From the NCBI RefSeq assembly GCF_002127655.1, contig NZ_NEHB01000001.1:128854-171740 (forward strand): DNA of 42,887 bases. The letters are read 5' to 3'. The notes beneath the pieces are model-generated. The model did not search any database. It had not been told where the DNA came from and saw only the letters and a list, made by a program, of their open reading frames with translations. Within the stretch, counting starts at the first letter, position 1, and every line of letters starts with the position of its first letter. Position numbers and translations under genes: made by a program. Of this stretch, positions 1 through 42,887 are shown in pieces. The DNA is from Janthinobacterium sp. GW456P (lineage in GTDB: Bacteria; Pseudomonadota; Gammaproteobacteria; Burkholderiales; Burkholderiaceae_D).

Positions 1-137
1 TGCTTCAGCAGCCATGCGTTGAGTGCGGCGAATCCTTGGTAATTGTTCTCGACAACCTTGTTACGATGCTTGCCGTTGGGCAGGCGCAGCGCGCAGTCGA
101 GCTTGGCCTTGGCAACGTCGATTCCTAAATGAAACAT
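1..137 (-). CDS. IS110-family transposase, N-terminal fragment
   Basis: The first 45 residues are visible; the rest lies beyond the window edge. The protein begins MFHLGIDVAKAKLDCALRLP, the opening of the RuvC-like DEDD recombinase domain, and D7 in GIDVAK should be the first catalytic acidic residue. The ATG is preceded by GAGGAG at good spacing, which fixes the start. IS110 recombinases use a RuvC-like domain and a C-terminal serine-containing domain to insert the element at sites chosen by the bridge RNA. Whether the gene is intact cannot be judged here. Confidence 0.85.
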   Translation of the reverse strand, partial: MFHLGIDVAKAKLDCALRLPNGKHRNKVVENNYQGFAALNAWLLK

Positions 138-154
138 GCTGTGCTCCTCTTGCG

Positions 155-398
155 ATCTACCTTGCAAATACGGGCTAACCGGCAGGCCGGTGCCAAAGAT
201 ACTGTCCGATCTTGACATGGAGGATGGGTAACTGGTGCGAGATCTACGGAGCTGGCTCGGGGCCTAAGGGCGGATACGGCATCCAGTTACCCGGTCTTGA
301 TATGCCTATCAAGATTGAGATCTACGGAGCTGGCTCGGGGCCTAAGGGCGGATACGGCATCCAGTTACCCGGTCTTGATATGCCTATCAAGATTTTGA
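155..398 (-). ncRNA. Candidate IS110 bridge RNA with duplicated target-binding arm
   Basis: This is the transposase leader. Read 5' to 3' on the minus strand it contains a small hairpin (CTTGATA/TATCAAG, 374-391), a target-loop arm, the same hairpin and arm again (296-313, 239-292), one closing strand (226-235, pairing with 283-292 or 361-370), then a donor-loop region with GGACAGTATC (198-207), a short hairpin (178-191) and CCGTATTTGCAAGG (163-176 and flank). As I remember the IS621 bridge RNA, it shares ATGCCGTATC, CGTAGAT, GGACAGTATC and CCGTATTTGCAAGG in the same order. The ends are approximate. The role (pairing with target and donor DNA) is family knowledge; the duplication is seen directly. 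Confidence 0.75.
239..394. repeat. Exact 78-bp tandem duplication inside the bridge RNA region
   Basis: Positions 239-316 and 317-394 are identical. Each unit carries the upstream hairpin, one strand of the target-loop stem (CCAGTTACCC at 283 and 361), and both presumed target guides (266-275 and 244-251 in unit 1). The other strand of the stem (GGGTAACTGG, 226-235) occurs once only, so only one copy of the arm can close at a time. Confidence 0.95.
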
Positions 399-450
399 CA
401 GCGGTCGATACCGTTCGCAATACCACGAACGGCATGAGGGGAATAATACA

Positions 451-488
451 AGGTCGGATTAGCGCGGCGACGCCACGCGTAATCCGAC
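451..488. repeat. REP palindrome, copy 1 (interrupted by the IS110 element)
   Basis: GTCGGATTA (454-462 region) pairs with TAATCCGAC (480-488) across a GC-rich loop. This type of REP is common in proteobacterial intergenic DNA. On the minus strand it ends ATCCGACCT, after which the expected ACG of an intact copy is replaced by the IS110 left end. Confidence 0.8.
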
Positions 489-514
489 AACATCGTTGGC
501 GTGGCCGATAGCGC

Positions 515-538
515 GGTGTCAACGGTGTCAACGGTGTC
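515..538. repeat. 9-bp tandem repeat between the REP copies
   Basis: GGTGTCAAC occurs at 515-523 and 524-532, followed by GGTGTC at 533-538. It sits between the two oppositely arranged REP hairpins. Confidence 0.8.
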
Positions 539-547
539 GCTGGTGAT

Positions 548-580
548 GTCGGATTACGCGGCTGCGCCGCTAATCCGACC
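548..580. repeat. REP palindrome, copy 2 (intact)
   Basis: GTCGGATTA (548-556) and TAATCCGAC (571-579) form a 9-bp stem around a GC-rich loop. It continues as CCTACG, giving the intact form ATCCGACCTACG with which the interrupted copy at 451-488 can be compared. The two copies are inverted relative to each other, as in a BIME. Confidence 0.8.
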
Positions 581-604
581 TACGTGACCTACGCGACCTA
601 CGTT
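578..604. repeat. 9-bp tandem repeat at the 3' end of the PRC-barrel gene
   Basis: ACCTACGTG, ACCTACGCG and ACCTACGTT follow each other at 578, 587 and 596. The unit equals the REP tail plus two to three bases, so it probably arose by slippage from the REP. It overlaps the stop codon of the gene at 598-1185. Confidence 0.7.
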
Positions 605-1185
605 CGGTCGTTGTCACGCCCATCATCGTCGCTGAGCGATGAGCGCGAGCCGCTTTGGCTGCTGGTGCCGGCGCGGCTGCCGCTCATGGAGCTGCCGGAC
701 AGGCTGCCTTCGCTGCCTGATTGCAGGCTGGCGCCGCCGCGCAGGTCGCTGCCCGATGGCATGCGGCTGCCGGCCATGGCGCCGCTGCTGTAGCGCGTGC
801 CGCTGCCATAGAACGCTTCCATCTGCTGGTTCCAGGCATCGCTGCCCATGTCGGGCCAGTTGTTCTTGTCGAAGCCGGGAGCGTTTTTCAGCAGCTCTTT
901 GTCGACGTTCAGCAGGAAGCGCTTGTTGACGGTGTCCAGGGTCAGGCGCTCCCAGGGCACGGCAAACAATTTGTCGCCCATGCCCAGGATGCCGCCGAAG
1001 GACAGCACGGCATAGGCGATCTGGCCGGTGCGCATGTCGAGCATGATTTCCTTGATGTCGCCCAATTCCTCGTCGTCGTGATTGTAAACTTCGTCCCCGA
1101 TCAGGGTGTCGGCCCCCATCAGGGCTGGCCCGGGGCCGTCGTGGTTGCGGTACATGCCCAGGATGTCGCGGTCCAGGTAGCTCAT
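598..1185 (-). CDS. PRC-barrel domain protein with Ser/Gly-rich tail
   Basis: 195 residues from the ATG at 1185, chosen because AGAGGAGAG lies just upstream; a longer upstream frame lacks a ribosome site. Residues 1 to about 125 form a PRC-barrel-type domain (MGADTLIGDEVYN, LGDIKEIMLDMRTG, LFAVPWERLTLD), followed by a GFDKNNWPDM segment. The last 60 residues are a low-complexity Ser/Gly/Arg tail ending in acidic residues. Proteins of this type are usually cytoplasmic and stress-associated, with no known enzymatic role. A paralogue without the tail lies at 38331-38732. The function is not known. Confidence 0.85.
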   Translation of the reverse strand: MSYLDRDILGMYRNHDGPGPALMGADTLIGDEVYNHDDEELGDIKEIMLDMRTGQIAYAVLSFGGILGMGDKLFAVPWERLTLDTVNKRFLLNVDKELLKNAPGFDKNNWPDMGSDAWNQQMEAFYGSGTRYSSGAMAGSRMPSGSDLRGGASLQSGSEGSLSGSSMSGSRAGTSSQSGSRSSLSDDDGRDNDRT

Positions 1186-1424
1186 GGTGTTCTCTCCTCT
1201 GGTGAAATGCTGATCGAACATCCAGATTAAGCATACGCACTTGTTTGCGTTTGATCTGCCTCAATGGTGCCTGGGGCACTTTTATTCGTGCGCAAACGTA
1301 CGGTGCCGTGGCCCAATTGCGGTACTCTATGCATTCTACGGAGGAGGCCGCGCATGCTGACGATGCAACGATGCAGAGGGATGAAGTTGCGGTACGCTCC
1401 ACCACGACATGCGCGCCGCGCGCC

Positions 1425-2624
1425 ATGGTAAAGCCCGCCGCCAAGTGGCTGCGTGGGCTATTGCGCGCCGGTAAGGCGCAGCAGCGCACGGCGACCAAAC
1501 TGGCGAAGGTGCTGTTTGGCCCCGTGCCGGCCAAGCCCCTGGCCAAACCCCGCAGCAAGCCCGTGGCCAAGACCGCGGCCAAGACCAGGGCGACGCCGCG
1601 CGCCAGGCCCGCCAGCGATGCGCTGCCCTCGCTGGCGCCGTTTGCCACGCCCCTGTCGCCCCCGCGCGTACGCAAGCGAACGGCGCCGCCGCCGGGCAAG
1701 TGGCTGGCCGCCCACTATGCGCCGTTGCCGGAACTGGGACAGTTGCCGGGCCGGCGCCTGCCGTATTTCCTCTACCTGCCCGAGAAGGCGCCGAGCGCCG
1801 CCATGCGCAGCCGGGGCCGGCCGCTGCTGGTGATGCTGCACGGCTGCGAGCAGAGCGCCACGCAGTTTGCCGACGGCACGCGCATGAACCGCCTGGCCGA
1901 GCGCAAGGGCTATGCCGTGCTGTATCCGCAGCAATCGCTGCGCGCGCATGCGCGCCGCTGCTGGAAGTGGTACGACAAGCTGACGCAGGAGGGCGGCGGC
2001 GACGTGCGCTTGATCGTCGGCGCCATCGAGCAGGTGGCGGCCCGCTATGCGATCGATCGCGCGCGCATCTATATCTGCGGCATTTCCGCCGGCGCCGGCA
2101 TGGCGCATATCGTGGCCCTGAACCACCCGCATCTGTTCGCCGCGCTGGGGCTGCATTCGGGGCCCGTGTTTGGCGCCGGCCATAACCTGATCGGCGCGCT
2201 GGGCGTGATGCAGCATGGCGCTGCCGCCCGTGCCGACGCCGCCATCGATGACGTGCTGGCGCGCCAGCCCGCGTTTCCCCGCCTGCCCACCATGTTGCTG
2301 CAAGGGCTGGCCGACAAGGTGGTGCGGCCCATTAACCAGACGCAGCTGGTGCGCCAGAGCGTGCGCGTCAACCGCATGCCCGCCGATACCGTGGTGACGG
2401 CGCGGCGCCTGCCGGGCGGCGCGGCGGGCGGGCGCAATCCGGCCCATGCCTATGCCTTGCACGATTACCAGGTGGGCAAGGATGTACTGCTGCGCGTGGC
2501 GCAGATCGAGCACCTCGAGCACGCGTGGAGCGGCGGCGACGCCAGCCTGCCGTTCAACGACAAGGCCAGGCCCGACGCCAGCAAGATGCTGCTCGATTTC
2601 TTCGCCAGCCACCGCCGCCGGTAA
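1425..2624 (+). CDS. PHB depolymerase-family esterase
   Basis: 399 residues from the ATG at 1425; in-frame starts upstream (1371, 1329, TTG 1245) would add residues unlike the family as I remember it, but no start has a clear ribosome site. The N-terminal 80 residues are Lys/Arg/Ala/Pro-rich (repeated AKP motifs), followed by an alpha/beta-hydrolase domain: LVMLHGCEQSATQFA (oxyanion region), RCWKWYDKLTQEGGGD, and the nucleophile elbow GISAG. The C-terminal HAWSGGD probably holds the catalytic His. Such enzymes hydrolyse short-chain polyhydroxyalkanoates or related esters. There is no classical signal peptide, so it may act on intracellular polymer; the basic N-terminus could bind granules or DNA (inference). 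Confidence 0.85.
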   Translation: MVKPAAKWLRGLLRAGKAQQRTATKLAKVLFGPVPAKPLAKPRSKPVAKTAAKTRATPRARPASDALPSLAPFATPLSPPRVRKRTAPPPGKWLAAHYAPLPELGQLPGRRLPYFLYLPEKAPSAAMRSRGRPLLVMLHGCEQSATQFADGTRMNRLAERKGYAVLYPQQSLRAHARRCWKWYDKLTQEGGGDVRLIVGAIEQVAARYAIDRARIYICGISAGAGMAHIVALNHPHLFAALGLHSGPVFGAGHNLIGALGVMQHGAAARADAAIDDVLARQPAFPRLPTMLLQGLADKVVRPINQTQLVRQSVRVNRMPADTVVTARRLPGGAAGGRNPAHAYALHDYQVGKDVLLRVAQIEHLEHAWSGGDASLPFNDKARPDASKMLLDFFASHRRR

Positions 2625-2812
2625 GCGGCCGCGCCGCGCGCCGACTGGTACGCATCGTTCATCCCCCCCTCGGTATGCCCGCGCCAGCGCGCCCGCATGC
2701 TGGCCGAGCCCTTTTCAGGGCAGCTGCCATTGCCGCAATGCCATGGATATACTGTAAGTGGTATTGTTGCGGTATTTAAAAAACACAAAAATCGGCGTTA
2801 AAAATACGAACT

Positions 2813-2831
2813 GGTATACAATTGGTACACG
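2813..2831 (+). promoter_or_regulatory. Possible operator: direct repeat before the efflux gene
   Basis: GGTATACA (2813-2820) and GGTACACG (2824-2831) form an imperfect direct repeat 11 bp apart, in an AT-rich patch about 85 bp before the MFS start. It resembles a regulator or promoter site. No regulator gene is adjacent, so the assignment is weak. Nothing else is visible in the 2625-2915 gap. Confidence 0.3.
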
Positions 2832-2915
2832 TTTTCAGTGTGAGAGTGTCTGCCCGTCCCATGCCCCGACGGCCGGCATGCACTGACGGCAGCCACCCAC
2901 GTTACGGAACGCGCC

Positions 2916-4130
2916 ATGTCCATCAAGTCCAAGCAGTTGCTGTGGTTTTTTGCGTTTTTTCTCGTCTTTGAGCTGAATATCTATCTGTCGAACGACATGA
3001 TCATGCCGGCGATGCTGGGCATCGTCGACGAGTTCCAGGCGGAGAAAAAGTTCGTTCCGCTGTCCCTGAGCCTGTATCTGCTGGGCGGCAGTTCGCTGCA
3101 GATTTTCCTGGGCCCGCTGGCCGACTGCATCGGCAAGCGCAAGCTGGTATTGACCGGCAATGCCCTGTTTCTGCTGGCCACCTTGGCCGTGCCATTGACC
3201 GCCTCGATCGAGCAATTTCTTGCCGTGCGCTTCATCCAGGGCATGGGTTGCTGCTTCATCTTTGTCGGTTATGCCATGATCCATGAACTGTTCGACGACA
3301 TGGCCGCCGTCAAGCTCAGCAGTATTTTGTCGAGCACCACCATCCTCGCGCCCCTGGCCGGGCCCATCCTCGGCAGCGCCATCATCAGCCGGCTGGACTG
3401 GCGCTACGTGTTTTTCCTCTCGGGCCTGCTGGCGCTGCTGTCCCTGCTGGGCCTGTTCAAGACCATGCCGCGCACGGCGCCCACGGTCACGCGCCTGGAC
3501 CTTGCCGCAGTCGTGCGCAGCTATGCCGCCATTTTCAGCAACGGACGCTTCATGTTCGGCATGTTCACGGCCGGGCTGGCCACCGTGCCCCTGACTGCCT
3601 GGATCGGTTTTTCGCCCATCTTCGTGCTGCAGGACATGGGCGCGTCCTACGCCACGTATATCGCGCTGCAATGCGTGATTTTGTCGGGCTTCGTCCTCAG
3701 CAGCATCGCCATCCAGCGTTTGCGCCAGGATTTCCCGTTCGTAGCGCTGCTGCGCCTGGGCGGGCTGATCGCGGCGGCCGGCATGCTGGGCGCCGGCGCG
3801 GGCCGCCATCACGTCGATGTGTTTGCGGCCTGCATGTTTGTCTATTCCATCGGCTTCGGCCTGTTCAACGGCGCCCTGATCCGCAGCGCGATCACGGCCA
3901 GCAAGGAGTCGATGACCTTGACGACGGCCGCCATGAGCTTGCTGTACTGCATCTATCTGTCCGCCTGGCTGCAACTGTACAACGTGCTGTGCCAGCGCTT
4001 CGGCTATGCGCTGGAAACGTATGCGCTGCTGAATATCCCCGTCATCGTGCTCATCACGGCCTGCCTGCTGCTGTTTACGCGGGGCATGGCGGGGCGCCGG
4101 GAAAGCGGGGTGCGGCTGGCCCGGCACTGA
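2916..4130 (+). CDS. MdfA-like MFS multidrug efflux transporter
   Basis: 404 residues with 12 predicted membrane helices. It resembles E. coli MdfA: E19 in VFELNIYLSNDMIMP and D27 match the two membrane-embedded acidic residues of MdfA (E26, D34), and R105 in VRFIQGM matches R112 of motif B. GPLADCIGKRK is the motif A loop between helices 2 and 3. MdfA-type pumps expel lipophilic cations and chloramphenicol-like compounds in exchange for protons. The substrate here is unknown. It lies 83 bp before the glycosyltransferase-acetyltransferase gene on the same strand, so it may export that enzyme's product (inference). Confidence 0.85.
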   Translation: MSIKSKQLLWFFAFFLVFELNIYLSNDMIMPAMLGIVDEFQAEKKFVPLSLSLYLLGGSSLQIFLGPLADCIGKRKLVLTGNALFLLATLAVPLTASIEQFLAVRFIQGMGCCFIFVGYAMIHELFDDMAAVKLSSILSSTTILAPLAGPILGSAIISRLDWRYVFFLSGLLALLSLLGLFKTMPRTAPTVTRLDLAAVVRSYAAIFSNGRFMFGMFTAGLATVPLTAWIGFSPIFVLQDMGASYATYIALQCVILSGFVLSSIAIQRLRQDFPFVALLRLGGLIAAAGMLGAGAGRHHVDVFAACMFVYSIGFGLFNGALIRSAITASKESMTLTTAAMSLLYCIYLSAWLQLYNVLCQRFGYALETYALLNIPVIVLITACLLLFTRGMAGRRESGVRLARH

Positions 4131-4213
4131 TGGCGCAACGCTGCGCATGTTCTCGACCTTGTTTTACCTCCTGCGACGTTTATTGACACTCTCCTGCGGA
4201 AAATGGTGCGCCC

Positions 4214-6247
4214 ATGAAAATAGATGACCTGGCCTCAAAACACGATCAAGCAAAGATTTTCAACCTGGAATACGAGTTCCGCATCAACCGTCTGAAACTC
4301 GATTACATCACCCTGGCCGATGTGCGGCCCCCCGGCATCGATCTGGAACAACTGGCCGCGCAACATCTGGCGGGCATTGCCGACCTGCGCAGCTTCGTCG
4401 CCCTGAACTTCAACCATTTCAATGCGGCAAACTGTTCCTCGCTCAGCTGCATCCCCACGCGCGCGCTCGGCGACGACGAGCGCTACCTGCACCGCATCTG
4501 GATGGGCGGACCGCTGCCGGCCATCGCTTCCGAGGCGATCGGGCAGTGGGGCGCGGCGCTCGACGACGTGCGGCACCACGGCGGCGCGCCGTATGTCTCC
4601 ATCCTGTGGGTGTGGGATGCGCAGCAGCTGCGCAATGACGAGCGCTTCAGCCCCACGGGCGGCGCCGGGCGCTACACGATAGGCCGATACGCGATCGGCG
4701 GCACGACCCTGCACATCAACTCGCTGCGCGCGCTGGCGCTCGATTTTGCGCCGGCCCGCTTCGACGTTCTCGATACCCTGCATGCGCAGCGCTATTTCGC
4801 CACCCTGTCCGATTATTTCCGCATCCTCATCATGTGCGAATACGGCGGCATGTACATGGATGTCGATACGATACCGCATAATCCGGCGACGATTTTTCTG
4901 ATGAAGCCGGAAGTGCCCGACTATTTCCAGCGCGGGGGCGATGACAGCGAAGAGCGCCGGCATGTCAGCTGGATGAATCTGTTTCTCGATGAAACGGGCA
5001 TGCTGATCGCCAAGAAGAACGACGCCGCGCTGCGCGTGATCCAGCGCAATGTGAACCTCGCGTATGCGGGCATCGATGCGCAGATTCCCCGTTCCTGCCC
5101 GCAATTCGAGGCGCGGCTGTTCGGCCAGTTCTATGCGGAATGGAAGAAAAACCTGGGCGTGACCCTGCTCAGCCATGCCGAGTTCTACCAGCGTTATTGC
5201 GTGCTGTATGACGGCGTGCGCGAAGCGGTGGCGGGCGGCATCCGCGGCATGCGTTTGCTGGACGATATCATTACCGGCATGCACATTCCCCTGAGCGACG
5301 AGGAGCGGCGCGCGTATGCGCGCTGCGTGGCGCGGCTCGACGAGATCGGCTGGCGGCTCGACGATCCTTTGCGCCTGCCCGACATCGTCGACGTGTTCGA
5401 CATCGAGGAAGTGCCGCGCATGGCGTATGCGGCCCAGCTGCGGGCGGACATTGATCACTTCCACTATTACTCGGTGCTCTCAAGCGATCCGCAGCTCGAC
5501 CGCGTAAATGACGTCTTTTGCCGCTACCTGCTGGCCCACCGTTCGCAGCATATTGCCGCCGGCAATTTCTGGCGCCCCACCGTCGGCCGCCACGGCAGCC
5601 GCATGCCGGCCGTCAGCGAGGCCGCGCCGCCAGGCGACGAGGCGCAGGCGGGCTTGCTGTCGCATGCGCCGCTCAAGCTGGTGGCGGGCGAACTGCTGGG
5701 CGACGAGGCGAAGAACCGCATGGCCAAATTGCTGTTTGCCACCAGCTACCTCGAATACTGCTCGTTCGGCAATAAACTCAATCTGCAATTCGTCGAATTG
5801 CAGCGGCGGCAAAACATCGACCCGTATCTGGCGCACATCCACGGCCTGCATGACGAGGACGAGCGCTTCATCGGCTTTTTCACGGCCGCGACGATGGACG
5901 AGTTCCAGGCTTGCGGCGCCGTGTCATATTACCGCGACGATATGAAGGCGCTCGACGATGCGTATGACGCCTTCGTGCTTGCGCATGCGCGCGCCGACGA
6001 CTGTTTCGTCAGCAGCCTGGCCATCGACGAGAAATACCGGGGCCAGGGCCTGTTCCGGCAAATGTTCCATGAAATCCGCGACCTGGCCAGCCGCAAGGGC
6101 TGTGCGCGCATCACCCTGACGGTGTGGGAAAAGAGCGAAGCGCTGCAAGTGTATCTGCACAAGGGTTTTCGCAGCGTGGGCACCTTCGACTATGCCTACA
6201 GCCTGTTCTATGACCGGCTGCATTTCCTCGTGTATGACGGCAACTGA
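4214..6247 (+). CDS. DXD glycosyltransferase fused to a GNAT acetyltransferase
   Basis: 677 residues. Residues about 90-380 form a GT-A glycosyltransferase of the sugar-binding DXD/TcdA-TcdB type: HRIWMGG (93-99), D200-Y201-R203, then EYGGMYMDVDTIP with the metal-binding DVD at 216-218. The C-terminal 170 residues form a GNAT domain with SSLAIDEKYRGQGL, whose RGQG (609-612) is the acetyl-CoA loop, and a typical LHKGF end. No signal peptide or membrane segment is evident, so it should be cytoplasmic. The enzyme could glycosylate and acetylate the same acceptor. The acceptor is unknown; it might be a small metabolite given the neighbouring pump, or a protein as in clostridial toxins. The fusion is clear and the role is inference. 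Confidence 0.8.
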   Translation: MKIDDLASKHDQAKIFNLEYEFRINRLKLDYITLADVRPPGIDLEQLAAQHLAGIADLRSFVALNFNHFNAANCSSLSCIPTRALGDDERYLHRIWMGGPLPAIASEAIGQWGAALDDVRHHGGAPYVSILWVWDAQQLRNDERFSPTGGAGRYTIGRYAIGGTTLHINSLRALALDFAPARFDVLDTLHAQRYFATLSDYFRILIMCEYGGMYMDVDTIPHNPATIFLMKPEVPDYFQRGGDDSEERRHVSWMNLFLDETGMLIAKKNDAALRVIQRNVNLAYAGIDAQIPRSCPQFEARLFGQFYAEWKKNLGVTLLSHAEFYQRYCVLYDGVREAVAGGIRGMRLLDDIITGMHIPLSDEERRAYARCVARLDEIGWRLDDPLRLPDIVDVFDIEEVPRMAYAAQLRADIDHFHYYSVLSSDPQLDRVNDVFCRYLLAHRSQHIAAGNFWRPTVGRHGSRMPAVSEAAPPGDEAQAGLLSHAPLKLVAGELLGDEAKNRMAKLLFATSYLEYCSFGNKLNLQFVELQRRQNIDPYLAHIHGLHDEDERFIGFFTAATMDEFQACGAVSYYRDDMKALDDAYDAFVLAHARADDCFVSSLAIDEKYRGQGLFRQMFHEIRDLASRKGCARITLTVWEKSEALQVYLHKGFRSVGTFDYAYSLFYDRLHFLVYDGN

Positions 6248-6260
6248 GGAAGGCAGGGGA

Positions 6261-6285
6261 GCGGGGCGGCCGGCAGCCGCCCCGC
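6261..6285. terminator. Strong hairpin between convergent genes
   Basis: GCGGGGCGGC (6261-6270) and GCCGCCCCGC (6276-6285) form a perfect 10-bp stem with a 5-nt loop between the convergent GT-GNAT and antiporter genes. There is no T-run, so it may act as a bidirectional block or mRNA 3' stabiliser. Confidence 0.65.
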
Positions 6286-6293
6286 GAGGAAGC

Positions 6294-7559
6294 TTACAAA
6301 GCCAGGAAGGCCAGGCCCGCCACGGCCGTCGGCAGCAGGGCGCCGGCCAGCAGGCCGACGGCGCCGATCGATTCATCCTTGAAGCCGCGGCGCAGCAGGG
6401 CCACGCCGGCCGGGTTCGGCGCATTGGCGATGACGGTCAGGCCGCCGCCGGCCACGGCGCCCGCCATCAGCATGTATTTCGCTTCGTCCGTCATGCCGAC
6501 GATCAGCGAACCGAGGTAAGTCAGGGCCGCATTGTCCGTGATCGCCGTCAAGCCCAGGGCGCCGAAGAACAGAGCCAGCGGTTTCAGGCTCGAAACGATG
6601 GGCTGCAGCCACCATTGCTGCATGCCGCCCAGTACCACCAGGCCGCCGAGGAAGAAGCCGACCAATAAACCTTCCTTCAGGATCAGCGGGCTTTGATAAC
6701 GCTCATACGCCTGCACGAAGCCGAGGAAGAACAGGAACAGGCCGATGAACAGCACCGGATGGTGTGCCAGGGTGACGACGCCGGCCAGCACGATCATGTG
6801 CACCAGGCTGACGGCCAGCGGTACTTTCGGCGCTTCGGTTTCACCGGCTTTCGGCTTGATGTCGGAGGTATTGCTGTGCAGATATTTGCGCAGCAATATG
6901 CTCACGCCCGTGGCATTGACCAGCACGGCGATGGTGGCCTTCCAGCCGAAATGGCTGGCCATGTAGGCGCTATCCCAGTTCCACGTGGTGGCCACCATCA
7001 GCACGGGCGGCGCCGCATACGAGGTGAGGGTGCCGCCGATGGAAACGTTGACGAACAGCACGCCCAAGGCGCCGTATTTCAGCCATTCAGGGATACCCGG
7101 GCGGAAGATTTGCGGCGCCAGCATCAGCGCGGCCAGGGTCATGGCGGCCGGTTCCGTGATCAGGGAACCGGTCAGAGGCACGAGCGCCAGGCCCAGCCAG
7201 ACGAGGGCCAGTTCCGTGCGCAGCGGCATCACGCGCGCCACGCCTTTCAACAGGCGCTGCACGGCGTCGAGCACGGGGCGCGAGGCGGCCACCACCATGA
7301 CGACGAAGACGAACAGCGGTTCCGTGTAATGGCGCGACTCGGCATACTCGATGGCCGCATCGCTGCCCGAGACGAAGGCCATGATGATGATCAGGATGAA
7401 GGCCCAGAAGCCGAACACGACTTCCACTTCGCCCAGCAAGTGCAGCAGGCCCGCATGGCGGGGGTGGCGCCGCGATAATGTTTCAAACGACTTGGCGGCG
7501 AAAGTGTGGATGAGCGCAAGGCCGAAGACGACGGCGCTGATGAGTTGGATGGTGGTCAA
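6294..7559 (-). CDS. Putative Na+/H+ antiporter family protein
   Basis: 421 residues from a TTG start at 7559, chosen because AAGGA lies 8 nt upstream; an in-frame ATG at 7598 would add 13 residues. The protein is very hydrophobic with about 10-12 membrane helices. It contains the paired motifs SLITEPAAMTLAALML and GLTAITDNAALTYLGSLI, with acidic and Asn residues in membrane repeats, as in the poorly characterised 'putative Na+/H+ antiporter' family of the ion-transporter superfamily. Ion specificity cannot be read from sequence. It is divergent from imuA across 203 bp that contain the LexA box. Confidence 0.75.
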   Translation of the reverse strand: MTTIQLISAVVFGLALIHTFAAKSFETLSRRHPRHAGLLHLLGEVEVVFGFWAFILIIIMAFVSGSDAAIEYAESRHYTEPLFVFVVMVVAASRPVLDAVQRLLKGVARVMPLRTELALVWLGLALVPLTGSLITEPAAMTLAALMLAPQIFRPGIPEWLKYGALGVLFVNVSIGGTLTSYAAPPVLMVATTWNWDSAYMASHFGWKATIAVLVNATGVSILLRKYLHSNTSDIKPKAGETEAPKVPLAVSLVHMIVLAGVVTLAHHPVLFIGLFLFFLGFVQAYERYQSPLILKEGLLVGFFLGGLVVLGGMQQWWLQPIVSSLKPLALFFGALGLTAITDNAALTYLGSLIVGMTDEAKYMLMAGAVAGGGLTVIANAPNPAGVALLRRGFKDESIGAVGLLAGALLPTAVAGLAFLAL

Positions 7560-7726
7560 ATGCGTTTCCTTATGGACGGAGGAAGCCGCCCGGTGCATTG
7601 CCGAGCGGTAAGGAGAGTGCTTATGGTACAGCAATCGATGCCAGAAACGGGGTTTTTCGGACATGGCGGAGCGGCCTGCGGGCAGGCGCTGCGCAGATAA
7701 GCCTTGCCAAAAGCTGGGCTGGATAG

Positions 7727-7746
7727 TACTGTATATGTATACAGTA
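7727..7746 (+). promoter_or_regulatory. LexA (SOS) box of imuA-imuB
   Basis: TACTGTATATGTATACAGTA is an almost perfect match to the proteobacterial LexA consensus (CTGT-N8-ACAG with an alternating TA core). It ends 16 bp before the imuA ATG, where a bound repressor would block transcription until DNA damage. Confidence 0.92.
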
Positions 7747-7762
7747 TTTATCTTTCTAGCCC

Positions 7763-8476
7763 ATGATGCAACATTCCCAATTGATGGCGTCGCCGGAAGC
7801 CTTGCACCCGTCTTTATGGCGCGCATCGCAGCTGGGCCAGGGCGCCACGCGTTGCCTGGACACGGGCTTTGCCGCCTTGTCCGCGCAGTTGCCCGGCGGT
7901 GGCTGGCCCAGCGGCAGCCTCATCGATCTGCTGGTGCAGCAGCCGGGCAGCGGCGAATTGCGGCTGCTGGCGCCCGCGCTGGCGCAGCTGCCGGGCTTGC
8001 CCATCGTGCTGCTGCAGCCGCCCCATCCGCCGCAGGCGCTGGCCCTGGCCGCGCAGGGCCTGGCGCCGTCGCAGCTGCTGTGGCTCAGAAGCGCCGGCAG
8101 CAAGGATGCCTTGTGGGCGGCGGAGAACATCTTGCGCAGCGGCACATGCGGCGCCCTGCTGTTCTGGCAATCGCACGTGCGCGCCGACAGCCTGCGCCGG
8201 CTGCACCTGGCGGCGCAGTCGGGCAACACCCTGTTCTGCATGCTGCGCCCCTTGCACGGCGCGCAGGATGCGTCGCCCGCGCCGCTGCGCCTGTCCGTGC
8301 GTCCGGCCGCCGGCGGCATCGAGATCGGCTTCATCAAGCGCCGGGGACCGCAGCGCGACGCACCCCTGTTCCTGCCCCTGCAACCTCCTTCATTATTGCT
8401 ACGCCATGCGACTCTGGATCGGCCTGTGCCTGCCCCGGCTTCCGCTCGAAGTGTTTTGCCCGCGCTGGTCGGCTGA
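7763..8476 (+). CDS. imuA: Translesion synthesis accessory protein ImuA
   Basis: 237 residues, first ATG at 7763 (a second ATG follows immediately). It resembles the ImuA/SulA-RecA-like family: LDTGFAALSAQLPGGGWPSGSLIDLLVQQPGSGE at the start of a RecA-fold core, then a LFWQS strand and an ending with KRRGPQRDAPLFLPL. It keeps the ImuA family fold but has no convincing complete Walker A. ImuA acts with ImuB and DnaE2 in SOS mutagenesis. The gene overlaps imuB by 71 bp, so the two are translated from one mRNA. It is controlled by the LexA box directly upstream. Confidence 0.88.
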   Translation: MMQHSQLMASPEALHPSLWRASQLGQGATRCLDTGFAALSAQLPGGGWPSGSLIDLLVQQPGSGELRLLAPALAQLPGLPIVLLQPPHPPQALALAAQGLAPSQLLWLRSAGSKDALWAAENILRSGTCGALLFWQSHVRADSLRRLHLAAQSGNTLFCMLRPLHGAQDASPAPLRLSVRPAAGGIEIGFIKRRGPQRDAPLFLPLQPPSLLLRHATLDRPVPAPASARSVLPALVG

Positions 8477-9893
8477 CAGCCTCGGCGTGGTGCTGGAGCA
8501 GGAGCAAGTGATGGCCGTGTCGCCGCTGGCGCGGGCCGCCGGCGTCAAGCCCGGCATGCGCCGCGCGGGCGCGCTGATGCTGGCGCCGCAGGCCCGCCTG
8601 CACGAGCGTTCGCCCGAACTGGAAGCGCAGGCCCTGCAGGCGGTGGCGCTGGCGCTGCTGCAATATTCGCCGCTGGTGGCGCAGGGCGAGGAAGCGACCC
8701 TGCTGGTCGACGCGGGCGCCAGCCTGCGCCTGTTCGGCGGCGTGCGCGCCCTGTGCCGGCACATAGCGGCCAGCTTGCGCGCACTGGGCTACACGGCCCA
8801 GCTGTCGTGCGCCCCCACGGCGCGCGGCGCCTGGCTGCTGGCGCGCGCCGCGACGCGCCGGTGCCGGACACTGAGCATGGCCAGCCTGGTACGCCGGCTC
8901 GATGGCTTGCCGTGCGCCCTGCTGCCGCCCGCGCGCCCCTGGCTCGACTGGCTTGATGGCATCGGCTGCCGCACCCTGGGGCAACTGCGCCACTTGCCCC
9001 GCCCCGGCTTGCAGCGCCGTTGCGGCGGGGCCTTGCTGGACATGCTCGACGACGCGCATGGCCACAGCACGGAACTGTTCGTATGGATCGAGGCGCCGCC
9101 CACGTTTCGCGCCAGCCTGGAACTGTTCGACCGCGTCGAGCACGCCGACGCGCTGCTGTTCGGCGCGCGCCGCCTGCTGCAGCAAATGACGGGCTGGCTG
9201 TGCGCGCGGCAATTCGCCGTCGAGCGCATCCAATTACTGCTGGCGCACGAGCGGGGCAGGGTGGCGCGCCCGCCCACCGTCATCGACCTGGCGCTGGGCG
9301 AGGCCGTCTGGCGCGACGAACACCTGGTGCGCCTGCTCAAGGAACGCCTGGCGCAGCTGGCGCTGGAGGCGCCCGTGATCGGCCTGACCCTGGAAGCGCT
9401 GCAGGTGCAGCCGATGGCGCCGCCCAGCGAGAGTCTGTTCCCCGAGCCGGGCGGCACGCCGCAGGAGCGCCAGCGCCTGCTGGAATTGCTGGTGGCGCGC
9501 CTGGGGAGCGAGAATGTCTTGCAGGCGGCGCCGCGCGCCGATTACCGCCCCGAGGCGGCCAACCAGTGGCTGCCGCTGCCGGCCAGGGCCAGCGGAAAAA
9601 GCGCGCCACCGGACTTGCCGCCCGGCTTGTCCGGCATGCCCCGTCCCGGCTGGCTGCTGGCCCAGCCCATCGCCCTGTTGATGCGCGAGCACCGGCCCTT
9701 CTATGGCTCGCCCTTGAAAATGGTGTCCGTCGCCGAGCGCATCGAAGCAGGCTGGTGGGGCCAGTCGCAGGCGCGCGATTATTTTATTGCCGAAGGCCGC
9801 GACCACGCTCATTACTGGGTCTACCGCGAACGCATCGCCGGCAGCGGAGAAGATGCCGCGCCGCGCTGGTTTTTGCATGGTCTGTTTGGCTGA
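8406..9893 (+). CDS. imuB: Y-family polymerase-like mutasome protein ImuB
   Basis: 495 residues from the ATG at 8406 (MRLWIGLCLPRLPLEVF), inside the 3' end of imuA. Y-family-like palm and fingers segments occupy roughly residues 1-330 (VVLEQEQVMAVSPLARAAGVKPGM, SLRLFGGVRAL). The acidic residues that bind catalytic metal in active Y-family polymerases are not evident, as expected for ImuB, which is a scaffold that links DnaE2 to the sliding clamp. The C-terminal part (PFYGSPLKMVSVAERIEAGWW, RDYFIAEG) is the typical ImuB tail. LexA-controlled with imuA; the polymerase partner dnaE2 lies at 27562. Confidence 0.9.
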   Translation: MRLWIGLCLPRLPLEVFCPRWSADSLGVVLEQEQVMAVSPLARAAGVKPGMRRAGALMLAPQARLHERSPELEAQALQAVALALLQYSPLVAQGEEATLLVDAGASLRLFGGVRALCRHIAASLRALGYTAQLSCAPTARGAWLLARAATRRCRTLSMASLVRRLDGLPCALLPPARPWLDWLDGIGCRTLGQLRHLPRPGLQRRCGGALLDMLDDAHGHSTELFVWIEAPPTFRASLELFDRVEHADALLFGARRLLQQMTGWLCARQFAVERIQLLLAHERGRVARPPTVIDLALGEAVWRDEHLVRLLKERLAQLALEAPVIGLTLEALQVQPMAPPSESLFPEPGGTPQERQRLLELLVARLGSENVLQAAPRADYRPEAANQWLPLPARASGKSAPPDLPPGLSGMPRPGWLLAQPIALLMREHRPFYGSPLKMVSVAERIEAGWWGQSQARDYFIAEGRDHAHYWVYRERIAGSGEDAAPRWFLHGLFG

Positions 9894-9974
9894 AGGCGCT
9901 GTCCTGCTGAAACTGCCATGCTTGGCTATACTTGCTTTCTTGCGCCGCGTCTTTAATTGAAATGAAGGATATCC

Positions 9975-10679
9975 ATGACACAGCTTTCCGACTTCCCCAT
10001 CACCCAAAAATGGCCTGCCCGGCATCCTGAACGTTTGCAGCTGTATTCGCTGCCGACGCCGAACGGCATCAAGGTCTCGATCCTGCTGGAAGAGCTGGGC
10101 CTGGCGTACGAGCCGCACCTGGTCAGCTTCGAGCAGAACGACCAGACGTCGCCCGCCTTCCTGTCCCTCAATCCCAACAACAAGATTCCCGCCATCCTCG
10201 ACCCGAACGGTCCCGACGGCAAGCCGCTGGCCCTGTTCGAGTCGGGCGCCATCCTGCTGTACCTGGCCGAAAAGACGGGCAAGTTCCTGCCGCAGGACGC
10301 GGGCCTGCGCTACGAAACCATTCAATGGCTGATGTTCCAGATGGGCGGTATCGGCCCCATGTTCGGCCAGGTGGGCTTCTTCCACAAATTCGCCGGCAAG
10401 GAATACGAAGACAAGCGTCCGCTGGAGCGCTATCTGGGCGAAGCGAAGCGTTTGCTGGGCGTGCTCGAGCAGCGCCTGCAGGGCCGCGACTGGATCATGG
10501 GCAGCCAGTACACGATTGCCGACATCGCCATCTTCCCGTGGGTGCGCTGCCTCGTGGGCTTCTATGGCGCGGGCGAGCTCGTCGGGTTTAATCATTTCCC
10601 GAACGTGCAGCGCGCGCTGGACGCGTTCCTGGCCAGGCCAGCCGTTGCCAGGGGCGTGGATATTCCCAAGCGTGCTTAA
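9975..10679 (+). CDS. YfcG-like (nu-class) glutathione transferase
   Basis: 234 residues, ATG preceded by AAGGAT. An N-terminal thioredoxin-fold domain (LQLYSLPTPNGIKVSILLEE, NPNNKIPAI, LFESGAILLYLAEKTG) is followed by an all-alpha domain (IQWLMFQMGGIGPMFGQ, YTIADIAIFPW). In YfcG the residues matching T28 and N30 bind glutathione, and the enzyme reduces disulfides without an active-site Cys. The protein is cytosolic and probably acts in thiol or oxidative-stress metabolism. The exact substrate is unknown. Confidence 0.88.
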   Translation: MTQLSDFPITQKWPARHPERLQLYSLPTPNGIKVSILLEELGLAYEPHLVSFEQNDQTSPAFLSLNPNNKIPAILDPNGPDGKPLALFESGAILLYLAEKTGKFLPQDAGLRYETIQWLMFQMGGIGPMFGQVGFFHKFAGKEYEDKRPLERYLGEAKRLLGVLEQRLQGRDWIMGSQYTIADIAIFPWVRCLVGFYGAGELVGFNHFPNVQRALDAFLARPAVARGVDIPKRA

Positions 10680-10749
10680 AACAGGCAGTGGCCGGGCGGC
10701 GCTACAATGCGCCATCGGCCGCCCTGCGCGGCAGCTTTGATCTGAGACA

Positions 10750-11508
10750 ATGAAATCCACCCGGCAAGATTTTCCCGGCGCCCACGGCCATGTGCTGGCG
10801 GCGCGCCTCGACGCGCCCGACGGAGCCATCCGCGCCTACGCGCTGTTCGCCCACTGTTTTACTTGCGGCAAGGACGTGCTGGCCGCGCGGCGCATCGCGC
10901 AAGGCTTGACGCAGCACGGCATCGCCGTGCTGCGCTTCGACTTCACGGGACTGGGCGCCAGCGAGGGCGAGTTCGCCGCCACGAATTTCTCGTCGAACGT
11001 GGACGATTTGATCGCCGCCGCCGATTTTCTGCGGGCAAAACATGCTGCGCCACAATTGCTGATCGGCCACAGCCTGGGCGGCGCCGCCGTGCTGGCGGCC
11101 GCCGCGCAAGTGCCGGAAGCGAAGGCCGTGGTAACTCTGGCCGCACCGAGCACGCCCGCCTACGTGACGCGCATGTTCAGCGACCACCTGGAGACCATCG
11201 CCGCCGAGGGCGAGGCGCTGGTGCAGCTGGAAGGGCGGCCGTTCCGCATCCGCCAGCAATTCGTCGACGATGCGGGCAGCCACAGTTTAAAGGAGCACAT
11301 CGCCGGCCTGCGCCGCGCCCTGCTGGTGATGCACGCGCCGAACGACACGACGGTGAGCCTGTCGAACGCGATGGATATTTTCACGGCCGCCAAGCACCCG
11401 AAAAGTTTCGTTTCGCTCGACGATGCCGACCACTTGTTGACGGGACGCGATGACGCGGCCTATGTGGCCAACGTCATCGCCGCCTGGAGCGCGCGCTATA
11501 TCAACTAA
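10750..11508 (+). CDS. Alpha/beta hydrolase (stand-alone form of hydrolase-OsmC family)
   Basis: 252 residues. The serine hydrolase triad is visible: S108 in GHSLGG, D199 in MHAPND and H228 in [13 protein letters not shown] near residue 33 forms the oxyanion segment and [12 protein letters not shown] follows. It closely matches the N-terminal half of bifunctional alpha/beta-hydrolase/OsmC proteins, but stops at AAWSARYIN, where those proteins continue into OsmC. No OsmC domain follows in any frame before the next gene. The substrate is unknown. Confidence 0.85.
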
Positions 11509-11592
11509 GCTGGACTAAGCGGTTGCCCATGAAAAACGCCGCGGCAGCAAAGGCTGGCGCGGCGCAGATGGTGTCGATCTGGTCGAATAAAC

Positions 11593-11694
11593 TGAATGCC
11601 TGAAAAATGCCCAGGGCTAGGCGCCTTGCCGAAGGCAGTACGAATGTACGACGAGGCATGGCAACAACGCCATGGGCTTTTTGCAGGCGTTCAG
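11593..11694. repeat. Dispersed palindromic repeat, diverged copy
   Basis: The ends are inverted (TGAATGCCTGAAAAATGCCC against GGGCTTTTTGCAGGCGTTCA) and the centre contains AGGCGCC, then a small hairpin GTACGAATGTAC and GAGGCATGGCAAC. It matches in order the 95-bp repeat at 42685-42887. It overlaps the stop codon of the gene at 11691 and may act as its transcript end. Confidence 0.75.
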
Positions 11695-12041
11695 TCCTCG
11701 TCGAACTCGGCCGAGAGATCCTTCCATCCCTTGCTGGCAGCAAAGGCCGAAAATTCCTCGGGCGCTTCCAGGACGATCAGTTTCTTGTCTTGCAAGCCCA
11801 GGTCGCCGTGGCCGAAGTCGGGGCCCACGTAGCCGAGGCTGCGCAGGCGGGCCAGGATGTGGCCGACCAGGGTCTTGTCCTTGTAGGCGCCCGCTTCGAG
11901 CGGGGCGGCGAAATCGACATAGACGTCGATGATGCCGTAGCCTTCGTCGAAGATGCGGATGGCCTTGATGTCGTGGGCACGGCCGGAGCCGTCGGTGGCC
12001 TTGAAGGGGCCGCTGAGCTGGATGTCGGTGTCATTGTTCAT
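11691..12041 (-). CDS. Hypothetical protein, 116 residues
   Basis: Starts at the ATG at 12041 (MNNDTDIQLSGPFKATDGSG). It is acidic and soluble, without signal peptide, membrane segment or cysteine pair. It ends in SAEFDED. I do not recognise the family. Codon use is like that of neighbouring genes, which supports a real gene. The stop codon falls inside the dispersed palindrome at 11593-11694. No operon partner is evident; the M61 peptidase is upstream, 73 bp away on the same strand, so they could share a transcript. Confidence 0.65.
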   Translation of the reverse strand: MNNDTDIQLSGPFKATDGSGRAHDIKAIRIFDEGYGIIDVYVDFAAPLEAGAYKDKTLVGHILARLRSLGYVGPDFGHGDLGLQDKKLIVLEAPEEFSAFAASKGWKDLSAEFDED

Positions 12042-12113
12042 GCCGCCAGCATACACCAAAAGCCGGCCCCGCATGGAGCGCGCGGCGCAAAATCCCCCCG
12101 TGTTATCCCCGCC

Positions 12114-13985
12114 TCAGCGCGCCTGCAGGATGGCCGACAGGCGGTCGCGCGTGCCGGCGATGCGCTCGAGCTGCGGGTAGCGCAAGCCGCCGTGGTAGTC
12201 GAGCGCCACCGTCTGGAATTGTTTGCCCTTTTTGACCAGCAGGTTGATCGGCTGCGGGCTGGCCTTGGCCGCCTGGATGGCCGCCTTCAGCAGCTTGGGC
12301 GTGTAAGCCGTGCCATTCACGGCGAGCAAGGTCGTGTTGCCCGACAAGCCCGCCTGGAAGGCGGGGCCGTCCCATAGCAGCTTGCCCAGCTTGCCGTCCT
12401 TGTCGATCGTCAAGCCCAGCGAATAGCTCAGGTCCGTGCTCTCGCTGCGCTCTTCATTGGCTTTCAGGAAGGGCGTGGGCGTGTCGCGGTAGACCAGCTT
12501 CCAGCCGGCGCGCGCCAGGCCATCGAGCGGTGCGCCGGGGCCGTGGCTCTCCAGGCGCGTGCGCAAAAAGGCGGCCCAGTCGTGCGGCTGCACGGCGTTC
12601 AGGGCGGCGACCACATCCTCGAAGGTGTAGGGCAGGGGCGTGGTGCCGCCATCCTGCATGCCAAAGAAACTGCGCGCGAAGTCGTCCAGCGAGCGGCGCT
12701 CGCCGGACAGTTGCCGGATGGTGGTGTCGACGTCGAGCCAGAGCAGCGCGCCTTCCATGTAGTAATCCTCGTCGCGCTGCCAGCTGCTCCAGGCTATGGG
12801 GCGCCGGCCATTGATGATGGGGTCGTTCGTCGTATCCTGCATGGCGCGCCAGCTGCGCCCGGGCATGACGTCGTAATGGGCCGCCGTCGCGGCGAACAGC
12901 TCGCGCATATTGGCCGGCGCCACCAGGCCGGAACGGGCCGCCAGCACATTGCCCCAGTACTGCGTCTGGCCTTCGTAGACCCACAGCAGGCTGTTTTGCA
13001 GCGGCGTGTTGAAATCCGGCGTGTCCTGGCCGGCGGGGCGGCGGAACTTGCCGTTCCACGAGTGCACCAGTTCGTGCGGCAGCAGCACGCGCTGCGCCTC
13101 GTTCTTGTCCCACTCGCTGAAATAGCCGGGCTTGACGCCGTTTTCGCTCGATTGCATGTGTTCGCGGCCGATGCCGCCGAACTCGTCGCTCAAGGCCAGC
13201 AGGAAATCATAGTGGCGGTAGTGGCGCGCGCCGAATAATTTGTAGGCTTGCTGCAGCATGGCCCGGTGTTGTTCGACTTGCTGCGGCGTCGCTTCCAGGC
13301 TGTCGGCGCTGTCGGCCATCACGTTCAGCAGCACGGGCACCTTGGCGCCAGGGTCGAGGTCGATGCGCTCGACATGGCGGCCGGCAAAGACGGGCGAGTC
13401 GACCAGGGTGTCGAGGTCCAGCGGCTCGAAATCGACTTGCTGGCTGGCCGGCGTGGCCGCCCGCGCGCGCACTTCCAGGGCGCTGGCAAATTCCCAGCCG
13501 GCCGGCAGGGTCAACGATGGCTGCACGAGGATGTCGCGCGCGGCGCGCCCGGCCGGATACAGTGTCATCGCATGCCATTGCACGCCCAGCATGGCGCTTG
13601 TCATGGTGATGCGGCCCTGGCTCGCGTCGACGGGCGAGAGGAACTGGTATTGCGCTTCCACGGCCGTGGCGCCGGCCGGCACGTCGAGGTGAAAGGCGAA
13701 CATGTTGACGGGGTCGCGCCGCCATTCCAGGGGCTGGCCGTTGGCGGATAGGCGCAGGCCGGCCAGCTGGTTCAGCGGGCCGCTGGGGCCGTGGTTGCCC
13801 GGCACCCATTGCGGATACAGCAAGGTCAGCTTGCCGGGCGCGGCGGGAATGCGTGCGCGGATGCTGAACAGTTGCTGCGCCACATTGCTGGCATCGACGT
13901 GCAGCTCGATAGGCGGGGGAGGGAGCGTGGCGGCCTGGGCCGTAGCGGAAAGGAACAGGGCAAGCGACAGGCGGATACGGGACAT
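12114..13985 (-). CDS. M61-family (glycyl aminopeptidase-like) metallopeptidase with PDZ domain
   Basis: 623 residues from the ATG at 13985, which begins a signal peptide (MSRIRLSLALFLSATAQA, cleaved near residue 18), so the enzyme is periplasmic or secreted. It has an N-terminal beta domain, then the zinc site HELVH at 304-308 with the continuation SWNGKFRRP typical of M61, and E338 in VYEGQTQYWG as likely third ligand. The C-terminal 130 residues look like a PDZ domain (LGLTIDKDGKLGKLLWDGPAFQAGL). M61 enzymes are aminopeptidases with preference for small N-terminal residues. It is divergent from the Hsp20 gene. Confidence 0.88.
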   Translation of the reverse strand: MSRIRLSLALFLSATAQAATLPPPPIELHVDASNVAQQLFSIRARIPAAPGKLTLLYPQWVPGNHGPSGPLNQLAGLRLSANGQPLEWRRDPVNMFAFHLDVPAGATAVEAQYQFLSPVDASQGRITMTSAMLGVQWHAMTLYPAGRAARDILVQPSLTLPAGWEFASALEVRARAATPASQQVDFEPLDLDTLVDSPVFAGRHVERIDLDPGAKVPVLLNVMADSADSLEATPQQVEQHRAMLQQAYKLFGARHYRHYDFLLALSDEFGGIGREHMQSSENGVKPGYFSEWDKNEAQRVLLPHELVHSWNGKFRRPAGQDTPDFNTPLQNSLLWVYEGQTQYWGNVLAARSGLVAPANMRELFAATAAHYDVMPGRSWRAMQDTTNDPIINGRRPIAWSSWQRDEDYYMEGALLWLDVDTTIRQLSGERRSLDDFARSFFGMQDGGTTPLPYTFEDVVAALNAVQPHDWAAFLRTRLESHGPGAPLDGLARAGWKLVYRDTPTPFLKANEERSESTDLSYSLGLTIDKDGKLGKLLWDGPAFQAGLSGNTTLLAVNGTAYTPKLLKAAIQAAKASPQPINLLVKKGKQFQTVALDYHGGLRYPQLERIAGTRDRLSAILQAR

Positions 13986-14081
13986 GGGTGGCGGCGGGAG
14001 GGCAAAGGCCGAGTCTAGCATTCTGTAAAAATTTCTTACAAATTTGTGGCCGTCTGGGGCGTTTTTCGCCAATTTCAAGGC

Positions 14082-14109
14082 CTTGAAAGAGCGTTGGCAG
14101 GCCGTATAT
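14082..14109 (+). promoter_or_regulatory. Predicted sigma-32 (RpoH) promoter of the Hsp20 gene
   Basis: CTTGAAA (14082-14088), 13 bp spacer, CCGTATAT (14102-14109); consensus CTTGAAA-N11-16-CCCATNT. The -35 box is half of a perfect 16-bp palindrome TTTCAAGGCCTTGAAA (14073-14088), so a -35-like box also points toward the M61 gene, where CCCCAGAC follows at similar spacing. Confidence 0.7.
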
Positions 14110-14142
14110 CGGTAGCAAGCGGATGCTCACGGTGAGGTCCGC

Positions 14143-14169
14143 TCCTCTTATCGCTTCATTTGAAAAGGA
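14143..14169 (+). promoter_or_regulatory. Possible RNA thermometer masking the Hsp20 ribosome site
   Basis: TCCTCTT (14143-14149) can pair with the Shine-Dalgarno AAAAGGA (14163-14169) apart from one mismatch, closing a 13-nt loop just before the ATG. Weak hairpins of this type open at heat-shock temperature in many hsp20 leaders. Predicted by eye only. Confidence 0.4.
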
Positions 14170-14177
14170 TATTTATC

Positions 14178-14639
14178 ATGCGTACTTTTGACCTTGCTCC
14201 TCTGTATCGTTCCGCCATTGGCTTCGACCGTCTGGCACAGCTGCTCAACGAACAGCGCGCCGATGCGCAACCCAGCTATCCACCTTATAACATCGAACTG
14301 GTGTCGGAAGATAAATACCGGATCGTGATGGCACTGGCCGGCTTCTCGCGCGAAGAAATCGACATCATCACCGAACGCGACTCGCTGCACGTCACGGGCC
14401 GCAAGCAGAAAGATGGCGTCGAGCGTACTTTCTTGCACCGCGGCATCGCTGCCCGCGACTTCGAACAGCGTTTCCAGCTGGCCAACCACGTGAAGGTCAC
14501 GGGCGCCACGTTTGAAAACGGCATGCTGACCATCGACCTGGTGCGTGAAGTGCCGGAAGCGCTGAAGCCGCGCAAGATCGAGATCGGCGGCAGCCCCGGC
14601 GCCACTGTCAGCGCACTGGAACAGCGCCAGGCAGCGTAA
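14178..14639 (+). CDS. Hsp20-family small heat-shock protein (IbpA-like)
   Basis: 153 residues from the ATG at 14178, with AAAAGGA 8 nt upstream. The alpha-crystallin domain spans about residues 35-130: YPPYNIELVSEDKYRIVMALAGF, EIDIITERDSLHVTGRK, FLHRGIAARDFEQRFQLANHV and GMLTIDLVREVPE. This is the IbpA type, an ATP-independent holdase of aggregating cytosolic proteins. The heat-shock-type promoter and leader hairpin fit that role. Confidence 0.93.
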   Translation: MRTFDLAPLYRSAIGFDRLAQLLNEQRADAQPSYPPYNIELVSEDKYRIVMALAGFSREEIDIITERDSLHVTGRKQKDGVERTFLHRGIAARDFEQRFQLANHVKVTGATFENGMLTIDLVREVPEALKPRKIEIGGSPGATVSALEQRQAA

Positions 14640-14650
14640 GCTGAACTGAT

Positions 14651-14669
14651 CCCGGCGCCATGCGCCGGG
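14651..14669 (+). terminator. Hairpin after the Hsp20 gene
   Basis: CCCGGCGC and GCGCCGGG form a perfect 8-bp stem with a CAT loop 12 bp after the stop codon. No clear T-run follows. Confidence 0.6.
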
Positions 14670-14707
14670 CTGGCAGGAGGATATATCTTCTTTCCATGCA
14701 GTAAAAT

Positions 14708-14730
14708 ACTGGCCGGTTGATCCGGCCAGT
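14708..14730. terminator. Second perfect hairpin in the Hsp20-htrA gap
   Basis: ACTGGCCGG and CCGGCCAGT form a 9-bp stem around TTGAT. It could be a second terminator or insulate the htrA promoter. Confidence 0.45.
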
Positions 14731-14794
14731 GTCACGTCCGGAGCCCATTCGGCCTCCATTGCGGGCTTCCATTGATCGCCACGCGGCACGCACA

Positions 14795-14811
14795 ATTAAA
14801 CCCCGCTTAAA
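14795..14811 (+). promoter_or_regulatory. PmrA/QseB-like response-regulator box 1
   Basis: ATTAAA-CCCCG-CTTAAA: two half sites 11 bp apart, like the CTTAAN-N5-CTTAAN direct repeat recognised by PmrA/QseB-type OmpR-family regulators. A regulator of this family is encoded downstream. Confidence 0.5.
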
Positions 14812-14842
14812 GGCGCAAATGCCTGTTTCCAAATGGAAAAAT

Positions 14843-14859
14843 GTTAAGCACCGCCTAAG
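14843..14859 (+). promoter_or_regulatory. PmrA/QseB-like response-regulator box 2
   Basis: GTTAAG-CACCG-CCTAAG repeats the same architecture 48 bp downstream of box 1 and about 54 bp before the htrA ATG. It lies where a -35 region would be if CATACA near 14879 is the -10, as in activator-dependent promoters. Confidence 0.5.
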
Positions 14860-14912
14860 ACTCGTGGCCCACTATTGCATACATCAAAATCTCATTGAAT
14901 GAGGAGCAATTC

Positions 14913-16427
14913 ATGGAACAGCAAACGAATACCGCATCCCTGAAAATCAAACGCACCGTAGCCGCGCTGGCCGCGATCGGTGTGCTGGGCGCCGGCGGCG
15001 CCATGGTGGTGCATCAGAACAATGCCGGCGCGAATGCCGCCGCTGCCGGCGCACCCGCCGCCCCCGTGGCCGCCGCCGCGCCTGCCGCCGCCGCGCCGCT
15101 GGTGGCCTTGCCCGACTTTAGCCAGATCGCCGCGCGCAACAGCCCGGCCGTCGTCAATATCAGCGTCACTGGCAGCACCAAGGTGGCTTACGACCCCTCG
15201 GCCCAGGCCGGCAATGACGACTTCGGCAACGACCCCTTCTTCGAATTTTTCCGCCGCTTCCAGGGTCCGCAAGGCGGGCAGCGGGGCGGGCGCGACGTGC
15301 CCACGCATGGCCTCGGTTCCGGCTTCATCGTCAGCCCGGACGGCGTCATCATGACCAACGCCCACGTGGTGCGCGATGCGCGCGAAGTGACCGTCAAGCT
15401 CAACGACCGCCGCGAATTCCGCGCCAAGGTGCTCGGCACCGATCCGAAGACCGATATCGCCGTGCTGAAGATCGACGCCAACAACCTGCCCGTCGTGCCG
15501 CTCGGCCATTCGAGCGACCTGAAAGTGGGCGAGTGGGTGCTGGCCATCGGTTCTCCTTATGGTTTCGACAGCACGGTGACGGCCGGCGTCGTCAGCGCCA
15601 AGGGCCGCTCCCTGCCCGACGACAGCAATGTGCCGTTCATCCAGACGGACGTGGCGGTCAACCCAGGCAATTCGGGCGGCCCCCTGTTCAACACGCGCGG
15701 CGAAGTGGTCGGCATCAATTCGCAGATCTACAGCCAGACGGGCGGCTTCCAGGGCCTGTCGTTCGCCATCCCGATCGACCTGGCCGGCCGCATCAAGGAC
15801 CAGATCGTGGCCACGGGCAAGGCCAGCCACGCCAAGCTGGGCGTGACGGTGCAGGAGGTCAACCAGGGCTTTGCGGACTCGTTCAAGCTGGCCACGCCGG
15901 AAGGCGCGCTGGTGGCCAACGTCGAACGGGGCAGCCCGGCCGACAAGGCGGGCCTGAAATCGGGCGACGTGGTGCGCAAGGTGAATGGCCAGCGCATCAT
16001 CGGCTCGGCCGACTTGCCGGCGCTGGTGGGGACGTCCTTGCCAGGCGATAAGATCAGCATGGATGTCTGGCGTGACGGCAAGATCGTCAGCCTGACGGCA
16101 ACCCTGGGCAATGCGGCCGACAAGGTGGCCGAAGTGGCCAAGAGCGACAGCGCCGCCGGCAAGGTAAAACTGGGGCTGGCCCTGCGTCCGTTACAATCGG
16201 ATGAAAAACGCGAGGCGGGCATCAGCGCCGGCCTGCTGGTGGAAGACGCGGGCGGCGCCGCCGCGAATGCCGGGGTGCAGCCGGGCGACGTGTTATTGTC
16301 GGTCAATGGCCGCCCCGTCAACACGGTCGAGCAGGTGCGCGACGTGGTGGAAAAATCCGCCAAGTCGGTGGCCTTGCTGATACAGCGGGGACCGGACAAG
16401 ATCTTCATCCCCGTGCGTTTGGGTTGA
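14913..16427 (+). CDS. HtrA/DegP-family periplasmic serine protease (MucD-like)
   Basis: 504 residues from the ATG at 14913 (GAGGAG 7 nt upstream; a TTG at 14895 is less likely). A hydrophobic segment at 15-32 is a signal anchor or signal peptide, followed by an Ala/Pro linker. The trypsin-like domain has H151 (TNAHVV), D181 (KTDIAVL) and S254 (NPGNSGGPL), followed by two PDZ domains (about 290-390 and 405-500). These enzymes degrade or refold misfolded envelope proteins. The gene is first in a likely operon with a two-component system 34 bp downstream, as with other HtrA-regulator pairs. Confidence 0.93.
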   Translation: MEQQTNTASLKIKRTVAALAAIGVLGAGGAMVVHQNNAGANAAAAGAPAAPVAAAAPAAAAPLVALPDFSQIAARNSPAVVNISVTGSTKVAYDPSAQAGNDDFGNDPFFEFFRRFQGPQGGQRGGRDVPTHGLGSGFIVSPDGVIMTNAHVVRDAREVTVKLNDRREFRAKVLGTDPKTDIAVLKIDANNLPVVPLGHSSDLKVGEWVLAIGSPYGFDSTVTAGVVSAKGRSLPDDSNVPFIQTDVAVNPGNSGGPLFNTRGEVVGINSQIYSQTGGFQGLSFAIPIDLAGRIKDQIVATGKASHAKLGVTVQEVNQGFADSFKLATPEGALVANVERGSPADKAGLKSGDVVRKVNGQRIIGSADLPALVGTSLPGDKISMDVWRDGKIVSLTATLGNAADKVAEVAKSDSAAGKVKLGLALRPLQSDEKREAGISAGLLVEDAGGAAANAGVQPGDVLLSVNGRPVNTVEQVRDVVEKSAKSVALLIQRGPDKIFIPVRLG

Positions 16428-16460
16428 ACACGAGAGTAACGAGATAGAGAGAGGCAAGCC

Positions 16461-17120
16461 ATGCGCTTATTGCTGGTAGAAGACGATACGATGATCGGCG
16501 AGGTGGTGCTCGACTTGCTGCGCGCCGAGCATTACGCGGTGGACTGGGTCAAGGATGGCGACATGGCCGACACGGCCCTGCAGACGCAGACCTACGACCT
16601 GGTGCTGCTGGACCTGGGCTTGCCGCGCAAGGATGGCCTCGACGTGCTGCGCTCGATGCGCTTGCGCAAGCTCGACACACCGGTCCTCGTCGCCACGGCG
16701 CGCGACGCCGTCGAGCAGCGCATCGCCGGCCTGGACGCGGGCGCCGACGATTACGTATTGAAACCGTATGACCTCGACGAACTGCTGGCGCGCATCCGCG
16801 CCTTGCTGCGGCGCGCTTCGGGGCGGCCGGAACCGGTCTTCGAGCACCAGGGCGTGTCCATCAATCCGCTGACGCGCGAAGTGATCGCCGAAGGCCACCC
16901 CGTCAATTTGTCGGCGCGCGAATGGGCCGTGCTCGAAGCGCTGATCGCGCGCCCCGGCATCGTGCTGTCGCGCGCGCAGCTGGAAGAAAAGCTGTACAGC
17001 TGGAAGGATGAAGTCAACAGCAATGCCGTGGAAGTGTACATCCACGGCCTGCGCAAGAAGCTGGGCAGCGACTTGATCCAGAACGTGCGCGGCCTCGGCT
17101 ACATGGTGCCCAAGGCATGA
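16461..17120 (+). CDS. OmpR-family response regulator (QseB/PmrA-like)
   Basis: 219 residues, ATG preceded by AGAGAGG. The receiver domain has D8-D9, phosphoacceptor D51 (LVLLDLGLP), T79 and K101 (YVLKPYDL). The C-terminal winged helix (LSAREWAVLEALIARPG, SNAVEVYIHGLRKKLG, VRGLGYMV) binds DNA. It should be phosphorylated by the kinase whose gene overlaps its stop codon. The two PmrA-like boxes before htrA suggest autoregulation of the whole operon (inference). Confidence 0.93.
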   Translation: MRLLLVEDDTMIGEVVLDLLRAEHYAVDWVKDGDMADTALQTQTYDLVLLDLGLPRKDGLDVLRSMRLRKLDTPVLVATARDAVEQRIAGLDAGADDYVLKPYDLDELLARIRALLRRASGRPEPVFEHQGVSINPLTREVIAEGHPVNLSAREWAVLEALIARPGIVLSRAQLEEKLYSWKDEVNSNAVEVYIHGLRKKLGSDLIQNVRGLGYMVPKA

Positions 17121-18454
17121 GGATGAAGGTCACGGTGACGCACTCGCTGCGCGGCCGCCTGCTGTGGTTCTTGCTGGCGGCTATCATCATGGCGGCCCTG
17201 GCGCAGGCGTCGATCGCCTACCGCAGCGCCCTGTACGACGCCGACCAGATTTTTGATTACCACATGCAGCAGATGGCCCTGTCGCTGCGCTCCGGCGCGC
17301 CGTTGGCCAACCACGCGCAAGCCTTGCCTGCCGACCCCGTCAACAACGACATGGTGGTGCAGGTGTGGACGCCCGACGGCGTGCAGGTATTCCGCTCGAT
17401 CACGCGCGCGGAACTGCCGCAGCGCGCCGTGCTGGGCTTTTCGAACGTGAAGGCGAACGGCACCACCTACCGCATCTTTTCCGTGCAAACCAGTTCCCAG
17501 ACCGTGCAGATCGCCCAGGACATGGCCGTGCGCAAGCGCATGGCCGGCAGCCTGGCGCTGCGCACGGTGGGCCCCATCGCGCTGATGGCGCCGATCTTGA
17601 TGCTGGTCGTGTGGTGGGTCGTCAGCGGTTCGCTGGCGCCCGTCTCGCGCGTGCGCAAGCAGGTGGCGGCGCGCCAGGCGGACGACCTGTCGCCCGTCTC
17701 GGAAGCGGGCTTGCCCGACGAAGTGCGGCCCCTGGTGCATGAGCTCAATCTCTTGTTCGGGCGCGTGAAAACGGCGTTCGACGCGCAGCAGCATTTCGTC
17801 GCCGACGCCGCGCATGAATTGCGCACGCCGCTGGCGGCCCTGAAACTGCAGGTGTTGAGCCTGGAGCGGGCCGAATCGCAGGAAAAGCGCAGCCTGGCGA
17901 TCAGTCGCGTGAGCGCCGGCATCGAGCGGGCCACGCGCCTGGTCGAGCAGCTGCTGGTGCTGGCGCGCCAGGAAGCGAGCGCTGCCAGCGGCGACCAGCT
18001 GCAGGCCGTGGACTTGAACGACGTCGTCAAGCGCGCGCTGGGCGACATGGCCGGCATCGCGCAGGCGCGCAAGATCGACCTGGGCCTGCACCACATGGAT
18101 GCGGCCAGCGTCGCCGGCCAGGCCGATGCGCTCAACATCATGCTGCGCAACCTGGTCGACAACGCCATCAAGTACACGCCGCAGGGCGGCACGGTCGACA
18201 TCGACCTGCGCGCCAGCCCCGTCGGCGTGACGTTATCGGTGGAAGACAGCGGTCCCGGCATCCCGCCCGAGGAGCGCGAGCGCGTCTTCAGCCGTTTCTA
18301 CCGCGTGCCCGGTACGGATGCCAACGGCAGCGGTCTGGGGCTGGCCATCATCAAGGCCATCGCCGAACGCCATGGCGCGCGCCTGGTGCTGGACAAGTCC
18401 GAGCGCCTGGGCGGCCTGTGCGTGCGCGTGGAATTTCCGCAAGCCGTGAAATGA
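17117..18454 (+). CDS. Sensor histidine kinase (QseC/PmrB-like)
   Basis: 445 residues; the start ATGA overlaps the regulator's stop by 4 bp, so translation is coupled. Transmembrane helices at about 14-34 and 150-172 flank a periplasmic sensor region of about 115 residues. A HAMP-like stretch is followed by the phosphoacceptor H233 in ADAAHELRTPLAALK, the N box NLVDNAIKYTP, G1 DSGPGIP and G2 GSGLGLAI. It phosphorylates the adjacent regulator. The signal is unknown; periplasmic stress or metal/pH are plausible given htrA upstream. Confidence 0.93.
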   Translation: MRMKVTVTHSLRGRLLWFLLAAIIMAALAQASIAYRSALYDADQIFDYHMQQMALSLRSGAPLANHAQALPADPVNNDMVVQVWTPDGVQVFRSITRAELPQRAVLGFSNVKANGTTYRIFSVQTSSQTVQIAQDMAVRKRMAGSLALRTVGPIALMAPILMLVVWWVVSGSLAPVSRVRKQVAARQADDLSPVSEAGLPDEVRPLVHELNLLFGRVKTAFDAQQHFVADAAHELRTPLAALKLQVLSLERAESQEKRSLAISRVSAGIERATRLVEQLLVLARQEASAASGDQLQAVDLNDVVKRALGDMAGIAQARKIDLGLHHMDAASVAGQADALNIMLRNLVDNAIKYTPQGGTVDIDLRASPVGVTLSVEDSGPGIPPEERERVFSRFYRVPGTDANGSGLGLAIIKAIAERHGARLVLDKSERLGGLCVRVEFPQAVK

Positions 18455-18485
18455 ACGTTTTGAGCATGATCTTTGGCATGTTGCA

Positions 18486-18514
18486 TTGACGCGCGCGCCG
18501 CTGGCATATATTGT
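18486..18514 (+). promoter_or_regulatory. Possible sigma-70 promoter of the CoaD-HD gene
   Basis: TTGACG (18486-18491) with TATTGT at 17 bp spacing (18509-18514), or TATATT at 15 bp. It lies 36 bp before the ATG. Confidence 0.4.
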
Positions 18515-18549
18515 CTGCGCAATAAGCAATCAAGCAAACGGAGCGCAGC

Positions 18550-19698
18550 ATGCAGAAGATCGGCTTTTCAGGCACCCTCGACCCCATCACCAACGGCCAT
18601 ATGTGGGTGATCGGCGAAGCGCGTTCGCTCGCCGACGAGGTGATCGTGTTCCTGTCGCAAAACCCCGCCAAGAAGCCGCAATTTCCCGCCGAAGACCGCA
18701 AGCGCATCATCGAACAGAGCGCGCGCGAGTGCGGCTGGGACAATGTGCAGGTGGTCATCGTCAAGGGCGACTACACGGCGCGCGCGGCGAAAAAGCACGG
18801 CTGCGACTACCTGATCCGTGGCATCCGCACGACGGCCGATTTCGACTATGAAAACCTGATCCAGCAAACCAATGTGGACGTGCTGCAGGGGGCCAAGACG
18901 ATCTTCGTCATGCCGCCGCGCGACCTCGGGTCCGTCAGCTCCAGCTTCGTCAAGGCGCTGGAAGGGCCCGTCGGCTGGAACTGGACCATGAAAAAATTCG
19001 TTCCCGGCCCGGCCTACCAGGCGTGGATACTCGACTGCCTGCGCAAGGAGTGGGAAGCGCTGTGGAACTATACGACCGCCGCGCAAGCCGACATCGCACT
19101 GGCGGACCACTGGTTCGCCCACCTGACGGGGCCGCAGGCGTATGGCGGCGCGGACCGTCATTATCACAACCTCGACCACCTGGTGCACGGCCTGGCCGAG
19201 ATCCGCGTGTGGGCCGACAATACCTATGCGCCCAAGCGCGACAGCGCATTGGTCAAGAAGGCATTCTGGTTCCACGACGCCGTCTACAGCCACGACGACG
19301 ACGCACTGTATTCGAGCGAAGAGGCGAGCGCCCAGCTGTGGCTGGCCAGCGGCCTCGATGCGGGCGACAATCTTGATGTGGCGCAATTGATACGCGCCAC
19401 CGACCACTTCCAGGGGCCCGGCATCAGTCACGCGCTGAAGGACGCCATGCTCAGCGCCGACCTGGCCATCCTCGGGCAGGACGACGAGGTGTATCAGGCC
19501 TACACGCAAGCCATCGGAAGAGAATACGCGCACGTGGACCCCGCGCGTTTCAACGAGCAGCGGGGCCTGGCCCTGCAGCACCTGTGCGCCAAGGCGCAGG
19601 CGGGCCAGTTGTTTGGCGATGCGTATTTCGCCGACCAGTACAACGAGCGGGCGATAGCCAACATGCAGAAGGAGATGGCGGCGCTGGCGGGCGCCTGA
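18550..19698 (+). CDS. CoaD-like nucleotidyltransferase fused to HD phosphohydrolase
   Basis: 382 residues. Residues 1-160 resemble phosphopantetheine adenylyltransferase: GFSGTLDPITNGH with nucleotide-binding TNGH at 14-17, PAKKPQF, LIRGIRTTADFDYE and SSSFVK at 130-135, the family length being about 160. Residues 165-382 are a 'predicted metal-dependent HD phosphohydrolase' (COG4339 type): RHYHNLDHL (203-211), FHD (241-243), ATDHF, DLAILG (D304) and REYAHV. Both active sites look complete. One half could make, and the other break, a phosphoester, or both may act on a CoA-like nucleotide. A normal coaD presumably exists elsewhere. The fusion is seen; its substrate is unknown. Confidence 0.82.
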   Translation: MQKIGFSGTLDPITNGHMWVIGEARSLADEVIVFLSQNPAKKPQFPAEDRKRIIEQSARECGWDNVQVVIVKGDYTARAAKKHGCDYLIRGIRTTADFDYENLIQQTNVDVLQGAKTIFVMPPRDLGSVSSSFVKALEGPVGWNWTMKKFVPGPAYQAWILDCLRKEWEALWNYTTAAQADIALADHWFAHLTGPQAYGGADRHYHNLDHLVHGLAEIRVWADNTYAPKRDSALVKKAFWFHDAVYSHDDDALYSSEEASAQLWLASGLDAGDNLDVAQLIRATDHFQGPGISHALKDAMLSADLAILGQDDEVYQAYTQAIGREYAHVDPARFNEQRGLALQHLCAKAQAGQLFGDAYFADQYNERAIANMQKEMAALAGA

Positions 19699-19700
19699 AT

Positions 19701-20300
19701 TTAACGGCGGCTGGCCGCCGCATGCAGCAGCGCATCCTCGAGCCGGTCATTGCCCCAGAATAATTCACCGTCACTGATGAAGCTGGGGGCGCCGAACAGC
19801 TTGAGCGCTTGTGCCTGCTCAGTCTGGCGGCGCAGGCGCAGCTTGTTGTCCTGTGTCAAAGCCAGCGCCAGGATGGCGCGTGCATCGAGGCCCAGTTCCT
19901 GCAAAGCCTCGCTGACGGCCTCGGTGTTGTCAATCTCGCGGTCCTGCACGAAATTCATCGTCATCATGCGGCGCGCAAAGGGCGCAATCCAGCCCTGGTC
20001 CGCGCCGATCAGCGCCACGCGCATGGGCAGCAGGGCCGTGCGGGGAAAGGCGCCCGGTTGCCGCCATGGCAAGCCGTACTTTTCGCACTGGCGCGCCATG
20101 TCGCGCCACATGTAATCGCCCTTGAGTTTTTGCAGGATGAAGGGCGACGTCTCCCAGCCCAGCGCCTTGAAGACGATGCCCAGCAGGAAGGGTTTCCAGA
20201 TCACATCGACCTGCTTTTCGCGCGCCAGCGCTTCGATGCGCATGGCGCTCAGGTAGCTGTAGTTGCTGCCGAAATCGAACCAGAATTCCAGTGCCGCCAT
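19701..20300 (-). CDS. DsbA-fold 2-hydroxychromene-2-carboxylate isomerase-type protein
   Basis: 199 residues. FWFDFGSNYSYLSAMRI carries S12 at the position of the catalytic Ser of the kappa-GST/HCCA isomerase family; WKPFLLGIVFKALG and GAPSFISDGELFWGNDRL are family hallmarks. These enzymes use glutathione to isomerise naphthalene-pathway intermediates, but many homologues have no aromatic pathway nearby, as here. It is convergent with the CoaD-HD gene (2 bp apart) and lies 13 bp downstream of the OsmC-YcaO gene on the same strand, so these two are probably cotranscribed. Confidence 0.85.
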   Translation of the reverse strand: MAALEFWFDFGSNYSYLSAMRIEALAREKQVDVIWKPFLLGIVFKALGWETSPFILQKLKGDYMWRDMARQCEKYGLPWRQPGAFPRTALLPMRVALIGADQGWIAPFARRMMTMNFVQDREIDNTEAVSEALQELGLDARAILALALTQDNKLRLRRQTEQAQALKLFGAPSFISDGELFWGNDRLEDALLHAAASRR

Positions 20301-20315
20301 GGTATCGCTCCCGGG

Positions 20316-22514
20316 TCAGACGGCAGCCGCTTTGCCGCGCGCCGCGTGCAGTTTCCTGAAGCTGTCGATCAGGCGCTGGTGCCGGTCGAGGCCTTCCAGC
20401 TGCATGCTGGTTGGCGTCAGGCCGAAGAAACGCACGCTGCCGTCCACCGAACCGAGCACCGCGTCCATGCGTTCGTTGCCAAACATGCGGCGGAAATTGA
20501 CGACGTAGTCGTCCAGTTCCAGCTCCTCATCGAGTTCCACTTCCAGCACCACGTTCATGGCCTGGTAAAACAGTTTGCGCTCGAGCGTGTTGTCGTTGTA
20601 CTGCAAAAAGGTTTCCACCAGCTCTTTCGCCTCTTCGAATTGCTGCAAGGCGAGATGAATCAGCAGCTTCAATTCCAGGGTCGTCAGCTGGCCCCACACC
20701 GTGTTTTCGTCAAACTCGATGCCGATCAGGGTGGCGATGTCGCCGTACTCGTCGAGCTCGCTGTTTTCCAGGCGGTCGAGTAGGTCTTCCAGGCTGGCAT
20801 CGTCCAGCTTATGCAAGTTCAGGATGTCGGCGCGGAACAGCAGCGCCTTGTTGGTGTTGTCCCAGATTAAATCCTCGACCGGATACACCTCGGAATAACC
20901 GGGCACGAGGATGCGGCAGGCGGTGGCGCCCAGCTGGTCATAGACGGCCGTGTACACTTCCTTGCCCATGCCGGCGAGGATGCCGAACAGGGTCGCCGCT
21001 TCCTCGGCATTCGAGTTTTCGCCGTGGCCGGAAAAATCCCACTCGACAAAATCGTAATCGGCCTTGGCGCTGAAGAAGCGCCACGAGACGATGCCGCTCG
21101 AATCGATGAAGTGTTCGACGAAGTTGTTCGGCTCGGTGACGGCTTCGCTGGCAAACGTCGGCTGCGGCAAGTCGTTCAAGCCTTCGAAGCTGCGGCCCTG
21201 CAGCAATTCCGTCAGGCTGCGCTCGAGCGCCACTTCCAGGCTCGGGTGCGCGCCAAACGAGGCAAACACGCCGCCCGTGCGCGGGTTCATCAGGGTGACG
21301 CACATCACCGGGTACACGCCGCCCAGCGACGCATCTTTCACCAGCACGGGGAAACCCTGTTCTTCCAGCCCCTGTATGCCGGCCAGGATGCCCGGGTATT
21401 TCGCCAGCACGTCCTGCGGCACGTCGGGCAGGGCGATCTCGCCTTCGATGATTTCGCGCTTGACGGCCCGCTCGAAAATTTCCGACAGACATTGCACCTG
21501 TGCTTCGACCAACGTATTACCGGCGCTCATGCCATTGCTGACGTAGAGGTTTTCGATCAGGTTCGACGGGAAATACACGACCTCGCCGTCGGAATGGCGC
21601 ACATACGGCAGCGAGCAGATGCCGCGCTCGGCATTGCCGGAGTTGGTGTCGATCAGGTGCGAGCCGCGCAGCTCGCCATCGGGATTGTAGATGTCGAGGC
21701 AGTAGGCGTCGAGAATCTCCTTCGGCAGCGCATCCTTGCGGCCCGGCTTGAACCAGCGCTCGTTCGGATAATGCACGAATGGCGCGTTGGCGATGTCCTC
21801 GCCCCAGAACGACCCGGCGTAGAAATGGTTGTTGCTGAGGCGCTCGATATACTCGCCCAGGGCCGACGCCAGCGCGCTTTCCTTGGTCGCGCCCTTGCCG
21901 TTGGTAAAGCACATGGGCGAGTGCGCGTCGCGGATATGCAGCGACCACACGTTCGGAATGATGTTGCGCCACGAGGCGATTTCAATCTTGATGCCCAGGC
22001 CCGCCAGCAGGCCCGACATATTGGCGATGGTCTGTTCCAGCGGCAAATCCTTGCCGACGATATAGGTGCTCGCGCCCGGGGCGGGATTCAGGGCCAGCAA
22101 GGCCTGGGCATCGGCGTCCAGGTTCTCGACTTCTTCAATGACGAACTCGGGACCCGTTTGCACCACTTTTTTCACCGTGCAACGGTCGATCGAGCGCAGA
22201 ATGCCTTGGCGGTCCTTGGCCGAGATATCGGCCGGCAACTCGACCTGGATCTTGAATATCTGCTGGTAGCGGTTTTCCGGATCGACGATATTGTTTTGCG
22301 ACAGACGGATATTTTCCGTGGAAATATTGCGCGTATCGCAATACAACTTGACGAAGTAGGCCGCGCACAGTGCCGATGATGCCAAAAAGTAATCGAACGG
22401 ACCTGGCGCCGAGCCATCGCCCTTGTAGCGGATGGGCTGGTCGGCGATGACCGTAAAATCGTCGAACTTGGCTTCGAGACGCAGCTTGTCGAGAAAGTTG
22501 ACTTTAATTTCCAT
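20316..22514 (-). CDS. OsmC-YcaO fusion protein
   Basis: 732 residues from the ATG at 22514 (a TTG four codons earlier is possible). Residues 1-150 form an OsmC-like domain with C50 and C112 at the usual redox-pair sites (SSALCAAYF, DRCTVKK). Residues about 180-560 form a YcaO domain: ATKESALASALGEYIERLS, EAQVQCLSEIFERAVKRE and a typical ATP-site pattern of Glu residues. The remaining acidic helical end resembles the TPR-like C-terminus of E. coli YcaO. YcaO enzymes use ATP to activate amide bonds; E. coli YcaO influences ribosomal protein S12 methylthiolation. No peptide-precursor gene was seen nearby, so it is probably not a peptide natural-product enzyme. Confidence 0.88.
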   Translation of the reverse strand: MEIKVNFLDKLRLEAKFDDFTVIADQPIRYKGDGSAPGPFDYFLASSALCAAYFVKLYCDTRNISTENIRLSQNNIVDPENRYQQIFKIQVELPADISAKDRQGILRSIDRCTVKKVVQTGPEFVIEEVENLDADAQALLALNPAPGASTYIVGKDLPLEQTIANMSGLLAGLGIKIEIASWRNIIPNVWSLHIRDAHSPMCFTNGKGATKESALASALGEYIERLSNNHFYAGSFWGEDIANAPFVHYPNERWFKPGRKDALPKEILDAYCLDIYNPDGELRGSHLIDTNSGNAERGICSLPYVRHSDGEVVYFPSNLIENLYVSNGMSAGNTLVEAQVQCLSEIFERAVKREIIEGEIALPDVPQDVLAKYPGILAGIQGLEEQGFPVLVKDASLGGVYPVMCVTLMNPRTGGVFASFGAHPSLEVALERSLTELLQGRSFEGLNDLPQPTFASEAVTEPNNFVEHFIDSSGIVSWRFFSAKADYDFVEWDFSGHGENSNAEEAATLFGILAGMGKEVYTAVYDQLGATACRILVPGYSEVYPVEDLIWDNTNKALLFRADILNLHKLDDASLEDLLDRLENSELDEYGDIATLIGIEFDENTVWGQLTTLELKLLIHLALQQFEEAKELVETFLQYNDNTLERKLFYQAMNVVLEVELDEELELDDYVVNFRRMFGNERMDAVLGSVDGSVRFFGLTPTSMQLEGLDRHQRLIDSFRKLHAARGKAAAV

Positions 22515-22694
22515 GAGGTAATCCAATACTGTGCTTATGAGTTGCCGCTATTATCCGTGCTTTCCGCCGCAGGGCAAAGATTGTTCACCGCGGCCGTGCT
22601 GGCGGGGAGCCGCAAGACCAGGCCGGCAGGGCAGGCAAGGGGCAAGCTCTCCCATGAAGCGGACGGATAAATGTGCGAGGCGATCTGACTGGAC

Positions 22695-23243
22695 ATGCGA
22701 ATAACATTAATGAGACACGGCGAGCCCCGACTCGCCAAAGGGCGCTGGATAGCGCCGCTGCAAATGGGACAGTGGATTAATCTCTACAATCAATCGATCA
22801 TCAAAGAAGGTGGCATCCCTGCGCAGTGCGCTGCGGCAGCGCTTTCCGCGTCGACCATCGTGGCCAGCACGGCACCCAGGGCATGCTCATCGGCTAGGGC
22901 ATTGGGTGACTTGCCATTCATGCAAGAGGCGATTTTCTCTGAAGCAGGGTTGCCCTTTGCACTCTGGAAGGCCCCTTGGCTGCCGGCTGAAGCCTGGGCA
23001 GCGATTTTTCGCCTGCTCTGGTTGTTCGGTTATGCGCGCGGATCGGACTCGTTGCAGACAACCCGGCGGCGCGCCAGGGCCGCCGCCGAGCGGCTGGTTG
23101 CGCTTGCCGCCAGGGGGCCCGTGCTGCTGGTCGGGCATGGCATCATGAATCGATTGATCGGCAAGGAGTTGCAGGCCTTGGGTTGGCTTGCCCGCAACAG
23201 GCAAGGCAGCCGGTACTGGAGCATGGGAGTGTATGAGCTGTGA
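22695..23243 (+). CDS. Histidine phosphatase family protein
   Basis: 182 residues starting ATG at 22695. LMRHGEP puts R7-H8 at the catalytic RHG motif and LLVGHGIMNR holds the second His. The middle contains a hydrophobic stretch (AIFRLLWLFGY). The family includes phosphoglycerate mutases and small-molecule phosphatases; the substrate is unknown. The stop overlaps the start of the next gene by 4 bp. Confidence 0.85.
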   Translation: MRITLMRHGEPRLAKGRWIAPLQMGQWINLYNQSIIKEGGIPAQCAAAALSASTIVASTAPRACSSARALGDLPFMQEAIFSEAGLPFALWKAPWLPAEAWAAIFRLLWLFGYARGSDSLQTTRRRARAAAERLVALAARGPVLLVGHGIMNRLIGKELQALGWLARNRQGSRYWSMGVYEL

Positions 23244-23437
23244 AAACCTGTGACGAATGCGGCAGCCGATACCGTGACGACGCCGAAGGCATGGTCAGCC
23301 TGTGTCCCGAATGCGCCTCGGTCATCTATGGCTTGCCACGGTGCGAGCACGTGTTCGAGGCAGGCAGATGCCGGAAATGCTTGTGGGATGGCCGGAAAAG
23401 TGACTTTGTGCGAAAACTGGAGCAGCAGGTGCGTTGA
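23240..23437 (+). CDS. Small zinc-ribbon protein
   Basis: 65 residues from a GTG start overlapping the phosphatase stop (GTGA), so translation is probably coupled. There are two Cys knuckle pairs: C4-x2-C7 with C22-x2-C25, and C35-x8-C44-x2-C47 with H37. It begins MKTCDECGSRYRD and ends in a short basic helix. It could bind zinc and act as a partner or regulator of the phosphatase. I do not recognise a named family. Confidence 0.7.
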   Translation: MKTCDECGSRYRDDAEGMVSLCPECASVIYGLPRCEHVFEAGRCRKCLWDGRKSDFVRKLEQQVR

Positions 23438-23641
23438 CGCGATATCCGTGTGTGTGGGGGCAGCGTCCATCGGCGGTTACCGGTGTTTTCGTGACAATGC
23501 ATGAGTTTTCCGGATTGATAATTGGCTATCTTTCATGGGGGCTGCCTGCAGCCACTGCTGGACGGTTGACGGCATCTGAATCTCCTGCCAGTGACCGCTC
23601 CGTCACTTTCGCTTTGCCTAACTTGATGCAAGGATGAGCTG

Positions 23642-24037
23642 ATGCAATTATCCAATTATCTTTTCTTTACTACCACTTGCGAACAAGCCTTGGCGTTCTA
23701 CACGCAATGCGGGCTGGGCAAGATAAGCGATGTCTTGCGCTTTGGCGTGGATGGCATGCCGGTCCATCATGAAGCCATGCGCGGAAAAATCATGCATGCC
23801 CGATTTGAAGGACCAGGCGTGTTGTTTTTTGCTTCTGACAATGACGATGCCGAGCCTATGCGAGGGTCCGCACATATTTTGCAAATGCATGACAGGCAGT
23901 TAACGAAACAGCTATTTGACAAGCTGGCGTATCAAGGCGTGGTGACGACACCGCTCGCCATCCAGGTATGGGGCGATTATTACGGTAAATTGACGGACCA
24001 GTTCGGGGTGCAGTGGATGCTGAACTGTTCGGCCTAA
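23642..24037 (+). CDS. VOC-family (PhnB-like) protein
   Basis: 131 residues, ATG with AAGGA upstream. NYLFFTTTCEQALAFYTQCGLG, MHARFEGPGVLFFASD and the end WGDYYGKLTDQFGVQWMLN are typical of the PhnB/glyoxalase-bleomycin resistance fold. Members bind metal or small ligands and have mixed functions. Its codon use and AT content are somewhat higher than in the neighbours. The function is unknown. Confidence 0.82.
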   Translation: MQLSNYLFFTTTCEQALAFYTQCGLGKISDVLRFGVDGMPVHHEAMRGKIMHARFEGPGVLFFASDNDDAEPMRGSAHILQMHDRQLTKQLFDKLAYQGVVTTPLAIQVWGDYYGKLTDQFGVQWMLNCSA

Positions 24038-24043
24038 CTAAAA

Positions 24044-24079
24044 AAACAGCGGCTGCCCATGCCGGCGCAGCCGCTGTTT
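24044..24079. terminator. Bidirectional terminator between VOC and TonB-receptor genes
   Basis: AAACAGCGGCTGC and GCAGCCGCTGTTT form a perfect 13-bp stem with A-rich flank on the left and T-rich flank on the right, placed between convergent genes. Confidence 0.88.
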
Positions 24080-24098
24080 CTTCAGGCGGACACGGCGA

Positions 24099-26501
24099 TC
24101 AGAACTTCACCCACAGCCGGCCGAAATACGAGGCGCCGTTCAGGCCGAATTGCACGCTGTCGTATTTGAAGCCGTTGTCCGTCTCGTCCGCGTTTTGCGT
24201 CGTGGGTTTGACGTTGAAGATGTTGTTGCCGCCAAAGGTCAGCTTGGTGTTTTTGTTGATGCTGTAGGTGAAGCTCAGGTCGGCCGAGGTCTTGGCCGCG
24301 TAGTGGGCGTTCGGCACGCCGTTGGCCGTGCCGCTGAAGGTGCCCAGGGTTTGCGGGCCAAAGTAGATGATGCGCAGATCCGACTCCAGCTTGCCCGTGA
24401 TGTAGTCGAAGCCCAGGGTGGCTTTCGAACGGGGGCCACCCTGTTCGATGAACAGGCGTTCGCGCTCGGACAGCAAAACATCTTCGAAGCCCGTCAGCGA
24501 GGCGGGCGTCTTGACCTTCGTCACTTCCGTTTTGCTCAAATTCAAGGCCAGGAAGGTGTTCAAGCGGTTGCCGGCCAGCTCGCCCTTGTGCGACGCCGTC
24601 AGGTCCAGCCCGCGCGTGCGCGTGTCGACGGAATTGACGAAAAATTGCGCTTCCGTCACGCCCAGCAGGGCCAGGCGTGCCGCCAGGTCCGGGTAGTTGC
24701 CGGCATTGAAGCGGCCCGACAGCACGATGCGGTCCTTGATCTTGATGTTGTACAGGTCGGCCGTCACGGAAATGGCTTGCGTCGGCGTCCAGGTGGTGCC
24801 CAGCGTAAAACTGGTGGATTTTTCTTCCTTCAGCTTGGGGATGCCGGCCGCGTTGGCGACGGCGCCGCCGTTCGGTGCCAGCACCACGTCGGTGGCGACG
24901 CCGCTGACGAAGTCGGTGAAGGTGGATGAGAAATATACCTGCTGCAGCGACGGCGCGCGGAAGCCCGTGCTGGCCGAGCCGCGCAGCAGCACGTCGGGCG
25001 CCACTTTATAGCTGGCGGCCAGCTTGCCCGTCACGGTGGAGCCGAAATCGCTGAATTTTTCATAGCGCAGGGCGGCCTGGGTTTTCAGACGTTCCGTCCA
25101 GTCCAGTTCCACGTCGCCATACGCGGCGATGCTGTGGCGCCTGGCCTTGGTGACGTCGCTGGGCTGGAAGCCGGGAAAGCCCTGGCTGCGGCCATTGCCG
25201 CCCACGCCGACGCCGTCGGCGTCGATGTAGGAGCCCGGTTCGCCGGCCATGATCTTGTATTCCTCGCTGCGGTATTCGGCGCCGAAGGCCACGTTCATGC
25301 CGCGCATCACCGTGTCGTAGTAGCGGCTGAAATCGGCGTTGCTGGTCAGCTGCTGGAACGAGAAGCCGCCCGCGTCAAAGCTGCTGGCGCTGACGCCCTT
25401 GCCGCCGTTCATCAGGTCGAGGTTGGCGATCGAGGCGTTCAGGGTATGGCTGATGTCGTAGCGCATCTTGTTATAGCCATAGGTTTGCGAAAAGTCCGCA
25501 TGCCATTCGCCGATCTGGCTGCGGTGGCCGATGGTGGCGTACTGGTCGTCGATCTTGCCGTTGATGAAGGGGACGAAACCGTCCGGATACATGGCGGCCG
25601 AATTGCGCGCAGGGATATCGTCGCTGCCGATGCCGCCGCGGCCGAACGCGGCGCTGGACGCGTCGCGCGTCTGCGCGCCGGCCGTGAAGTACAGCTTGCC
25701 CGTGCCGCTGGTGGCGTAGTCGCCATTGATGTACACGGTCTTGTTCTTGGACTTGGTGTCGCCGATGATGCGCATGCTGTCCGCGTCGGCCCGGTTCGAG
25801 CGGCCCCGGTCCAGGTATTCGCCCGTGATGGCCAGGGTGCCCTTGTCGCCCAGCGCGATGCCGCAGTAGGCGGAGGTCATGTAATTCTTGCCGTCGCCTG
25901 CGGAATACTGGCTGTAGCCGGCGACCGCTTCGCAGCCCAGGCTTTTCTTCAGTTCGATGTCGATCACGCCGGCAATGGCGTCCGAGCCGTACTGGGCGGC
26001 GGCGCCGTCGCGCAGCACTTGCACGTTCTTGATCGCCAGCAAAGGAATCGCATTCATGTCCGTGCCCGTGTTGCCGCGGTTGCGGGCGCCGAACAGGTTG
26101 ACCAGGGCCGTCGTGTGGCGCCGCTTGCCATTTACCAGCACCAGGGTCTGGTCGGAGCCGAGGCCGCGCAGGGCGGCCGAATCGATCAGGTCGGCCCCGT
26201 CGGCGCCCGTCTGGCGCGTGGAATTGAACGAGGGCGAGATGTATTGCAGCGATTGCGCCAGGTCGAACTGGCCGCCTTGCTCCGCCACCCTGGAAATCGG
26301 AATGATATCGACCGGCACCATCGTATCGGTGGCGGAACTGGCGACCCGGCGCGAGCCGACCACGCTGACCGTTTGCACGGGGCCTTCCGTGGCGGCCGCT
26401 TCCGTGGACTGGGCCATGGCGGCGGGACTGAAGGCGGCCAGGGCGGCGCTGCCGTACAGGCTGATGAGGACTGCTTTACGCAAGGTGGTGAGGGTCGGCA
26501 C
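24099..26501 (-). CDS. TonB-dependent outer-membrane receptor
   Basis: 800 residues from a GTG at 26501, chosen because TTGGAGA lies 6 nt upstream and a signal peptide follows (TLRKAVLISLYGSAALAAFSPAAMA). The plug domain has SSATDTMVPVDIIPISRV, ALRGLGSDQTLVLVNGKRRH and VQVLRDGAAAQYGSDAIAGVI; the beta-barrel ends in RLWVKF with terminal Phe. The ligand cannot be told from sequence. No Fur box is visible upstream, so it may import something other than ferric siderophores. It is not adjacent to tonB genes. Confidence 0.9.
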   Translation of the reverse strand: MPTLTTLRKAVLISLYGSAALAAFSPAAMAQSTEAAATEGPVQTVSVVGSRRVASSATDTMVPVDIIPISRVAEQGGQFDLAQSLQYISPSFNSTRQTGADGADLIDSAALRGLGSDQTLVLVNGKRRHTTALVNLFGARNRGNTGTDMNAIPLLAIKNVQVLRDGAAAQYGSDAIAGVIDIELKKSLGCEAVAGYSQYSAGDGKNYMTSAYCGIALGDKGTLAITGEYLDRGRSNRADADSMRIIGDTKSKNKTVYINGDYATSGTGKLYFTAGAQTRDASSAAFGRGGIGSDDIPARNSAAMYPDGFVPFINGKIDDQYATIGHRSQIGEWHADFSQTYGYNKMRYDISHTLNASIANLDLMNGGKGVSASSFDAGGFSFQQLTSNADFSRYYDTVMRGMNVAFGAEYRSEEYKIMAGEPGSYIDADGVGVGGNGRSQGFPGFQPSDVTKARRHSIAAYGDVELDWTERLKTQAALRYEKFSDFGSTVTGKLAASYKVAPDVLLRGSASTGFRAPSLQQVYFSSTFTDFVSGVATDVVLAPNGGAVANAAGIPKLKEEKSTSFTLGTTWTPTQAISVTADLYNIKIKDRIVLSGRFNAGNYPDLAARLALLGVTEAQFFVNSVDTRTRGLDLTASHKGELAGNRLNTFLALNLSKTEVTKVKTPASLTGFEDVLLSERERLFIEQGGPRSKATLGFDYITGKLESDLRIIYFGPQTLGTFSGTANGVPNAHYAAKTSADLSFTYSINKNTKLTFGGNNIFNVKPTTQNADETDNGFKYDSVQFGLNGASYFGRLWVKF

Positions 26502-26678
26502 GCAGTATCTCCAAGTGGCTGATGAGCAAGATTCGTGACTTGATTCTAGTGCCATCATTTCAGCATTCACCAGCGATACTTTGTTTTGTTATTACAAATT
26601 TGCTGTAACTGTTGTTTCCTGGTTGATTCTCTTTTCGCCGCCGCCCGGCTTGCCTTGTACTGGTGCGCGACGCCCCGT

Positions 26679-27464
26679 TCAGGTGCTGCGTTGCACCATG
26701 CCGCCCACCCAGATCGCCTGCGCGCTGTATTGCACCTCAATCAGACACGGCTGCTGCATCACGTGGCCCTGATGCAGACGCAGCGACTGTTGCCTATGCG
26801 CTGACAGCGCGCCGGCCGCCACGCCCGTGGCGCTGTCTTCGCGCGCCGGGTCGAGGTGATTGAAGTTGCGCCCTTCATATTCATGCTCGCCCGTGCGGCA
26901 ATACGCATAGCAGCCGTTGACCTGATGCAAGGCGCTCCAGTCGGCGATCAGTTCCAGGTTCGGCCGCAGCGCGCGCAAGGTGGTGCGGTCAGCCACTTCC
27001 AGCAGCAGCTTCGGGCTGCCGACCGAGGCGACCACGGGCGGCGACAGCAAGTGCATGTGCTGGCCCATCAGTTCCGACGGCACATATTTTTCCAGCACGA
27101 CGACCGGTGCCGGCTGCGGCGCCAGGCCGATGAAGAATCCTTCCGCGCGGCGCTTCAGCTGCAAGGCTTGCCCGCGCATGGCCGTACTCACCGTCAGCGC
27201 CACCGGGGCGCCGGGCGCCGTCAGCAGTACATGCGCGGCCGCCAGGGTGGCGTGCAGGCACAGGGGACTGCGCGTGTGCGGATAAAAATAGTCGAGCACG
27301 ATGCCGCCGTCCGCCTGCCGGTCGAGGAAGACGCAGGCGCCGACCTGGCGTTCGCGCGCGAAGGTCTGGCGCGCCGTTTCGCTGCTGCCGTCGTTTTCCA
27401 CAACCAGCGCCGCATTGCCGCCACCGGGGGCGGTGCCGAAACATTTTAATAAGTGGACGATCAT
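26679..27464 (-). CDS. Degenerate PhzF-like protein
   Basis: 261 residues from the ATG at 27464 (MIVHLLKCFGTAPGGGNAALV). PhzF fold signatures are GNAALVVEND, LDYFYPHTRSPLCLHATLAAAHVLL and a C-terminal EDSATGVAAGAL. However, the segment that normally reads SETAFV with the catalytic Glu is VGACVF here, and LCGHAT is LCLHAT. Isomerase activity is therefore doubtful. It is divergent from dnaE2 across 97 bp carrying a LexA box, which might affect both genes. Confidence 0.75.
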   Translation of the reverse strand: MIVHLLKCFGTAPGGGNAALVVENDGSSETARQTFARERQVGACVFLDRQADGGIVLDYFYPHTRSPLCLHATLAAAHVLLTAPGAPVALTVSTAMRGQALQLKRRAEGFFIGLAPQPAPVVVLEKYVPSELMGQHMHLLSPPVVASVGSPKLLLEVADRTTLRALRPNLELIADWSALHQVNGCYAYCRTGEHEYEGRNFNHLDPAREDSATGVAAGALSAHRQQSLRLHQGHVMQQPCLIEVQYSAQAIWVGGMVQRST

Positions 27465-27529
27465 GGCGGGCAAGGAGCAAGGTAAAACATCAGCATAACC
27501 GAGAAGCCGTACTCCAGATGAGTATAATA

Positions 27530-27549
27530 TACTGTGTTTATATACAGTA
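27530..27549 (+). promoter_or_regulatory. LexA (SOS) box of dnaE2
   Basis: TACTGTGTTTATATACAGTA: CTGT-N8-ACAG with palindromic flanks. A TATAAT lies just upstream at 27523-27528, so LexA would cover the transcription start. The ATG is 12 bp downstream. Confidence 0.92.
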
Positions 27550-27561
27550 TTGAGGTGGATC

Positions 27562-30500
27562 ATGTGGGGCGCCGTCTTACCCGAGTATGCTGAGTTGTAC
27601 TGCCTGAGCAATTTCAGCTTCCTGCATGGGGCTTCGCATGCGGAAGAGCTGGTCGCGCGCTCCGTGCAGCTCGGTTACAAGGCGCTGGCCATCACGGACG
27701 AGTGTTCGCTGGCCGGTGTCGTGCGCGCCCATGCGGTGGCCAAGCGGGCCGGTTTTCCCCTGATTATCGGCGCGCATTTTCATTTGACGCAGGCCGACGG
27801 CAGCCCGGCGCTGTCCCTGCTGGCGCTGGTGCGCGATATTGACGGTTACGGCAACTTGTCGGAATTGATCACCATGGCGCGCACGCGGGCGGCCAAGGGG
27901 CGCTATCTGCTGACACCCGATGATTTCGCCGCGCCTGCGGCGGAGTTTGCCCATTTACAGGGCTTGCCGGGCTGTCTGATGATCTTGCTGCCCGGCTATC
28001 CGGCCCAGGCGGAAACGGTGCGCGCGCAGGGCGCGTGGATGGCGTCTACCTTTGGCCGCGAGCGCAGCTGGATCGGCCTGAACCTGCTGCAGCGGGCGCA
28101 GGATGACGCCCACCGCGGCGCCGTGCAGGAGGCGGCGCAGGCGCTGGGCTTGTCCGTGGCGGCCGTCGGCCATGTGTGCATGCACGTGCGGTCGCGCAAG
28201 CCCCTGCTCGACACCCTGTGCGCGATACGCGTGGGTAAGCCCGTGGGCGAGTGCGGCTATGCGCTGGCGCAAAACGCGGAGCAGCATCTGCGCGCGCGCT
28301 TGCGCCTGGCCAATGTGTATCCACCGCAAGCGCTGGCGGAAACCGTGCGCATCGCCAAGCTGTGCACATTTTCCCTCGACAGCCTGCGCTATGACTATCC
28401 CGTCGAGCTGGTGCCGCACGGCCACACGACGGCGACGTATCTGCGCGAAGAAACGTATGCGGGCGCGCGCATGCGCTTTCCGCTCGGTATTCCGGCCAAC
28501 GTGCAGGAACAGATCGAGCAGGAGCTGGAGCTGATCCGGGATCTTTCCTACGAAGCGTATTTTTTGACCGTCTACGACATCGTGCGCTTTGCGCGCTCGC
28601 AAAACATCCTGTGCCAGGGCCGGGGATCGGCCGCCAATTCGGCCGTCTGCTATTGCCTGCACATCACGGAAGTGGACCCCGCGCGCGGCAATTGCCTGGT
28701 CGGACGTTTCATGTCGCGCGAGCGCAACGAGCCGCCCGACATCGACGTCGATTTCGAGCACCAGCGGCGTGAAGAGGTCATCCAATATATCTACGGCAAA
28801 TATGGGCGCGAACGGGCCGCGCTGGCCGCCGTGGTGATCAGCTACCGGCCGAAGAGCGCCTTGCGCGACAGCGGCCGGGCGCTGGGAATCGACCTGGCCA
28901 TCGTGGAAAAAGTGGCCAAGGCGCATCGCTGGTTCGACGGCAAGCGCGATCTGCTGGAGCGCCTGGCCGAATGCGGACTCGACCCGGAAGCGGCATTGTC
29001 GCAGCAGTGGGCGGGCCTGGCGCAGCAGCTGCTGGGCTTTCCCCGCCATCTGTCGCAGCATCCGGGCGGCTTTGTCATCGCGCAGGGAAAATTGTCGCGC
29101 CTGGTGCCGATCGAAAACGCGACCATGGCCGAACGCAGCGTCATCGAGTGGGACAAGAATGATCTGGAAGAGCTGGGCTTGATGAAGGTCGACGTGCTGG
29201 CGCTGGGCATGCTGTCGGCTTTGCGCCGCGCGCTGGAACTGGTCGGTGCGCGGCGCGGCGAGGAATTTCGTTTGCAGGATATTCCCCGCGAAGACCCCGC
29301 CACCTACGACATGATGTGCCAGGCGGACACCATCGGCGTATTCCAGATCGAGTCGCGCGCGCAGATGAGCATGCTGCCCCGCTTGCGTCCCCGAGAATTC
29401 TACGACCTCGTCATCGAGGTGGCGCTCGTGCGCCCCGGCCCCATCCAGGGGGGCATGGTGCATCCCTATTTGCAGCGGCGCCAGAAAAAGGAGGAGGTTG
29501 AGTATCCCAAGGGCCTGGAAAAGGCGCTGGGGCGCACCCTCGGCATCCCGATCTTCCAGGAGCAGGTGATGCAGGTGGCCATCATCGCCGCCGATTTCAC
29601 GCCCGGCGAAGCGGACCAGTTGCGGCGCGCCATGGCGGCCTGGAAACGCAAGGGCGGCATGAACAATTACAAGGAACGCATCGTCGAAACGATGGTCAAA
29701 AATCAGTATGGCCGCGAGTTTGCCAATGCCATTTTCAGCCAGATCGAGGGCTTCGGCGAATACGGCTTTCCCGAGTCGCACGCGGCCAGTTTCGCCCTGC
29801 TGACCTACGCCAGTTCCTGGCTGAAATGCCATGAACCGGCCGCCTTCCTGTGCGCCTTGCTCAACAGCCAGCCCATGGGCTTTTACAGCCCCTCGCAACT
29901 GGTGCAGGATGGCCGCCGCCATGGCGTGCAGGTGCTGCCCGTCGACGTGGCCGTCAGCGGCTGGGAAGCGGAATTGGACGAAGGGAACGGTGATGGACCC
30001 GCCGTGCGCCTGGGCTTGAACAGCCTGTTTGGCATGCGCGCGGAGGCCGCTCAACGCATCGAGGATGCGCGCGCCATCGCCGCCTTTGTCGATGTGGCCG
30101 ACCTGGCCCGGCGTGGCGGCCTGGACCGCCATGACTTGCAGGTGCTCGCTGCCGGCAACGCGCTGCATGCACTGGCCGGGCACCGGCGCGAAGCCCTGTG
30201 GCAGGCGGCCGGCGCCGTGCCGGACAGGGATTTATTGCGTTCCACCACACAAGAGGAAGACTTGCCCATGCTGGCCGCGCCGACGGAAGGCGAGAGCATC
30301 GTCAGCGACTACCGCGCGCAAGGCCTGACCCTGGGCCGCCACCCGCTGGCGCTGCTGCGCAGGCAATTGCTGGAACAGCGTTTCATGCCGGCGTCCACGC
30401 TGATGGCGTACACGAGCGGGCAAGTGGCGCGCGCCTGCGGCATCGTCACCGTGCGCCAGCGTCCAGGCACGGCCAAGGGCGTGATCTTCATGACACTGGA

Positions 30501-30702
30501 AGACGAGACGGGCACGGTCAACGTCATCGTCTGGCCCGACCTGGTGGAAAGCCAGCGGCGAGAAGTGCTGAGCGCGCCATTGCTGGGCGTGTACGGCGTG
30601 TGGCAAAGGGAGGGCATCGTGCGCAACCTGGTGGCCAAGCACCTGGTCGATATGTCGCACTTGCTGGGGCGCTTGAGGACCAGCAGCCGCGATTTCTGTT
30701 GA
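27562..30702 (+). CDS. dnaE2: Error-prone DNA polymerase DnaE2 (ImuC)
   Basis: 1046 residues from the ATG at 27562 (GAGGTG 4-6 nt upstream). The N-terminal PHP domain begins ELYCLSNFSFLHGASHAEEL; the C-family palm holds PDIDVDFEH at about 392-400 with D393, D395 and D397, and RGSAANSAVCY precedes it. Helix-hairpin-helix and OB-fold regions follow (SGQVARACGIVTVRQRPGTAKGVIFMTLEDETG). It is the catalytic subunit of the ImuA-ImuB-DnaE2 translesion mutasome. The length is normal for the family. It is separated from imuAB but under its own LexA box. Confidence 0.95.
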   Translation: MWGAVLPEYAELYCLSNFSFLHGASHAEELVARSVQLGYKALAITDECSLAGVVRAHAVAKRAGFPLIIGAHFHLTQADGSPALSLLALVRDIDGYGNLSELITMARTRAAKGRYLLTPDDFAAPAAEFAHLQGLPGCLMILLPGYPAQAETVRAQGAWMASTFGRERSWIGLNLLQRAQDDAHRGAVQEAAQALGLSVAAVGHVCMHVRSRKPLLDTLCAIRVGKPVGECGYALAQNAEQHLRARLRLANVYPPQALAETVRIAKLCTFSLDSLRYDYPVELVPHGHTTATYLREETYAGARMRFPLGIPANVQEQIEQELELIRDLSYEAYFLTVYDIVRFARSQNILCQGRGSAANSAVCYCLHITEVDPARGNCLVGRFMSRERNEPPDIDVDFEHQRREEVIQYIYGKYGRERAALAAVVISYRPKSALRDSGRALGIDLAIVEKVAKAHRWFDGKRDLLERLAECGLDPEAALSQQWAGLAQQLLGFPRHLSQHPGGFVIAQGKLSRLVPIENATMAERSVIEWDKNDLEELGLMKVDVLALGMLSALRRALELVGARRGEEFRLQDIPREDPATYDMMCQADTIGVFQIESRAQMSMLPRLRPREFYDLVIEVALVRPGPIQGGMVHPYLQRRQKKEEVEYPKGLEKALGRTLGIPIFQEQVMQVAIIAADFTPGEADQLRRAMAAWKRKGGMNNYKERIVETMVKNQYGREFANAIFSQIEGFGEYGFPESHAASFALLTYASSWLKCHEPAAFLCALLNSQPMGFYSPSQLVQDGRRHGVQVLPVDVAVSGWEAELDEGNGDGPAVRLGLNSLFGMRAEAAQRIEDARAIAAFVDVADLARRGGLDRHDLQVLAAGNALHALAGHRREALWQAAGAVPDRDLLRSTTQEEDLPMLAAPTEGESIVSDYRAQGLTLGRHPLALLRRQLLEQRFMPASTLMAYTSGQVARACGIVTVRQRPGTAKGVIFMTLEDETGTVNVIVWPDLVESQRREVLSAPLLGVYGVWQREGIVRNLVAKHLVDMSHLLGRLRTSSRDFC

Positions 30703-30741
30703 GAGTTGCCGGCGGGGAGGCAGGCGTGGCATTATTTGAAT

Positions 30742-31215
30742 ATGACAACATTACCCGAACCGACACTGCGTCCCGCCCTGGTCGCCGACGCGCCCGCCAT
30801 CGTCGCCCTGATCGACGACCTGATGCCCTTTTTGACCCTGCACCCGGACGGCGCGGGGGCGGAAAAGTTCATCGAGAACTGCCGCCAGCCCGCCATCGAA
30901 GGCTATCTGTCGCAGCCCAATTACGCCTACCAGCTCGCGCATATCGACGGCGAGCTGGCCGGCGTGGTGGCCATGCGCGACAACACGCACCTGTTCCACA
31001 TGTTCGTGCCGCGCGCCCTGCACCGGCGCGGCATGGCGCGCCGTTTGTGGCAGGCGGCCCGCGACGCGTCGCTGGCCAGGGGCGATGTGACGGCCTTTAC
31101 CGTCAATTCCTCGGCCTACGCCTTGCCCCTGTACGAAAGCCTGGGCTTTGTCGCCACGGGACCGAAGGTGGAGACGGGCGGGATTGCTTTCGTGCCGATG
31201 CGCATGGATTTATAA
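30742..31215 (+). CDS. GNAT-family N-acetyltransferase
   Basis: 157 residues from the ATG at 30742. LRPALVADAPAIVALIDDL is the first helix; FHMFVPRALHRRGMARRLW carries the acetyl-CoA loop (HRRGMA) and TVNSSAYALPLYESLGFVATG is the C-terminal motif. It starts 40 bp after dnaE2 on the same strand and could be cotranscribed by read-through. The acceptor is unknown. Confidence 0.87.
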   Translation: MTTLPEPTLRPALVADAPAIVALIDDLMPFLTLHPDGAGAEKFIENCRQPAIEGYLSQPNYAYQLAHIDGELAGVVAMRDNTHLFHMFVPRALHRRGMARRLWQAARDASLARGDVTAFTVNSSAYALPLYESLGFVATGPKVETGGIAFVPMRMDL

Positions 31216-31259
31216 AAATAACCCAACGGCAAGGGCCGGGGTCAGATCCGGCGGGGGTG

Positions 31260-31278
31260 TTTTTCCCAGTGGGAAAAA
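31260..31278. terminator. Bidirectional terminator-like hairpin
   Basis: TTTTTCCC-AGT-GGGAAAAA, a perfect inverted repeat between the convergent GNAT and dehydrogenase genes, with T-tracts on both strands. Confidence 0.6.
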
Positions 31279-31300
31279 TGCCGATCCCGAAGGGAGCGAC

Positions 31301-32710
31301 CTACCATCTGACAATCTTCCCCGGATTCATGAGGTTCTTCGGATCCAGCGCGTGTTTCACGGCGCGCATGGTGTCGATGGCGCCCTCGCCATGTTCTTCC
31401 ACGAGGAAAGCCATCTTGTGCATGCCCACGCCGTGTTCTCCTGTGCAGGTGCCGTCCATGCCGATGGCGCGCGTGACCATGTCGCTGTTGACCTTTTCGG
31501 CACGCGCGATGTCGGCCGGGTCGGCGGGGTCGACCAGCATCTGCACGTGGAAATTGCCGTCGCCCACGTGGCCGATGATGGCATAGACCAGGCCCTGCGC
31601 CTCGCAATCGGCCTTGGTGGCGAGGATGCATTCGGCCAGGCGCGAAATCGGCACGCAGCAGTCGGTGGAAATGGCGCGGCTGCCGGGGCGCATCTGCAGC
31701 AGCGCGAAATACGCGTTGTGGCGCGCGGCCCACAGGCGCGAACGCTCTTCGGGGCGGCTGGCCCATTCGAAATCGCTGGCGCCGTGTTCCGCCGTGATGG
31801 CTTGCACCAATTGCGCCTGCTCGGCCACGCCGCCCGGCGTACCGTGGAATTCAAACAGCAGCAGCGGCTTTTCCGGCAGCGCCATCTTGTCGTAGGCATT
31901 GATGGCTTTGACGCCATTTTCATCGAGAAACTCGACCCGCGCCACAGGAATACCCATCTGGATGGTCTGGATCACGGCGCTGACGGCTTCGCCCGTGCCG
32001 GGAAACGAACACACGGCCGCCGAGATCGCTTCCGGCAGCGGATACAGTTTGACGGTCACTTCCGTGATGATGCCCAGGGTGCCTTCGCTGCCGACAAATA
32101 AACGCGTCAGGTCGTAGCCGGCCGACGATTTTTTCGCCCTGGTCCCCGTCTTGATGATGCGCCCGTCGGCCGTCACCACCGTCAGGGCCAGCACGTTTTC
32201 GCGCATGGTACCGTAGCGCACGGCGTTCGTGCCCGAGGCGCGCGTGGCCGCCATGCCGCCCAAGGACGCATTGGCGCCCGGGTCGATGGGGAAGAACAGG
32301 CCCGTGTCGCGGATTTCTTCATTGAGCTGCTTGCGCGTCACCCCCGCCTGCACGGTGGCCGTCAAGTCTTCAGCATGCACGGCGACCATGTGATTCATTT
32401 GCGACAGATCAATCGTCACGCCGCCATGCAGGGCCAGCACGTGGCCTTCGAGCGAAGTGCCGCTGCCATAGGCGATGACGGGCACGTCGTGCGCACTGCA
32501 CAGCTTGACGGCGGCCGCCACTTCCTCGGTGGAATGGGCGAAGATGACGGCATCGGGCAGCATGGGGGGATAGCTGGACTCGTCGCGGCCATGGTGTTCG
32601 CGCATGGCTTGCGTCATGGAAAAGCGGTCGGCAAAGATCAGGGAAATTACGGCAGCAAGAGATACGGGCAGCGGTTTTTTCAGTACCGCCAACTGGTCAG
32701 TTTGATTCAC
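31301..32710 (-). CDS. FAD-linked D-lactate/glycolate-type dehydrogenase
   Basis: 469 residues from a GTG start with GGAGG upstream. The PCMH-type FAD domain shows YGSGTSLEGH, DPGANASLGGMAATRASGTNAVRYG and LFVGSEGTLGIITEV; the C-terminal cap has IGHVGDGNFHVQ with the metal/substrate His residues, and CTGEHGVGMHK. This matches D-lactate dehydrogenase (cytochrome type) or glycolate oxidase GlcD. It should oxidise a D-2-hydroxyacid and pass electrons to quinone or cytochrome. No GlcE/GlcF partners are present, favouring a single-subunit D-lactate dehydrogenase. Confidence 0.88.
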   Translation of the reverse strand: MNQTDQLAVLKKPLPVSLAAVISLIFADRFSMTQAMREHHGRDESSYPPMLPDAVIFAHSTEEVAAAVKLCSAHDVPVIAYGSGTSLEGHVLALHGGVTIDLSQMNHMVAVHAEDLTATVQAGVTRKQLNEEIRDTGLFFPIDPGANASLGGMAATRASGTNAVRYGTMRENVLALTVVTADGRIIKTGTRAKKSSAGYDLTRLFVGSEGTLGIITEVTVKLYPLPEAISAAVCSFPGTGEAVSAVIQTIQMGIPVARVEFLDENGVKAINAYDKMALPEKPLLLFEFHGTPGGVAEQAQLVQAITAEHGASDFEWASRPEERSRLWAARHNAYFALLQMRPGSRAISTDCCVPISRLAECILATKADCEAQGLVYAIIGHVGDGNFHVQMLVDPADPADIARAEKVNSDMVTRAIGMDGTCTGEHGVGMHKMAFLVEEHGEGAIDTMRAVKHALDPKNLMNPGKIVRW

Positions 32711-32812
32711 GCAAGTCCTCCGTTTTTTTTATTCTACTCCGCGTCCCGCGGATTTCACCGAAGCACTATTTTTGCCAGTTGTAAAAATCCGCAGGGTGCT
32801 TGTGCATAGGTT

Positions 32813-32831
32813 GTAAATGAGAATCATTTCC
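32813..32831 (+). promoter_or_regulatory. Fur box before the haem-uptake genes
   Basis: The core AATGA-GAA-TCATT is palindromic and matches 14 of 19 positions of the Fur consensus. It lies about 54 bp before the ChaN-like gene, which predicts iron-repressed expression. Confidence 0.75.
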
Positions 32832-32884
32832 ATTAGAATGCCCGCCAGTAGTTATTTTGCAATGCGTGCTTAATCCGAAAGGCC

Positions 32885-33799
32885 ATGCCCATGAGATTCC
32901 CCCTGTCCCTCGCCGCCGTCCTGCCCGTCTGCGTGCTGGCCCTGAGCGCCTGCGGCAGCGTCGCTCCGCTGAGTACCACGACTGCCGCATCCGCTACTGT
33001 GCAGGACGTGCGCCAGCTGGGCGAGATCGTCGACCTGCGCAGCGGCCAGCGCTTGACTGCCGAGCAATTGCTGGCCCAACTGGCCGCCGCGCCGAGGGTC
33101 ATCGTGGGCGAGCAGCATGACCAGCTCAGCCATCATCGGATCGAGCAATGGCTGCTGCAGCAATTGCAGGCCCAGCGCCCGCAAGGCAGCGTGCTGCTGG
33201 AAATGCTGAACCCGGATCAGCAAGCCAGGGTGGACAAGGTCAAGCCCTGGCTGCAGACGGACCCCGTCGTGCGCCCCGAGCACGTGGCCGAGCTGCTGGC
33301 CTGGCAGCCGGGCTGGAAGTGGGCGCAATATGGCGACCTGGTGATGACCGTGATGCGCGCGCCGTATCCCGTCTGGTCGGCCAACCTGGACCGCAGCGAG
33401 ATCAAGCAACTGTTTGCCGACAAGCCGGCCGTGCAGGGCAAGCACTCGAACCTGGCCAACGATGGCAAGGTGCATGCGAAGCTGAAAGACATCATCCGCG
33501 TCATGCATGACAACCAGATCGACGAACCGCGCCTGGCCGCCATGCTGTCGGTGCAGCAGCAGCGCGACCGCCGCATGGCCGAGCGCCTGCTGGCCGCGCC
33601 CGCGCCCGCCGTGCTGATCGCCGGTGCCTACCATGCGCACAAGGACCTGGGCGTGCCGCTGCACGTGCAGGACTTGAGGGGCGGCCCCGCGCCGCTGGTG
33701 CTGGTGCTGGCGCAGCAGGGTGCCACGGTGCCGGCGCCGCAGGCGGATTTTGTGTGGTACACGCCGGTGGCGGCACCCGCCGTCGCCAGCGCCAAGTAA
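32885..33799 (+). CDS. ChaN-family iron/haem-uptake lipoprotein
   Basis: 304 residues (ATG 32885; a second ATG two codons later is possible). A lipoprotein signal ends in ALSAC, predicting lipidation at Cys and membrane attachment. [29 protein letters not shown], and [11 protein letters not shown] are features of the ChaN family, some members of which bind haem. It is the first gene of a run that continues exbB, exbD, tonB and a receptor, and it is behind the Fur box. Confidence 0.85.
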
Positions 33800-33941
33800 T
33801 CCGTTGTCACTCCGCCGGGCGTTCAGCCCGGCACTCCGCCCCAGCAAGCGTCTTCGCAGCAGCCAGGTAGTTTTTCCGATTTTTTTTGCATGCGCATGCG
33901 CGCCGTTGGCGCAGCCATGCCTGTTACCTGTTGAAGCTCCC

Positions 33942-34697
33942 ATGCGTATCCTCTGTATCAAAGCCGCCGGCGGCGGCGTGTTTCTTTCCATCGTTCATGT
34001 CGGCGCGCAAGCGTCCGCCTTAGCGCACGATATGTCGCCGTTGGGCATGTTCTTCGCCGCCGACCAGATCGTCAAAAGTGTGCTCATCGGCTTGCTGCTC
34101 GCCGCGCTGGCCACCTGGGTGGTCTTGCTGGTGAAGGGCGCCGGCTTGTTGCAAGCGCGGCGCGCGGCGGCGCAAGCCGTCGCCATGCTGAAGACGGCCA
34201 CGTCCTTGCCGGACGCGGCCGTCAAAGTGGAGGGCGCAGGCAGCAATTCGCTGGCGCAGCAGCTGCTGGCCGAGGTGCAGCAGGAACTGAGTCTGTCGCA
34301 TGCCAGCGCGCCGGCGGCGGCCCTGAAGGAGCGGGCCGGCTTCCGCCAGGAACAGTTCATTGCGCAGCAGGTACGCGCCATGACGCAAGGCATTGGCTTG
34401 CTGGCCAGCATAGGCGCCGTGGCGCCCTTCGTCGGCCTGTTCGGCACCGTGTGGGGCATCATGAACAGTTTTATCGGCATCGCCGTCAGCCAGAGCACGA
34501 ATCTGGCCACCGTCGCGCCCGGTATCGCGGAAGCCTTGCTGGCCACCGCCTTGGGCCTGGTGGCGGCGATACCCGCCGTCGTCATCTACAATGTCTTGAG
34601 TCGTGGCATCAATCAATACAAGGCGCAGCTGCGCGCCGCCTCGGCGCAAGTGCTGCTGATGCTGAGCCGCGACCTCGACGTGCGCAAGCAGGCCTGA
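33942..34697 (+). CDS. exbB: ExbB-type energising protein
   Basis: 251 residues from the ATG at 33942; a signal-like N-terminus precedes [18 protein letters not shown]. Three membrane helices: about 42-65, and two near the C-terminus ([42 protein letters not shown]), which match the conserved MotA/TolQ/ExbB core with its Thr residues. It forms the proton channel pentamer with ExbD that drives TonB. exbD starts 3 bp downstream. Confidence 0.92.
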
Positions 34698-34700
34698 GCC

Positions 34701-35126
34701 ATGGCCAGCCTTTTCCCTTCGCAGGACGACGACACGGCCGACATGCCGGAATTGAGCGAGATCAATGTCACGCCCTTCATCGACGTGATGCTGGTGCTGC
34801 TGATCATCTTCATGGTGGTCTCGCCGCTGGCCACCGTCGATCTGAAGATCGACTTGCCGGCCGCCACGGCCCAGCCCGAGCCGCGTCCCGACAAACCGCT
34901 GTTTATCTCGCTGAAAGCGGACCGCAGCCTGTACCTGGGCGAGTCGCCCGTGGCGCGCGGGAAGCTGGGCAGTTCGCTTGACGCACAGACGGGCGGCGAC
35001 CGCCAGCGCACCCTGTTTTTCCAGGCCGACAGGCAAGCCGCGTATGAAGACGTGCTGGGCGTGATGGACGCCTTACGCCAGGCCGGCTACCTGAAAGTGG
35101 CCCTGGTGGGCCGGGAGGGCGGGTGA
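34701..35126 (+). CDS. exbD: ExbD-type energising protein
   Basis: 141 residues. MPELSEINVTPFIDVMLVLLIIFMV is the single transmembrane segment with the essential proton-binding Asp (FIDVMLVL). The periplasmic part ends in YEDVLGVMDALRQAGYLKVALV, as in ExbD/TolR. tonB overlaps its stop codon by 4 bp. Confidence 0.93.
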   Translation: MASLFPSQDDDTADMPELSEINVTPFIDVMLVLLIIFMVVSPLATVDLKIDLPAATAQPEPRPDKPLFISLKADRSLYLGESPVARGKLGSSLDAQTGGDRQRTLFFQADRQAAYEDVLGVMDALRQAGYLKVALVGREGG

Positions 35127-35902
35127 ATCCGCGTCCGATATTCAACTGGGGCATCGCCACGTCGCTGGTGTCGGCTACCGCGCTGTCGCTGCTGCTGTGG
35201 GCGGCCTGGCAACCCGTCGCCGTCGCGCCCGCGCAGCCGCCCGCCAGCGTGATGGTCGTATTTGCCGCGCAAGCGATGTCGCCGGAGGCACAACAGGCTG
35301 CTGCGGCAGGGGCGCGCCAGTCGGCCGCGTCCAGCGCAGCCCAACCGAAAAAGAGTACGAACAGACAAGAAGCGCTGCCCGTACTGGCGCGTGCCGCCGC
35401 GCCGCACATCGTCGCGGCGGAAAAAGAAGCGAAGGCAGAAGCCAGTCCGTCGCCTGATCCCGGCAAGGATGCCGCCAGGGAAGCTGCCGTGCCCGCGCAG
35501 GCCAGCAGCAGCACCATGCCGGCGCCCGCCGCCGTGCGCGGTCCGCAGGCGGCACCGTTCGACAGCGACACGCCGCCCGCCAGCGCGGCGCCGGCCAGCT
35601 GGCAAAGCAGGGTGCTCAGCCACCTGGCGCATTTCAAGCGCTATCCGGGCGACGCGCGCCAGCGCAAACGGGCCGGCGCCGCCTGGGTGCGCTTCCAGGT
35701 CGACCGCGACGGCAAGCTGCTGGCCAGCGAACTGCTCACCTCGTCGGGCACGGTGCTGCTCGACCGCGAAGCGCTGCAAGTGATCGAGCGCGCGCAACCG
35801 CTGCCGCCGCCGCCCGACAGCGTCCTGCACCAGGGCACGGTGACCGTCACCTTGCCGGTGTCGTTCAAGCTCGACGCCAAGAGCGGCCACGGCACCAGCT
35901 GA
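35123..35902 (+). CDS. tonB: TonB
   Basis: 259 residues from a GTG in a GTGA overlap with exbD. An N-terminal membrane anchor (about 8-28) is followed by an Ala/Pro/Lys-rich periplasmic spacer and a TonB C-terminal domain (YPGDARQRKRAGAAWVRF, LDREALQVIERAQPLPPP). It transmits proton-motive force to outer-membrane receptors, here most likely to the receptor encoded 31 bp downstream. Confidence 0.92.
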   Translation: MNPRPIFNWGIATSLVSATALSLLLWAAWQPVAVAPAQPPASVMVVFAAQAMSPEAQQAAAAGARQSAASSAAQPKKSTNRQEALPVLARAAAPHIVAAEKEAKAEASPSPDPGKDAAREAAVPAQASSSTMPAPAAVRGPQAAPFDSDTPPASAAPASWQSRVLSHLAHFKRYPGDARQRKRAGAAWVRFQVDRDGKLLASELLTSSGTVLLDREALQVIERAQPLPPPPDSVLHQGTVTVTLPVSFKLDAKSGHGTS

Positions 35903-35933
35903 ATTTTTCAATCACATAAGAAATCGAGGGTGT

Positions 35934-38192
35934 ATGCATATCAAGACAATGACGCAGGCCGTGGGCATCTGCATGGCCTTGCTGGCGCAGCAGGGATGGG
36001 CACAACAGGCACAAGAGAGTGGCAAGGTCGCGTTTTCGCCGCTGAACGTATCGGGTGAAACGGTTCCGGCGGAACAGCAGGCGCTGGAAAAACCGGGCGC
36101 CGTCAGCGCGCGCGGCGCGGACACGCGCTTGCAGAGCGTGGACCAGATCGTGCGCAGCATGCCGGGCACGTTTACCCAGATCGATCCGGCGCAGGGTGCC
36201 GTCAGCGTCAACATCCGCGGCCTGTCGGGCCTGGGGCGCGTCAACATGATGGTCGATGGCGTGAGCCAGAATTACTATGGCAGCGCACCCTCGTCCGTGT
36301 CGCACGGCGGCGTACCCAGCAGCCAGTTCGGTGCCTTGATCGATCCAAACTTCATCATCGGCGTGGATGTGTCACGCGGCAATGTCGTCGGCGGCGATGG
36401 CGTCAATGCGCTGGCCGGCAGCGCCAACTTCCGCACCATCGGCGTCGATGACGTGGTCTTCGCCGGCGAAAAGGTGGGCGCGCGCACGAAGATGTCGACA
36501 GGGAATAACGGCGTGGGACGCAGCGCCATGCTGGCCGTGGGCATGAAAAAAAACGCCTTCGATGGCGGCAGCGTGGGCTTCATGGCCGCCACCAGCGCGA
36601 GCGTGATCGGCAACAACTACACGAATGCGAAGGGCGTCAACAGCGAGGAGTTCGGTTTCGGCTACAACCGTTATTACAAGCAAAAACCCAAGTCGCAACT
36701 GCTCAAGCTGGATCTCAAACTGAGCGACTTCCATGCGCTGGAACTGTCGGCGCGCGATTACCGCAATACGTTCACGCGCCGCGATATCCAGAGCGATGAT
36801 TACTATGTGAAATATCACTACACGCCGTTTTCGGAATTGATCGATCTCAATGTGGTGGCCAGCAGCAGCCGCGGCAAGCAGAAATACATGCCCGAGGCGT
36901 TGACCAATTTCATCAACACGAATGCGGCCAACCGCGCCGATGCCATTGACATCAACAACACGAGCAGCTTCAGGCTGGCCGGCGGCGACGCGCTGGTGAC
37001 GGTGGGCGGCAAGCTCATGCGCAATCAATACAGCAAACACGTGGAAAGCCTCGTCGACGACCCGGACAACCTGGATGCGAACCGGCAATCGATTGAAAAC
37101 AATACGTTTGGTCCCGCCGGCAAGCAAAAGATCGACAGCCTGTATGCGGGCTTACAGTACAACCGCGGCATCTATCAGCTCAATGCGGGCCTGAATTACA
37201 CGCGTTTCGAATTGACGGGCCACAAGCCGGCCTGCGATGAGCGCGTGAAATGTTTCCCGCAAGGGGAGAGCAATATCGCGCTGAAGGAACACGGCATCAA
37301 TCCATCCCTATTGCTGTCGGCCCAGGTTGCGCCGTGGTTCCAGCCGTTTGCCAGCGCCGAGCGCACGATGCGCGGGCCGAATCCGCAGGAAGTGTTTTTC
37401 TCGAATGACGGCGGGGCCTCGATGAACCCGTTTCTGAAGGGCGAGAAAGCGACGACCTATCAGCTGGGCTTCAATTCCAGCCTGCACGGTTTGCTGAGTG
37501 CCAACGATGCGCTCAACTTCAAGGCGCTGTATTTCAAGAGCAAGATTGATGGCTATATCACCAGCCAGTCTTTCCTCGTGTGCGACAAGGGGCGCAAATG
37601 CAATATCGCGGAAGTGCTTGCCACGGACTGGGAGACGGTCGATGAGTACGTGACCAACATGTATATCTACATCAACTCGTCCACGCCCGTGCGCACGCGC
37701 GGCTGGGAACTGGAAGCGCAGTACCAGCTGGGGCCGGCGTATGCGCGCCTGTCGTACACGCGTGACAAGACCAGCCAGCCCACCTCGATCGCCAGCGCGT
37801 GGTTTGGCGCGGCCGACATCAGCGAGCTGCCCAGCACCTATTACAACCTCGACGTGGGCACGCGTTTGCTGGACAATAAAATGGAGATCGGCGCCATCCT
37901 CAAGCACACGGGATCGAACCGCCGGCTGTCGCCGGACAATGAAGCCGATGAAGCGACGGGCGAAGTGCTGAAGGTGGACAATCCGAAGATCCCGGCCGTG
38001 GTCGACTTGTATGCGAGCTGGCAGGTGTCGAAAAACCTGTTCTTGCGCCTGTCCGTGCAGAACGCCATGAACAAGGATTTTTCGGAAGCGCTGAACCGCC
38101 TGAACTCGATGCCGTCGCAGTCGCAGGACAACACGCCGCTGAGCACGGCGCGGGGCAGGACCTATGTGGCAGGGCTGGAGTACCGGTTCTAG
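35934..38192 (+). CDS. TonB-dependent haem receptor, HasR-like
   Basis: 752 residues, ATG with GAGGG upstream; signal peptide cleaved after GWA. The plug has SVNIRGLSGLGRVNMMVDGVSQNYYG, SSQFGALIDPNFIIGVDVSRGN and NALAGSANFRTIGVDDVV, which closely resembles HasR/HmuR-type haem receptors in my memory. The barrel ends in VAGLEYRF with terminal Phe. Two Cys pairs (CDERVKC and CDKGRKC) probably form extracellular loop disulfides. The gene order chaN-exbB-exbD-tonB-receptor and the Fur box support haem import. A haemophore gene was not seen. Confidence 0.88.
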   Translation: MHIKTMTQAVGICMALLAQQGWAQQAQESGKVAFSPLNVSGETVPAEQQALEKPGAVSARGADTRLQSVDQIVRSMPGTFTQIDPAQGAVSVNIRGLSGLGRVNMMVDGVSQNYYGSAPSSVSHGGVPSSQFGALIDPNFIIGVDVSRGNVVGGDGVNALAGSANFRTIGVDDVVFAGEKVGARTKMSTGNNGVGRSAMLAVGMKKNAFDGGSVGFMAATSASVIGNNYTNAKGVNSEEFGFGYNRYYKQKPKSQLLKLDLKLSDFHALELSARDYRNTFTRRDIQSDDYYVKYHYTPFSELIDLNVVASSSRGKQKYMPEALTNFINTNAANRADAIDINNTSSFRLAGGDALVTVGGKLMRNQYSKHVESLVDDPDNLDANRQSIENNTFGPAGKQKIDSLYAGLQYNRGIYQLNAGLNYTRFELTGHKPACDERVKCFPQGESNIALKEHGINPSLLLSAQVAPWFQPFASAERTMRGPNPQEVFFSNDGGASMNPFLKGEKATTYQLGFNSSLHGLLSANDALNFKALYFKSKIDGYITSQSFLVCDKGRKCNIAEVLATDWETVDEYVTNMYIYINSSTPVRTRGWELEAQYQLGPAYARLSYTRDKTSQPTSIASAWFGAADISELPSTYYNLDVGTRLLDNKMEIGAILKHTGSNRRLSPDNEADEATGEVLKVDNPKIPAVVDLYASWQVSKNLFLRLSVQNAMNKDFSEALNRLNSMPSQSQDNTPLSTARGRTYVAGLEYRF

Positions 38193-38210
38193 TTTTTGAG
38201 CAAAGCTGCG

Positions 38211-38328
38211 ACGCCTGACAAAACTGTAGCGAGCGGAGGTGATTTGTGGCCGAGAAGCGCAGCTGTGCTATAGCACAGTGAGCATCGCCGGCCGCAAAGC
38301 GCACCGCGCAGTAAGTTTTGTCAGGTGT
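38211..38328. repeat. Second dispersed-type palindromic repeat, 118 bp
   Basis: The ends are inverted (ACGCCTGACAAAACT against AGTTTTGTCAGGTGT) and the centre is a perfect palindrome CTGTGCTATAGCACAG (38263-38278). The whole gap between the haem receptor and the convergent PRC-barrel gene is this structure. I recall similar sequences in related genomes but cannot check it here. It could serve as a terminator or a REP-like element. Confidence 0.7.
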
Positions 38329-38330
38329 TA

Positions 38331-38732
38331 TCAACGCGGCGTGGTGCCGTAGTAGCTATGGATCGACGTCGCCCATGCCTGGTCCGCCATGTTCGGCCAG
38401 TTATCCGTATCGAAGCCGGGCGCGTTTTCGATGCGTTCCTTGTCGACGTTCAAGGTGAAGCGCTTGTTGACGGTGTCGAGCAGCAGCGCTTCCCAGGGCA
38501 CGGCGAACAGCTTTTCGCCGATGGTGAAGACACCGCCGTGCGACATGACGGCATAGGCGATTTTGCCGCTGCGCATGTCAATCATGATTTCCTTGATTTC
38601 GCCCAGGTGTTCATCCTTGGCGTTGTGTACATGGTCGCCGATCAGGGTGTCGGCACCCATCAGCTCAGGGCCGGGGCCTTTGTGGCCGCGGTTGACATAC
38701 ATGCCGTAGGCGTCGCGTTCTTCGTAGCTCAT
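38331..38732 (-). CDS. PRC-barrel domain protein, short paralogue
   Basis: 133 residues from the ATG at 38732, set by AGGAGGT 7 nt upstream. PGPELMGADTLIGDHVHN, LGEIKEIMIDMRSG and LFAVPWEALLLD are nearly the same as in the gene at 598-1185, but the Ser-rich tail is absent and the protein ends shortly after NWPNMADQAWATSIHSYYG. Both are on the minus strand. No partner gene is evident. Confidence 0.88.
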   Translation of the reverse strand: MSYEERDAYGMYVNRGHKGPGPELMGADTLIGDHVHNAKDEHLGEIKEIMIDMRSGKIAYAVMSHGGVFTIGEKLFAVPWEALLLDTVNKRFTLNVDKERIENAPGFDTDNWPNMADQAWATSIHSYYGTTPR

Positions 38733-38934
38733 GATAGACCTCCTGTTGAAAAATTCCAGTCTGGCGCCAGGGCGCGGCAGGGTCTGTTCGCTCGCCCACA
38801 CAAAGTATGGAATTGGAAATATTTCAATTCTTGCTATCGGGTAATTTTGTTGTGCGTAGACAGCAGGAGGGGGACGGATAGTCGGTATTTGGCGCAAATT
38901 TCCGCGCGCGGGGGGCGACGCAGGCGGGCTTTAG

Positions 38935-42056
<3,122 letters not shown>

Positions 42057-42076
42057 GCTGATGTAAAACCCACTGG

Positions 42077-42103
42077 CCGGCCGGAGAAATCCGGCCGGTT
42101 TGT
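42077..42103 (+). terminator. Rho-independent terminator after eno
   Basis: CCGGCCGGA-GAAA-TCCGGCCGG followed by TTTGTT, a GNRA-type loop on a 9-bp stem. It ends 15 bp before ftsB, so ftsB depends on read-through or its own promoter. Confidence 0.85.
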
Positions 42104-42117
42104 TAACCGACTACCCC

Positions 42118-42441
42118 ATGCGCCTGATTACGCTCGCCCTGGCAGCCCTGCTGCTGCTGATCCAATTTCCCCTCTGGCTGGGTAAAGGCGGCTGGCTGCG
42201 CGTTGCCGACATGGAAGCGCAGGTGGCGGTGGCCAATAAAAAGAATATGGAATTGAAGGCGCGAAATGCCAAGCTCGAATCCGAAGTGCGCGACCTGAAA
42301 GATGGGACGGGCGCCGTCGAGGAGCGTGCCCGCTATGAGCTGGGCATGGTCAAACAGAATGAGATTTTCGTGCAGATCGTGCGCAAGGGACAAACCCCGC
42401 CACTGCTGGAAACGCCGGTGGACGCCGCGGCGCCACATTAA
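42118..42441 (+). CDS. ftsB: Cell division protein FtsB
   Basis: 107 residues from the ATG at 42118. A short cytoplasmic end is followed by one membrane helix ([18 protein letters not shown]) and a coiled coil (residues about 30-70, [19 protein letters not shown]), ending with [17 protein letters not shown]. This matches FtsB of the FtsQLB divisome complex. The location after eno is conserved in proteobacteria. Confidence 0.92.
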
Positions 42442-42463
42442 GATAGTAGGACTTCCCGCTTGC

Positions 42464-42487
42464 CAGCCTGGGCCGATTGCCAGGCTG
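42464..42487. terminator. Hairpin between ftsB and the small ORF
   Basis: CAGCCTGG and CCAGGCTG form an 8-bp stem with an 8-nt loop, between convergent genes. No T-run. Confidence 0.4.
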
Positions 42488-42562
42488 ACATATCACAGCT
42501 TTATTACTACCTGATACTTCTTACTTTCTCCTGCTATACACGACTGCCTTGCTGCTTGCTGA

Positions 42563-42655
42563 TCAGAAACGGGCCTTGCCGGTCGAGATCAGGTAGAAAT
42601 GGATGCCGGTAACGACGACGGCGACGGCGATCAGTGCGGTTTCGAGGAACATCAT
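42563..42655 (-). CDS. 30-residue single-helix membrane protein
   Basis: A short reading frame on the minus strand with AAGGA 5 nt before ATG-ATG and a TGA stop. It starts MMFLETALIAVAVVV, has one strongly hydrophobic helix through LIS, and ends with a basic STGKARF tail, as expected for a single-pass inner-membrane microprotein with the positive end cytoplasmic. The architecture resembles regulatory small subunits such as CydX or KdpF, but no sequence match is claimed. It lies between ftsB and the 95-bp repeats. Confidence 0.6.
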   Translation of the reverse strand: MMFLETALIAVAVVVTGIHFYLISTGKARF

Positions 42656-42684
42656 AAAAATCCTTGTGAGTAAATAGTTAGCTT

Positions 42685-42887
42685 AAAAAACGTCCAGTGC
42701 CAGGCGCCAAGCCGAAGACAGTACGAACGTACGGCAAGGCGCAGGCAACGCACTTTTGGACAGGCGTTTAGTCAGCATAAAAAAACGTCCAGTGCCAGGC
42801 GCCAAGCCGAAGACAGTACGAACGTACGGCAAGGCGCAGGCAACGCACTTTTGGACAGGCGTTTAGTCAGCATAAAAAAACGTCCAG
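42685..42887. repeat. 95-bp palindromic repeat in tandem, continuing past window end
   Basis: The unit starting AAAAAACGTCCAGTGC occurs at 42685 and again with exact 95-bp period (CGTCCAG at 42691, 42786 and 42881). Two units are complete and a third begins at the window end. Each contains the inverted ends GTCCA-GTGC/GCAC-TTT-TGGAC, an AGGCGCC segment and the small hairpin GTACGAACGTAC. It is the same family as 11593-11694. Confidence 0.9.

Follow-up and report, generated by a model that had tools for sequence, protein, structure and literature searches.

The left end of an IS110 element at the start of the window

The window, the whole 42,887-nt stretch of DNA that was analysed, corresponds to G000:C1:128854-171740 of a Janthinobacterium draft genome (G000; 6,269,203 bases in 78 contigs), and the base preceding it is an N. 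Its first 581 nt hold the left part of an IS110 insertion sequence, read on the minus strand, together with the target into which the element is inserted. Beyond the transposase start, outside the window, the contig is misassembled, with Ns and repeated chunks. The features are as follows.

1-137, minus strand: first 45 codons of the IS110 transposase gene (translation MFHLGIDVAKAK...), which runs off the window
161-164, minus strand: CAAG, predicted right donor guide, reverse complement of the left-end CTTG
197-205, minus strand: ACAGTATCT, predicted left donor guide, identical to the element's right end
226-235, minus strand: CCAGTTACCC, closing strand of the target-loop stem, present once
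239-316, minus strand: unit 2, adjoining the closing strand and equal to element positions 58-135 of an intact relative; hairpin 295-314, stem strand 283-292, left target guide 267-275, right target guide 244-248
317-394, minus strand: unit 1, exact copy of unit 2 and likely an assembly duplicate; hairpin 373-392, stem strand 361-370, guides 345-353 and 322-326
395-451, minus strand: the element's left end as far as the unit (element positions 1-57); base 395 is an A/C site
451-452, minus strand: CT core of the left insertion junction; left junctions read ATCCGAC-CT in 32 of 35 loci
451-581, no strand assigned: REP-like inverted-repeat insertion target, with inverted repeats 451-464/568-581 and 476-492/544-560

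A repeat search of the window found the two 78-nt units at 239-316 and 317-394 to be 100% identical and arranged head to tail. The run of identity is exactly 78 nt, so the unit borders are unambiguous, and a chance origin of an exact repeat of this length is far too improbable. Read on the minus strand, each unit comprises a hairpin (TCTTGATAGGCATATCAAGA) on its 5′ side, a strand (GGGTAACTGG) of the 10-bp stem, and two guide-like segments, ATCCGCCCT and CGTAG. The junction between the units reads ...GTAGATCTC followed by AATCTTGATAGG, where a one-unit reading would give ...GTAGATCTC followed by GCACCAGTTACC. The original prediction described an exact 78-bp tandem duplication over the hairpin, one stem strand and both target guides, with which the letters agree, and a closing strand present once, which is borne out at 226-235. 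At the far end of the window, a 95-bp tandem array (42685-42887) runs off the end beside an N of the contig, and slightly diverged copies continue.

The leader as a predicted bridge RNA

The protein of an intact relative (L054) scored above the cut-offs of PF01548, PF02371 and NF033542 and matched the solved ISCro4 and IS621 transposases. ISCro4 (9t56) is the closest solved protein (E 1.1e-101 over residues 4-317) in this comparison of proteins, and the solved IS621 chain, with which the DEDD transposase is shared, follows at E 3.1e-101. According to the IS621 description (PMC11208160), that element resembles the one analysed here in having a bridge RNA in a long left end with the target loop ahead of the donor loop, a CT core and a REP-type target; its target reads ATCAGGCCTAC, compared with ATCCGACCTAC here, and the window's element has other guides and another host genus. 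ISPpu9, ISPpu10 and ISPa11, also of the IS110 family, are inserted in REP sequences as here, in other hosts and other REPs, a likeness drawn from their description in PMC1525189; we use the name REP for resemblance to such REP-targeting elements (PMC1525189).

If the leader encodes a bridge RNA, its guides should follow the targets of the individual elements. The sample for this comparison comprised 39 leaders (25 of 80 loci, 9 of 10 and five Janthinobacterium copies), of which two without the left-end motif were dropped; among the remaining 37, L098 and L100 are the same places as L293 and L294. For each element, a nine-base stretch starting one base past the GGATGCCG-like motif was set against the nine bases of target sequence at its own left junction. 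Over 26 distinct pairs, the left target guide matched its own target at a mean of 6.15 of 7 non-core positions. Shuffled guide-target pairs gave a mean of 3.43 and a maximum of 4.62, and 0 of 100,000 shuffles reached 6.15, in a procedure that retains the relatedness of the elements and involves 18 distinct guides. Misfits were seen in L293 (4 of 7), L101 (3), L119 (5) and L120 (3). L293, from Undibacterium flavidum (G251), has the guide ACCCGCCCT and the target GCACACCCT, and the guide of its sister copy L294 in the same genome, GCGCACCCT, fits its own target fully; the L293 guide may have been altered after insertion.

The Janthinobacterium guide ATCCGCCCT is one base off the target ATCCGACCT in all five leaders examined (L054, L059, L068, L074 and L087). 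This constant mismatch between the guide and the common target, a difference from IS621, seems to be tolerated; zero to two mismatches are usual for natural guides according to PMC11208160. The predicted donor guides fit the element's own ends, ACAGTATCT being the right end and CAAG the complement of the left-end CTTG. CAAGG is invariant across 29 aligned leaders, and the donor-guide role of CAAG follows from the IS621 model (PMC11208160). The interval from the left end to the transposase gene, where a bridge RNA is predicted to be, contains the guides and stems.

The stems were scored on 29 of the 37 leaders, omitting six near-duplicates or repeats and the longer L123 and L129. Paired cells amounted to 89.0%, compared with 72.1% after shuffling, and the covariation score was 0.550, compared with 0.231 after shuffling and at most 0.157 for slid versions of the structure. 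That structure was taken from row 1, so the comparison with the slid versions is biased in its favour. Changes on both sides were found in 22 of 25 stem pairs, and the target-loop stem (helix 2) covaries, with 91.7% of cells paired in the 29 leaders. The one-unit RNA folded with z = -1.92 (7 of 200 shuffles fold as well). The fold of the two-unit RNA was weak (z = -1.38; 17 of 200 shuffles as good), and in it the closing strand is predicted to pair with unit 2 to give the arm, unit 1 forming separate hairpins upstream. At gathering scores the window matched no Rfam family, in a release (Rfam 15) that may lack a bridge-RNA family. Elsewhere, L287 and L288 (G071) carry a tandem run of approximately 17-nt ttttgaagttgtcttag-like units between the left end and the bridge RNA.

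Together, guide-target matching, stem covariation and protein matches agree with the earlier identification of an IS110 left end with an IS621-like bridge RNA, and the leader is a well supported prediction of that IS110/IS621 type from sequence. That the leader is no bridge RNA and its hairpins are incidental would fit the Rfam result and a one-unit fold only modestly above its shuffles; guides that track targets across relatives, stem pairs changed on both sides and a protein closely related to IS621 all speak against it, and we regard it as very improbable. The element sits in a REP-like palindrome, inserted at ATCCGAC followed by the CT core and AC. By homology with IS621, the RNA would bind this site through its two target guides and the joined ends of the element through its two donor guides, with strand exchange by the DEDD transposase at the CT core.

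Copies of the element in relatives and in the draft

Both ends of the element were located in 32 of the 35 loci bearing the left-end motif, at a spacing of 1,212 to 1,214 bp. A single GGGTAACTGG and a single CCAGTTACCC were present in 34 of the 35, the closing strand being substituted in L086. The left junction is ATCCGACCT at 32 of the 35 loci, with ACCCGACCT at two and ATCCAACCT at one. In the 32 loci with a located right end, the end reads ...ACAGTATCT and the junction CTAC without exception, followed by G (20), C (7), A (4) or T (1).

A 36th locus, L066 (G029:C1:741160-743400), lacks the exact left-end motif and is a short relic from which the transposase is gone. Here the left donor guide is where the left end and the target-binding half of the bridge RNA meet the right target directly (...GGACAGTATCT followed by ACCGG). 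The left donor guide is identical to the right end of the element, and recombination across the direct repeat that they make up would delete the gene. A mini-element joint of this kind had one match in 392 family genomes; four matches to the mini-element pattern in viral contigs proved to be unrelated sequence.

Searching 40 genomes of the genus with the 181-nt one-unit leader of contig C56 gave 52 match rows in eight genomes. Positions 1-181 were covered unbroken in 38 rows; the other 14 comprised six in the window's own draft and eight in another draft, G023. In the four genomes assembled into one or two contigs, all 32 copies (5, 9, 5 and 13) matched the one-unit leader in one piece. Among 392 genomes sampled from the family, 33 had some match to the leader and gene start; at most two candidates were scored per genome, so this sample says little about further copies. 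The leader had no match among plasmids, and a 31-letter junction pattern had 0 matches in viral contigs.

Scoring of 40 of 163 first-look candidates in the window's draft gave six left and six right ends of the element, and more are possible. All of these lie at contig edges or in copies bearing Ns (C1 and C7), and the genome holds at least six copies. Over their opening 134-135 bases, the six left ends differ solely at element position 57, which is A in C1, C42, C31 and C26 and C in C56 and C7. The left border of the repeated unit is the base after this A/C site. Its right border is the last base of C42, lies one base before the end of C31 and one past the end of C26, and is two bases ahead of the N gap of C7. 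Only C56 crosses a single unit into the closing strand; it stops 37 bases past the unit, and these 37 bases are those that follow unit 2 in the window.

The unit scan covered 42 loci, made up of 36 of 45 places outside the draft and the six loci within it. One unit was found in 41 of them, in this genome and seven relatives, and two only in the window's copy (L001); five of the draft's six left ends are uninformative about a second unit, since each of them runs into Ns or breaks off no more than 37 bases from where the unit ends. The leaders from relatives likewise had a single arm motif in 37 of 37 cases, so that two arms were seen in none of the other copies or relatives scanned. The original prediction was to fall if relatives had one unit and reads revealed an assembly error; the part that concerns relatives is what we found.

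Aligned to an intact 1,213-bp element, the window's copy reads 1-135, 58-442, 58 Ns, 383-763, N and 378-1213. It therefore contains three overlapping joins, of 78, 60 and 386 nt, two of which span Ns; only the 78-nt join is without one.

Origin of the second arm

A scan for exact direct repeats of 40 nt or more with a period of 20-599 returned 13 rows in the first 400 kb of contig C1. Twelve touch an N, and the remaining one is the 78-nt leader repeat, 239 nt from an N. Genuine tandem repeats break assemblies too, so a nearby N is no proof of falsity, and the assembler may have left true repeats unresolved in some of these rows, the 95-nt array at the far end of the window being one candidate. 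No such rows were found in the last 4.7 kb of C1, 26 kb of C7 and 19.5 kb of C42. The 36 loci of relatives had repeat rows in two, namely three spaced flank repeats, none of them tandem and none in the leader.

Flush exact two-copy tandems were present at 3 of 69 contig edges, with units of 27, 66 and 122 nt, and are single in relatives:

G000:C24:1-54: two copies of 27 nt
G000:C28:1-132: two copies of 66 nt
G000:C49:1-244: two copies of 122 nt, in the right end of another copy of the IS110 element

For the 27-nt case, matches outside its own contig start no earlier than base 25, and for the 66-nt case the best relative's match starts at base 63; these late starts indicate that the extra copy is missing in relatives. 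The three edge tandems are probable assembly errors of the same kind as the 78-nt unit. Contig ends that are shared vary in length but repeatedly measure 147-148 nt, which suggests a read length of about 150 nt. A fixed k-mer overlap (k = 79) was considered, as the unit's exact 78 nt, counted from the base after the A/C site, fits k-1, but the edge repeats of 27, 66 and 122 nt differ from it. Because these lengths and the varied shared ends point to no single k, only the general reading of an overlap that was not merged was kept.

Taken together, the window very probably holds an ordinary IS621-like element with a one-arm predicted bridge RNA, whose second 78-bp arm is an artefact of assembly. 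As 41 of the 42 compared loci carry a single arm, the second is likely a stitching error of the draft. Contigs would enter each of the at least six copies a limited way and then stop, and at the window's locus a contig end and a repeat-internal contig would have been joined without merging their 78-nt overlap. We infer that the 78-nt junction is itself likely false from the one-unit copies, the two further overlapping joins and the unit borders at break points, all of which can be read directly in the assemblies. The junction carries no N, unlike 12 of the 13 repeat rows of C1, and this counts against an artefact.

The same uninterrupted junction would be expected if the duplication were real and private to this copy, having arisen by recent slippage or recombination in one of the at least six copies. 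The normal arm would then form from unit 2, leaving unit 1 as a 5′ extension of little effect, and the predicted fold, which uses unit 2 and the closing strand and sets unit 1 apart, is consistent with this. We nevertheless consider it unlikely, given two other overlapping joins across Ns in the same copy, both unit borders at assembly break points, the absence of the duplication from every other copy scanned and the weak two-unit fold. Similarly improbable is that two identical target arms ahead of one closing strand, either of which could be closed, have been caught just after duplication, with one guide yet to diverge. A duplicated arm that works and is selected, with either arm closing so as to alter or buffer target choice, could draw on the guides and stem strand being intact in both units. 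It is missing in 41 of the 42 loci, however, all 37 leaders of relatives have one arm motif, and its identical guides would confer no new specificity; we hold it to be extremely improbable. The earlier proposal that the duplicated arm is a biological feature was accordingly not sustained, as the other loci have one unit and the window's copy is misassembled elsewhere too.

The artefact reading leaves a known kind of element: a well supported Janthinobacterium member of the IS621-like IS110 group, from which this assembly alone differs by a second target arm that is likely false. The titles and abstract openings of the literature searched make no mention of a duplicated target arm, and we claim no wider absence. 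Were the duplication real, it would offer a natural route by which an IS110 element gains a new target with the old one kept, and a first look at bridge-RNA retargeting by arm duplication; its likeliest effect would be a 5′ extension of the RNA with specificity unchanged. As it stands, a false lead, a duplicated arm in the multicopy insertion sequence of a draft genome, has been removed, and exact two-copy repeats in such elements of drafts should be compared with other copies before new RNA architectures are called. The element's relatives offer 18 distinct natural guides together with the targets that they match.
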